This document shows positions 1-45,701 of a DNA stretch of 45,701 bases, piece after piece. Numbering within the stretch: position 1 is the first letter of the stretch; every line of letters begins with the position of its first letter. Source of the DNA: Lachnospiraceae bacterium (GTDB lineage Bacteria > Bacillota > Clostridia > Lachnospirales > Lachnospiraceae); contig JAFYZH010000082.1 in the NCBI GenBank assembly GCA_017548765.1, forward strand, positions 1-45,701, written 5' to 3'. Below the pieces are notes generated by a model that was given only the letters and a program-made list of their open reading frames with translations, was not told the DNA's origin and searched no databases. A program made the translations under genes and the position numbers.

Positions 1-1614
1 GAGAGAAACTGTAAGCTCTACGGGGATGACATTTGCCTCGTCGAGATCAATCCCGAGATCAAAGAGACCCGCCGCGTTACGTGGAAGGAGTACGAGCTCA
101 CCGAGCCGAACCCCACCTCCTACTACCGCCGCGAGATCACCTGGAACGTCTTCAACGAGAAGGCGAACCGTTTTGCAAACCTGCTGCTCTCCCGCGGCAT
201 CAAGAAGAACGATAAGGTCGCTATCCTCTTGATGAACTGCCTGGAGTGGCTTCCCATCTATTTCGGTATCCTGAAGACCGGTGCCATCGCCGTTCCGTTG
301 AATTTCCGTTATGCATCCGACGAGATCAAATATTGTGTTGAACTCGCCGAGGTGGATGTTCTGGTCTTCGGACCGGAGTTCATCGGCCGTGTTGAGGAGA
401 TCGCGGACGACATCAGCGCGAACCGTCTTCTGTTCTATGTCGGTCCGAACTGCCCGACCTTTGCGGAGGATTACATCGAGCAGACCGCGAACTGCGCGAG
501 CACGAGCCCGGCGATCCGCCTGACCGACGACGATTACGCAGCGATCTACTTCTCTTCCGGAACCACAGGTTTCCCGAAGGCGATCCTGCATAAGCATCAG
601 TCATTGACCCATTCCTGTAAAGTGGAGCAGAACCACCATCACCAGACGAAGGACGATGTCTTCCTCTGCATCCCGCCGCTCTATCACACCGGCGCGAAGA
701 TGCACTGGTTCGGTTCCTTCCTCGAGGGCGCGAAATCCGTTCTCCTGAAGGGTACCCGTCCGGAGGTCATCCTGGACGCTGTTTCCAAAGAGCACTGCAC
801 CATCGTGTGGCTCTTAGTTCCGTGGGCGCAGGATATCCTGGATGCCATCGACTCGGGCGAGGTGAACCTTAACGACTACGAGCTTTCGCAGTGGCGTCTC
901 ATGCACATCGGCGCACAGCCCGTGCCGCCGAGCCTTATCGCCCGTTGGAAGAAGCATTTCCCGAATCATCAGTATGACACGAACTACGGCCTGTCCGAGT
1001 CCATCGGACCCGGCTGCGTACATTTGGGCGTGGAAAATGAACATAAGGTCGGAGCGATCGGTAAGGCTGGCTACGGCTGGGAAGTTAAGATCATCGACGA
1101 GAACGGCGAGACCGTGAAGCAGGGCGAGGTCGGCGAGCTGGCTGTAAAGGGCCCCGGCGTCATGACCTGCTACTATCGCGACCCGAAGGCAACCGCAGAG
1201 GTTCTCCACGACGGCTGGCTCTACACCGGCGACATGGCCCAGGAGGACGAGGACGGTTTCATCTACCTCGTAGACCGTAAGAAGGACGTCGTTATCTCCG
1301 GCGGCGAGAACATCTACCCCGTGCAGATCGAAGATTTCCTGCGTTCCAACGATAAGATCAAAGACGTCGCAGTCATCGGTATCCCTGATAAGCGTCTGGG
1401 TGAGATCACCGCGGCTATCATCGAGCTGAAGCCGGGCGAGACCGCTACGGAAGATGATATCAACACCTTCTGCAAGGCATTGCCCCGTTACAAGCGCCCC
1501 CGCAAGATCATCTTCGCGGACATCCCGCGTAACCCTACCGGTAAGATCGAGAAGCCGAAGCTTCGTAAGATGTACGGCGGTGACATGCTCGTAGCATCAC
1601 AGTACCATTCATAA
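1..1614 (+). CDS. AMP-dependent acyl-CoA ligase, 5'-truncated by window edge
   Basis: The frame is open from base 1, so the N-terminus lies outside the window; 537 residues are visible. It is a class I adenylate-forming enzyme (ANL superfamily), which activates a carboxylic acid with ATP and transfers it to CoA. Numbering from the first visible codon, the P-loop-like SSGTTG is at 185-190, GWLYTGD at 405-411, the hinge DRKKD at 425-429, and the catalytic lysine of PTGK at 515. Both the large N-terminal and the small C-terminal domain are complete. The sequence style is closest to crotonobetaine/carnitine-CoA ligase (CaiC) or medium/long-chain acyl-CoA synthetases, but the substrate cannot be read from sequence. 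The internal ATG at 229 is not the start, because conserved N-terminal residues precede it. A strong terminator follows, and the next gene is convergent. Confidence 0.9.
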   Translation, partial: ERNCKLYGDDICLVEINPEIKETRRVTWKEYELTEPNPTSYYRREITWNVFNEKANRFANLLLSRGIKKNDKVAILLMNCLEWLPIYFGILKTGAIAVPLNFRYASDEIKYCVELAEVDVLVFGPEFIGRVEEIADDISANRLLFYVGPNCPTFAEDYIEQTANCASTSPAIRLTDDDYAAIYFSSGTTGFPKAILHKHQSLTHSCKVEQNHHHQTKDDVFLCIPPLYHTGAKMHWFGSFLEGAKSVLLKGTRPEVILDAVSKEHCTIVWLLVPWAQDILDAIDSGEVNLNDYELSQWRLMHIGAQPVPPSLIARWKKHFPNHQYDTNYGLSESIGPGCVHLGVENEHKVGAIGKAGYGWEVKIIDENGETVKQGEVGELAVKGPGVMTCYYRDPKATAEVLHDGWLYTGDMAQEDEDGFIYLVDRKKDVVISGGENIYPVQIEDFLRSNDKIKDVAVIGIPDKRLGEITAAIIELKPGETATEDDINTFCKALPRYKRPRKIIFADIPRNPTGKIEKPKLRKMYGGDMLVASQYHS

Positions 1615-1624
1615 TCAAGATAGA

Positions 1625-1661
1625 AATACGGCGGCAGGTCCGAAAGGCCTGCCGCCGTATT
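1625..1661. terminator. Intrinsic terminator, probably bidirectional
   Basis: A perfect 14-bp stem (1625-1638 with 1648-1661) closes over a TCCGAAAGG loop and is followed on the plus strand by a T-rich run (TATTTTATTCTTTT). It sits between the acyl-CoA ligase gene and the convergent zinc-ribbon gene. The minus-strand side has a weaker U-tract. Confidence 0.9.
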
Positions 1662-1689
1662 ATTTTATTCTTTTAGTGAAACCGGATCT

Positions 1690-2304
1690 TTACAACCCGA
1701 GGATCTGCTTTTTCTTCATCTCGTATTCTTCCTGCGAGATAGCACCGCGGTCCAGTAATTCCTTATACTTCATAAGTTCGTCCGGACCATTGTAGGACGT
1801 ATAATTTGCATATTCGTCCAATGTCTGCATCTGCGGCTGGACCGGCGCCTGCTGATACTGCGGCTGAACCGGGATCTGGACCTGCGGCCCGCCCGCGTTC
1901 ACATATTGTGCAGTCGCTGCTACATAACCGCATCTGCAACAAGCCGTCGTCTGATAGCTGTTCGGCGTTCCGCACATCGAGCAGAACCAATACTGCTCAC
2001 CGCAAGCCGTGCAGGTATTCGTTCCCGCATTCTGCACACCACACCGCGAACAAAACCACGCTCTGCCCTGATATCCATTCAACTGACCGACCGGCTGATA
2101 ATATGCCAACTCAGCCCTTCTGTCCGGACGCACCAGAATGATGACTAATCCGATCAGGCCCAGCAAAAAGCCCAGCCAGAAATTCAGCGCTCCGGTGTAA
2201 CCGCGGCTCTTCGCAACCGAGTAGGTGACCGCTCCCCAGATGCATCCCCAGAAAGCTATTATAAACAAATATAGAAAAATCAGCCCGGCGATATTCATAC
2301 CCAT
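1690..2304 (-). CDS. Membrane-anchored double zinc-ribbon protein with C-terminal SHOCT domain
   Basis: 204 aa. An N-terminal membrane segment (about 5-30) and a second hydrophobic stretch (about 42-58) are followed by two CxxC zinc-ribbon units (about 84-128; WFCSRCG, CTACGEQYWFCSMCG, CCRCG), a Gln/Pro-rich linker, and a SHOCT-type C-terminus (about 176-204, ending KKKQILGL). The function is unknown; such proteins are common in Clostridia and are usually only annotated by domain. It lies 39 nt downstream of a close paralogue (2344-2916), so the two are probably co-transcribed. The ATG at 2304 is 10 nt from a GAGGAG ribosome binding site. An out-of-frame ATG at 2309 could encode only MVWV before a stop. 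The in-frame ATG at 2298 is an alternative start. Confidence 0.85.
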   Translation of the reverse strand: MGMNIAGLIFLYLFIIAFWGCIWGAVTYSVAKSRGYTGALNFWLGFLLGLIGLVIILVRPDRRAELAYYQPVGQLNGYQGRAWFCSRCGVQNAGTNTCTACGEQYWFCSMCGTPNSYQTTACCRCGYVAATAQYVNAGGPQVQIPVQPQYQQAPVQPQMQTLDEYANYTSYNGPDELMKYKELLDRGAISQEEYEMKKKQILGL

Positions 2305-2343
2305 ACCATTAGTACTCCTCTGCTCTCACTTATCCCGCGATTC

Positions 2344-2916
2344 TCACACTCCGAGGATCTGTTTCTTCTTCGCATCGAATTCCTCTTGCGTGATCACGCC
2401 GCGGTCCAACAATTCCTTATACCGTAACAACTCATCCGGACCGTTATTTGCCGTAAAATTCGCATAATCATTCGGAGTCTGTACCGGCGCCTGATACTGC
2501 GGCACGGCTGTATTCACATATCCGCCTGCAGTTCCGGAATATCCGCATTTTCCGCAAACATGGGTCGCATAACTATTCGGCGTTCCGCACATCGAACAGA
2601 ACCAATACTGCTCGCCGCAGCGAACGCACGTATTCGTGTTTCCGTTTTGCGTGCCGCACTTCGAACAGAACCAAAGTCTGCCCTGCTGGGCATCCATCGG
2701 CATACCCTGCGGATAATACCCCTGCGGTCCGTAGCCCGGATCCTTCGTCAGATCCTTACGTGCGATCACAACGATAAATCCGATCAATCCCAGCAGGAAG
2801 CCCCACAAAAACGAAGTTCCCGGATTATAACCTTTATTCTTTCCGACAACGGACGAGATCGCACCCCAGATCACTCCCCAAACCAAACAATAGATCATAT
2901 ATGTGCCGTAATCCAT
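2344..2916 (-). CDS. Membrane-anchored double zinc-ribbon protein with SHOCT domain (paralogue)
   Basis: 190 aa with the same architecture as its downstream neighbour: a hydrophobic N-terminus (about 5-60), two cysteine-rich ribbons (WFCSKCG, CVRCGEQYWFCSMCG, CGKCG), a Pro/Gln linker and a SHOCT helix pair ending KKKQILGV. I place the start at the ATG at 2916 because GGAGGG lies 4 nt upstream; the frame runs further up but that extension (SRGGQSGTGG) looks like translated leader. The ribbon and SHOCT motifs are nearly identical between the two genes, while the N-terminal membrane part and the linker differ, which points to a tandem duplication. Function unknown; a membrane scaffold or stress-related role is conjecture. 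Confidence 0.85.
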   Translation of the reverse strand: MDYGTYMIYCLVWGVIWGAISSVVGKNKGYNPGTSFLWGFLLGLIGFIVVIARKDLTKDPGYGPQGYYPQGMPMDAQQGRLWFCSKCGTQNGNTNTCVRCGEQYWFCSMCGTPNSYATHVCGKCGYSGTAGGYVNTAVPQYQAPVQTPNDYANFTANNGPDELLRYKELLDRGVITQEEFDAKKKQILGV

Positions 2917-2992
2917 AAGCCCTCCTGTTCCCGACTGTCCCCCTCGGGAGAAGCAGTCGTCCCGGTCGATGATCATCAACTCTTATAACGAA

Positions 2993-3022
2993 AGTATAGC
3001 ATGCGGACAATGCCGCAAACAA
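2993..3022 (-). promoter_or_regulatory. Promoter of the zinc-ribbon pair with dyad in the spacer
   Basis: Reading on the minus strand: -35 TTGTTT (3022-3017), an 18-nt spacer, -10 TATACT (2998-2993). The spacer contains an inverted repeat (plus strand TGCGG-N6-CCGCA, 3002-3017) in the position of a repressor operator. The regulator is unknown. Confidence 0.6.
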
Positions 3023-3077
3023 GAGATAAATAGAGTATTTTTTCTTAAATTTTCATTAAGACGCACATCGGTCTGTG

Positions 3078-3701
3078 TCAAATATTCTGTGCATCTTCCG
3101 CCAGTATCCGCTCCAGTTCCGCCGCCGCCTTTTCCTGGCCGCCGTCGACTAAAATGCAGTGCATGCCGAAGGCTCGGCCGGCCTCGACATTTACCGCGCG
3201 GTCGTCGAGGTAAGCGCACTCAGCGGGATCCAGGTGATAACGTTCGAACAGCACCTTGTAGATGCCTGCCTCGGGCTTCGTCAGTTTCTCCTCGTAGGAG
3301 ATCACCTTGCCGTCGACCAGGTCCGTAAAGGAAAATGAGCTCTCCCAGTGGCGGCGAAACAAGTCTTCCGGGTAGTTCGACAACAGGTAGAGTTTGTAGC
3401 CCCGCGCCTTCAGGCCCGAGAGCCAGTCACGGGTCGTCGGGAAGCTCAGGCACAGGCGCGTGGGGTCCTCCCAGAAGCGATCGTAGAGGGCCGCCTCGTC
3501 CGGATGCGCCGCCTTCATCTCATCCAAAACATCCGAAAAAGGCCGCGCGCCGCGGTCGAATTCATTCCACAAAGGGTTGAATATCATGTGCGACGCCACA
3601 GCCTCGATCTGTTCGTCTGTCATTCCTAGTTCCAGCATGTATTCACGGTAACGGAAATGGACCAGAACCATTCCGATGTCGAAAATGACATTCTTTATCA
3701 T
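3078..3701 (-). CDS. HAD superfamily phosphatase, YihX-like
   Basis: 207 aa. Motif I is FDIGMVLVHF near the N-terminus (the FDxGxVL variant seen in YihX-type subfamily IA proteins), the motif III lysine is in LTKPEAGIY, and motif IV is YLDDRAVNVEAG. This predicts a soluble Mg-dependent phosphatase acting on small phosphorylated metabolites; E. coli YihX acts on glucose-1-phosphate, but that substrate is not shown here. The start is taken at the ATG at 3701, four bases after the stop of the 74-aa gene upstream, which implies translational coupling; the longer in-frame extension overlaps that gene and has no homology. No clear terminator follows the stop. Confidence 0.88.
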   Translation of the reverse strand: MIKNVIFDIGMVLVHFRYREYMLELGMTDEQIEAVASHMIFNPLWNEFDRGARPFSDVLDEMKAAHPDEAALYDRFWEDPTRLCLSFPTTRDWLSGLKARGYKLYLLSNYPEDLFRRHWESSFSFTDLVDGKVISYEEKLTKPEAGIYKVLFERYHLDPAECAYLDDRAVNVEAGRAFGMHCILVDGGQEKAAAELERILAEDAQNI

Positions 3702-3705
3702 ACGA

Positions 3706-3930
3706 TCAGTCCGACTTCTTTCCGAAGAGTCCGCCGAGTTTGGACGTGATGTCGTCAACATTGATCTTCGCCTTAACTGCGGAGATCACGCTGTCGATCT
3801 GATCCTCGGGAAGGTCTACGCCTGCTACCTCTTCTACGACTTTTGTGGGTTCGGTCTTAAACCGCTCCTGCATCTTCGGATCATCCTTTACCTTCGAAAC
3901 GATCTCTTCTACTTTAGCCTTGATATCCAT
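3706..3930 (-). CDS. Small helical protein of unknown function (74 aa)
   Basis: A 74-residue soluble, charged, predicted all-helical protein: MDIKAKVEEIV start, a KxDPKMQERFKTEPTK segment, then a VDLPEDQID turn and a C-terminus ending GGLFGKKSD. The AGGAGG site 7 nt before the ATG at 3930 fixes the start. It has its own strong promoter and precedes the HAD phosphatase by 4 nt. I do not recognise a named family with certainty; short proteins of this pattern are common in Lachnospiraceae. The 'DP..xxF..dP.k..E' pattern is faintly like Nif11-type leader domains, but no precursor-processing genes are nearby, so I do not assign that. Confidence 0.75.
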   Translation of the reverse strand: MDIKAKVEEIVSKVKDDPKMQERFKTEPTKVVEEVAGVDLPEDQIDSVISAVKAKINVDDITSKLGGLFGKKSD

Positions 3931-3991
3931 TTTAAATCCTCCTGGTCTTTCATTATTCAGGTCAATGCACGTGCATTTTTCACCTAATAGT

Positions 3992-4020
3992 ATTATACCG
4001 CTTTCCACCCGAAAATACAA
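3992..4020 (-). promoter_or_regulatory. Promoter of the 74-aa protein/HAD operon
   Basis: Minus strand: -35 TTGTAT (4020-4015), exactly 17 nt, -10 TATAAT (3997-3992). The TATAAT is consensus, about 60 nt upstream of the start codon. Confidence 0.8.
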
Positions 4021-4022
4021 TC

Positions 4023-4051
4023 TTGCATTTTCCGCGTTTTTCCATTAAGAT
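4023..4051 (+). promoter_or_regulatory. Promoter of the ABC-F gene
   Basis: Plus strand: -35 TTGCAT (4023-4028), 17-nt spacer, -10 TAAGAT (4046-4051). It lies back to back with the minus-strand promoter at 3992-4020 and gives a leader of about 70 nt before the ATG at 4129. Confidence 0.65.
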
Positions 4052-4092
4052 GGTACATGGCGGCGCTTTCGCGTCTCGCCGAAAGAAAGAAC

Positions 4093-4115
4093 AGACAGCG
4101 GGCCCGCCCCTGTCT
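4093..4115 (+). promoter_or_regulatory. Leader hairpin upstream of the ABC-F gene
   Basis: AGACAG (4093-4098) pairs with CTGTCT (4110-4115) and encloses the palindrome CGGGCCCG. The hairpin ends a few nt before the GGGAG ribosome binding site. Antibiotic-responsive ABC-F genes are often controlled by leader attenuation, but no uridine tract follows this stem and no leader peptide is evident, so regulation is only a possibility. Confidence 0.35.
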
Positions 4116-4128
4116 CAGGGAGTTTATC

Positions 4129-6063
4129 ATGATACTGGCAGTCGGTCACATCCGCAAAGAATTTCCCGAAAAGGTCGTCCTTAGCGATGTTTCCTTTCAC
4201 ATAGAAGCGCACGAAAAAGCCGCGATCGTCGGGGTCAACGGCGCGGGTAAGTCTACCCTTTTGAAGATCATTTGCGGGGAAATGACGCCCGAAGAGGGCC
4301 AGGTCACCCTGCAGAAGGATATCAGTCTCGGTTACCTCGCGCAGCATCAGGAGATGACCGGCGAGCTCACGATCTTAGAGACCATGCTGAGCGCGCGTGG
4401 CGAGCTGCTGGAACTGGAGCAGAAACTGCGTGAGCTGGAACATAAGATGAAGGAAGTTTCCGGGGACGAACTGGAAGCCGTGATGGCTGCTTATACACGC
4501 GTGGACCACGCGTTCGAGAGTGGCGGCGGCTACGCATACCAGAGCGAGGTCACCGGTATTTTGAAGGGTCTCGGTTTTGCCGAGGAAGACTTCAACCGGC
4601 AGACCCGGACACTTTCGGGAGGTCAGCGCATGCGCGTAGCGCTCGGACGCTTGCTTCTCATCAAGCCGGACCTGCTACTCCTCGACGAGCCGACGAACCA
4701 CCTGGACCTCAATTCGATCCTGTGGCTGGAGGACTACCTGCGCGGCTACGAAGGCAGCGTCCTCATCGTCTCCCACGACCGCTATTTCCTGGACCGCGTC
4801 GTGACGAAGATCATCGATATCGACCACACACATTGTAATGTTTACAACTGCAACTACACCGAGTTTGTCACCCGAAAGAAGCAAATGCTCGAGGTGCAGA
4901 TGCATCAATATGAGAACCAGCAGGCGATGATCCGCCATCAGGAGCAAGTCATCGAAAAGTTGCGTTCGTTCAACCGTGAGAAGTCCATCAAACGCGCGGA
5001 GAGCCGCGAAAAGATGCTGAATAAGATCGAGGTGCTGGATAAGCCCGTCACCGATGACGACACCATGACCATTCATCTGAACCCGGCCGTCGTCAGCGGT
5101 AACGATGTACTCACGGTACGTGGACTTTCGAAGTCTTACGGCAGTCTGAACCTCTTCTCCGACCTGGATATCGACATCCGTCGTGGCGAGCGTGTCGCCC
5201 TCATCGGGGACAATGGAACCGGCAAGACGACGATCCTGCGTATCCTGAACGGTCTGGAGACGCCGGACAGCGGAAAGATCGTGTTAGGCGCGAAGGTCGA
5301 GGTCGCATACTACGATCAGGAGCACCACGTTCTGCACAATGAGAAAACCTTGTTTGACGAACTGTCCGATACTTATCCGGACATGAATAATACGCAGATC
5401 CGCAATGTGCTGGCTGCCTTCCTGTTCACGGGAGACGACGTTTTCAAGCGCATCGGCGATCTGTCCGGCGGCGAGCGTGGCCGCGTTTCGCTCGCGAAGC
5501 TCATGCTCACGAACGCGAACTTCCTGATCCTCGATGAGCCGACGAACCATCTCGACATTTTATCGAAGGAGATCCTCGAGGACGCGCTGCTGTCCTACAC
5601 CGGCACCGTTTTCTACGTGTCCCACGACCGTTATTTCATCAACAAGACCGCGACCCGCATCCTGGATCTGACTGGTCATGCCGTGAAGAACTACCTGGGT
5701 AATTACGACTACTACCTGGAGAAAAAGGCGCAAGCCGCCCAGACTGCTTTAAACGCGGCAAATGCGGCATCTTCCGCTTCAGCGGTTTCTTCCTCGGACA
5801 GTGAAGGAAAACTCTCCTACGAGGCCGAGAAACGACGTCAGGCGGCACTGCGTAAGCAGAAGAACGACCTGGCACGCTGCGAAGCCCGGATCGAAGAACT
5901 GGAAAGTCAGAACCGCGAGATCGACGAACTGCTGACGCAGGAGGAAGTCTTCACGAACGTGGCCCGGCTGATGGAACTCCAAAAAGAAAAACAGGCCGCC
6001 GAAGACGAACTGGCGACCCTTTACGAAACCTGGGAGGAACTCTCCTCGCAGATCGAAGAATAA
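4129..6063 (+). CDS. ABC-F family ATPase (YdiF/Uup type)
   Basis: 644 aa with two ABC domains and no membrane segment, as in ribosome-associated ABC-F translation factors. First domain: Walker A GVNGAGKST (35-43), signature LSGGQRMRV, Walker B LLLLDEPTNHLD (about 182-193). Second: GDNGTGKTT (about 360-368), LSGGERGRV, FLILDEPTNHLD (about 465). Both catalytic glutamates are intact. An inter-domain linker (about 245-320) rich in K/R/Q and a C-terminal coiled coil (about 580-644) match the YdiF-like group, whose usual length is about 640. The start at 4129 is preceded by GGGAG; an in-frame ATG at 4057 would add residues unlike the family. It may be housekeeping or give ribosome protection; resistance cannot be decided from the sequence. 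Confidence 0.9.
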   Translation: MILAVGHIRKEFPEKVVLSDVSFHIEAHEKAAIVGVNGAGKSTLLKIICGEMTPEEGQVTLQKDISLGYLAQHQEMTGELTILETMLSARGELLELEQKLRELEHKMKEVSGDELEAVMAAYTRVDHAFESGGGYAYQSEVTGILKGLGFAEEDFNRQTRTLSGGQRMRVALGRLLLIKPDLLLLDEPTNHLDLNSILWLEDYLRGYEGSVLIVSHDRYFLDRVVTKIIDIDHTHCNVYNCNYTEFVTRKKQMLEVQMHQYENQQAMIRHQEQVIEKLRSFNREKSIKRAESREKMLNKIEVLDKPVTDDDTMTIHLNPAVVSGNDVLTVRGLSKSYGSLNLFSDLDIDIRRGERVALIGDNGTGKTTILRILNGLETPDSGKIVLGAKVEVAYYDQEHHVLHNEKTLFDELSDTYPDMNNTQIRNVLAAFLFTGDDVFKRIGDLSGGERGRVSLAKLMLTNANFLILDEPTNHLDILSKEILEDALLSYTGTVFYVSHDRYFINKTATRILDLTGHAVKNYLGNYDYYLEKKAQAAQTALNAANAASSASAVSSSDSEGKLSYEAEKRRQAALRKQKNDLARCEARIEELESQNREIDELLTQEEVFTNVARLMELQKEKQAAEDELATLYETWEELSSQIEE

Positions 6064-6081
6064 ATGGATACGAAACAAAAC

Positions 6082-6116
6082 GATCCGCCGTGCGAGGTCA
6101 ACTCACACGGCGGATC
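6082..6116 (+). terminator. Weak terminator after the ABC-F gene
   Basis: GATCCGCCGTG (6082-6092) pairs perfectly with CACGGCGGATC (6106-6116); only a short TTAT follows. A second strong hairpin lies downstream at 6160-6194. Confidence 0.6.
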
Positions 6117-6159
6117 TTATCAAAAGGATCAGCGAAGATCCAAAAGCAATGTTCAGCGG

Positions 6160-6194
6160 TCCGGACCTTTCGCGCCGCACGCGGCGCTTCCGGA
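6160..6194. other. GC-rich hairpin between convergent genes
   Basis: TCCGGA (6160-6165) with TCCGGA (6189-6194) encloses GCGCCGC (6172-6178) and GCGGCGC (6181-6187). No U-tract follows on either strand, so it may be an RNA 3'-end stabiliser rather than a classical terminator. It lies between the ABC-F gene and the convergent 68-aa gene. Confidence 0.5.
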
Positions 6195-6208
6195 CTTCGG
6201 CAAATCAT

Positions 6209-6415
6209 TTATGCTGCTTTCTTCTCCTTAAGAGCATCGTATACAGTCTGATACTTCTCTCTTGCGGTCATCTTCTCATCGACCTCACCGAGGTTGAGGA
6301 TGCGGTACAGTGCCTGCATCTCGGATTCGGACCACTGGAAAGCGAAAGTCTTATTAAACATTTCAAATCTCTCTTCGTTGTTTCTGCATGCTAAAAAATC
6401 TCTAAGCATATTCAT
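6209..6415 (-). CDS. Small soluble protein of unknown function (68 aa)
   Basis: A 68-aa charged, predicted helical protein (starts MNMLRDFLACRNN, ends DALKEKKAA) with no membrane segment or signal. The AGAGGTG site 6 nt before the ATG at 6415 and a well-formed promoter at 6503-6531 argue that it is real. It is monocistronic. I do not recognise the family. Confidence 0.7.
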   Translation of the reverse strand: MNMLRDFLACRNNEERFEMFNKTFAFQWSESEMQALYRILNLGEVDEKMTAREKYQTVYDALKEKKAA

Positions 6416-6502
6416 TCAACACCTCTTTTCCTATTTGGACCTTGTAGAAATCAAAGCCCTCTTGCACACTTGTGATTTCGGGCGTCCCCTTATCACGCCC
6501 TC

Positions 6503-6531
6503 ATTCTAACTGATAATTTTCCAACGTGCAA
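6503..6531 (-). promoter_or_regulatory. Promoter of the 68-aa gene
   Basis: Minus strand: -35 TTGCAC (6531-6526), 17-nt spacer, -10 TAGAAT (6508-6503). Confidence 0.6.
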
Positions 6532-6541
6532 CTAGAAGAAT

Positions 6542-6564
6542 CGACCGCTTTCGGTCGCTTTTTT
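6542..6564 (+). terminator. Orphan plus-strand intrinsic terminator
   Basis: CGACCG (6542-6547), loop CTTT, CGGTCG (6552-6557), then C and six T. It is well formed but the nearest upstream plus-strand gene ends at 6063, beyond two other hairpins, so it may end an unannotated short transcript. Confidence 0.7.
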
Positions 6565-6623
6565 GTGTGATTTCAGGGTACATTTTCCGACATGCCCGGA
6601 ATACTCCGTCATTTTGCACAAAA

Positions 6624-6641
6624 AGGGGGGCGCACCTCCCT
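6624..6641 (-). terminator. Second hairpin downstream of the aminopeptidase gene
   Basis: AGGGGGG (6624-6630), CGCA loop, CCTCCCT (6635-6641). On the minus strand the hairpin is followed by TTTTTG, so it could back up the main terminator at 6662-6693. One mismatch on the minus-strand RNA. Confidence 0.45.
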
Positions 6642-6661
6642 CAAAACTATGAGCGATGAAC

Positions 6662-6693
6662 AAAAAAGAGGCCGTTCATGCAAGAACAGCCTC
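6662..6693 (-). terminator. Terminator of the LCP-aminopeptidase unit
   Basis: On the minus strand GAGGCTGTTC pairs with GAACGGCCTC (10 bp, one G-U) over a TTGCAT loop, followed by TTTTTTG. It lies 24 nt after the aminopeptidase stop codon. Confidence 0.9.
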
Positions 6694-6700
6694 ATAAAAA

Positions 6701-6732
6701 TATAAGTCTAAGAACAATTATAAGTCTAAGAA
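6701..6732. repeat. 14-bp direct repeat at the 3' end of the aminopeptidase gene
   Basis: TATAAGTCTAAGAA occurs at 6701-6714 and 6719-6732, 18 bp apart. The second copy includes the last codons and stop of the M18 gene; the first lies just outside it. It looks like a local duplication of the gene end. Confidence 0.8.
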
Positions 6733-8133
6733 TGCCTCATAGCACCGCATTGCTTCGTAGAGGTCGGCTTTGTTGATGATCTCCCACGGAGCGTGCATGC
6801 TCAGGACGGGCACGCCACAGTCGATAACTTGCATGCCGTAATTTGCCATGATGTAGGCAATGGTTCCGCCGCCGCCTTCGTCCACGCGGCCCAGTTCGGC
6901 CGTCTGGTATGTAACACCGGCAGTCTCCAGTGCAGCACGGATGTCCGCGATGAACTCCGCATTTGCATCATTCGAACCGCTCTTACCGCGGGAACCGGTG
7001 AACTTGTTGAATACGACACCGCAACCCATGTGTGCGGCATTCTTCTTTTCAAAGGATGCAGCGTAAAGAGGATCAAATCCGGCGCTTACATCGCAGGAAA
7101 GCATCTTCGAATTCATCATGGCACGGCGCAACTTCAGATCGGTGTACTCGGTCATGCAGTTGATCATCTCCGCTACCATGTTCTCGAAATATCTCGAGTG
7201 CATACCGGTCGCGCCAACGCTTCCGATCTCTTCCTTATCGACCAGGAGGCCTACCGACGTAAAACGAGGCGTATCCATGTGCAGAAGCGCCATAAGCGTC
7301 GGGTATGCGCAGCTGCGGTCGTCGTGGCCATAGCCCAGGATCATGCTGCGATCCAGTCCGAGGTCACGCGCAGGGCCTGCGGGAACCACTTCCAGTTCCG
7401 CCGACTGGAAATCCGCCTCATCGATGCCGATGTCGCGCAGTTTATCCAGCACGAAGCTCTTAACGTTCTCTTTTTCTTTATCTTTATCATCCTTACCATC
7501 GCCGTCTTTATCCGATGAGATATTGATCTTCGGACGACCTGCGATCAGGATGTCGAGTTTCTCACCCTCGATCGCCTGCGATGCAGGCTTCGACATCTGG
7601 TCTCCCGCCAGGTGGATCAGAAGGTCGCTCACGCAGAATACGGGATCCTCGGGATCCTCACCGATGGACAGGCTGACTGCGCTCTTATCCTTCTTACAAA
7701 CGATGCCGTGCAGTGCCAGGGGCAATGTGACCCACTGATACTTCTTGATACCGCCGTAATAATGCGTGTCCATGTAAGCCATCTTACCTGCCTCGTAGAG
7801 GGGGTTCTGCTTAACGTCCATACGCGGCGAGTCGATGTGCGCACCGATGATGCGCATACCTTTCTCGATGGGCTCACGGCCAATGACTGCCAGCATGATC
7901 TGCTTTCCCATCTGCACGCTGTACACACGGTCGCCGGGAACCAAAACCTCCCCGCGGGCGATCACTTCCTGCAGGTTCTTGAAGCCGCAGACCTTCGCCA
8001 TGGAGACGGCGCGGCTCACGCACTCACGCTCGGTCTTACACTCGGTGATGAATTCCTTATAATCTGTCGCGAACTGCTCCAGATCGTTTAACTGCTCTTC
8101 GTTGTAACGCTTCCATGCGCTCTTTCGTTCCAT
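6718..8133 (-). CDS. M18 family zinc aminopeptidase
   Basis: 471 aa, the usual length for bacterial M18 (aspartyl-aminopeptidase-like) enzymes, which are cytoplasmic dodecameric dizinc peptidases removing N-terminal residues. Motifs: GAHIDSPRMD (first metal histidine and aspartate), GYGHDDRSC, the DKEEIGSVGATG segment with the catalytic glutamate pair, and the C-terminal SMHAPWE histidine. An acidic Lys/Asp-rich insertion (SSDKDGDGKDDKDKEKEN, about 208-225) is not typical and is probably a surface loop. GGAGG lies 5 nt before the ATG at 8133. The gene follows the LCP gene by 32 nt and has a strong terminator after it. I leave the symbol blank because apeA/apeB assignment needs comparison. Confidence 0.93.
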   Translation of the reverse strand: MERKSAWKRYNEEQLNDLEQFATDYKEFITECKTERECVSRAVSMAKVCGFKNLQEVIARGEVLVPGDRVYSVQMGKQIMLAVIGREPIEKGMRIIGAHIDSPRMDVKQNPLYEAGKMAYMDTHYYGGIKKYQWVTLPLALHGIVCKKDKSAVSLSIGEDPEDPVFCVSDLLIHLAGDQMSKPASQAIEGEKLDILIAGRPKINISSDKDGDGKDDKDKEKENVKSFVLDKLRDIGIDEADFQSAELEVVPAGPARDLGLDRSMILGYGHDDRSCAYPTLMALLHMDTPRFTSVGLLVDKEEIGSVGATGMHSRYFENMVAEMINCMTEYTDLKLRRAMMNSKMLSCDVSAGFDPLYAASFEKKNAAHMGCGVVFNKFTGSRGKSGSNDANAEFIADIRAALETAGVTYQTAELGRVDEGGGGTIAYIMANYGMQVIDCGVPVLSMHAPWEIINKADLYEAMRCYEAFLDL

Positions 8134-8165
8134 AAAAACCTCCGTTACATTGGCCGAAAAAACAA

Positions 8166-9557
8166 CTATTCTACATTCGTTCCGTTCACGATGCTCTGCA
8201 GCATCTCGGAATGTACATCAAAATCGATGCCGATGACCTGCTTCTTATCGATGGTCACGGGCTTTCCTGTATTACCCATAGGGATACGCTTCTCAACGAT
8301 ATCATACTTGAAGAATGCAGGCGCGCTCCAAACCAGATCGGTCAGCATGTCGACCGACATGTTGGTCGTGATCAGCGGCAGGATCGTATCCAGGGCGGAA
8401 ATGATGCCCGGGATAGACTGGCTCTTCAGCTGACGCACGGCTGCATTGATCACGTTACGCTGGCGCTGTGTTCTCGCATAGTCCGAGCCGACATAGCGGA
8501 TACGCGCATAAGCGAGTGCCTGCGGGCCGTTCAGATGCAACTTGCCTACCATGCCTTCCGGCAGTTTGTCGACGGATGCCTCACGTCCGTACAGACCATT
8601 GATCTCGTTAAGATATTCATTGATCCAGTGACGCTCTTCTTCGGAAACCTCGATATCCACGCCTCCGACCGCATCCACACCTAAAATAAAGGAGAGGAAA
8701 TCAACGCGGGCGTAATAGTCGACACGGACTCCGAAGTTCGCTTCGATCGTATCGATCAAAAGCGGCGCCCCGCCGTAAGCATAGGCGGAATTGATACGGT
8801 CGCCACCGCGGCCGGGGATCACGACGTAGACATCACGCATGATGCTCGTCATATAGATCTTTTTCTGTTTTTCATTAATGGTCAGGATGATGATGGCATC
8901 GGCACGACCATTCAGATGCGCGCGCGCGTCAATACCCAGAAGCAGGATATTGGTGACGCCATCCTTCTCCAGTTCAGGTGCGACGGTCGGTTCCTCGGTC
9001 TCCGTCGGCTTTCCTCCGAAGGGCTCCTCCGTCTCCGGCGCCTCCGTCGACATACGGCTGATAATGATGTCGATCTGGCTCTGCAATTCTGCAACGTCCT
9101 GCGAAGGCGAGTCCGTAACGGGCTCTTCCGTCGACTCGACTCCCTCCTCGTTATCATCCAGCGTCGCATCCGGCGCCATCGTAGATACAGAGGCTGCATC
9201 CTCGTAATTAATCTTTTTAACAAAGTGGCGCACGATCGCATGAATCAGGAACCATCCGAGTAAGACGATCAATGCAAGTATCAAAACGATAATGCAGATA
9301 CGGCGAATGATCCTGCGTCTGCGGTTCTTTTTCGCCTTTCTGCCGCGCGAGACCGTATGGTGTCCCCCCGTTCCCGAGGAGCCCGTCGTCCGTCTGCGCG
9401 CTACTATTTTCTCGGTGTCCCTGCCGCGACTGCCGGAACCACTCTGAGAACTATTCTGAGCTTCCATGCGTTTCTGCTGCTCCAGGATCCTCGCGAACTC
9501 TCTCGCGCGCTCTTCCTGACTGCGGCCATCACGGTCACCGGTATTTCTTGTATCCAT
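8166..9557 (-). CDS. LytR-CpsA-Psr (LCP) family cell-envelope ligase
   Basis: 463 aa. The cytoplasmic N-terminus (1-80) is basic and Ser/Gly-rich with RGRKAKKNRRRR before one membrane helix (about 83-108). An acidic Thr/Glu/Pro-rich extracellular stalk (about 115-200) leads to the LCP domain (about 205-360). Family marks are NILLLGIDAR, TSIMRDVYV, GGDRINSAYAYGG, DAVGGVDIEV and ARIRYVGSDYARTQRQR, which include the conserved Asp/Arg residues for pyrophosphate and polyprenyl binding. LCP enzymes attach teichoic acids or polysaccharides to peptidoglycan on the outer face of the membrane. The start is set by GGAGG 8 nt before the ATG at 9557, not the longer frame to 9617. It is the first gene of a unit with the aminopeptidase. 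Confidence 0.93.
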   Translation of the reverse strand: MDTRNTGDRDGRSQEERAREFARILEQQKRMEAQNSSQSGSGSRGRDTEKIVARRRTTGSSGTGGHHTVSRGRKAKKNRRRRIIRRICIIVLILALIVLLGWFLIHAIVRHFVKKINYEDAASVSTMAPDATLDDNEEGVESTEEPVTDSPSQDVAELQSQIDIIISRMSTEAPETEEPFGGKPTETEEPTVAPELEKDGVTNILLLGIDARAHLNGRADAIIILTINEKQKKIYMTSIMRDVYVVIPGRGGDRINSAYAYGGAPLLIDTIEANFGVRVDYYARVDFLSFILGVDAVGGVDIEVSEEERHWINEYLNEINGLYGREASVDKLPEGMVGKLHLNGPQALAYARIRYVGSDYARTQRQRNVINAAVRQLKSQSIPGIISALDTILPLITTNMSVDMLTDLVWSAPAFFKYDIVEKRIPMGNTGKPVTIDKKQVIGIDFDVHSEMLQSIVNGTNVE

Positions 9558-9623
9558 GTAAAAAACCTCCTGTCGGCAAGACACAGCCGCCCCCTCACAA
9601 GCTCTGCCCGCACACACTATGTA

Positions 9624-9652
9624 AGTATACCACTAAGCTACGGATTAAACAA
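9624..9652 (-). promoter_or_regulatory. Promoter of the LCP gene
   Basis: Minus strand: -35 TTGTTT (9652-9647), 17-nt spacer, -10 TATACT (9629-9624). It is divergent from the argG promoter 30 bp away. Confidence 0.7.
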
Positions 9653-9681
9653 GTCTTTTTGTTTTCTTCCTCTAAAAAGGC

Positions 9682-9710
9682 TTGTATTTCAAAGGTTTCA
9701 GGTGTATAAT
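9682..9710 (+). promoter_or_regulatory. Promoter of argG
   Basis: Plus strand: -35 TTGTAT (9682-9687), 17-nt spacer, -10 TATAAT (9705-9710). An AATGAATTGCATTGAA sequence overlapping the -10 region and start site (9708-9723) is loosely like an ArgR/AhrC box (half-site TGAAT) but is a poor palindrome. Confidence 0.75.
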
Positions 9711-9727
9711 GAATTGCATTGAACCAG

Positions 9728-9741
9728 GTCTCAAATGAGAC
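9728..9741 (+). promoter_or_regulatory. Small hairpin in the argG leader
   Basis: GTCTC (9728-9732), AAAT, GAGAC (9737-9741). It lies in the 5' UTR 28 nt before the ATG; no uridine tract follows. Significance unknown. Confidence 0.4.
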
Positions 9742-9769
9742 AAAATATGCACATTTTAGGAGGACGCAT

Positions 9770-10990
9770 ATGAAGGATAAAGTTATTCTTGCCTATTCCG
9801 GCGGACTGGACACGACCGCCATCATCCCGTGGTTAAAGGAAAACTATGATTATGAAGTAATTTGCTGCTGTATCGACGTCGGTCAGGGCAATGAGCTCGA
9901 CGGTCTGGAGGAACGTGCGAAGTACTCAGGCGCCGAGAAGCTTTACATTTTGGACGTTGTAGACGAGTTCTGCGACGATTACATCGTTCCCTGTGTACAG
10001 GCGAACGCCGTTTACGAAAACAAGTACCTGCTCGGTACCTCTATGGCCAGACCGCTCATCGCTAAGAAGCTGGTCGAGATCGCTCGTAAGGAAAATGCTG
10101 TAGCGATCTGCCACGGTGCTACCGGTAAGGGTAACGACCAGGTTCGTTTCGAGCTCGGCATCAAGGCTCTGGCTCCCGATCTCAAGATCATCGCTCCCTG
10201 GCGTTGCAGTGATACATGGAAGATGTCTTCCCGTGAAGACGAGATCAAATACTGCGAAGCACACGGTATCAAGCTTCCGTTCTCTACGGACTCCAGCTAT
10301 AGCCGTGACCGCAACCTGTGGCACATCAGCCACGAAGGTCTGGAACTCGAGGATCCGGCAAATGCTCCTAACTACGAGCACCTTCTCGTACTCGGAACCT
10401 ATCCCGAGCACGCTCCGGACGAAGGCGAGACCATTTCCCTCTCTTTCGAGCAGGGTGTTCCGGTAGCCCTCAACGGCGAGAAGATGAAGGTTTCCGAGAT
10501 CATCAAGAAGCTCAACGCGATCGGCGGAAAGCACGGTATCGGCATCGTTGATATCGTTGAGAACCGTGTCGTAGGCATGAAGTCCCGCGGCGTTTACGAG
10601 ACTCCCGGCGGAACCATCCTGTTGGAGGCACATGCACAGCTCGAGGAACTCATCCACGATCGTGACACCTTCGCATTCAAGAAGATCGTCAGCGCTCGTT
10701 TCGCAGACCTGGTTTACGAAGGAAAGTGGTTCACCCCTCTTCGTGAGGACCTGGAAGCATTCATCAAAACATCCCAGAAGTATGTGACCGGTGAAGTTAA
10801 AGTGAAGCTCTATAAGGGCAATATCATCAAGCAGGGCACAACTTCTCCGTACAGCCTGTACAGCGAGTCTCTTGCTTCCTTCACCACCGGCGACCTTTAC
10901 GATCACCACGACGCTGAAGGTTTCATCAACCTGTTCGGCCTGTCCCTGAAGGTTCGTGCTATGATCGGCGCGCAGAAGATCGACGAATAA
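9770..10990 (+). CDS. argG: Argininosuccinate synthase
   Basis: 406 aa, the normal length. It joins citrulline and aspartate with ATP to give argininosuccinate, the penultimate step of arginine synthesis, as a cytoplasmic tetramer. The PP-loop ATP-pyrophosphatase motif AYSGGLDTT is at the N-terminus (9-17 region). [15 protein letters not shown] is the conserved substrate loop and [12 protein letters not shown] follows. An AGGAGG site 6 nt upstream sets the start at 9770; an in-frame ATG at 9719 would add residues from the leader. It is co-oriented with the DUF1846 gene 14 nt downstream. argH, its usual partner, is not in the window; argJBD lie on the other strand 7 kb away. Confidence 0.97.
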
Positions 10991-11004
10991 TTGAGGATTT
11001 ATTC

Positions 11005-12489
11005 ATGCAGAAGATCGGTTTTGACCAACATAAATATTTAACGTTGCAATCCGAGAAGATCCAGGAGCGTATTGCCGCTTTCGGCGGCAAGCTCTACCTG
11101 GAGTTCGGCGGCAAGCTTTTCGATGACTTCCACGCATCCCGCGTCCTGCCCGGCTTCAAGCCCGACAGCAAGATCTCGATGCTGGCGAAGTTAAAGGACG
11201 ACGCAGAGATCGTCATCGCCATCAACTCCGGCGATATCGAGAAGAATAAGGTCCGCGGCGACCTGGGCATCACCTACGATATGGACGTGCTCCGTCTGAT
11301 CGATGCCTTCCGCGGCTATGGCCTGTATGTGGGCAGCGTCGTTCTGACGCAGTTCGCCGGCCAGCCTTCGGCCATCGCTTACCAGAAGCGTCTGGAAGCA
11401 CTGGGCATGAAGGTCTACCGCCACTACCCCATCCCCGGCTATCCCGCCAACATCCCGTTCATCGTCAGCGATGACGGTTACGGCCGCAACGAGTACGTTG
11501 AGACGACACGTTCACTCATCGTCGTTACTGCTCCGGGTCCCGGCAGCGGTAAGATGGCGACCTGCCTGTCCCAGCTCTACCATGATTTCAAGCGCGGCAT
11601 CCGCGCCGGCTATGCGAAATACGAGACCTTCCCGATCTGGAACCTCCCGCTGAAGCATCCGGTAAACCTCGCTTACGAGGCTGCGACCGCCGACCTGAAC
11701 GATGTCAATATGATCGACCCCTTCCATTTGGAAGCTTATGGTGAGACGACCATCAACTACAACCGTGACGTGGAGATCTTCCCCGTGCTGAACGCGATGT
11801 TCGAGCAGATCATGGGCCAGTCTCCGTACAAATCGCCGACGGATATGGGCGTTAACATGGCGGGCTACGGCATCATCGATGATGAGGTCACCCGCGAGGC
11901 TGCCTGCCAGGAGATCATTCGCCGCTACTACGCGACCCTGTGCCAGAAGCGCAAAGGCTTGGCAGATCAGGAAGAAGTTACGAAGATCGAACTGCTGATG
12001 AAGCAGGCCGGCATCACGACAGCAGACCGCAAGGTCGTTGGCGCGTGCCTGATGAAGGCGGAAACGACCGGACTTCCCGCTGCAGCGATGGAACTTCCGG
12101 ACGGACGTGTCATCACCGGACGTACGAGCGAGCTTTTAGGCGCGTCCTCCGCGTTACTGCTCAACGCCCTGAAGACATTGGCCGGCATCGACGATGAGAT
12201 CAAACTCATCTCCCCGACCATCATCGAGCCCATCCAGAACCTGAAGGTGAACCACCTCGGGAACCGGAACCCGCGTCTGCATACCGACGAGATCCTGATC
12301 GCGCTGTCCATCTGTGCCGCAACGGACGAAACCGCCCGCCGCGCCATGGACCAGCTGCAGAACCTCCGCGGCGCGGAAGTTCACACCAGCGTCATCCTGT
12401 CCCAGGTCGATGTCAATGTGTTCCGCAAACTCGGTGTAAACCTGACCAGCGAGCCGGTCTACCAAACCAAGAAGCTCTATCATCAATAA
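11005..12489 (+). CDS. DUF1846 family protein
   Basis: 494 aa, full-length for the DUF1846 family of Firmicutes (about 495 aa). Visible marks are the N-terminal [15 protein letters not shown], a P-loop-like [20 protein letters not shown] (about 172-191) and the conserved [12 protein letters not shown] region. The phosphate-binding-like loop suggests nucleotide binding, but the reaction is not established to my knowledge. A GAGGA site lies before the ATG at 11005. The 14-nt gap to argG and the shared terminator mean the two are one transcription unit, so a link to arginine or nucleotide metabolism is a guess from context only. Confidence 0.9.
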
Positions 12490-12515
12490 CGCAATGCGCG
12501 TTGATATACCAACAA

Positions 12516-12554
12516 AAAAGGCCGAAACCTTCATTCGAAAGGTTTCGGCCTTTT
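12516..12554. terminator. Bidirectional intrinsic terminator
   Basis: GGCCGAAACCTT (12520-12531) pairs perfectly with AAGGTTTCGGCC (12539-12550) over a 7-nt loop. The flanking A-tract (12514-12519) and TTTTATTCT give U-tails on both strands. It ends the argG-DUF1846 unit and the convergent GGDEF/glycan operon. Confidence 0.93.
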
Positions 12555-12557
12555 ATT

Positions 12558-12875
12558 CTATGCCGGATCTTCCGGATCGTTCTCATCCGATCCGTCCTTT
12601 TGTATTTCATCGGACTTTCTGCGCCGCGGCAGAAACTCCATAAAAATCGCGGCGATAAACAACCAGAAGCCGGGATCGGTCAGTCCCAAAAGCGCCAACC
12701 ATTTGATCGGCGAAAGCAGACAGACGATCGCGATCCATAGTCCGCCCAACGCGGGAACGCCAGACACAAACCTCCCACCGCGGACATTATGTATAAAGAT
12801 CGCCCAGTTCATTCCGTAGAAAAAGATTCCCGGTAAAGCCAGAACGATATATACCCACCAATCATATATCGGCAT
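12558..12875 (-). CDS. Small membrane protein of unknown function (105 aa)
   Basis: 105 aa with about three hydrophobic segments (8-28, 42-60, 66-84) and a charged cytoplasmic-looking tail (RRRKSDEIQKDGSDENDPEDPA). GGAGG is 8 nt before the ATG at 12875. It is the last gene of the minus-strand operon, 53 nt after the 100-aa membrane protein, and stops immediately before the shared terminator. I do not recognise a family. Confidence 0.7.
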   Translation of the reverse strand: MPIYDWWVYIVLALPGIFFYGMNWAIFIHNVRGGRFVSGVPALGGLWIAIVCLLSPIKWLALLGLTDPGFWLFIAAIFMEFLPRRRKSDEIQKDGSDENDPEDPA

Positions 12876-12928
12876 ATCGATACCTCCACTATCCAGTTTT
12901 CAGGCGGTACCTTCCCAACCTACGCATA

Positions 12929-13231
12929 TCACGGTTTTTTGGGGGAAGTATCGCGATCCGTGATCCTCTTTGCATGGATCTTTTGAACTTTCTTTTTCTC
13001 GGGTTTTTCAGGCTTTTCGGTTTTTGCCTTCGCGGAAAATGTCAGATCCACGATGGTCAGGATGCCGAGGATCAGCGCCGCCCCGCCGAAAACGTAGTTC
13101 ACGACATCGGCAAAAAGATTATCGTTGAATTCCATTCGCGGATTGATGCCATCCAGGATCCGCAGGGTGATGCAGATCACCGCGCAGATGATGCAGATAT
13201 GGGCTAAACCGTAACGTATGATCCTCTTCAT
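12929..13231 (-). CDS. Small two-helix membrane protein (100 aa)
   Basis: 100 aa with two membrane segments (about 8-27 and 42-66) and a strongly basic C-terminal tail (KTEKPEKPEKKKVQKIHAKR). The ATG at 13231 directly abuts the TAA of the upstream glycosidase gene, so translation is coupled; GGGAGG lies inside the 3' end of that gene. No family recognised. Its position suggests an accessory role to the membrane-bound glycan enzymes. Confidence 0.75.
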   Translation of the reverse strand: MKRIIRYGLAHICIICAVICITLRILDGINPRMEFNDNLFADVVNYVFGGAALILGILTIVDLTFSAKAKTEKPEKPEKKKVQKIHAKRITDRDTSPKKP

Positions 13232-14425
13232 TTATTCTGCCTCCCGTATCAGCAAGCAATCGCTCAGGTTTCTGCCACCGTCCGCCGGCCGGTCGTAGAC
13301 CGCTCCGTTGAAGACCATGGCGGACGTTTTTCCGCCGTCCAGGTTGTAGGCCTGCGTGCAGCCGAAACTCTCCATGATGTAGGCCATCTCGGTGAACTTG
13401 ATGCCGTTGGAATAGCCGGACTGACGTCCGTCAAAGACTGCGAAACAGTAGTGTCCGGGCTCGATGTAGCCCAGTGCGGTGCGGGGATGGTTCTTCTGAA
13501 GGTAGCCGCCCGCATTGACCTCGGAAACTGCGTGGCCGGACGCATCCAAAAGCGCCGGGCCGAAGGTCCACGCCTGGTAGGCGCCCTTCGCGATCAGTTC
13601 CTGAATGTCGTAGTCCGGTCCGTAAACTTCCATGGTACCGTCGTAAAAGAGAACGCAGATATCACTGTCGGTCTCATCATTGCGGTAGAGTTCTCCGTTC
13701 CGGATGACCAGACCGCTCTTCTGGTAGCCGTAGAAATCGCCGTTGATGCCGACGATGCCGTTGTGCCGCATCGTCATGTCGAGCACTGACTCGTGGAAGC
13801 CGATGCCGTAGGTGTCGCCTGCCATCGCCGTACAGAAGCAGGAAATGTCCGCCACATAGATGTCGGCGATATAGTAAGTCAGGGTCGTCTTCCCTTTATT
13901 TTCCTTCGTATATGTCTGAATATCGATGGAGACGGTCGGTCCCGAATACGAGTGGTCCGTGATCACGACCTCCTCGGAGAAATGGTCCTCGAACTTCTCC
14001 GTCCACATAAGCTGCGGGATATTCTTCCGGGGCTTCGCAGTGGTCGGCGGCTCTGTTTCCTCCGTGGGCTCCTCAGTCGTCGGTTCGTCCGTGGGCTCCG
14101 TGTCCCCGCCCTGCGACTGCGACGCGTCTGCCTTCGTGGTCTCCGGGGGCAATGTCGGCTCCTGCGTAGGTTCCTCCTGCGTAGCCTTAGGCTGCGTCTG
14201 CTCCTCGCCGCTCGCCGTCGTCTGCGTCTTCGCATAAGGATTTTCGATCTTTATCCCTATGCTCTCCTGCTCCCGCGGCAACAGGAAATAATATAAACAA
14301 AACACCAGGGCGATACCCCCGATGATCACCAGATCCGCAAAAAAATGAAGAAACAGGCGGAGACCCCGTCTCGGCTCTCCGGCCTGTTTGTTCTTATGAG
14401 CGGATAAGCGTTCATTTTCACTCAT
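13232..14425 (-). CDS. Membrane-anchored phosphodiester glycosidase (NAGPA-like domain)
   Basis: 397 aa: a basic N-terminus, one membrane helix (about 27-48), a Thr/Glu/Pro-rich stalk (about 65-135) and a C-terminal domain of the phosphodiester glycosidase family (about 150-397). Family marks are IVGINGDFYGYQKSG, HPRTALGYIEPG, YNLDGGKTSAMVFNG and DGGRNLSDCL, matching the conserved active-site segments seen in NAGPA and bacterial relatives. These enzymes remove sugars linked through a phosphodiester, so an extracellular role in trimming glycosyl-phosphate polymers is plausible. It overlaps the upstream GT2-GtrA gene by ATGA, which indicates translational coupling and a shared pathway. Confidence 0.88.
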   Translation of the reverse strand: MSENERLSAHKNKQAGEPRRGLRLFLHFFADLVIIGGIALVFCLYYFLLPREQESIGIKIENPYAKTQTTASGEEQTQPKATQEEPTQEPTLPPETTKADASQSQGGDTEPTDEPTTEEPTEETEPPTTAKPRKNIPQLMWTEKFEDHFSEEVVITDHSYSGPTVSIDIQTYTKENKGKTTLTYYIADIYVADISCFCTAMAGDTYGIGFHESVLDMTMRHNGIVGINGDFYGYQKSGLVIRNGELYRNDETDSDICVLFYDGTMEVYGPDYDIQELIAKGAYQAWTFGPALLDASGHAVSEVNAGGYLQKNHPRTALGYIEPGHYCFAVFDGRQSGYSNGIKFTEMAYIMESFGCTQAYNLDGGKTSAMVFNGAVYDRPADGGRNLSDCLLIREAE

Positions 14426-15498
14426 CTTGCTGCTCTTCCTTCTACAAATGATCGATTAAAAATCAAGAATTGCTGGGTCGCCCAGCTGAAGAAAAACATG
14501 GTGCATTCAACGATTATCTTTGAAACTATGGCATTCATCCGCACGCCATTGACCAGCAGGTTCAAAAGGATCGTATTCAAGGTCAAAACGATCGCCGCCA
14601 CGACGATATACTTCAGGGCGGTCTTTATCACGCTTTGATCATCCTTAAACACCAGATGTTTATTGATCGTGAAATTCACGGTCGCACTGATCAGGCGGGC
14701 AATGATGTTACAATGCGACAGATAGCTTCCTGCCGTAACGAAATTCAGCACGGAGAAGCAAAACAGATCCAACAGGAAACAGAAGAACGACGCGGCCATG
14801 AACTTAAAGATGCCGATGTAGATCCGCATGCTGTCCTTCAGCGCGTGGAAATGTGAGCCACTGTTGTCGTTTTCATAGATCGTGCGGATGGGTACCTGCG
14901 CGATCCGGATGTTGTTACGTGTCAGTTCCAGCAACACGTTCATCTCGTACTCGAAACGATCGCCTTCGATCTCCAGGAGACCGGGGATCATCGAGATCGG
15001 GAAGAGGCGCATGCCGGTCTGGGTATCATCGACCAGCTGGCCGGTGACCAGATGGAAGACTCCCTTCGTAACGCTGTTGCCGAAACGACTGCGGAACGGC
15101 ACCTTCCGGTCGAAATTCCGGACGCCGAGCACCATCATCATCTCGTCCATGTTAAGCTGATGGATCAGGCGGACCGCGTCGGTAAACTTATGCTGGCCGT
15201 CCGCGTCCATGGTGAGCACCGCCGTGTCCACGTCATCCGAGTAGTGTTCCTGGATGTAGCGCAGGCCCGTCTTCAGCGCCGCCCCCTTACCGCGGTTGTG
15301 CGCGTGGTGTACGACCTTCGCGTAACGCACCGCCTGCTCGATTCGGTCTTTTTCGACCTCCGAACCATCATTGACCACAACGATCGACATGTTCGAACGC
15401 TCGCGGATCTCCTGCAGGAGCGGGATGAAATGCTCTCCCGGCTCATAGGCGGGGATCAACACGATTATTCTTTTTTTCGGTGAATCGAAGCCCTCCAT
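14422..15498 (-). CDS. Fused family 2 glycosyltransferase and GtrA-like membrane domain
   Basis: 358 aa. The N-terminal GT-A domain (about 8-235) carries VLIPAYEPG, VVVNDGSE, NRGKGAALKTGL, the TMDADGQH metal-binding DxD and the ETGM-equivalent DDTQTGMRLFP, as in dolichyl/undecaprenyl-phosphate sugar transferases. The C-terminal part (about 238-350) has four hydrophobic helices with the NFTINKHLVFKD motif of GtrA proteins, proposed flippases or anchors for lipid-linked sugars. The likely product is an undecaprenyl-phosphate-linked sugar made and flipped by one polypeptide. AAGGAGG is just before the ATG at 15498. It follows the GGDEF gene by 30 nt and overlaps the glycosidase gene. Confidence 0.9.
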   Translation of the reverse strand: MEGFDSPKKRIIVLIPAYEPGEHFIPLLQEIRERSNMSIVVVNDGSEVEKDRIEQAVRYAKVVHHAHNRGKGAALKTGLRYIQEHYSDDVDTAVLTMDADGQHKFTDAVRLIHQLNMDEMMMVLGVRNFDRKVPFRSRFGNSVTKGVFHLVTGQLVDDTQTGMRLFPISMIPGLLEIEGDRFEYEMNVLLELTRNNIRIAQVPIRTIYENDNSGSHFHALKDSMRIYIGIFKFMAASFFCFLLDLFCFSVLNFVTAGSYLSHCNIIARLISATVNFTINKHLVFKDDQSVIKTALKYIVVAAIVLTLNTILLNLLVNGVRMNAIVSKIIVECTMFFFSWATQQFLIFNRSFVEGRAAR

Positions 15499-15528
15499 GA
15501 GCCCTCCTTAATTACACATCCTGCGCGA

Positions 15529-17394
15529 TCACTTACGCGCGTGTTTCTTATCTTTCTTCTCCTGATACATGCGCTTATCTGCCTCCCGCATACAAGCGAG
15601 CATGTTCATGCCCTTACGGCAATAGTAAAAACCGATGCTGGCGGATATCTCGTACGGTTTCCCTGAGCGACCGTTGTACTCGAGTATATCCTGCTGAATG
15701 TCCTTCGACCACTGCTGTGCCTCCGCTTCGTTCTCCGAAGGGAACAGCGCCAGGAATTCGTCGCCGCCGATACGGGCATTGATCCCGAACGGATGCGTGT
15801 GGCGCGACAGGATCTCGCCGAAAGCGATCAGTGCCGCATCGCCCTCCACATGGCCGAACGTATCGTTGATATATTTCAGGCCGTCGAGGTCGATACTGAC
15901 GATGCAGAAGCATTGGCCGGTGCGCTGCAGGCGCTCGTACAGCTTCTTCATGGTATGTTCCATGGCCCTGCGGTTCGGCAACGAGGTCAATGCATCCACG
16001 TAGGACTGCTCACGCAGCTCGCTGACCGATTTTATCTCCTCGAAGATGCGGATCCGTTCCATCGAACTGATCAACGTGAAAACGAGGTTCTTCAAGTAAT
16101 ACTTACATTTATCAAACTGAAGGTTTCTGAAAGCGATGTATCCGAAGCAATAATCCTTCTCATGAAGGGACACCAGATACAGCGGCATGGAATAGTCATA
16201 ATATCCTTCCGGTAAAACGTCCCGGCGGTCGAAACGCTCCTCGAGCATGGTCACGCCGTCGTCGTTTACGATGGCTTTGAGGATCATGTGATCCGTGTAT
16301 TTGCCGACCATCTCAGCGACGTTGTTCTGCCGTTCGTCCTCGTCACAGAAGCAGAAAAACATGTCGCCCAGGCCCAGGCCCTTAACATACGTGTATGCAG
16401 AGAACATCAGTTCGGCCAATGTATCGCTGCCCTCAAATTCGAGGTTCATGTAGGTGCCGTGGTGCATGGCGCGCTGAAGACCTTCCTTATCGCGGAAGAG
16501 ACGCTGGAACGACGCCATATTCAGGTCTCGCTCGCAACCGCAGCTGTTGCGGAAACGCGGCGACAGTTGCAGTCCGACTGTCTTCTCCTGCTCTTTTCCT
16601 TCCCAAATGTTCTTCAGGATGCGGATCGCCGTCTTACCCATTTCGTTATGGGGAACGTGCATCGTCGTAAGCGGAGGGATCTGGAACTGTGCTTCTTCCA
16701 GGTCGTCATATCCGGATATGCAGATGTCCTGCGGAACGCGATATCCACGGTGTGAAAAAGCGTCGCACAGGGAGATCGCCATATAGTCATTCGCACAAAC
16801 TACGGCCTGCGGAAGCTGCGCGTTCTTCGTTATGAACCACTCTGCGGCATCGTCGCCGCGATTACGCCAGTAATCGCCGTAGTAGATCATCCCGTCGGTC
16901 ACTTCTATGCCATATTTATGCATGGTGTCGAGATAGGCCTGAAGACGCAACCTGCCGTCCTCGAGATCCAGACGTCCTGCCATGTAGGCGATGCGTGTGA
17001 AATGATGCTCATTGATAAAGTGCTCGATCATCTCGGTCTGCGAATTATAATCGTCGCCGACGACATTGTAGCATCCTTCGGTGAATGCGCGAAGCGAGAC
17101 GATGGGGCATTCGGCTTCCCGTTTGAAATACTCGGTGATGTATTCCGCCATACCGTCGATCCCATAGGTGTCCGGGGCGATGATGATACCGTCGAAACGT
17201 TTGATGTCCGGGATGTCCACGACATGCATCTCGATGGCTCCAAACAAAGCATTTACCCCGCGGGCGGAAGAATTGACGCAGAACATCACGGCAGCACCGA
17301 TCCTGCGGGCTTCCGTCGAGATCACCGTAGCAATATTCGACTGAAATTCGGATGTAATGTCACCGATACAGCAAAGTACATTCTTCACACTCAT
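15529..17394 (-). CDS. Soluble LacI-type ligand-binding domain fused to a diguanylate cyclase
   Basis: 621 aa with no signal peptide and no membrane helix. Residues 1-295 resemble the sugar-binding part of LacI/GalR regulators (periplasmic-binding fold; IAYMAGRLDLEDGR, VVCANDYMAISLCDA, ISGYDDLEEA, LTTMHVPHNEMG), but the DNA-binding headpiece is absent. A middle region (about 300-445) leads through a predicted helix to a GGDEF domain (about 455-615) with an intact RIGGDEF (about 543-547) and metal-binding DLDGLKYINDTFGH. The RxxD inhibitory site is replaced by HPFG, so feedback inhibition by c-di-GMP at that site is not expected. It is the first gene of an operon with glycan enzymes, which suggests ligand-dependent c-di-GMP production. 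The AAGGTGA site precedes the ATG at 17394. Confidence 0.9.
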   Translation of the reverse strand: MSVKNVLCCIGDITSEFQSNIATVISTEARRIGAAVMFCVNSSARGVNALFGAIEMHVVDIPDIKRFDGIIIAPDTYGIDGMAEYITEYFKREAECPIVSLRAFTEGCYNVVGDDYNSQTEMIEHFINEHHFTRIAYMAGRLDLEDGRLRLQAYLDTMHKYGIEVTDGMIYYGDYWRNRGDDAAEWFITKNAQLPQAVVCANDYMAISLCDAFSHRGYRVPQDICISGYDDLEEAQFQIPPLTTMHVPHNEMGKTAIRILKNIWEGKEQEKTVGLQLSPRFRNSCGCERDLNMASFQRLFRDKEGLQRAMHHGTYMNLEFEGSDTLAELMFSAYTYVKGLGLGDMFFCFCDEDERQNNVAEMVGKYTDHMILKAIVNDDGVTMLEERFDRRDVLPEGYYDYSMPLYLVSLHEKDYCFGYIAFRNLQFDKCKYYLKNLVFTLISSMERIRIFEEIKSVSELREQSYVDALTSLPNRRAMEHTMKKLYERLQRTGQCFCIVSIDLDGLKYINDTFGHVEGDAALIAFGEILSRHTHPFGINARIGGDEFLALFPSENEAEAQQWSKDIQQDILEYNGRSGKPYEISASIGFYYCRKGMNMLACMREADKRMYQEKKDKKHARK

Positions 17395-17479
17395 TCACCT
17401 TCTCTCAAACCCGAAATTCGTTCAGGAGAAACCTTTTTACGACTGCAAAGCCGATTCTCCCCCCATTATTGATAGTGTT

Positions 17480-17508
17480 AGAATAGCAAAAAAACGGAGA
17501 AATGTCAA
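17480..17508 (-). promoter_or_regulatory. Promoter of the GGDEF/glycan operon
   Basis: Minus strand: consensus -35 TTGACA (17508-17503), 17-nt spacer, -10 TATTCT (17485-17480). I see no terminator between argD (stop at 17571) and this promoter, so read-through from the arginine operon is possible. Confidence 0.75.
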
Positions 17509-17570
17509 TCAAAAATGCTCGACACTTTTCCGTTTTTGCTCATTTTTTATGATTTTTTTAGATTTGTCTC

Positions 17571-18767
17571 TTACTTCGCAACAACGCTCTCGATCGCTTT
17601 CGAAAGGCGTACGACCATCTCATCGATGTCCTCTTTTGACGCGATGAGCGGGGGCAGAAAACGCACGGTGTTGTTTGCTGCAGCGATGGTGACGAGGCCG
17701 CCCGCAAGCGCTGCCTTTACCACGTCGATCGCACTGATGCCGTCAAACTGCAGGCCTTGCATCAGGCCCATGCCTCTGTGGTCGCAAATGCAGGAATACT
17801 TCGCCTTCACTTCATCCAGTTTCTTCCACAGGTACTCTCCGTTCTTCTTCGCACCTTCAACGATCTTCTCCTGATCGAAGATGTCCAGGACCGTGTCCAC
17901 AGCGGTGCATACGAGCGGGTTGCAACCATAGGTCGTGCCGTGGTCGCCGCGTGTCATGGTCGCTGCCTTTTCATTGCACAGGAAGGCGCCGACGGGAACG
18001 CCGCAACCCAAAGCCTTCGCGGAAAGCAGGATGTCCGGCTTCACGCCGTAGCCCTGGTGCGCGAACATATAACCGGTCCGGCCCATGCCGCACTGGATCT
18101 CATCGAAGATCAAAAGCGCGTCATTTTCGTCGCAGAGCTTCCGAACGCCCTCCAGGAACTCCTGGGTGGCCGGGAAAATGCCTCCTTCGCCCTGTACAGG
18201 CTCTAAAATGATCGCAGCGGTATTTTTATCGACGAGCGCGGAAACCGTGCTTAAATCGTTGAATTTCGCGAAACCGACGTTGTCGAACAGCGGAGCGAAC
18301 GGAGTGCGGTACTCCTCATGTCCGGTCACCGCAACAGCGCCGGTCGTTCTGCCGTGGAAGCTGTCTTCCATCGCAACAATATTGTAGTTCTTCTTTCCCT
18401 TGTTGTTCGCATATTTCTTCGCGAGCTTCAGCGCGCCCTCGACCGCTTCCGCACCGCTGTTGGTGAAGAAAACGCGGTCCATGCCGGACGCCTTTATCAG
18501 TTTCTGCGCCGCATTTGCCAGAGGAACATGGTAGAACAGGTTGGAAACGTGGATGAGTTTATCCACCTGTGCCTTCAATGCGGAGTTATACTTCTTATTT
18601 CCGTAACCGAGCGCCATTACGCCGATGCCGGAACCGAAATCCAGGTAATCCTTACCGTCCAGATCGTAGAGGTACATGCCCTCGCCATGGTCGAACGCTA
18701 TCGGGAACCGGGAGTAGACCTGCAAAAGCGCATCTTCGGTCTGTTTGATCACTGCCTCAGTCTTCAT
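17571..18767 (-). CDS. argD: Acetylornithine aminotransferase
   Basis: 398 aa, typical for this class III PLP aminotransferase, which converts N-acetylglutamate semialdehyde to N-acetylornithine with glutamate as donor. Visible marks: [48 protein letters not shown] and the PLP lysine in [11 protein letters not shown], then [17 protein letters not shown] lies before the ATG at 18767, 10 nt after the argB stop, so it is third in the GNAT-argJ-argB-argD unit after the GNAT gene. Class III enzymes overlap in specificity (ornithine, succinylornithine), but the arginine context makes argD the best call. Confidence 0.95.
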
Positions 18768-18777
18768 AAAACCCTCC

Positions 18778-19668
18778 TTAATCCTGCGGATTATACAACT
18801 CGCTGTCCTTACTCAGGATCGCTGTCCCGATCCCTTTATTCGTGAAGATCTCAAGTAACAGACAATGCAGGATGCGGCCGTCCATGATGTGGACGCGTGA
18901 AACGCCGTTCTGTACGGCGTCCATGCAATTCTGCAGCTTCGGAAGCATGCCGCCGCCGACATTGCCGCTCGCGAGCAGCTCTTCCATCTGGTCGATGGGC
19001 AGCTCGCTGATGAGGCTCGAGGGATCCTTCGGGTCGCGGTATACGCCCGGAACGTCCGTCAGGAACGCCAGCTTCTCCGCCTTCATCGCACGTGCGATCG
19101 CGCAGGCTGCATCGTCCGCATTGATATTATACGTATTGTATTCGTCGTCATAACCGATCGGGCAAACGATCGGCAGGAAATCCTTCTCCAAAAGGTCGTA
19201 CAGGATCTTCGGGTTCACGTGGTCGATATCACCCACGAAGCCGATGTCCTCGCCGCCGGCCAGTTTCTTCTGCACGTGCAGCAGGCCGCCGTCCTTACCG
19301 CTGATGCCGACGCCGAGCACGCCCAGCTCCTGCACCATCTTCACGAGGTCCTTATTCACACGGTTGAGCACCATCTCCGCGATCTCCATGGTCGCCGCGT
19401 CAGTTACACGCAGGCCGTTGACGAAGCGCGGCTCCATGCCGGCCTTCTCCACCCATTTGCTGATCGCCTTACCGCCGCCATGTACGATGATCGGCTTGAA
19501 ACCGACCAACTTCAACAGTACGACGTCCTTGATGACGTTCTTCTGAAGTTCCTCATCCGCCATGGCGCTACCGCCGTACTTTACGACGATGACCTTGCGG
19601 TTAAATCTCTGAATATACGGCAGGGCCTCGATGAGCACTTCTGCCTTCTGCATGATCTTCTCTTCCAT
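18778..19668 (-). CDS. argB: Acetylglutamate kinase
   Basis: 296 aa. It phosphorylates N-acetylglutamate with ATP, usually the feedback-controlled step when argJ is present. The amino-acid kinase fold is shown by [45 protein letters not shown] and [15 protein letters not shown]. The N-terminal helix before the kinase core (about 1-22, [19 protein letters not shown]) is the type found in hexameric, arginine-sensitive enzymes; arginine inhibition is therefore likely but inferred. GGAGG is 8 nt before the ATG at 19668. It lies 19 nt after argJ and 10 nt before argD. Confidence 0.96.
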
Positions 19669-19687
19669 GATAGTTTCCTCCGACTTA

Positions 19688-20911
19688 TTATGAGCGATAG
19701 TCGCCGTTGATCTTTACGTAGTCATAGGTCAGGTCGCAGCCCCACGCGGTCGCGGTCTCTGAACCGTTCTTCATGTCGCAGACAGCGGTCACATATTCCT
19801 GGGAGAGGATCTTCGTCGCCTCTTCCTCGCTATACACTGCGTACATGCCGTCCTTGATGACCTGAACGCGTCCCGCGCTGCTCTCGAAATAGATGTCCAC
19901 GCGCTCGGGATCGAAGTTCACGCCGCTGTAGCCCATCGCGCACATGATACGTCCGCTGTTCGCGTCGTGGCCGAAGATCATCGCCTTCGTCAGGCTGGAT
20001 GTGATGACGCTCTTAGCCAATGTACGTGCGTGCTCTTTCGTATCTGCGTTCTTTACGGTAACTTCGAAGAGGCAGGTACAGCCTTCGCCGTCGCCCGCGA
20101 TCATCTTCGACAGACCAACCATAACGCCGTGCAGTGCCTCACAGAAGGCATCATAGTCAGCGCCGGGGGCGTCGATCTTCGCATTGCCCGCCTGGCCATT
20201 TGCCAGCAGGAGCACGGTGTCGTTTGTGGAGGTGTCGCCGTCCACGGAGATCATATTAAATGTATCCACAACGTCTTCCTTCAGAGCCAGTGTCAGGAGC
20301 TCCTTGCTGATGGAAACGTCGGTGGTGATGAAGCAAAGCATGGTGCACATGTTCGGATGGATCATGCCCGAACCCTTACACATGCCGCCGATCACTGCCT
20401 TCTTGCCGCCTACGGTGAACTCGTATGCGATCTCCTTCGGCTTCGTGTCGGTGGTCATGATGGAGCGTGCCGCGATGTGGCCGTGCTCCAAGTCATCGCC
20501 CTTCGCATCCTTCAACAGGCCGATGCCGTTTACGATGCGGTCGATCGGCAACTGCATACCGATGACGCCGGTCGATGCTACTGCGACTGCATCTGCCGGA
20601 ATGCCGAAAGCAGCTGCGGCAGCATCTGCCGTCTGCTTGCAGTAGTCGTAACCTTCCTTACCCGTACATGCATTTGCGATGCCGGCATTGATGATAACCG
20701 CCTGCAGGTAATCGCTGTTGTCAACGACTGCCTTATCCCACAAAACAGGCGCTGCCTTTACTACGTTCGTGGTAAAGGTCGCTGCTGCCTTACAGGGGCT
20801 CGTCGAGTAAACGAGCGCCATGTCGTTGCGCTCCTTATATTTGATACCGGCTGCAACGCCGGCTGCTTCAAAACCTTGTGCTGCGGTAACTCCGCCTTCG
20901 ATCTTCTTCAT
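19688..20911 (-). CDS. argJ: Glutamate/ornithine N-acetyltransferase
   Basis: 407 aa. ArgJ moves the acetyl group from N-acetylornithine to glutamate, recycling it; some members also use acetyl-CoA. The autocleavage site is visible as [12 protein letters not shown], where the threonine becomes the nucleophile at the N-terminus of the beta chain (about residue 114-118). Further marks are [38 protein letters not shown] and [16 protein letters not shown]. The start is the ATG at 20911, 8 nt after GGAGAG; a TTG two codons earlier is too close to that site. It follows the GNAT gene by 12 nt. argC, needed between argB and argD, is missing from this cluster. Confidence 0.95.
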
Positions 20912-20923
20912 AACCAATCTCTC

Positions 20924-21448
20924 CTATTTGTTGTACGCGATGATATTCTTCTCATTCAGCGTAAAGTCGTAATAGTTCAAGTCCTCTCGCTTCGTCCAGC
21001 CGATCTGATGCCAGAACTTGTTGCCGACATCGTTCGTGGTGAACGCGATCAGGGACACTTTATTGATCTTCTCTTCGCGAAGTGCCTTCATGCAGAACAC
21101 TACCATGGCCTTGCCGATGCCTCGCATACGGTAATCCTCATGCACGCATACGTGGTACAGGCAGCCTCGTCGGCCGTCGTGCCCGCACAGGATCGCTCCG
21201 ACGATCTTACCGTCCTCCACAGCGACCACGCTGGTGCTGGGATTACGCTTCAGGAAGACCTCCACGCCCTCGCGCGAGTCGTCCACGCTTCGGATCGCAA
21301 ATCCGTGGATGCTCATCCACAGCTTGTAGACCCCCTCGTAATCATCGATCGTCATAACACGGATCTGTGCCGTATTCTTGGAAGATTTCTTCACAGCCTT
21401 CTGCGTAGAAGCGCTCTTAGAAGTATTTTCTTTCGTACATTTTGCCAT
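20924..21448 (-). CDS. GNAT acetyltransferase, candidate N-acetylglutamate synthase
   Basis: 174 aa: a Lys/Ser/Thr-rich tail (1-29) followed by one GNAT domain (about 30-165). The acetyl-CoA-binding motif A is VHEDYRMRGIGKAMV (about 112-126), preceded by GAILCGHDGRRGCLYHV. GNAT domains transfer acetyl groups from acetyl-CoA to amines. The gene is first in the unit with argJ, argB and argD, directly behind a promoter with paired palindromes. Short GNAT proteins acting as N-acetylglutamate synthase are known in other bacteria, and an argJ cycle needs priming; that function is an inference here, and a YpeA-like unknown substrate is the alternative. The AAGGAGC site fixes the ATG at 21448; the longer frame runs through the operator palindromes. 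Confidence 0.85.
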   Translation of the reverse strand: MAKCTKENTSKSASTQKAVKKSSKNTAQIRVMTIDDYEGVYKLWMSIHGFAIRSVDDSREGVEVFLKRNPSTSVVAVEDGKIVGAILCGHDGRRGCLYHVCVHEDYRMRGIGKAMVVFCMKALREEKINKVSLIAFTTNDVGNKFWHQIGWTKREDLNYYDFTLNEKNIIAYNK

Positions 21449-21489
21449 AACTGCTCCTTCGACCGGCCCGTTATACCGGATGAAACTCA

Positions 21490-21515
21490 TTTTATGCATC
21501 GATATCTGCATAAAA
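21490..21515. promoter_or_regulatory. Operator candidate 1 of the arginine operon
   Basis: TTTTATGCA (21490-21498) and TGCATAAAA (21507-21515) are perfect 9-bp inverted repeats around TCGATATC. It lies in the leader, about 40-65 nt downstream of the predicted start site. An ArgR/AhrC hexamer is the expected regulator of such genes, but the half-site differs from the E. coli TGAAT consensus. Confidence 0.6.
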
Positions 21516-21520
21516 TACGG

Positions 21521-21546
21521 CTTTATGCATGAAAATATGTATAAAT
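21521..21546. promoter_or_regulatory. Operator candidate 2 of the arginine operon
   Basis: TTTATGCAT (21522-21530) and ATGTATAAA (21537-21545) form a 24-bp dyad with one G/T discrepancy. Its centre is 31 bp from the centre of dyad 1, close to three helical turns, so two bound proteins would face the same side of the DNA. Confidence 0.6.
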
Positions 21547-21562
21547 AGTGCCGTATTGACCA

Positions 21563-21591
21563 ATTATACACCCGAAGCCCCCGAAATGCAA
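21563..21591 (-). promoter_or_regulatory. Promoter of the GNAT-argJBD operon
   Basis: Minus strand: -35 TTGCAT (21591-21586), 17-nt spacer, consensus -10 TATAAT (21568-21563). The predicted start near 21556 puts both dyads in the first 70 nt of the transcript. Confidence 0.8.
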
Positions 21592-21648
21592 TACCTTTTT
21601 AGACTTTTTCATGCATTTCCCCGCGCCGAGGACTTCCCGGGGGCTTCT

Positions 21649-21880
21649 CTTACGCGCATTTTCGGAAAATGCTTCCTTTTGCGCGTAAGATCGCACTGAC
21701 CCGGAAGTATATCTTACGCGTATTTTGGTGAAAAGCTTCCTTTTGCGCGTAAGATCGCACTGACCCGGAAGCTTTTCTTACGCGCATTTTGGTGAAAAGC
21801 TTCCTTTTGCGCGTAAGAGCGCACTGACCCGGAAGCCTTTCTTACGCGTATTTTGGTGAAAAGCTTCCTTTTGCGCGTAA
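21649..21880. repeat. 64-bp tandem repeats, each containing a palindrome
   Basis: Three full units (21649-21712, 21713-21776, 21777-21840) and a 40-bp partial fourth (21841-21880) with a period of exactly 64 bp and high identity. Every unit begins CTTACGCGCA or CTTACGCGTA and has TGCGCGTAAG 21 nt later, so each can form a 10-bp hairpin; the spacer ATCGCACTGACCCGGAAG is conserved. Because 64 is not a multiple of three, reading frames through it shift at each unit, which argues against a coding repeat. It lies between the mgtE stop and the arginine-operon promoter. Confidence 0.95.
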
Positions 21881-21937
21881 AGCCCCAGACATCGAAAGGG
21901 ACAGCGAGCGCCAAAACGCGCCCCCTGCCCCGTATAA

Positions 21938-23362
21938 TTAACCTGCCAGCTTCATGACTTCGATCAGAAGCAGCCAGCTCATTCCGTAATAAGTCACAAC
22001 GGCCGCGAGGTCGTTGATGGTCGTGATCAGCGGGCCGGACGCCACCGCGGGGTCCACCTTCATCTTCTTGAAGACCAGCGGGATCACGGTGCCGACGATG
22101 CTCGCGATCAACATCGCGACTACGATGCTGATGCCGATGCACGCGGACACTGCATAGGAAAATGTCAATGTCTTGCCTTTAAACAGCATGATGTACAGGC
22201 CCAGCAGGGCAAATGAGATGCCGCCCAGGATGAGTCCGTTGCACAGGCCGACGCGCATTTCCTTAAAGACCAGGCCGACCTTCTGCCGCCGCGTCAGGTT
22301 TTCATCCATCAGCACGCGGATGGTCACCGCCAGCGACTGCGTGCCGCCGTTACCTGCCATATCCAGGATCAGCGACTGGAACGCGATGATCAGCGTCAAC
22401 TGCGAAACGACCTTCTCGAACGCCCCGACCACGCTGGAAACCAGCATGCCCAGACCCAGCAGCACCAACAGCCACGGCAAGCGCTTCCGCAAGCTCTGCG
22501 TCAGCGGCTCCGAAAGATCTTCCTCCGCGGTCAGACCTGCCAGTCGTGCGTAATCTTCGCCCATCTCGTCATCGACTACTTCGATGATGTTCTGCGCGGT
22601 GATGACACCCTGGATGTGGTTCTGATTATTCAGGACCGGGATGTATGCCTCCGAATAGTCCTTCAGTCGTTCGATACAACTGTCGATATCTTCATGTCCG
22701 TAAACGTAAGGGAAGGATGTCACTACCAGGCTCTCCAGCGGTGTGGAGTTGCGGGCAATGATGAGCTCTTTCAGGTCGATCGCTCCGTAGTACTCGCCAT
22801 TCTCGTCCTCAACGAAGATCGTGGCAATGTTATCATTTTCCGCCGCCTGCTCGATCAGGCTGGACATAGCCTGCTTCACGGTCAGGTTCTCACGGATCAC
22901 GATGAAATTCGCCGTCATCTTACTACCGATCTCATCCTCATCGTACGCCGCGATCATCTCGACCTCGCGCCGCGCCTCCGGTTCCATGCTGGAAATGATC
23001 AGCGTGCGCCGCTCTTTCTCGATGCCCTTCAGCAGCTGCGCCGCCGTGTCCGTCTCCAGGTTACTGATGATGTCCGCCGCTTTTTTGATATCCATCTCAT
23101 CAATAAAGCGCTTCGTATCCTCTTCTTCCGTGTATTCAAAAACAGCGGATAAAACTTCGGTGCCCAGCACCCGATAAAGTTTTACCCGCTCGGAAGATGA
23201 CAGTTTAGGGAGAACCTCAGCAATATCATTTTCATGATAATCACCGAGCTTCTCTTGCATCACCTTCGGGGAGGTCTGACTTCGGACGATCGCCATAATC
23301 TCGCCTTCATAGTCCGGTCGCTTCGCAACCTCTGTTTCCATAAGCTCAAGTTCTTCGCTCAT
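21938..23362 (-). CDS. mgtE: MgtE-type magnesium transporter
   Basis: 474 aa, typical of MgtE, a homodimeric Mg2+ channel gated by cytoplasmic Mg2+ binding. Order: N domain of helical repeats (about 20-135), tandem CBS domains (about 140-270; RENLTVKQAM, YIPVLNNQNHIQGVITAQN), connecting helix, and five membrane helices (about 285-474) with DMAGNGGTQSLAV and the pore-lining DPAVASGPLITTINDLAAV. GGAGG sits 9-10 nt before the ATG at 23362. It lies downstream of clpX, separated by the structured element at 23416-23582. I looked for an M-box (ykoK) riboswitch in the leader and did not find its conserved core. Confidence 0.96.
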   Translation of the reverse strand: MSEELELMETEVAKRPDYEGEIMAIVRSQTSPKVMQEKLGDYHENDIAEVLPKLSSSERVKLYRVLGTEVLSAVFEYTEEEDTKRFIDEMDIKKAADIISNLETDTAAQLLKGIEKERRTLIISSMEPEARREVEMIAAYDEDEIGSKMTANFIVIRENLTVKQAMSSLIEQAAENDNIATIFVEDENGEYYGAIDLKELIIARNSTPLESLVVTSFPYVYGHEDIDSCIERLKDYSEAYIPVLNNQNHIQGVITAQNIIEVVDDEMGEDYARLAGLTAEEDLSEPLTQSLRKRLPWLLVLLGLGMLVSSVVGAFEKVVSQLTLIIAFQSLILDMAGNGGTQSLAVTIRVLMDENLTRRQKVGLVFKEMRVGLCNGLILGGISFALLGLYIMLFKGKTLTFSYAVSACIGISIVVAMLIASIVGTVIPLVFKKMKVDPAVASGPLITTINDLAAVVTYYGMSWLLLIEVMKLAG

Positions 23363-23415
23363 TTCGTCAGTACCTCCTTCTCGTGATATTTTTTCGTTTG
23401 CTATTCATGTTGTCG

Positions 23416-23582
23416 CGAATACTACGGATTGCTCCGCGCTTTGCGCTCTCGAAATCCTACGACCATTCGCCATCCTCCTCGTTTCCCTTCGGGAACCGGG
23501 ATGGCTCATGTTCGTTCGGTTCTCAAGGTCCCGTATGCGAATGCAAGCATTCGCAACGTGGACTTTTCGAACCTAGTATTCG
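23416..23582 (-). ncRNA. Candidate structured RNA: four-helix junction between clpX and mgtE
   Basis: On the minus strand a closing stem CGAATACTA (23582-23574) with TAGTATTCG (23424-23416) encloses three hairpins. P2: GGTTC/GAACC, then GTCC/GGAC, then GCGAATGC/GCATTCGC (plus 23537-23554). P3: GCCATCC/GGATGGC with a TTCCC-GAAG-GGAA type tip. P4: GGATT/AATCC with GCGC-AAA-GCGC. The element begins one base after the clpX stop codon and ends 53 nt before the mgtE start. No U-tract follows, so it is not a simple terminator. It could be a regulatory leader of mgtE, a processed RNA, or a dispersed intergenic repeat; the sequence alone cannot decide. Confidence 0.6.
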
Positions 23583-23583
23583 T

Positions 23584-25011
23584 TTACATTCCGCGCATTT
23601 TTATCTCGGGGCCGCCGGTTCCTTCGATGTACGCGCGTGTGATCGTGACTTCGCCGATGTTCGGATCTTTCGGGATCTCGTACATGATGTCGAGCATGAA
23701 ATCCTCGATGATGGCGCGCAGCGCACGTGCTCCGGTATTCTTCTTCAGCGCACGTTCCGCGATCAGCTCGAGTGCGTCGTCGGAGAACTTCAGGTTCACA
23801 CTGTCGATCTCGAACAACCGATGATACTGCTTCAGGATCGCATTCTTCGGCTCCTTCAGGATCGAGATCAGCGCCTCCTTCGACAGTCCGTCAAGCGTAA
23901 ATACTACCGGCAGTCGGCCCAGGAATTCCGGGATCATACCGAACTCCCGCAGGTCCTCATTTTCCACATGACTCATCAGGTGGGGATCGTTGTCGTAGCG
24001 ATCCTTCAGATCTCCCTGGAAGCCCATCGTCGAATTATGCAGCAGGCGGCTCTTGATGATCTCTTCGAGATCGGGAAATGCGCCCCCGCAGATAAACAGG
24101 ATGTTCGACGTATCCATGGTGGTCAGCGGTACCATGGCATTCTTACTCATGGCGCCCACCGGCACCTCGACCGTCGCGCCCTCCAGCAGCTTCAGCAAGC
24201 CCTGCTGAACGGCCTCACCGCTGACGTCGCGGCTGTTGGTATTCTTCTTCTTCGCGATCTTATCGATCTCGTCGATGAACACGATGCCATGCTCCGCCTT
24301 CTCGACGTCGCCGTCGGCGGCCGCCAAAAGCTTACTGAGCACGGACTCGATGTCGTCGCCGATGTAACCCGCCTCCGTCAGGGAGGTCGCATCCGCGATC
24401 GCAAGCGGCACGCGAAGTAGCTTCGCGAGCGTCTTCACCAGATACGTTTTGCCGCAACCGGTCGGTCCGATCATCAGCATGTTCGACTTCTGGATCTCGA
24501 TGTCACCCTGCTCCTCGGAGAGCACACGCTTATAGTGGTTGTAGACCGCGACCGAGATCACCTTCTTCGCATGATCCTGGCCGATGACATATTCGTCCAG
24601 CTGCGCTTTGATCTTATGCGGCGGCGGCACATTCTTTATGGTCAGAGGCGGTGCCTCTTCTTCCGTCTTTTCTTTCTTCTTTTTCTTCTTCGGCTTCAGT
24701 TTCCCGATCTCTTCCGGCTCACTGACGCCGCTGATCTCATTCATGAAATCGGTAAAACTGCTGTACTGCGAACCGAAGACCACATTGGGCGGAAAACCGA
24801 TCTTCGTGAAGTCATTGTCCTTCATCAGATCCATGGTCTTCTGCATGCAGTCGCGGCAAATGGAGAACCCGCCCGGGATCTCGATCAGAGGCCCCGTCTG
24901 ATCCTCCGTCCTGCGACAGGAAAAACAGTAACGGAGTTTTCCGTCGTTATTATCTTTTTTATCCTTTTTTTCTTCCGAATTCTGCTCGGAATCCTTTATC
25001 TTATCAGCCAT
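23584..25011 (-). CDS. clpX: ClpX-like AAA+ unfoldase
   Basis: 475 aa, longer than the usual 410-430. Order: a charged N-terminal tail (1-27), a C4 zinc-binding domain with CFSC (29-32) and CRDC (52-55), a Lys-rich linker (KPKKKKKKEKTEEE, about 104-118), then the AAA+ core with Walker A GPTGCGKT, pore loop EAGYIGDD, Walker B VFIDEIDKIAKKKN, and the sensor-2 region TGARALRAIIEDFMLD. The ClpP-docking IGF loop is present as MGF (NSTMGFQGD). It unfolds substrates for ClpP or remodels complexes. clpP and tig, frequent neighbours, are not adjacent. The long linker and divergent zinc domain leave open that this is a ClpX paralogue. AAAGGAA precedes the ATG. Confidence 0.9.
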   Translation of the reverse strand: MADKIKDSEQNSEEKKDKKDNNDGKLRYCFSCRRTEDQTGPLIEIPGGFSICRDCMQKTMDLMKDNDFTKIGFPPNVVFGSQYSSFTDFMNEISGVSEPEEIGKLKPKKKKKKEKTEEEAPPLTIKNVPPPHKIKAQLDEYVIGQDHAKKVISVAVYNHYKRVLSEEQGDIEIQKSNMLMIGPTGCGKTYLVKTLAKLLRVPLAIADATSLTEAGYIGDDIESVLSKLLAAADGDVEKAEHGIVFIDEIDKIAKKKNTNSRDVSGEAVQQGLLKLLEGATVEVPVGAMSKNAMVPLTTMDTSNILFICGGAFPDLEEIIKSRLLHNSTMGFQGDLKDRYDNDPHLMSHVENEDLREFGMIPEFLGRLPVVFTLDGLSKEALISILKEPKNAILKQYHRLFEIDSVNLKFSDDALELIAERALKKNTGARALRAIIEDFMLDIMYEIPKDPNIGEVTITRAYIEGTGGPEIKMRGM

Positions 25012-25096
25012 ATGATGTTCCTTTCAATTACGCACACAAAAGCATCCTTTCCACCCTACGATTATATCCTACTTTCTCCGCTTTTTCAATCCCGCT

Positions 25097-25125
25097 TTGA
25101 CATTTTCCGCAAAGAGTGATATGAT
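25097..25125 (+). promoter_or_regulatory. Promoter of the ArsR-family gene
   Basis: Plus strand: consensus -35 TTGACA (25097-25102), 17-nt spacer, -10 TATGAT (25120-25125). Confidence 0.8.
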
Positions 25126-25141
25126 TATTTAAAGTTTTACT

Positions 25142-25151
25142 TGATTAATCA
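25142..25151. promoter_or_regulatory. Palindrome downstream of the arsR promoter
   Basis: TGATTAATCA is a perfect 10-bp palindrome about 10-20 nt after the predicted start site, inside an AT-rich stretch. The position fits autorepression by the ArsR-family product, but it does not match the longer dyad at 29625-29644 in sequence. Confidence 0.45.
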
Positions 25152-25173
25152 CTTAATTACGAAAGGAAGGCTT

Positions 25174-25560
25174 ATGGAACATTTTACCGCTGAAAGTTTG
25201 GGAACGCTCCACGATCACGAGCACCCGGCAGAGACCAAAGAACTTTTGGAACACCGCCCCTCTGAGACGGCATTTATCGAAGCTGCGGACACCTTCGGCC
25301 AGCTTTGCGACAGCACGCGTCTGAAGATCCTGTGGCTGCTCGCGCACAGCGAAGAATGTGTTTCCAACATTGCCGTTTTCATCGACATGAGCGCGCCGGC
25401 CGTTTCGCACCATCTGCGCTCCCTGCGCCAGACCGGCCTGATCACCAACCGCCGCGCCGGCAAAGAGATCTACTACCGCCTGGCGGACACGCCGAAGGCA
25501 CTCCTGCTTCATAAAATGATCGACGCCATGTTCGATATCACCCACGGAAAGAAAGCATAA
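25174..25560 (+). CDS. ArsR/SmtB family transcriptional regulator
   Basis: 128 aa. A winged helix-turn-helix (about 38-108) with LCDSTRLKILWLLAHSEECV and recognition helix SAPAVSHHLRSLRQTGL; the wing is RRAGKEIYYRLAD. The N-terminal tail is His/Glu-rich (HDHEHPAETKELLEH) and the last helix holds two histidines (LLLHKMIDAMFDITHG), compatible with an alpha-5 or N-terminal metal site as in zinc or cadmium sensors; a cysteine is also present in the region of the alpha-3 site. Such proteins release DNA on metal binding. GGAAGG precedes the ATG at 25174. The P1B ATPase and HMA genes 4 kb away are plausible targets, together with its own promoter. Confidence 0.92.
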   Translation: MEHFTAESLGTLHDHEHPAETKELLEHRPSETAFIEAADTFGQLCDSTRLKILWLLAHSEECVSNIAVFIDMSAPAVSHHLRSLRQTGLITNRRAGKEIYYRLADTPKALLLHKMIDAMFDITHGKKA

Positions 25561-25576
25561 CGACATAAACACAAGA

Positions 25577-25611
25577 CCGCCGGGGGCAATGCACCGCATT
25601 GTCCCCGGCGG
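25577..25611. terminator. Terminator of the ArsR gene, possibly bidirectional
   Basis: A 16-bp stem (25577-25592 with 25596-25611, one G-U) over a 3-nt loop, followed by GTTGATTCTT. It separates the ArsR gene from the convergent lipoprotein gene. Confidence 0.8.
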
Positions 25612-25644
25612 GTTGATTCTTAACAACTCAAAATAGATCGCGGG

Positions 25645-26286
25645 TCATGGTTTGATCTGATCCCCGTATTTCTCATAAATCTCGTAGTAGATCGGCAATT
25701 TAAAATCGTTATCATAAGATCTCCAGTACGCTGCCACTTCCTCCGTCGGAAGGGTCATCTTTGTTTCGAGCAACTTAACCAATTTCGGATCGGCTAACGG
25801 CCAGCAGCCATTTTGGTCACAAAAGATCTGATATGCATCCAGTGAGGCTCCGTATTTTACAAAGAACAACCAGGTGTCGCCGACTTTCAACGGTTTCATG
25901 TTGGACATGGTGTATACCCGTTCGACCCCATCCTCAGACTTGGATAACCACCACATCTGATGCACGCGGATCTCCGATTCATTGTTTTCCAGTGTACCAT
26001 TCAGGACTTTTTTTACTTTCACCTTATAATAGGTCCGATGATCTTCCCCGGCTTTCGACGAATCGGGTTCTTCTCTCTCAACGACCTTACCTATGATTAA
26101 GGCCTGCGAGTCCTGTTCCAGGAAGTCCAGCGACGGCGGGCTGATCCAGTTCGCTTCCATCCTTACAACTTCTAGGTTCGATAGATCATCATTTTTATCC
26201 GCCTTTTTGCACCCGGAAACCACGCACAAAGAGGCCAACATCAATACCAACAAAAACAAACGCAATATGATTCGTTCTTTTTTCAT
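25645..26286 (-). CDS. Secreted lipoprotein of unknown function
   Basis: 213 aa with a lipoprotein signal peptide: KKER, hydrophobic core (8-23), lipobox VVSGC with the cysteine at about 26. The mature part is predicted beta-rich (ALIIGKVVERE, TYYKVKVKKVLNGTL, LKVGDTWLFFVKYG), the kind of pattern seen in small OB- or NTR-like secreted proteins, but I cannot name a family. GGGGGC lies 8 nt before the ATG at 26286. It has its own promoter and is monocistronic between the ArsR and AEC genes. Confidence 0.8.
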   Translation of the reverse strand: MKKERIILRLFLLVLMLASLCVVSGCKKADKNDDLSNLEVVRMEANWISPPSLDFLEQDSQALIIGKVVEREEPDSSKAGEDHRTYYKVKVKKVLNGTLENNESEIRVHQMWWLSKSEDGVERVYTMSNMKPLKVGDTWLFFVKYGASLDAYQIFCDQNGCWPLADPKLVKLLETKMTLPTEEVAAYWRSYDNDFKLPIYYEIYEKYGDQIKP

Positions 26287-26379
26287 GCGAAGCCCCCGCT
26301 TTCTCTGCGTTTCACCCTGTCATGGGTCTGAATTTTTCTCTGCTGTAAACCAATTTTTCACAAAGCTGTCCTTAGATTT

Positions 26380-26407
26380 AATATATCAAAAAAAACGCGG
26401 TTGTCAA
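26380..26407 (-). promoter_or_regulatory. Promoter of the lipoprotein gene
   Basis: Minus strand: consensus -35 TTGACA (26407-26402), 16-nt spacer with an eight-T run, -10 TATATT (26385-26380). It starts just after the AEC gene stop, and no clear terminator lies between the two. Confidence 0.65.
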
Positions 26408-26426
26408 CAGTAAAAGAAAACTTTTC

Positions 26427-27401
26427 TCAGATCAATTCCATACTCTTTAAGATAAACACCCACAGTGTAAGGGAAAATGACGAGAGCAATGTCGTCGCGG
26501 CGATGCTTCCGGAGGAAACGACGCCTTCATGCCCCATGTTTTTCGCCATGATATAGCTGGTGGCGGTCGTCGGGCTGCCGAGCATGATCAGAAGGGCGAC
26601 GAGTTTCGCCCCGCGGTAACCGAACCAGGCAGCGATCGGAATGAAGATGCCGACCAACACGAACAGTTTGATGAACGAAGCCAGCAAGGTCGGGCGGATC
26701 CGCCGGATTGCGGCAGCGCCTTCGAAGGTCGCGCCGATGGAGAGCAGTGCCAGAGGCGCGGTCAGATTTCCCAGGTTACTTAGGGTTTTCTCGGCGATCG
26801 TCGGCAGGTCGAACGGTACCAGATGATAGAGCATGCCGAGGACGATGCCGTGGATGATCGGGTTCTTTGCGATGCCGATCAGCGCGTCCGTAAACACGCC
26901 CGAGCGGTCCACAGACGCCTCATTGCCTGCCTCCCCGCCCGCTTTCGGCGCGGTAAATGTCAGGATGACGACCGCAAACATATTAAAAAGCGGCACGCTG
27001 CCGATGATCATGAGTGGCGCCATGCCGGTGTCGCCGTACATGTTGATGATGTACGTCGTGCCCAGAATGGCCGCGCTGCTGCGGTAGCTCGCCTGCACGA
27101 ATTCGCCGATGATCGTCTTATCCTTCATGAAGATCGCCGCCAGCAGCCACAAAGTCAGAATGGCCGTGACCGTCGCCCCCGCGCAAAAGAGCACGTACGA
27201 AACGTCGAACTCCTTCGAAAGATCGATCTTAGCAATATCCAAAAACAGCATGCAGGGAAGGGCCAGGTGGAACACCACCCAATCCGCGGTCTTGCAAAAC
27301 TCTTTTGTCAAGACGCGAGCCCTTCCCAGCATATATCCGATGACCATGACCAGAAACACCGGCATGGTCGTATTTAAACTGAATAACAGATCCGAACCCA
27401 T
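26427..27401 (-). CDS. AEC (auxin efflux carrier-like) family transporter
   Basis: 324 aa with about ten membrane helices in two halves separated by a hydrophilic Gly/Glu loop (about 150-166, APKAGGEAGNEAS). This is the membrane transport protein family (Mem_trans), which in bacteria includes carboxylate and malate carriers. Marks: TTMPVFLVMVIGYMLGR at the start, and GSPTTATSYIMAKNMG near the end, the conserved S/T-rich segment. The substrate cannot be read from sequence. It follows the P1B ATPase gene by 30 nt with no promoter between, so it may be co-transcribed with the metal exporter. Confidence 0.9.
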   Translation of the reverse strand: MGSDLLFSLNTTMPVFLVMVIGYMLGRARVLTKEFCKTADWVVFHLALPCMLFLDIAKIDLSKEFDVSYVLFCAGATVTAILTLWLLAAIFMKDKTIIGEFVQASYRSSAAILGTTYIINMYGDTGMAPLMIIGSVPLFNMFAVVILTFTAPKAGGEAGNEASVDRSGVFTDALIGIAKNPIIHGIVLGMLYHLVPFDLPTIAEKTLSNLGNLTAPLALLSIGATFEGAAAIRRIRPTLLASFIKLFVLVGIFIPIAAWFGYRGAKLVALLIMLGSPTTATSYIMAKNMGHEGVVSSGSIAATTLLSSFSLTLWVFILKSMELI

Positions 27402-27431
27402 GACACTCCCCTGTCGCGGCGTAAGCTTCCC

Positions 27432-29345
27432 TTACGCGTCTTCTTTGGGCGCTTTGAGTGCACGCATGGAATTCAGCACCGCCAGAACCATAACACCGAC
27501 ATCCGCGAATACCGCGAGCCACATGCCGGCCAGTCCCAGCGCTCCAAGCAGCAGGCACAGCCCCTTAACGCCCAGAGCAAATATAACATTTTCGCGGACA
27601 ATGCGCAAGGTCTTTAACGAAATCTTGCGGGCCAATGCGATCTTCATGGGATCGTCGTCCATCAGAACGACGTCCGCCGCCTCGATGGCAGCGTCGCTTC
27701 CCATGGCGCCCATGGCGATCCCGACATACGAGCGGGCCAGCACCGGCGCGTCGTTGATACCATCGCCGACGAAGCCGACCGGGGCGTCCTGATCGCCGAT
27801 CAATTCTTCGACGCGGCGCACCTTATCCTCCGGCAGCAGGCCTGCATAGTATTCGATACCGCCCAGGCGCTCCGCTACCGCGTGCGCCGCCTTTTCACCG
27901 TCGCCGGTGAGCATGACCATGCGGTCGATGCCGGCCGCCTTCAGTTTCGCGAGAGCCTCCGGCGCCGTCTCCTTCAGCGGGTCCTCGATCAATATCGTGC
28001 CGAAAAACGCTCCGTCTTTCGCCACATAGACCACCGTCTGCGCGCCTGCCTCCTCATGGGACAGCTCGGCAAATCCGGTGATATTCTGTTCATTCATCAG
28101 GCGGGCATTGCCCACCGCGATCTTCGTACCGTCCGCCAGCGTTCCGTACAGGCCGAAACCGCCGCGTTCCGTGATGTTCGTCTCCACCGCGGAAACATCC
28201 GCGCCGCACGCGTTTTTGATGCACAGCGCGATCGGGTGGTTGGAGTCTTTCTCCGCGCAGGCCGCGTAGTACAGAACCTGCTGCGGGTCGCCGTTCACCG
28301 CCTTCACCTCATGTACGGCGAACTGGCCGCGGGTCAGCGTGCCGGTCTTATCCATGACCAGCGTGGTCAGCGCCGCCAGACGCTCCAGGTAATCGGAACC
28401 TTTCACCAGGATGCCGCAACGCGATGCGCAACCGATGCCGCCGAAGAAACCGAGCGGGATCGAGATGACCAGGGCGCAGGGGCAGCTGATAACGAGGAAA
28501 GTCAGTCCGCGGCCGATCCACTCACCCCAAAGGGCTTCGTGCCCGATCAGGAGCGAGATGACCGGCGGCAGGAAAGCCAGCAGTAGGGCCGCCAGGCAGA
28601 CCGCCGGGGTGTATACTTGCGCGAAGCGGGTAATGAACCGCTCCGATTTGGATTTCTTGGTTCCGGAATGCTCCACGAGCTCCAGGATCTTCGAGACCGT
28701 GGACTCGCCGAAGTCTTTCGTCGTGCGGATCCGCAGCGTGCCTGTGAGGTTCACGCAGCCGCTGATGATGTCGTCGCCTTCAGCCACGTCACGCGGCATG
28801 CTTTCGCCGGTCAGGGCCGCCGTGTTCAGCGACGACGTGCCGCTTACGACCACGCCATCCATAGGGACCTTCTCGCCGGGACGCACCACAACGATGCTGC
28901 CGACGGGCACCTCGGACGGGTCGACCGTTTCGACCGTGCCGTCCTCCGCCTCCAGGTTCGCGCTGTCCGGGCGGATGTCCATGAGATCCGCGATGCTCTT
29001 GCGGCTCTTCGCCGTCGCGAGCTGCTGGAACAGTTCGCCGATCTGGTAAAACAAAAGCACAGCGACCGCCTCGATGAAGTCTCCCAGGGCAAATGCCCCA
29101 ACCGTCGCTACGGTCATCAGGAAGTTCTCATCCAGCACCTGGCCATTGACGATGCCGAGCACCGCCTTACGCAGCACGTCGTAGCCCACGATCAGGTACG
29201 GGACCAGACACAGGGCGGCAAACAGCCATTTATTCTCGGTCCATGCGGAGATGCTCTCCGGCCCATGTTCGCAGATCATCAGGATCGCAAACAGGATGCC
29301 GGCGATGATGATCCTATATAAAAGCTTCTTCTGCTTACGCCTCAT
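27432..29345 (-). CDS. P1B-type Zn/Cd-exporting ATPase lacking its own HMA domain
   Basis: 637 aa. Order: membrane helices 1-4 (about 10-110), A domain with LTGES (about 180), helices 5-6 with the SCPCALV metal site (about 290), P domain DKTGTLT (about 329), the N-domain SNHP histidine-proline pair, VGDGINDAPVL (about 526), and last helices with FALGVKG and FADVGV. The CPC cysteines with a lysine in helix 7 and aspartate in helix 8 are the ZntA/CadA (P1B-2) signature, predicting Zn2+, Cd2+ or Pb2+ export. Family members usually carry N-terminal HMA domains; here the N-terminus begins directly with KKLLYRI and the HMA domain is a separate gene 20 nt upstream. Confidence 0.94.
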   Translation of the reverse strand: MRRKQKKLLYRIIIAGILFAILMICEHGPESISAWTENKWLFAALCLVPYLIVGYDVLRKAVLGIVNGQVLDENFLMTVATVGAFALGDFIEAVAVLLFYQIGELFQQLATAKSRKSIADLMDIRPDSANLEAEDGTVETVDPSEVPVGSIVVVRPGEKVPMDGVVVSGTSSLNTAALTGESMPRDVAEGDDIISGCVNLTGTLRIRTTKDFGESTVSKILELVEHSGTKKSKSERFITRFAQVYTPAVCLAALLLAFLPPVISLLIGHEALWGEWIGRGLTFLVISCPCALVISIPLGFFGGIGCASRCGILVKGSDYLERLAALTTLVMDKTGTLTRGQFAVHEVKAVNGDPQQVLYYAACAEKDSNHPIALCIKNACGADVSAVETNITERGGFGLYGTLADGTKIAVGNARLMNEQNITGFAELSHEEAGAQTVVYVAKDGAFFGTILIEDPLKETAPEALAKLKAAGIDRMVMLTGDGEKAAHAVAERLGGIEYYAGLLPEDKVRRVEELIGDQDAPVGFVGDGINDAPVLARSYVGIAMGAMGSDAAIEAADVVLMDDDPMKIALARKISLKTLRIVRENVIFALGVKGLCLLLGALGLAGMWLAVFADVGVMVLAVLNSMRALKAPKEDA

Positions 29346-29365
29346 AGGTACCCCTATCCAAAAAC

Positions 29366-29584
29366 TTAAAACTCGATCTCACAGTCCGGCTCAACCTTAC
29401 GGCATGCCTTCAGAACCTTCGGCATGATCTTCTCAGGCTGCGCTTCCTCATCAAACTCCACATGCATCTTCTGGGTAACAAACGATACCGAAGCATCCAG
29501 GATGCCCTCGACCTTCTTCGCTGCCTGCTCCATCTTCAATGCGCATGCTGCGCAATCTACTTCGATCTTATAAATCTTCTTCAT
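29366..29584 (-). CDS. Stand-alone heavy-metal-associated (HMA) domain protein
   Basis: 72 aa, one HMA ferredoxin-like domain with the metal-binding DCAAC loop (about 10-14), the form found in ZntA N-terminal domains (the aspartate favours Zn2+/Cd2+ over Cu+). It probably acts as a metallochaperone or a detached regulatory domain for the ATPase encoded 20 nt downstream. GGAGG lies 10 nt before the ATG at 29584, and the gene is first after a promoter with an operator-like dyad. Confidence 0.9.
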   Translation of the reverse strand: MKKIYKIEVDCAACALKMEQAAKKVEGILDASVSFVTQKMHVEFDEEAQPEKIMPKVLKACRKVEPDCEIEF

Positions 29585-29624
29585 ATCTTTGATCCTCCCT
29601 ATCCAGTCTAGATCACCTCATAAC

Positions 29625-29644
29625 AGTTAAACGTTTGTTTAACT
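29625..29644. promoter_or_regulatory. 20-bp operator-like palindrome of the metal-export operon
   Basis: AGTTAAAC (29625-29632), GTTT, GTTTAACT (29637-29644): perfect 8-bp arms just downstream of the -10 box, where a repressor would block initiation. The dyad is of a size bound by ArsR/SmtB dimers; the ArsR protein at 25174 is the nearest candidate. Confidence 0.65.
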
Positions 29645-29650
29645 ATCGAC

Positions 29651-29679
29651 AGTATAACATATCCCAAATACCCTGTCAA
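29651..29679 (-). promoter_or_regulatory. Promoter of the HMA-P1B ATPase-AEC operon
   Basis: Minus strand: consensus -35 TTGACA (29679-29674), 17-nt spacer, -10 TATACT (29656-29651). Confidence 0.85.
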
Positions 29680-29698
29680 CACTATTTTCAAAAAAATA

Positions 29699-29720
29699 AC
29701 GGGCAGGTTTTCCTGCCCGT
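29699..29720. terminator. Terminator of the amino-acid ABC importer operon
   Basis: ACGGGCAGG (29699-29707), TTTT, CCTGCCCGT (29712-29720). On the minus strand it is followed by TATTTTTTT, on the plus strand by TTCTTTT. It lies 8 nt after the ATPase stop and just upstream of the metal-export promoter, insulating the two. Confidence 0.93.
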
Positions 29721-29728
29721 TTCTTTTA

Positions 29729-30457
29729 TTATTTGATCACCTTGGATAAGAAATCCTTCAGGCGCTGGTTTTGCGGGTTCGTAAAGAACTGCTCTGGCGT
29801 GTTCTCCTCCAGGATGTTGCCGTCCGCCATGAACAGGACTCTCGACGCGACCTCGCGCGCGAAGCCCATCTCGTGCGTTACCACCACCATGGTCATGCCG
29901 TCCTCGGCCAGCTGCTTCATGAGCTGCAGGACCTCGCCGACCATCTCGGGGTCGAGCGCGGAAGTCGGCTCGTCAAACAACATTACCTCAGGGTTCATGG
30001 CCAATGAACGCGCGATGGCGACACGCTGCTTCTGTCCGCCCGAAAGCTGCTTGGGATAATCATTGGCCTTATCCGGCAGACCTACGCGTTCCAAAAGCTC
30101 GTCGGCCTTGCGGTTCGCCTCTTCCTTCGACATGAGGCCCAGCATGACCGGGGCCATCGTGATGTTCTTCTTCACCGTAAGATGCGGGAACAGGTTGAAA
30201 TGCTGGAACACCATGCCCATCCGCTGTCTTACATAGTTGATCGCTTTGCTGTTTAAATGCGTGATATCCAAGCCGTCGAACGTGATCGTTCCCGCAGTGG
30301 GGACCTCCATCAGGTTCAGGCAGCGGATGAACGTCGATTTACCGGAACCGGACGGTCCGATGACGACGATCTTCTCACCCTTTTCGATATGCGTGTCGAT
30401 CCCTTTGAGTATCTCCTGATCTCCAAAGGATTTCCGCAGGCCTTTAACGTCGATCAT
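29729..30457 (-). CDS. Polar amino-acid ABC importer, ATP-binding subunit
   Basis: 242 aa, the normal size for GlnQ/HisP-type ATPases. Walker [10 protein letters not shown] (34-42), Q-loop [10 protein letters not shown], signature LSGGQKQRV, Walker [14 protein letters not shown], switch histidine in VVTHEMG. It powers uptake of polar amino acids with the permease and the lipid-anchored binding protein encoded just upstream. The start overlaps the permease gene by 14 nt, so translation is coupled. The specific amino acid cannot be told. Confidence 0.95.
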
Positions 30458-31133
30458 TTGCCGCCAGCCTCCTTTCGAGTTTTCCTGTCAGATGCGTCAG
30501 GAACAGGACGATCACCAGATAGATGAGCGCTACCGAGATCAGCGGAAGGAACGGCGAGAACGTTTGGGAACGAATGATGTCTCCGCCCTTCGTGAGGTCT
30601 GCGATGGCGATGTAGCCGGCAACGGAAGTCTCCTTCAAAAGTACGATGGCTTCATTTGCCAATGCGGGCAGGACCGTCTTCAGAGCCTGCGGCATGATGA
30701 TGTGCTGCATGGTCTGGCGATAGTTGAGGCCCAGACTGCGGCCGGCCTCGAACTGTCCGTTATCGATGGACATGATACCGCCGCGGACGATCTCGGCGAC
30801 ATAGGCGCCGGAGTTGATGCCGAAGGCCAGGATCGCCACCAGGACCTTTGAGATGTCCACACTGCCGAAGATGACGAAATACGTGATCATAAGCTGCACG
30901 ACCACAGGCGTACCGCGGATCACGGCCAGATAGATCTTGCAAATGAAATCTAAGATCGTCAGTTTTCCGGTCTTCAGATGAGTGGACCGGATGATAGCGA
31001 CCAGGAAACCGAGGGCCAGTCCGATCAGCACGGCAAAGAGCGTGATCAGGAGCGTGGTCATAAGGCCGTCAAACAGGTACTTCCAACGGTCCTCATCGAT
31101 AAAGTTTTGTCTAATGCTTTCCATTAAGTCCAC
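30444..31133 (-). CDS. Polar amino-acid ABC importer, permease
   Basis: 229 aa with five to six membrane helices and the EAA loop [20 protein letters not shown], as in HisM/GlnP permeases; such proteins act as homodimers. A GTG start at 31133 is chosen because GGAGG lies 9 nt upstream, while the in-frame ATG at 31124 is 18 nt away. It is between the binding-protein gene (22 nt upstream) and the ATPase gene (14-nt overlap). Confidence 0.93.
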
Positions 31134-31155
31134 GAAGCATTTCCTCCGGAAATTA

Positions 31156-31947
31156 TTATTTTCTGACCATAACGACCAGATGCGTCACCGTATAGGAATC
31201 GGAAAAACGTACATTCTCCTGACGGGCGGGCGTTACCGACATACCGGCTACGCCTACGGTGGCCTTTCCGGACTGAACGGCTGCAATGATGGAATCGAAC
31301 GCCATATCTTCGATCTTCAGTTCATATCCGAGCTTATCGCATACTGCATTCATCATATCTACGTCAAAGCCGACGATCTTTCCGCCTTCCATGTACTCAT
31401 ACGGAGGGAACTCGGAGTTGGTCGCCATGATCAGCGTGCCGTTGCTTCTGTCAGCGTTTTCATCCTTCGTATATGCCTTGCGGTCAGAGCCTTCACTCTT
31501 ATCGCCGTCATAGTAATCTTTGATCTTCTTCAGCGTGCCGTCTGCCTTCAGCTCCGCCAGGGCCTTGTTGATATCTGCCTGAAGGGCTGTGTTATCCAGA
31601 TGCATGGCGATCGCATATTCCTCGTCTGCATAGCCTTCGCTCAAAAGCGTTACATCGTCGTTCTTGCCGACAAAGACTTTTGCCGTGTCGCTGTCGACGA
31701 TGACTGCGTCGATCTTACCCTGTTTCAGGGCCTGTACGGCATCTGCATATTTGTTGTATTTTTCTACAGTCGCACCCTCGATGTCTCCGGCCAGCGTATC
31801 TCCGGTCGTACCGATCTGAACGCCGATCTTCTTACCCTTCAGGTCATCGATCGAATGCACGGTATTCTCCTTCTTGGAACCTCCGCACGCGGTCAATGCA
31901 ACTGCGCAAAGCACTGTGATAAGTACCATTAAAGTGATCTTTTTCAT
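31156..31947 (-). CDS. Amino-acid-binding lipoprotein with circularly permuted SBP domain
   Basis: 263 aa. Signal peptide with lipobox LTAC (Cys21). The domain is family 3 solute-binding (GlnH/HisJ type), but the two halves are in reverse order. Residues 30-150 (SIDDLKGKKIGVQIGTTGD to DGTLKKIKDYY) correspond to the second half of normal family members. A charged linker (about 148-169) then leads into residues 170-263 (MATNSEFPPYEYMEGGK, VAGMSVTPARQENVRFSD), which are normally the N-terminal half. The protein ends at VVMVRK, where a normal member would continue into the segment found here at residue 30. AGGAGG fixes the ATG at 31947. It is first in the importer operon. Confidence 0.93.
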   Translation of the reverse strand: MKKITLMVLITVLCAVALTACGGSKKENTVHSIDDLKGKKIGVQIGTTGDTLAGDIEGATVEKYNKYADAVQALKQGKIDAVIVDSDTAKVFVGKNDDVTLLSEGYADEEYAIAMHLDNTALQADINKALAELKADGTLKKIKDYYDGDKSEGSDRKAYTKDENADRSNGTLIMATNSEFPPYEYMEGGKIVGFDVDMMNAVCDKLGYELKIEDMAFDSIIAAVQSGKATVGVAGMSVTPARQENVRFSDSYTVTHLVVMVRK

Positions 31948-31973
31948 AACTCTGATCCTCCTTGTAAAACCTT

Positions 31974-31993
31974 TATATGGGCTCACCCATATA
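31974..31993 (-). promoter_or_regulatory. 5'-end hairpin of the importer transcript
   Basis: TATATGGG (31974-31981), CTCA, CCCATATA (31986-31993): an 8-bp perfect hairpin at or very near the predicted transcription start, of the kind that protects mRNA 5' ends. It ends 26 nt before the start codon. Confidence 0.55.
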
Positions 31994-31999
31994 ACTTAT

Positions 32000-32028
32000 T
32001 ATATAGTTGATTTGACGGGAAATGTCAA
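32000..32028 (-). promoter_or_regulatory. Promoter of the amino-acid importer operon
   Basis: Minus strand: consensus -35 TTGACA (32028-32023), 17-nt spacer, -10 TATATA (32005-32000). The -35 box is part of a dyad TTGAC-N7-GTCAA (32012-32028), a possible operator. Confidence 0.75.
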
Positions 32029-32043
32029 TACCGAGAATCAAAC

Positions 32044-32072
32044 GGGGAACAGTCGCAGCGCGTCCGTTCCCC
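32044..32072 (-). terminator. Putative terminator of the adaptor/FtsX operon
   Basis: On the minus strand GGGGAAC and GTTCCCC (7 bp, 15-nt loop with internal GCGC) are followed by GTTTGATTCT. It lies 24 nt after the last gene of the operon. The U-tract is short. Confidence 0.6.
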
Positions 32073-32096
32073 ATTCGTGCCATATAAGCTTATCTT

Positions 32097-32972
32097 TTAT
32101 TTTTTCTTCGGATTCTCGATCACGATCTGTCCGTCCCGCAACTGGATGCGTACCTTGTTATCTGTCAGGTTCATCTCATCCAGCAGCTCTCTCGGGATCT
32201 GCACACGGCCGGCACGGTCCAGGACAGAGAATTCCTCCTGCTCCCAGTCGGCGATCGCTGCATTCTCCTCGGCGTTGACGTCTCGGATGATACGCTCACT
32301 GCTCGTCTTACCGTCGCGGATCGAAACGACACGGTGTACGGATTTGGACAATGTTACGTCGTGCGTTACGATAACGATGGTCAGTCCCATCTCGCGATTG
32401 AGTTTCTTAAACATCTCCAGGATGTAGTCTGCCGTCGCACGGTCGACCGAACCGGTCGGCTCATCGGCGAGAAGCAGTTTCGGCTGGTTCGCCAGTGCGA
32501 TCGCGATCGCGACACGCTGCTGCTCACCACCGGACAGCTGCGTCAGGCGGCTGTTCTTGCGATGGCTCATGCCGACCATCTCCAACAGTTCCAACGCACG
32601 CTCACGCTTTTTACTCGTGCCGGAGAACGTCATGGGCATCATAACATTTTCCACGGCCGAAAGATACGGCAGGAGGTTTCTGGCGTTGTTCTGCCAAACG
32701 AAACCAACCGTGTTCTTCTTATAATCCACGAGTTGGCGGTCCGTCATCGTAAACAGGTTCTTACCGTCTACGAACAGCTTTCCTGCGCTCGGACGGTCCA
32801 GGCCGCCGATCATGTTGAGGAATGTGGACTTACCGCTACCACTGTTACCGATGATGGCCATCAGTTCGCCCGCCTCTACCGTGAGCTCCAGGCCCTGCAG
32901 CGCCAAAACTTCGATGTCCTGTGTCTTATAGATCTTAACGAGGTTATCCGCGATGATCATAGGCTCAGCCAT
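32097..32972 (-). CDS. MacB/LolD-type ABC ATPase fused to an AbrB-like domain
   Basis: 291 aa. Residues 1-225 are a LolD/MacB-family ATPase: Walker A GNSGSGKST, Q-loop [34 protein letters not shown]. Residues about 247-291 add FSVLDRAGRVQIPRELLDEM followed by a short DGQIVIENP strand, which is the swapped-hairpin AbrB/SpoVT/MazE pattern, normally a DNA-binding dimer element. The pairing is unusual; the domain may dimerise, bind DNA, or simply stabilise the ATPase pair. The start is the ATG at 32972, 8 nt from GGGGAGG; it overlaps the preceding ATPase gene by 8 nt. It is last in the murI-adaptor-permease operon. Confidence 0.88.
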   Translation of the reverse strand: MAEPMIIADNLVKIYKTQDIEVLALQGLELTVEAGELMAIIGNSGSGKSTFLNMIGGLDRPSAGKLFVDGKNLFTMTDRQLVDYKKNTVGFVWQNNARNLLPYLSAVENVMMPMTFSGTSKKRERALELLEMVGMSHRKNSRLTQLSGGEQQRVAIAIALANQPKLLLADEPTGSVDRATADYILEMFKKLNREMGLTIVIVTHDVTLSKSVHRVVSIRDGKTSSERIIRDVNAEENAAIADWEQEEFSVLDRAGRVQIPRELLDEMNLTDNKVRIQLRDGQIVIENPKKK

Positions 32973-33654
32973 TTCCAACCACCTCCCCGTCTTCCATTAC
33001 ATAGGTTTTATCTGCCGCGTCCATCAAGCTGATATCATGGGTCGTCATAACGATCGTGATATCCTCCTCTTCCACGAGATCCCGGAAGATCTTCATGACG
33101 TGACGCGCAGTACCGCTGTCGAGCTCTGCCGTCGGCTCATCCGCAAAGATCAGCTTCGGACGATGTGCGACCGCGCGCGCGATCGCAACACGCTGCTGCT
33201 CACCACCGGACAGCTCCTGCGGCATGTGGTGCATACGCGCACCCAGACCGACCAGACGCAGCGCCTTCTCAACGCGCTCCTTACGGTCGCCTTCATAACC
33301 CGCCAGACGCAGGGAGAACTCAACGTTCTCGTAGGCTGTCATGATCGGGATCAGGGAGACCGACTGGAAAATGATGCCGATATCCTTACGGCGCAGTGCC
33401 TCACGCGCGCCCTCGCTCATCTTCGTGATGTCCTGATCCTTGAAGAAGACATTGCCCTCCGTCGGATAGTCGAGCGCGCTCAAAATATTGATCAGCGTTG
33501 TCTTACCCGAACCGGAACGGCCGCGCAGCAACGTGATGCTTTTCTTCGGGATCTCCACGGAGATCCCCTTAAGTACCTGGATCTTACCACCGCCTGCCAG
33601 AGGGAAGGAACGGGTGATATCGTTAGCACGCATGATCAATTCTCTATATGCCAT
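32965..33654 (-). CDS. MacB/LolD-type ABC ATPase
   Basis: 229 aa, a complete ABC domain: Walker [11 protein letters not shown]-loop IFQSVSLIP, signature [15 protein letters not shown], Walker [13 protein letters not shown], switch TTHD. ATPases of this group drive FtsX-like permeases that do mechanical work on membrane or envelope substrates rather than simple transport. AAGGAGG precedes the ATG at 33654; the permease gene ends 11 nt upstream and the second ATPase overlaps by 8 nt. The two different ATPases may form a heterodimer on the single two-module permease. Confidence 0.92.
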
Positions 33655-33665
33655 ACTCTACCTCC

Positions 33666-36422
33666 TTAATCCTCACCCAGCTTCAGAGCGTTGGTGATCT
33701 TCATAGACAGTACGATCCTCGACAAGATGATCATACATACGATAAATACGATACCGATGATGGTGAACAGACGCACCATATCGGAGGATTGCGTGATCAG
33801 TTCCAGCGGCAAGGACTGGTGGTCCGCCGAGTACGCGATCTGGATCAGCGGAACGAAGTTCCTCGAGGCGATCACGCCGATCAGCGCTCCCAGGCCGATC
33901 GAGAGCAAACTGCTGAAGATCTGCTCATTGACCAGCATATGCAGGATGGCGCCCTTACTCATACCCATTGCGCGGAATACGCCGAACAGCAGTTCGCGGG
34001 AACGGATGGACAGGATCCAATAGATCAGGAAACCGGCGCCGCACAGTACCAGGATGACGATGAAACTCATGGTCAGAATACCATTGGTACCCTGAAACAG
34101 GGTCTGGTTACGGATCTTACGGGTGCTTTCGAAACGGTCCTCAAACTTCTCCACGTCGATGTTGTTCTGTTCGATAAAGTCGTAGACGCCGTCTGCGCCG
34201 TCCGTCATCTTAAACCATACCTCATACGGACGTACATCCCAGGTAAACTGCGCCGTCGAAAGGTTTCCTACGATCAGGAACTTATTGACCGGCTGGAGCG
34301 TATCGTCAGCCTGTTTTTCCATTACAGTGGCACTGTACGTCGGCCAATAGTCGAAGAAACCGTAGATCGTAGCCGTGAAGTTTGTTGTGCCTTGGCTTAA
34401 GATGATCTTATCTCCGATCTCATAGCCGTAGGCCGACCGGAAATTCTCCGAAAGCAGGATCGCATTTGCATCAGCGGCCAATGCATTCAAATAGTTGTAG
34501 AAATGCGTCGGAAGCAGGCCGTCCTTCATGTTGACGGTCTCACCGAATTTCTTGGGTTCGATGGCCATAAAATCGGCATTGTAAATCTTATTCACAGTGA
34601 CCATATCGCGCTGAACGATCGTCATGGACTCCACGCCCTCGATCAGGTCGAACCTGGCCACGTTCGGTTCTTTAGCCACCCCGTCTACTTTTTTCCAACG
34701 CTCCTTCATAACAACATCCGGACCGATCTGGTATACGGTGTTATTTTCCGCATTCGAAAGGATGGTACGTGCTACCGTCGCGTTGAAGATACCCAGGGAT
34801 ACCGTCAGGATGAGGAAGCACATGATGAAGTACTGTTTGGAACTGGTACGGATGGTCTGGAGCAGGGAAGCATAGGTCTGCGGCGACCATACCTTCTTAC
34901 CGACCTTAAACAGCAGCTTTACGATGAGCGGCTGGATACGAAGTGCTACAAGTCCGGCACCCAGGATAAAGATGGATGAACTGAAGTACAGCATCGGGTC
35001 GAGCGAGCCACCGTTCAACACCTTAGTAACCAGAGAATCCTTCTGGTTGGTGAAGTTGTACAAACCGTAGATACCCACGCCCAAAAGCAGGAAGTCGAGA
35101 TAGAATCTCTGCCAGAACTGCTTCTTCACACGGGCACGGTTCCGCTTTAAGGATACGATGGATACGCGGCTGTAAGAGATGACCGGAAGTACTGTGACCA
35201 GCACGGAAAGCAGGCTGGCAACGCCCACATAGAGGAAGACTTCTTTCGTAAACTCAACGCCCAGCGAGCGGCGGGAAACGAACTCCAGGAAGGCAACGGA
35301 CGAACCGAGTGCCTGACACATATAGCGTCCCAGGAAGAGGCCGATCACCGCTGAGATCAGCGCGATAAACAGCGACTGCATCAGGTACAGCATAAAGATC
35401 TGGAAGCTGCCTGCGCCACGGCTCTTAAACATGGAGATCTCATTCTGCTCCAAAGAAAGCATCTGCGAAGAGATCATGAACAGGAACGCACACAAAAGGA
35501 TGAGTACGGGAACCTGAAGGATCATCAGGGTTGCGGATACCTTATTTACTTTTGTGACCAGATTGGAGAGCAACTCCATGTAAGGAGGCTCGTCTACGGT
35601 AACGCCCTTCTCTGCGAATTTCTCGATCAGGGCCTTCGTTTTCGAACGCAACTCATCTGCATTGTCCGTAGTGATATAATCCGTGTCCAGCATCAGATAC
35701 CAGTTGCAACGCAAAACAGCCTTATAGTTCCAATCGCTTCCATAGAGGGCATCGAATGTGTCCGGGGTGATGAAGAAGTTATCCTTCATGGTATTGGGGG
35801 ATTTTACCCAATACGCGTCTGCTTCTTCGTTATTACGGAATACGCCGACGACCTTAACTAAGAGGTTCTCGCCTTCTCCGTCCTTGATATAACGGAACTC
35901 AAGAACATCGTCCAGTACCAGGTCGTTGTCGATGAACGTACTTTCGCTGACTAACGTCTCGATCATGTGATCGTGAATACCAGGCTCGTACATACGTCCG
36001 TAGATGATCTCGATATGATCAGTGAACTCCGTCATATCCGACAGGCAGAAGTTAACGGAAGCGGGGGATGTACTGCGAGGATGCACCCACACGGCCGTCT
36101 GCGCCATCTGATAACGGAAGAAAATGTTATGTTCGTAGGGGATACCTAATTCGTCCGAAAGAGCTGCGACATCTTCGCGGATCTTTTCGATATTCTCCTG
36201 TTCACTCAGTGTCTTTCTGGACATGGAAAATGTCATCAACGCCGGATGACGGTTTTCCTCTTGGGTAAATTGTGTAAAGTCATCCGCAAACATACGTTTG
36301 ATGGCTGCCGCCTTATACATGGGATGACTGGCTGCTATAGCTACCAGCAGGATGTTTCCGATGAACAAACTGAAGATCAGCCATTTTTTATGCAGCATTT
36401 TCTGAAATAAAAAACGTATCAT
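33666..36422 (-). CDS. Large two-module FtsX-like ABC permease
   Basis: 918 aa with about ten membrane helices: one near the N-terminus (about 14-33), an extracytoplasmic domain (35-290), a three- or four-helix FtsX core (about 300-440), a pair of helices around 465-510 and one at about 535-555, a second extracytoplasmic domain (about 565-780), and a final FtsX core (about 790-915) with the LFGVFRAMGMSKGAI segment. The duplication of MacB-type extracytoplasmic and FtsX parts in one chain means one polypeptide may replace the usual permease dimer. It lies between three adaptor lipoproteins and two ATPases. The substrate is unknown; envelope lipids, lipoproteins or peptide antibiotics are known for the family. 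Confidence 0.9.
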   Translation of the reverse strand: MIRFLFQKMLHKKWLIFSLFIGNILLVAIAASHPMYKAAAIKRMFADDFTQFTQEENRHPALMTFSMSRKTLSEQENIEKIREDVAALSDELGIPYEHNIFFRYQMAQTAVWVHPRSTSPASVNFCLSDMTEFTDHIEIIYGRMYEPGIHDHMIETLVSESTFIDNDLVLDDVLEFRYIKDGEGENLLVKVVGVFRNNEEADAYWVKSPNTMKDNFFITPDTFDALYGSDWNYKAVLRCNWYLMLDTDYITTDNADELRSKTKALIEKFAEKGVTVDEPPYMELLSNLVTKVNKVSATLMILQVPVLILLCAFLFMISSQMLSLEQNEISMFKSRGAGSFQIFMLYLMQSLFIALISAVIGLFLGRYMCQALGSSVAFLEFVSRRSLGVEFTKEVFLYVGVASLLSVLVTVLPVISYSRVSIVSLKRNRARVKKQFWQRFYLDFLLLGVGIYGLYNFTNQKDSLVTKVLNGGSLDPMLYFSSSIFILGAGLVALRIQPLIVKLLFKVGKKVWSPQTYASLLQTIRTSSKQYFIMCFLILTVSLGIFNATVARTILSNAENNTVYQIGPDVVMKERWKKVDGVAKEPNVARFDLIEGVESMTIVQRDMVTVNKIYNADFMAIEPKKFGETVNMKDGLLPTHFYNYLNALAADANAILLSENFRSAYGYEIGDKIILSQGTTNFTATIYGFFDYWPTYSATVMEKQADDTLQPVNKFLIVGNLSTAQFTWDVRPYEVWFKMTDGADGVYDFIEQNNIDVEKFEDRFESTRKIRNQTLFQGTNGILTMSFIVILVLCGAGFLIYWILSIRSRELLFGVFRAMGMSKGAILHMLVNEQIFSSLLSIGLGALIGVIASRNFVPLIQIAYSADHQSLPLELITQSSDMVRLFTIIGIVFIVCMIILSRIVLSMKITNALKLGED

Positions 36423-36430
36423 GGCTCCTC

Positions 36431-37543
36431 CTATCGTTTGATCACCTTAAGACCAGCCAGCGAGGTATCCAGAACTATATAATCCGTGCTGGCTTCGGTA
36501 AGGATATCTATGTTTCTTCTGCTGATGCCTTCGTCGGTAAGGATCTCGATGTAGTACGCCCCGTTGAACCTTCTGACCAGATTCTGCGGAATGCGGACTA
36601 CATTTTTCAGGCAAACGGTCTCGACGAGAATATGGACCGATTCAGGCGTGATCGCCATGTCCTCCGGGAAATCGAACCAAATGTATGCGGATTCAGTGGA
36701 CAGGTTAAGCGGCAGAACGCTGTCGACGGAAAGGACTTTTCCGACGATCTCGTGTTTTTCGCCGTTAGGCTCACTATAATCACCTAACACCGTCTGACCT
36801 ACCATGAAATCACCATACTGATCTGCCACCGCATAGATGTTGGTATGCGGATTTCGGATCCGGGCGATCTCCATCCCGTCATTGAGCCAGTAAATACGGT
36901 AATCGAACGAAACGATTCCCGCTTCCGGAGCTTCGATCGTCAGCATCTTACCGTTATTGTCGAATGCCGCCACTTCTTTAGCGAGCTCGTCGATCTCTTC
37001 CTGCGTAGCCTCGACCTGACGGTTATAATTCTTCACCTGCTTCTCGTAATCCTTTATCGCTTCGGCGAGCGCTTCGCTTCCTTCAGGCAGCTGTGCAGCA
37101 GCCTTCAGTACTTCCGCCAGACGCTCTTCTTCTTTTTGCTTATATTCCTCAAAGCGTTCGGTCTTACGGGTCAATTCGATCCGCTTCGTCGCCATGTAGA
37201 CTTCGTCGAATTCCAGGCGATACTGATATAATTTCGCACCCTTTTTAACGAGTATATTGTTATTCGACACAAAGTTCAACGGGACAGCAGTTCCGTAAGG
37301 AATATCCGCCACGACCGGTGTCTCTTCGTATTTCGCGCTCGCGATGGCACCAAAGCGCTCCGAATATGTCGTTACCTCGAGTTCGATCGTTTCATAGGAA
37401 GTCTTTCCGATCTTCTCCGGTTCGATCTCCTTAAGATAGTTGCTGACGTCGACCTTTCCCGCCGTCTTTTTGCATCCGGTCATGCCGACCGACATGCATA
37501 ATGCTAACCCGAGCAGGGCGCATCTTCTCTTAATGTTGTGCAT
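36431..37543 (-). CDS. Adaptor lipoprotein 3 (HlyD/MacA-like)
   Basis: 370 aa with lipoprotein signal (lipobox GMTGC, Cys about 24). A central helical hairpin (about 125-200, rich in K/E/Q) and flanking beta regions (ADIPYGTAVPLNF; IEAPEAGIVSFDYRI; WFDFPEDMAI) resemble periplasmic adaptor proteins of the MacA/HlyD type. The N-terminal lipoyl half-motif is degenerate compared with its two upstream neighbours. The ATG at 37543 is chosen because GGGGG lies 9 nt upstream; the ATG three codons earlier abuts that site. The gene overlaps the preceding adaptor gene by 14 nt. Confidence 0.85.
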   Translation of the reverse strand: MHNIKRRCALLGLALCMSVGMTGCKKTAGKVDVSNYLKEIEPEKIGKTSYETIELEVTTYSERFGAIASAKYEETPVVADIPYGTAVPLNFVSNNNILVKKGAKLYQYRLEFDEVYMATKRIELTRKTERFEEYKQKEEERLAEVLKAAAQLPEGSEALAEAIKDYEKQVKNYNRQVEATQEEIDELAKEVAAFDNNGKMLTIEAPEAGIVSFDYRIYWLNDGMEIARIRNPHTNIYAVADQYGDFMVGQTVLGDYSEPNGEKHEIVGKVLSVDSVLPLNLSTESAYIWFDFPEDMAITPESVHILVETVCLKNVVRIPQNLVRRFNGAYYIEILTDEGISRRNIDILTEASTDYIVLDTSLAGLKVIKR

Positions 37544-38678
37544 AGATGACATCCCCCTCTTCTACTCCGCTTAAGATCTCAACGCGGCAATTATCTTTTA
37601 ATCCCAATATGACTTCGACTTGCTTACGTGAGCCGTCCTCATATTTGTAAACATGATAAGCTCGATCATAGGTAACAACGTCGATCGGAAGACTCAGAAC
37701 GTCCTCTTTCAACTGAGTCACAAAAAAGACCACTGCATAATCTCCGAATTTGATCTTCTGTCCTTCCTTCGGGACCAGACGATACTGGACTCTCTTCGAT
37801 GCCGTGGAACCCGGTGTCGATTTGACGGACAGTTCCTTTAATCTCTCGTCGGACAGTTCGATGTATTCCAACTCCACGCGCTCACCATTGATCAGAGCGT
37901 AATGTTCGGGCATGCTTTCGAAACGGGCCTCCGTGTAATAGTTCGCTGCAACGTACATCTTCGATTCGTCGTAGATCATGAAGGCAACGTCATCCTCATG
38001 GAAACGACGGCCGATCAGGTTCAACGGCTGGTTGAGTACGATACCTTCGACCGGTGAGTAGAGCTTACTCAAATTCTTCATTTCTTCCAGTTCCGCAAGC
38101 TTCTCACGGATCTGGGTCTCCTGCTTCTGCTGCTGCTCGAGGCGGGCCGCCTTATCCACTTCGAAACGTTCCTGCTCGATCTGCTTTAACTCGAGTTCTG
38201 TGCGTTTGTAATTTCTGGCATCGCCTCCGGTAGAGCGGACCTCACGTTTCAGGCGGGCGATATCGCTCTCGATCTGCGCTCCCCGCTTCTCCGTCTGCTC
38301 ATTTTCCTCGGCAAATCCCTCTAGGAGCTCTTCCAACTGGCTTTCCAGTTGAGGAATAGCCTCCTCATATTCCGCCGTCGAAAGTTCCGCGAGAAGCGTT
38401 CCTTTTTCGACGCGCTGGCCCTGCTCAACATAGACTTTTCCGACGGTACCATCCATGGAGAAGTGGACTTCTTCCGCCATAGGTTCCACGCGGGTCATCT
38501 CGCTCTTATAAACACGGATATCCGTGCGCTCGACCTTTACCGTAGAAACTTCTTCGTTCTGCGGCTCGATCAGCGTCGGTATCTCTTCGGTTGCTTTTTG
38601 TGTCGAACACCCCGTATATGATGCTGCCATCATGATGGATAGAAGCAAGGCACAAGATCTTTTTATTTTCTTTCTCAT
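37530..38678 (-). CDS. Adaptor lipoprotein 2 (HlyD/MacA-like)
   Basis: 382 aa, lipobox SYTGC (Cys24). It has the adaptor layout: lipoyl half (MDGTVGKVYVEQGQRVEKGTL, about 75-95), a coiled-coil hairpin (about 103-205, ending KQETQIREKLAELEEMKNL), the second lipoyl half (LYSPVEGIVLNQPL), a beta-barrel (about 235-320) and a C-terminal membrane-proximal domain (VLSLPIDVVTYDRAYHVYKY; LSGVEEGDVIYAQH). In Gram-negative tripartite pumps such proteins bridge permease and outer channel; in a Gram-positive they would present or accept substrate at the wall side. It starts 10 nt after adaptor 1. Confidence 0.9.
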   Translation of the reverse strand: MRKKIKRSCALLLSIMMAASYTGCSTQKATEEIPTLIEPQNEEVSTVKVERTDIRVYKSEMTRVEPMAEEVHFSMDGTVGKVYVEQGQRVEKGTLLAELSTAEYEEAIPQLESQLEELLEGFAEENEQTEKRGAQIESDIARLKREVRSTGGDARNYKRTELELKQIEQERFEVDKAARLEQQQKQETQIREKLAELEEMKNLSKLYSPVEGIVLNQPLNLIGRRFHEDDVAFMIYDESKMYVAANYYTEARFESMPEHYALINGERVELEYIELSDERLKELSVKSTPGSTASKRVQYRLVPKEGQKIKFGDYAVVFFVTQLKEDVLSLPIDVVTYDRAYHVYKYEDGSRKQVEVILGLKDNCRVEILSGVEEGDVIYAQH

Positions 38679-38688
38679 CTCGTTCCTC

Positions 38689-39777
38689 CTATCTTCCGAT
38701 CACGACGTCGCCCTGTTCCAGGCCGCTGACGACCTCGATGCGCGTCTTCGCCGTTGTGTCCGCAGGGCCGCCTTCCAGACCGATCACGATTTCCTTCATC
38801 GTTCGGAAACCATTGTCATCCAGAACATAAACATAGGTCGCGTCATCCGTATAACGGATGCTCGATTTCGACAGGGTGAGGACATTTTCCCGCTTATCCA
38901 ATACGAGGAAAAAACGGGTAGTGGATTTTAAGGAAATGATCTGATCTGCATTCGGTTTAAACAGGACTCTATTTCCTTCGATCGAATAAACCACCGTATC
39001 ATAGTAGATCGAGGAACTGGACTCCAAAGCCACTTCCTGTCCAACCGTGAAATAGTTTGCATATTCGGTCTCGACCTCAAACATGCAGACCGAAGTATCC
39101 ACCACCTGTACGAAGGTCGTGGTATTCTCAACATATTTTCCGATCGTATCCGAACGTACCGTCGAGATGATGCCGTCGATCGTCGAATGGATCGTTCCCC
39201 TCTCGATCTGATCCTGATACTTCTTCTCAGCGATCTCCAATATCGCGATCTGGTCCTGGATATCCTGCATCGGATCTTTATATCGCTCTTCTACACCCTG
39301 AACCGCCTTTTCATAATCCGCTTTCGTGATCTGCTTATACTTTCTGCGGATCTCGCATTCCCGAAGATTCCAATCCTTCTGGCGGATCATGTTCTCCAGG
39401 TTCGCGCGCGCCGTGCTCAGGTCTTCTTCGGTCGCCTCAAGCTGCTTGCGAACGTCTTGAACATAACTCAACTCCGCTAACAGATCGCCGGCCTTCACGT
39501 GGTCTCCTACACTCACGAAAATATCGCCGACCACGCCTTGGTCGGGAAATACCAGCGATGCACCGCCCAGTTCAGTGAAACTGGGATACAAAAGCACCTG
39601 GTTGTAGATACTCTCTCTCCGGACAATGTCCGGTTTGTACTCGAACGGTTCTTGTGTTGCTACCACGGGAGACTTTCGTTCTTCGATCTCCTTCGGAAGC
39701 AACGAGCAGCCGGCCAGTACCGAAAGGCTCAGCCCACACGCGATCAGTGAGCACGCCTTTGCTCGTCTTTTTTTCAT
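38689..39777 (-). CDS. Adaptor lipoprotein 1 (HlyD/MacA-like)
   Basis: 362 aa, lipobox VLAGC (Cys24). Lipoyl half (FPDQGVVGDIFVSVGDHVKAG, about 77-97 region), helical hairpin (about 106-190) with KQLEATEEDLSTARANLENM, second lipoyl half (IHSTIDGIISTVRSD), barrel, and a C-terminal domain (VLTLSKSSIRYTDDATYVYV; VVSGLEQGDVVIGR). It is the first of three adaptors in tandem, 42 nt after murI, with no separate promoter visible in that gap. The three share architecture but are well diverged, so they probably have distinct roles rather than being recent copies. Confidence 0.9.
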   Translation of the reverse strand: MKKRRAKACSLIACGLSLSVLAGCSLLPKEIEERKSPVVATQEPFEYKPDIVRRESIYNQVLLYPSFTELGGASLVFPDQGVVGDIFVSVGDHVKAGDLLAELSYVQDVRKQLEATEEDLSTARANLENMIRQKDWNLRECEIRRKYKQITKADYEKAVQGVEERYKDPMQDIQDQIAILEIAEKKYQDQIERGTIHSTIDGIISTVRSDTIGKYVENTTTFVQVVDTSVCMFEVETEYANYFTVGQEVALESSSSIYYDTVVYSIEGNRVLFKPNADQIISLKSTTRFFLVLDKRENVLTLSKSSIRYTDDATYVYVLDDNGFRTMKEIVIGLEGGPADTTAKTRIEVVSGLEQGDVVIGR

Positions 39778-39819
39778 AATGATCTCCTACTCTTTCACCT
39801 GTCTCTACGCAGGCTCAGT

Positions 39820-40671
39820 TTATTCATTTAAAAGAAGCTTCATGGACAGATCGTATAACCCCTGTGCAGGTACGTCTGATACAAACGTACCATCCAGATA
39901 GATCGCCTTAAATTCTTCTTTTTCTTTCGTGTTTATCATGCAGATGTGGCTCGCGCCCACGGTACGCAGCAGGCCCGCATGTTCCAGGCAACGGCGGGTC
40001 TGCCGTGCCGTTCCCGCTCCTCCGTCATAGACCGGCACATCCTCAGGGAGCACACGCTCCAGTGCGCGGCGCAAAAACGGAAAATGCGTACAACCCAAAA
40101 CGACCGCGCCAATACGCCCGGTCTGATCCAGATAAGGTGCCAGTTTTTCCTGAAGATATTCGAGAAGTTCCGGACTGTCTAAGTCTCCCCTCTCAACGAA
40201 TTCCACCAGCTCGATGCTGGGGAGGGAAACGATGTGCCCGGAGTCCGCAAAACGCTCGCTTAAGGTTTTGAATTTCTCCTCTCGCAAGGTAAACGGAGTA
40301 GCCAGGACCAGGATGTCCCGGTCCGGATGTTCGGTAATAGCGGGCTTGATGGCGGGCTCGATGCCGACGACCACCAGCTCAGGATATCGTTCACGGATCT
40401 GTGCGATCGCGGCGCTGGTCGCCGTGTTGCAGGCTACGACCAATGCTTTGATCCCACGTTCCAGCAGGTATTCAGTTATGGCAAAGGACCTTTCGCGAAC
40501 CTCTTCGAGGCTCTTAGTCCCATAAGGTGCATGCAAGGAGTCGCCGTAGTAAATGTAATGTTCGTTCGGCATAAGATGCAACAATTCGCGCAATACGCTT
40601 AGGCCGCCCAAACCGGAATCAAATACTCCGATCGGGTCATGAACGAACTCCCCGCCAACTGGATCGATCAT
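39820..40671 (-). CDS. murI: Glutamate racemase
   Basis: 283 aa. It converts L- to D-glutamate for peptidoglycan using two cysteines as acid/base, both visible in VACNTATS and VLGCTHFPF; IGVFDSGLGGLSV and YYGDSLHAPYGTKS are further family marks. The first eight or so residues (MIDPVGGEF) extend before the usual start, but AGAGGT upstream of the ATG at 40671 supports it. It has its own promoter and is followed by the adaptor genes at 42 nt, so cell-wall precursor supply and the envelope machine may be expressed together. Confidence 0.95.
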   Translation of the reverse strand: MIDPVGGEFVHDPIGVFDSGLGGLSVLRELLHLMPNEHYIYYGDSLHAPYGTKSLEEVRERSFAITEYLLERGIKALVVACNTATSAAIAQIRERYPELVVVGIEPAIKPAITEHPDRDILVLATPFTLREEKFKTLSERFADSGHIVSLPSIELVEFVERGDLDSPELLEYLQEKLAPYLDQTGRIGAVVLGCTHFPFLRRALERVLPEDVPVYDGGAGTARQTRRCLEHAGLLRTVGASHICMINTKEKEEFKAIYLDGTFVSDVPAQGLYDLSMKLLLNE

Positions 40672-40717
40672 AATCTACCTCTGTTCCCGCCGTTTTCCGG
40701 CGAGTATTCCGTCCTTT

Positions 40718-40746
40718 ATTTTATCATGTTATATTGCCTTTTGCAA
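40718..40746 (-). promoter_or_regulatory. Promoter of murI and probably the adaptor/FtsX operon
   Basis: Minus strand: -35 TTGCAA (40746-40741), 17-nt spacer, -10 TAAAAT (40723-40718). Confidence 0.7.
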
Positions 40747-40812
40747 TGTATTATCGTGTTGAAAAATCCTAAAAAACTACACTGTTTTATACGTTTTACA
40801 ATGTGTGCAGTC

Positions 40813-40841
40813 TTGACTTTCTCTGCTTTCTGTGCTAAACA
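40813..40841 (+). promoter_or_regulatory. Promoter of the Cof-type HAD gene
   Basis: Plus strand: -35 TTGACT (40813-40818), 17-nt spacer, -10 TAAACA (40836-40841). The -10 box is imperfect. Confidence 0.5.
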
Positions 40842-40893
40842 TAGGGATGTGCGTCATTTCCCGACGCCTCATCCTCTACCGGAAAGGATCATC

Positions 40894-41685
40894 ATGGAAC
40901 GAAAGATCGTTTTTTTAGATATTGACGGGACACTGGTCCCGGAGCGAAGCGCTTACATTCCCGAAAGCGCCCGCGCGGCGATCGCCCGCGCGCAGGAGCA
41001 GGGACACCTGGTCTTCATCAACACTGGGCGCGCCTGGTCGAACATGGACGCATTCCTCTTCGACACACCGTTCGACGGCTTCATCTGCGGCTGCGGCACC
41101 TACATCGTCTACCGCGGCGAAGTCCTGCTGCATAAGGTGCTCTCCAAGCGTGCTTGCCGAAGCATTTACCGCTCTGCCCTAAGCTGCGGCATGGACTTCA
41201 TGGGCGAGGCCGATCACGGTCTCTACTGTGATCTGTCTACGTATTCGACGCAGGAGGCGCGCGATTTCATCGCCGACCTGAAGACACGTTACGACCTGAA
41301 GGACGACACCCCGGCCTCGCAGATGCGCTTCGACAAATTCATCACCTGGACCGGTATAAACGGCGACCTGAAGCGTTTCGTAGAGGAAGTCAGCCCGTAC
41401 GTCACCTACACCGACCGTGGCGGCATCTTCAGCGAGTACGTGCCCTGCGGCTACACGAAAGCCACCGGCATCGACTTCGTCCTCGACAAACTCGGCCTCT
41501 CCGTCGACAACACCTATGCCATCGGCGACGGCCCCAACGACCTGCCCATGCTGCGCCACGTCGCCCACCCCATCGTCATGGGCAATTCCTCCCCCGCCTC
41601 GATGTTCGACGAAGCCGAATACGTCACCACCGACATCCTGGAAGACGGGATCGCAAACGCATTCGACAAATTTATCTTGAAATAA
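40894..41685 (+). CDS. Cof-type HAD-IIB sugar phosphatase
   Basis: 263 aa. Motif I is FLDIDGTLV (Asp9, Asp11), motif II is the NTGR segment (VFINTGRAW), and motif IV is IGDGPNDLPML, with a C2B cap between them (about 85-190). These are soluble Mg-dependent phosphatases acting on sugar phosphates or flavin precursors; substrate unknown. The start is taken at the ATG at 40894 after AAAGGAT; a long in-frame extension upstream (from 40639) overlaps murI on the other strand and has no family similarity. A strong terminator follows. Confidence 0.92.
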   Translation: MERKIVFLDIDGTLVPERSAYIPESARAAIARAQEQGHLVFINTGRAWSNMDAFLFDTPFDGFICGCGTYIVYRGEVLLHKVLSKRACRSIYRSALSCGMDFMGEADHGLYCDLSTYSTQEARDFIADLKTRYDLKDDTPASQMRFDKFITWTGINGDLKRFVEEVSPYVTYTDRGGIFSEYVPCGYTKATGIDFVLDKLGLSVDNTYAIGDGPNDLPMLRHVAHPIVMGNSSPASMFDEAEYVTTDILEDGIANAFDKFILK

Positions 41686-41707
41686 TGGCCGCAAACTACC
41701 TGGTCAG

Positions 41708-41749
41708 AACCCCACCTGAACTCGCTTTTTCAAGCTTCCGGGTGGGGTT
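41708..41749 (+). terminator. Terminator of the Cof-type HAD gene
   Basis: AACCCCACC (41708-41716) pairs with GGTGGGGTT (41741-41749), with inner GAA/TTC and GC pairings, followed by TTCTTTTG. Confidence 0.88.
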
Positions 41750-41774
41750 TTCTTTTGCGTTTACGTTTTTCAGC

Positions 41775-42161
41775 CTGCGCTCCGCGAGCACATGGCGGAC
41801 GCAGACCGGTTTTTAACTTCGGCCATCGCAGCCTCTATCTCCGGCCGAGGCGTTTCGTGATTGCGATCGCAAGGCGGGCATTGATCGAGCTGTAGATCAT
41901 CTTCGCGAGAGAGGATCCGGATCAGGGGCAAAAACCGAATCTCCGAGATCGGTTTTTGCGTTCGCTGAGGTCGTTTTCGCGTCAGGCGGGAGCCTGGCGC
42001 TATCAAGAAAACGGCCGAAGTCGAAAAGGAACCCCTGAAATCCGGATCCGGTTCGAGCGACTAGATGATCACAGCGCAGTGAACCTGCCCGCCGGTGATC
42101 GCATCACGAAGTAAACAAACCGGCCGGAGCAGAATCCTGCCCCGGCCGAAGTTCAAAACCG
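41775..42161. other. Large nested foldback; candidate structured RNA or foldback element
   Basis: Seven colinear helices pair the two halves: 41807-41824 with 42144-42161 (17 of 18 bp), 41839-41846 with 42122-42129, 41854-41868 with 42097-42110 (14 bp, one bulge), 41873-41880 with 42086-42093, 41889-41902 with 42063-42075 (13 bp, one bulge), 41903-41906 with 42057-42060, and 41913-41928 with 42032-42049 (16 bp, AA bulge). The tip carries two hairpins: 41929-41938 with 41949-41958, and 41972-41987 with 41992-42013. A further hairpin (41775-41804) abuts the left end. About 80 bp of long-range pairing in nested order is far beyond chance. The right arm ends exactly at the stop codon of the serine-hydrolase gene. 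Confidence 0.7.
42121..42148 (-). terminator. Terminator of the serine-hydrolase operon
   Basis: CGGCCGG (42121-42127) with CCGGCCG (42142-42148) and GCAG with CTGC inside, one A-C mismatch, AATC loop. On the minus strand it is followed by GTTTGTTTAC. It uses sequence that also pairs in the large foldback, so the two structures exclude each other. Confidence 0.8.
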
Positions 42162-43298
42162 TCACTCTCCGAACACCATGTCGCGGAGCGTGGGATGAAT
42201 ATTTCCATAGCTGTAGCCGTGGTTGCGGACGTGTTCGATGTAGACCAGTGCGGTCTTCGATGCTGTGTCCATGGTCACGCAACTGCCGGCGGCGCCGTCC
42301 CAGCCGAACACGCCGGCGGGCGATGTCGATCCGATCTTCGCGGGCTCCATGAGTACCTGCATTCCGATACCGTAGCCATAGCCGACGCGGCCCATCGTCG
42401 TCGCGATATCGCGGCGGGATGCCTCGCCGAGCAGGTTCTTCTTGATCAATTCAACACTTTCGGGACGCAGGATCTTCGCTCCGTTCGCCGCGGTTCCACC
42501 GCAGGCGAGCATGTCGCCCAGGCGCGCGTAGTCCTCAGCACAACTGATCAGGCCTGCACCGCCGCTCTCGTAAGCCTCCGAAAGCTGGTAGTTGCAAGTC
42601 TGCTCCATGGTGACGATCTCGCCGCGCTCATTGCAGATCCACTGCTGCGCCAGACGCGGCAGGCCCGCATTGTCCGGCTTCGCGAAGAAGGTGTTTGTCA
42701 TGCCGACCGGCTCCCAGATCGTCTTCTTCAGGTACTCGCCGAAGGACATGCCGCTGGCCACCTCGATCACGGCAGCGACCACATCGTGGCTCAGGCTGTA
42801 CAAAAAGTGTGAGCCCGGCTCGAATTTCAGCGGTGATTCGGTAAATGCGTCCACGATCTCGCGGGTCGTGGCCTGCGGGCCACGCTCCTTCAAAACGCGG
42901 ACGATGCCCGGCCGCGCCAGGTCATAATCCAGACCCGACTGCATGGACACCAGATGCCAGATCAGCAGCTGCGTCTTCGCAGGAACTGCGCCGTCCGGAG
43001 TCTCCACCATCAGGTCGTTATAGGCAGGCAGATATTTGCCGACAGGATCGGAAAGCGAAACCTTGCCCTGCTCCACGAGGGTCATCAGCACCGTCATGGT
43101 CTGCACCTTCGTCATGGAAAACATAATGTAGAGCTGGTCCTGCGACACTGCCTGCGTACGCGCGGCATCGGCCGTGCCCGCTGTGTGGCGGTAGACCTGC
43201 TTATGGTCCTGCATCACGATACAGTCGACCGAAGGCACGCCGCCCTCGACCAGGCTGTCCAAATACTCTGTTATCTTCTGAAGATCGATCTCTTTCAT
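42162..43298 (-). CDS. Beta-lactamase/DD-peptidase-family serine hydrolase
   Basis: 378 aa, class C beta-lactamase-like fold. The nucleophile motif is SMTK (FSMTKVQTM, about 61-64), the second motif is YSLSHD (tyrosine of YxN type), and the third KTG-like motif is GWDGAAG. No signal peptide or membrane segment is seen, so it is probably cytoplasmic and acts as an esterase or peptidase rather than a resistance enzyme. GGAGG is 6 nt before the ATG at 43298; the longer frame to 43316 lacks support. It is last in an operon with a PLDc_N protein and an ABC-2 exporter, 29 nt after the permease gene. Confidence 0.9.
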   Translation of the reverse strand: MKEIDLQKITEYLDSLVEGGVPSVDCIVMQDHKQVYRHTAGTADAARTQAVSQDQLYIMFSMTKVQTMTVLMTLVEQGKVSLSDPVGKYLPAYNDLMVETPDGAVPAKTQLLIWHLVSMQSGLDYDLARPGIVRVLKERGPQATTREIVDAFTESPLKFEPGSHFLYSLSHDVVAAVIEVASGMSFGEYLKKTIWEPVGMTNTFFAKPDNAGLPRLAQQWICNERGEIVTMEQTCNYQLSEAYESGGAGLISCAEDYARLGDMLACGGTAANGAKILRPESVELIKKNLLGEASRRDIATTMGRVGYGYGIGMQVLMEPAKIGSTSPAGVFGWDGAAGSCVTMDTASKTALVYIEHVRNHGYSYGNIHPTLRDMVFGE

Positions 43299-43327
43299 CG
43301 TAAACCTCCGATACATTTATTTTCCGG

Positions 43328-44128
43328 TCAATCGACCGATTTGCGTTTCATTAAGATCGTGCTCAGCACGAACAGTACGACGATCACGACCAGCGTGACG
43401 ACGAACGGCACGGCAAAATCTCCCATCGCGTACTCGTAACGGTCCTCATAGCCTTTCTGCAGCAGCAGTCCCGGCGAAGAGATCCGTCCGGGCAGGACTT
43501 TCGCGACCTTCGGGAACATACCGAAGACCAGATCCAGTCCCAGTACCGTGACCATGGACACCAGTACGCCCGAAAACTCCTTCCACAAAACGGAGAAGAA
43601 AACCAGCAGAGCCACGATGAACAGGCTGTACAGGTAGAACATGGCCGTCATATCCCAAACGCGGCGCATCAGTTCGTCTTCCGTGCCCCAGTAGTACTCG
43701 GTGTACATGAGAGTCACGCCGAAATACACGGCATAGCCGGCCGTCCACACCAGGATCAGCTGGATCGCCTTACCCCAGAGGATGGTGGTCTTCTTCAGGC
43801 CCTTCGTCACCATCGGGGTCAATGTATGCGCTCCATATTCTTTCGTGAAAATGTTTCCGAACATCAACACGAAGACCAACAGCGGGATCCAGATATTCTT
43901 CGCAAACTGCTCCCACGACGTCAGCGCCGTAATGGTAGGCGGATCATACACGATGCCCATATCCTTCATCTGATCCTGCATCATCTCGATGAGCATAGGA
44001 GTCAGTTTCGCAGTGATGGGGTTCATCAGGCCGACGCCGAAGCACACGATCAGGAAGATGATCAGGCGCCCGTTGCGCCAGCTATCGGTAAATTCCTTTC
44101 GGATCCAGGTAAACAATACATTATTCAT
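43328..44128 (-). CDS. ABC-2 type exporter permease
   Basis: 266 aa with six hydrophobic helices (about 20-38, 80-98, 115-140, 160-182, 186-206, 238-258) and the cytoplasmic FTKEYGAHTLTPMVTKG segment, which corresponds to the coupling region (exporter family of the ABC-2/NatB/BcrB type). It should form a homodimer driven by the ATPase encoded immediately upstream, whose gene overlaps by 8 nt. The substrate is unknown; related systems export peptide antibiotics, ions or lipids. Confidence 0.9.
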   Translation of the reverse strand: MNNVLFTWIRKEFTDSWRNGRLIIFLIVCFGVGLMNPITAKLTPMLIEMMQDQMKDMGIVYDPPTITALTSWEQFAKNIWIPLLVFVLMFGNIFTKEYGAHTLTPMVTKGLKKTTILWGKAIQLILVWTAGYAVYFGVTLMYTEYYWGTEDELMRRVWDMTAMFYLYSLFIVALLVFFSVLWKEFSGVLVSMVTVLGLDLVFGMFPKVAKVLPGRISSPGLLLQKGYEDRYEYAMGDFAVPFVVTLVVIVVLFVLSTILMKRKSVD

Positions 44129-45017
44129 GCTTCGTCACCTCCATAAACAGATCCTCCAGGGAGGTTTCGGCACGCTCCACTTTCAGCACCGGAATGTTGT
44201 TTCCGGACAGGAAGGCCATGACCTTCAGCATCTCGTCGTCATTGCCCGTAAGGGTAACGACCTGCTCTCCGGACACTTTCGCATTCGGAAAATGCGCACA
44301 GAGTGCCTCCGTGCCCGCCGGGTTAAGCGTCTCGACCAGGAACTCTCCGTTGCTCTTCAGCGTGCGGACCTGATCGATGGTGCCCTCCAGGGCGATCACG
44401 CCGTCCTTCAAAAACGCGACGTCCGTGCAGATGCGCTCGACATCCGACAAAATGTGCGTGGAAAACAGGACCGTCGTCTCCTCGCGGACCTCCTTCAGGA
44501 TGTCCAGGATCTCTTTACGGCCCACCGGGTCCAGGGCCGACGTCGGCTCATCGCAGATGAGCAGCTTCGGCCGGTTGATCAGCGCCTGGGCGATGCCGAG
44601 CCGCTGCTTCATACCACGCGAAAAGCCCTTGATCCGGTGCTTTTCGCCCGCCAGTCCCACGCGCTCCAGAAGTTCCTCTGCGCGTGTCTTCGTCGTTTTA
44701 TCCGACAGTCCGCAGATCCTCCCGCAGAGCGCGAGATACTCGCGCGTCGTGAGGAACGAATAAAACTCCGGCACATCCGGAAGGTATCCGATCCCACGGT
44801 TGGTGTCGGTATTTCCGTAGGTCACCCGCTCGCCGTCCACGAGGATGGTGCCCGCATCGGCCTCGAGCAGCCCCAGCACCATCTTCATGGTCGTCGTCTT
44901 ACCCGCTCCGTTCGTCCCGACGAAACCGTAGATGCTGTTCTTCGGAACGTGGAAATTCAGGCCCTTGATGACCTCTTTATCTCCAAAACGCTTATAAAGC
45001 CCTTCGATCGAAAGCAT
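44121..45017 (-). CDS. ABC-2 type exporter ATP-binding subunit
   Basis: 298 aa: ABC domain (1-215) with Walker A GTNGAGKTT (about 33-41), FSRGMKQRLGIAQALI as signature region, Walker [14 protein letters not shown] and the FSTHILSD switch, then a C-terminal domain (about 215-298) usual in CcmA/BcrA-type ATPases. GAGGAGG precedes the ATG at 45017; one base separates it from the stop of the PLDc_N gene (TAACATG), and its own 3' end overlaps the permease. The frame continues further up, but those residues are the ribosome binding site region. Confidence 0.93.
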   Translation of the reverse strand: MLSIEGLYKRFGDKEVIKGLNFHVPKNSIYGFVGTNGAGKTTTMKMVLGLLEADAGTILVDGERVTYGNTDTNRGIGYLPDVPEFYSFLTTREYLALCGRICGLSDKTTKTRAEELLERVGLAGEKHRIKGFSRGMKQRLGIAQALINRPKLLICDEPTSALDPVGRKEILDILKEVREETTVLFSTHILSDVERICTDVAFLKDGVIALEGTIDQVRTLKSNGEFLVETLNPAGTEALCAHFPNAKVSGEQVVTLTGNDDEMLKVMAFLSGNNIPVLKVERAETSLEDLFMEVTKHE

Positions 45018-45018
45018 G

Positions 45019-45261
45019 TTACTCCTCCTCTTTACCAAGGACGATGTACAGGATCGGGCCGATGATCGAGAACACGCAGCTCACCACGATCCAAAGGACG
45101 CGGTTACCCGTCTTATAATGATCATGCTTCAGGATATGCACGAGAGCATATGCCATCAGTCCGAATTGTACCAGGATCAGCGGAATAAGTAAGGGCAGGT
45201 AATCCCCGATCTCAAATTCTGCCGCCTTCGCGGTCAATGTCATCCAATTTGCATTCATCAT
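45019..45261 (-). CDS. PLDc_N-domain membrane protein
   Basis: 80 aa with two membrane helices (about 22-44 and 55-74). The YALVHILKHDHYKTGNRVLW stretch and SIIGPILYIVLGKEEE end are the PLDc_N (cardiolipin-synthase N-terminal type) pattern, found alone as small proteins in many bacitracin-like ABC exporter operons. Its role there is not defined; it may be a subunit or stabiliser of the exporter. Two adjacent ATG codons (45261 and 45258) follow GGAGG by 6 and 9 nt; the first is used here. First gene of the exporter operon. Confidence 0.88.
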   Translation of the reverse strand: MMNANWMTLTAKAAEFEIGDYLPLLIPLILVQFGLMAYALVHILKHDHYKTGNRVLWIVVSCVFSIIGPILYIVLGKEEE

Positions 45262-45344
45262 AGAACACCTCCAAAATACCGATAAGGTCGACTCCTCGGT
45301 CGCCTTCCACCTGTATTCTCCCCCAAAAGGCCGAACACGTAAAC

Positions 45345-45393
45345 GAACCGGCGGTTGATTTCGGCGCTTTTTTCCGTACTCAACCGTCGGTTG
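45345..45393. repeat. Two small palindromes after the alpha/beta hydrolase gene
   Basis: AACC-GGC-GGTT (45346-45356) and CAACCG-T-CGGTTG (45381-45393) lie 7-55 nt downstream of the hydrolase stop on the minus strand. The outer one is followed on the minus strand by CGTTTACG, so the pair may be a weak terminator. The interval 45262-45399 otherwise contains only the leader of the PLDc_N gene; I could not identify a convincing promoter. Confidence 0.4.
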
Positions 45394-45399
45394 ACCTGT

Positions 45400-45701
45400 T
45401 TATTCCACGACCTTATCGTACCAGGTGCCGTCGCTGAGCGCCCGCCGTAAGAAACGGTCCGCCTCACCGGCCAGTTCTTCCACCAGGTCCGTGTCAATAT
45501 TGTGGCCGCACTCGGAGTAGATCACCAGTTTGCAGTGCGGCAGGCAGCGCGCGGTGCGCACCATCAGCTCCGGCGTGCTGATCGGGTCGTCGACACCGCC
45601 CAGGATCAGCGTAGGCGTCTGAATGGTCTTCAGCGCCTCGCAGAGATTCTCCTCGTTCTGCAGTCGCATAAGCGGACGACCGTACTCGATCGCCTTCTCC
45701 A
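45400..45701 (-). CDS. Alpha/beta hydrolase, C-terminal part (5' end beyond window)
   Basis: The frame is open to the window edge; 99 C-terminal residues are visible. TPTLILGGVDDPIST (acid aspartate loop) and IYSECGHNIDTD (catalytic histidine) are the last two parts of the catalytic triad of alpha/beta-hydrolase fold proteins; the nucleophile elbow lies outside. The internal ATG at 45669 is not the start because conserved sequence (EYGRPL) continues before it. It is co-oriented with the ABC exporter operon, 138 nt upstream. Substrate unknown. Confidence 0.85.
   Translation of the reverse strand, partial: EKAIEYGRPLMRLQNEENLCEALKTIQTPTLILGGVDDPISTPELMVRTARCLPHCKLVIYSECGHNIDTDLVEELAGEADRFLRRALSDGTWYDKVVE

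Follow-up and report, generated by a model that had tools for sequence, protein, structure and literature searches.

What is the long foldback that fills the gap between two convergent genes in this Lachnospiraceae genome, and how did it come to lie there? The window (the whole stretch of DNA analysed, 45,701 nt) had been described in an earlier note, made from the letters alone, as carrying a 390-base nested foldback at this place. The foldback is real. RNA folding of the + strand from 41765 to 42170 gave a minimum free energy of -223.9 kcal/mol, against -144.46 ± 6.42 kcal/mol for 100 shuffled sequences (z -12.37), none of which (0/100) folded as well, and the nested stem was present in the predicted fold. 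The - strand of the foldback was also far better than shuffled sequence (-212.2 kcal/mol, z -10.95). Both apex hairpins proposed in the note were recovered (41929-41958 and about 41972-42014). An ordinary terminator accounted for a small part only, as the note had held: it covers 30 nt of the - strand (42120-42149), and we rejected it as the whole explanation. This terminator lies inside the right arm, therefore the foldback and the terminator folds would compete. The note placed the end of the right arm precisely at the serine hydrolase stop codon; instead, pairing takes in this codon and reaches some 38 nt into the 3' end of the gene. The features of the site are:

41769..41861, + strand: left arm as aligned, including the left inner arm; a diverged inverted copy of the serine hydrolase terminator and coding end
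41853..41869, + strand: left inner arm (predicted fold; its partner is 42094-42111)
41865..42100, + strand: core of the element (positions 1-235 of covariance model R1; 272.7 bits, the window copy being among the 20 sequences of the model)
41883..41896, + strand: conserved base motif of the 5' side, GATCGAGCTGTAGA (near-invariant columns in 20 copies)
41929..41958, + strand: apical hairpin 1, CAAAAACCGA/TCGGTTTTTG (predicted fold; paired changes)
about 41972..42014, + strand: apical hairpin 2, with the top GCGTCAGGC-GGGA-GCCTGGCGC (predicted fold; alignment of copies)
42070..42084, + strand: conserved base motif of the 3' side, CACAGCGCAGTGAAC (near-invariant columns in 20 copies)
42094..42111, + strand: right inner arm (predicted fold)
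42103..42199, + strand: right arm as aligned (serine hydrolase terminator, stop codon and last coding bases)
42120..42149, - strand: intrinsic terminator of the serine hydrolase gene
42162..43316, - strand: serine hydrolase of a beta-lactamase-like family (PF00144), running toward the element

The window foldback belongs to a family of giant hairpin repeats of gut and rumen bacteria, widespread and apparently undescribed, that has some 20 to 30 copies per genome. BLASTN gave 23 matches in the window's own genome, and found the element in 6/6 same-genus genomes and in 0/55 other relatives (12 first-look candidates scored per genome). The covariance model R1, which represents the ~235-nt core and was built from 20 copies, had 155 matches in six genomes of the home genus, 21 to 33 in each; the homologous copies for which the earlier note had proposed a search are thus plentiful. 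The follow-up used 150 of the 155 matches, with DNA for 149 of these. Among 60 genomes, R1 also matched G031 and G075, from two other genera. With a G031 copy as query, BLASTN gave about 40 further places in that genome (the 43 rows also count the query, its own inverse and one match lying outside the element). R2, a broader model of 29 sequences for which six candidates were scored in each genome, matched 24 of 397 Lachnospiraceae genomes, belonging to 19 of 334 genera. Copies were present in G075 and G260, both single-contig genomes.

A pattern scan of 84,980 genomes returned 28 stretches, including some from the metagenome assemblies RGIG7973, RGIG8251, UBA1201, RUG508 and STE_209, four of which are labelled Lachnospiraceae and one (RUG508) Clostridiales. 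Five of the 28 stretches were checked with the model: L307 and L309 were confirmed, L312 and L316 had no match, and L325, with 15.6 bits (E 0.003), was treated as unconfirmed. Three further assemblies from the scan are unconfirmed. The phage and plasmid collections searched gave no match and the viral contigs no pattern match, and we rejected a phage or plasmid origin on this basis. At the Rfam gathering score there was no match for the window or for 13 loci. At E up to 5, the window foldback had two sub-threshold matches; a known RNA family was rejected, the miRNA-precursor matches being weak and far below their gathering scores. In the literature covered, mostly texts outside subscription, we found no published description of this family. 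Several contigs end at or near copies (G000:C38:7, G000:C81:73, G005:C29:1 and others); assemblies therefore seem to break there, and the copy numbers are perhaps underestimates. In L046 (G003:C43), at about positions 1857-1930 of that locus, a second, partial copy of the core 5' half lies near a full copy. A different repeat is found elsewhere in the window, at 21636-21880: three copies of a 117-nt direct repeat, with a 64-nt spacing and 88-91% identity.

The copies of the element have in common a branched core. RNAalifold on the core alignment gave 53 pairs, 23 of them changed on both sides. In the core stems 96.1% of the cells pair, and the covariation score was 0.287, compared to 0.102 ± 0.008 for shuffled and at most 0.084 for slid alignments. 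Compensatory base changes within a conserved fold, a hallmark of structured RNA and one of the checks proposed in the earlier note, are strong here. Folding energy, homologous copies and compensation, three grounds on which the note's observation could have failed, all left it standing. Unpaired or mismatched motifs are conserved at the base of the core, as are the two apical hairpins; the extra GCGTCAGGC/GCCTGGCGC top of hairpin 2 was missing in 6 of the 20 aligned copies. Across genera the CATCA loop of hairpin 2 and the flanking CTGAR and YGAAT strings recur (by eye), and the stems vary. Because conserved mismatches persist in the core, it is probably not itself re-made during copying. Covariation alone cannot separate RNA function from copying at the DNA level, and the family warns against taking it as proof of RNA function.

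Relative to genes, the polarity of the element is fixed. It lies just past a gene 3' end, and in the orientation of the window + strand the right-hand gene runs toward it. Among 140 copies scoring 60 bits or more, 111 had an ORF of 100 aa or longer that ended between -40 and 300 nt from the core (median distance 96 nt, quartiles 79 and 130). By stricter rules, with genes called by ORF length only and 22 of 130 copies near contig edges set aside, 108 copies could be evaluated: 56 had a gene end to the right only, 30 had gene ends to both sides, 4 had one to the left only and 18 had one to neither side. The corresponding numbers for 25 copies of G031 were 15, 2, 2 and 6, and 14 of 17 right-hand distances were 10-33 nt. 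At 16 loci of other genera, the right-hand gene end was within 122 nt in 14 and a left-hand one within 300 nt in 7. Close pairs of copies were divergent in 21 of 22 cases and tandem in one, the arrangement to be expected where two convergent genes have a copy each. A common family of adjacent genes was rejected, the neighbouring genes being diverse. The distance from the terminator T tract to the core was not fixed in the home genus (10th-90th percentile 37-114 nt); the terminator test is permissive, with 81/95 real and 44/95 shuffled sequences positive. The family represents widespread, apparently unnamed giant hairpins at gene 3' ends in an abundant gut family.

Outside the core, the arms behave differently from the stems. 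In the home genus, pairing extends outward through the terminator of the neighbouring gene, and in some copies into its coding sequence. The left arm of the window (about 41769-41861) aligned to the inverse of about 42103-42199 with a score of 75, whereas pairs from different loci had a median of 27 and a 95th percentile of 43. Judged from this alignment, the left arm is a diverged inverted copy of the serine hydrolase gene end. Inverted matching to the neighbour's last 90 coding bases was scored in the 95 copies that had sufficient flank and a gene of 140 aa or more: 18 of them lay above the 99th percentile of pairs from other loci, where 1 was expected. Orthologous sites are among the 18, so that the number of events is smaller, and G002:C57 at least matches through a REP-like repeat.

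The arms are clearest in G031, where nearly perfect inverted arms, specific to each locus, lie on either side of the core. The border CA/G...C/GTCC (slashes marking the junctions) was seen in 20 of 28 distinct rows; 29 rows were listed, one of them being the reverse reading of the same place. Local alignment of the arms in 26 of the 28 rows, leaving out two without arms of 30 bases, gave 1577 matches, 39 mismatches and 12 gap positions, that is 2.4% mismatch (39/1616). In the core stems, 88 of 1636 cells were non-Watson-Crick (5.4%). Global alignment gave 28 mismatches in 1400 positions, plus 42 gap positions, for 25 copies, a set that drops the reverse-read row, two rows with fewer than 30 matched arm bases and one with 7 mismatches. 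The treatment of gaps thus decides whether the arms pair better than the core stems or about equally well. Between 14 comparable G031 copies the identity was 43% in the arms (16% when shuffled) and 77% in the core. Beyond these 14 related copies the arms were unrelated, so that terminal repeats common to the copies, by which MITEs and foldback elements are recognised, are mostly lacking. In one G031 group the arms have common outer ends and are therefore partly inherited. At 16 loci of other genera the arms had 22-123 matched bases, with at most 5 mismatches in 12 and 7-15 in 4. Mainly because the arm sequence is poorly conserved yet well paired, we infer that the second arm was copied from the first. 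Arms that are barely conserved yet nearly fully paired offer a natural readout of the copying and correction of long palindromes in bacteria.

The history of the window site was followed in sister genomes. G005 has neither core nor inverted copy at this locus, i.e., an empty site. In G003, the closest relative by identity, the core is gone, the join lies at a 6-base direct repeat and the left inverted copy is kept. G002 and G004 are without core as well. In G001 (L196, G001:C74), about 2.9 kb of other DNA lies between the same two convergent genes. Our reading of this comparison is that the insertion and the inverted copy would postdate the split from G005, and that G003 would carry a later deletion scar. 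At another site the outer inverted copy was common to three genomes, and the inner arms and core of G000 differed from those of the other two. Orthologous sites whose neighbour proteins are 96-100% identical had cores up to 37% different. Cores seem to have been replaced at fixed sites.

The earlier note had seen in the foldback either a large structured RNA or an old foldback element, and had suggested that it could act as a switchable 3'-end structure. It is a repeat element (155 matches in six genomes, present or absent at an orthologous site), and it has a structured core with compensatory change. The word "old" was half right: there are many copies, in 19 sampled genera, and the cores seem to be replaced at fixed sites.

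Changes within the cores were counted as paired or single. Between orthologous-site cores, paired changes exceeded single ones above 15% divergence, for example 74 vs 37 at 20-25%, and at 10-15% divergence there were 16 paired vs 23 single. For the home genus, the pair statistics cover the 125 cores that are longer than 190 nt and score 100 bits or more; the most similar of them (<5% divergence) had 30 single changes and 1 double. Double vs single changes showed no clear difference between paralogues and orthologues. The single changes, and paralogues that resemble orthologues, weigh in the home genus against a strong form of re-copying tied to movement. The closest copies of G031 had 78 paired vs 32 single changes (10 comparisons under 15% divergence).

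Which process would produce such a family? We give about an even chance to a dispersed Lachnospiraceae foldback element that sits in one polarity past gene 3' ends, with a folded single-strand core and with arms kept complementary by copying. Dispersal, polarity, presence and absence, the conserved branched fold and the locus-specific, nearly perfectly complementary arms are observations. It would be in folded, single-stranded form, as ssDNA or RNA, that the core is recognised or acts. At the foot of the folded core, a 3' end may then snap back and prime synthesis along the opposite arm; alternatively, a polymerase may switch templates at the hairpin. If copying overran the element, the terminator and gene end of the neighbour would be added in inverted form, as is seen in the window. 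Snap-back copying would be the simplest account, because the arms match, the pairing is continuous and gene ends are inverted. Against arm copying stand the G031 arms, which with gaps counted are only about as well paired as the core stems, the 4 of 16 other-genus loci with 7-15 arm mismatches, and the search for an enzyme, in which none was found.

As to such an enzyme, Y1 transposase genes were found in 5 of 8 carriers tested, with none in G000, G001 and G004 (incomplete assemblies), and in 14 of 18 genomes without known element. Of 16 carriers 14 had RVT_1, as did 13 of 16 other genomes; it was not detected in the carriers G031 and G062. A reverse transcriptase or a Y1 transposase as universal mobiliser was rejected, since neither was found in every carrier tested. 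The GGGGACGG repeats stand inverted on the two sides of Y1 (RAYT-type) genes at L248 (G005), L250 (G003) and L251 (G002).

A bolder version of the arm-copying element, which we put forward tentatively and with more doubt than belief, would be a mobile element of a new kind: the branched single-strand core alone would travel, and the second arm would be rebuilt by snap-back at each move. Its terminal repeats would be locus-specific, nearly perfect and able to capture an inverted end of the neighbouring gene. Were the arms made afresh with every move, terminal repeats would not have to be inherited, a new principle for mobile elements.

The conserved loops, with stems that vary freely across genera, the strong covariation and the fixed place after genes would all suit a structured RNA domain of gene 3' ends (a terminator, an mRNA-stabilising hairpin or an antisense RNA), its pairing kept purely by RNA selection and its spread due to rare duplication or recombination. 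We regard this as possible, if rather doubtful. On the window + strand G-U exceeded A-C pairs in the mixed genera (23 vs 6, excluding reverse-strand matches) and in the home genus (93 vs 63), in favour of RNA, but in G031 the two were equal (27 vs 25); this test is weak for RNA versus DNA and for the strand, because the control Clostridiales-1 RNA gave 13 vs 4 in 18 sequences. Nearly perfect arms of up to 100 or more base pairs with unrelated sequences go beyond what a known RNA fold should need, the inverted gene-end copies require a copying event, and the window site showed no sigma-70-like promoter. The mechanism may be either that of a foldback element that copies its own arm or that of a structured RNA of gene 3' ends.

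We think it unlikely that the element is a giant REP-like sequence moved in trans by a Y1 (RAYT) transposase. Some home-genus copies have GGGGACGG repeats in their arms, the Y1 genes of G002, G003 and G005 are flanked by the same repeats, and the G031 borders are sharp, with GGAC before the hairpin; however, no Y1 gene was found in the carriers G000, G001 and G004, 14 of 18 genomes not known as carriers do have one, and the repeat beside the RAYT gene of G031 is a different one. Very unlikely, in our view, is an ordinary MITE with inherited terminal repeats whose arms were homogenised later by gene conversion or template switching. Homogenisation of arms by template switching has been described in yeast, in the part of the account available (PMC8604942), and the element is multi-copy and short, with inverted arms and no gene inside. 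Yet the arms have mostly unrelated sequences from one locus to the next, the element keeps a single polarity with respect to genes, the 28 G031 borders, read by eye, showed no evident target duplication, and no parent transposon was found among the Y1 and RVT_1 families. The named carriers are metagenome assemblies, some with contigs that end at copies, as an assembly or chance artefact might have it, but the z of -12.4, the many genera and the copies in the single-contig G075 and G260 make this scarcely credible.

Among known systems, REP/BIME sequences, moved by RAYT/Y1, are dispersed hairpins near gene 3' ends with stem mismatches and a short motif at the hairpin foot. The element resembles them in all these respects, but is tenfold longer, with a branched core and locus-specific arms, and Y1 was not found in every carrier tested. 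MITEs and foldback elements are short and multi-copy, with inverted arms and no gene inside. This holds for the element too; it differs in terminal arms that are mostly not common to copies, in its fixed polarity and in that no target duplication is evident by eye at the G031 borders. Group IIC introns sit just past terminators in a single orientation, as the element does, but the window and 13 loci had no group II intron match in Rfam, and RVT_1 was not found in the carriers G031 and G062. Integron attC sites have a GTTRRRY core site and an integrase; no border of the GTTRRRY type was seen among the G031 borders, read by eye. Clostridiales-1 RNA (RF01699) is a multi-copy structured repeat of the same family, with a similar TGAG / CGAAT internal loop by eye. 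It is not a giant foldback, however, with no long arms in 18 copies examined, and the element had no match to the RF01699 model at E up to 5. Clostridiales-1 itself occurs in the window (23417-23581, - strand). It is highly multi-copy: 32 of the 60 family genomes had matches to it, the window's genome having 8 and some genomes over 30 among the matches listed. The element carriers G031 and G075 had none. Template switching between inverted-repeat arms is described for short repeats in yeast coding genes in the available part of PMC8604942. These repeats, unlike the element, are not a multi-copy family; the likeness lies in a copying process that makes the two arms match.
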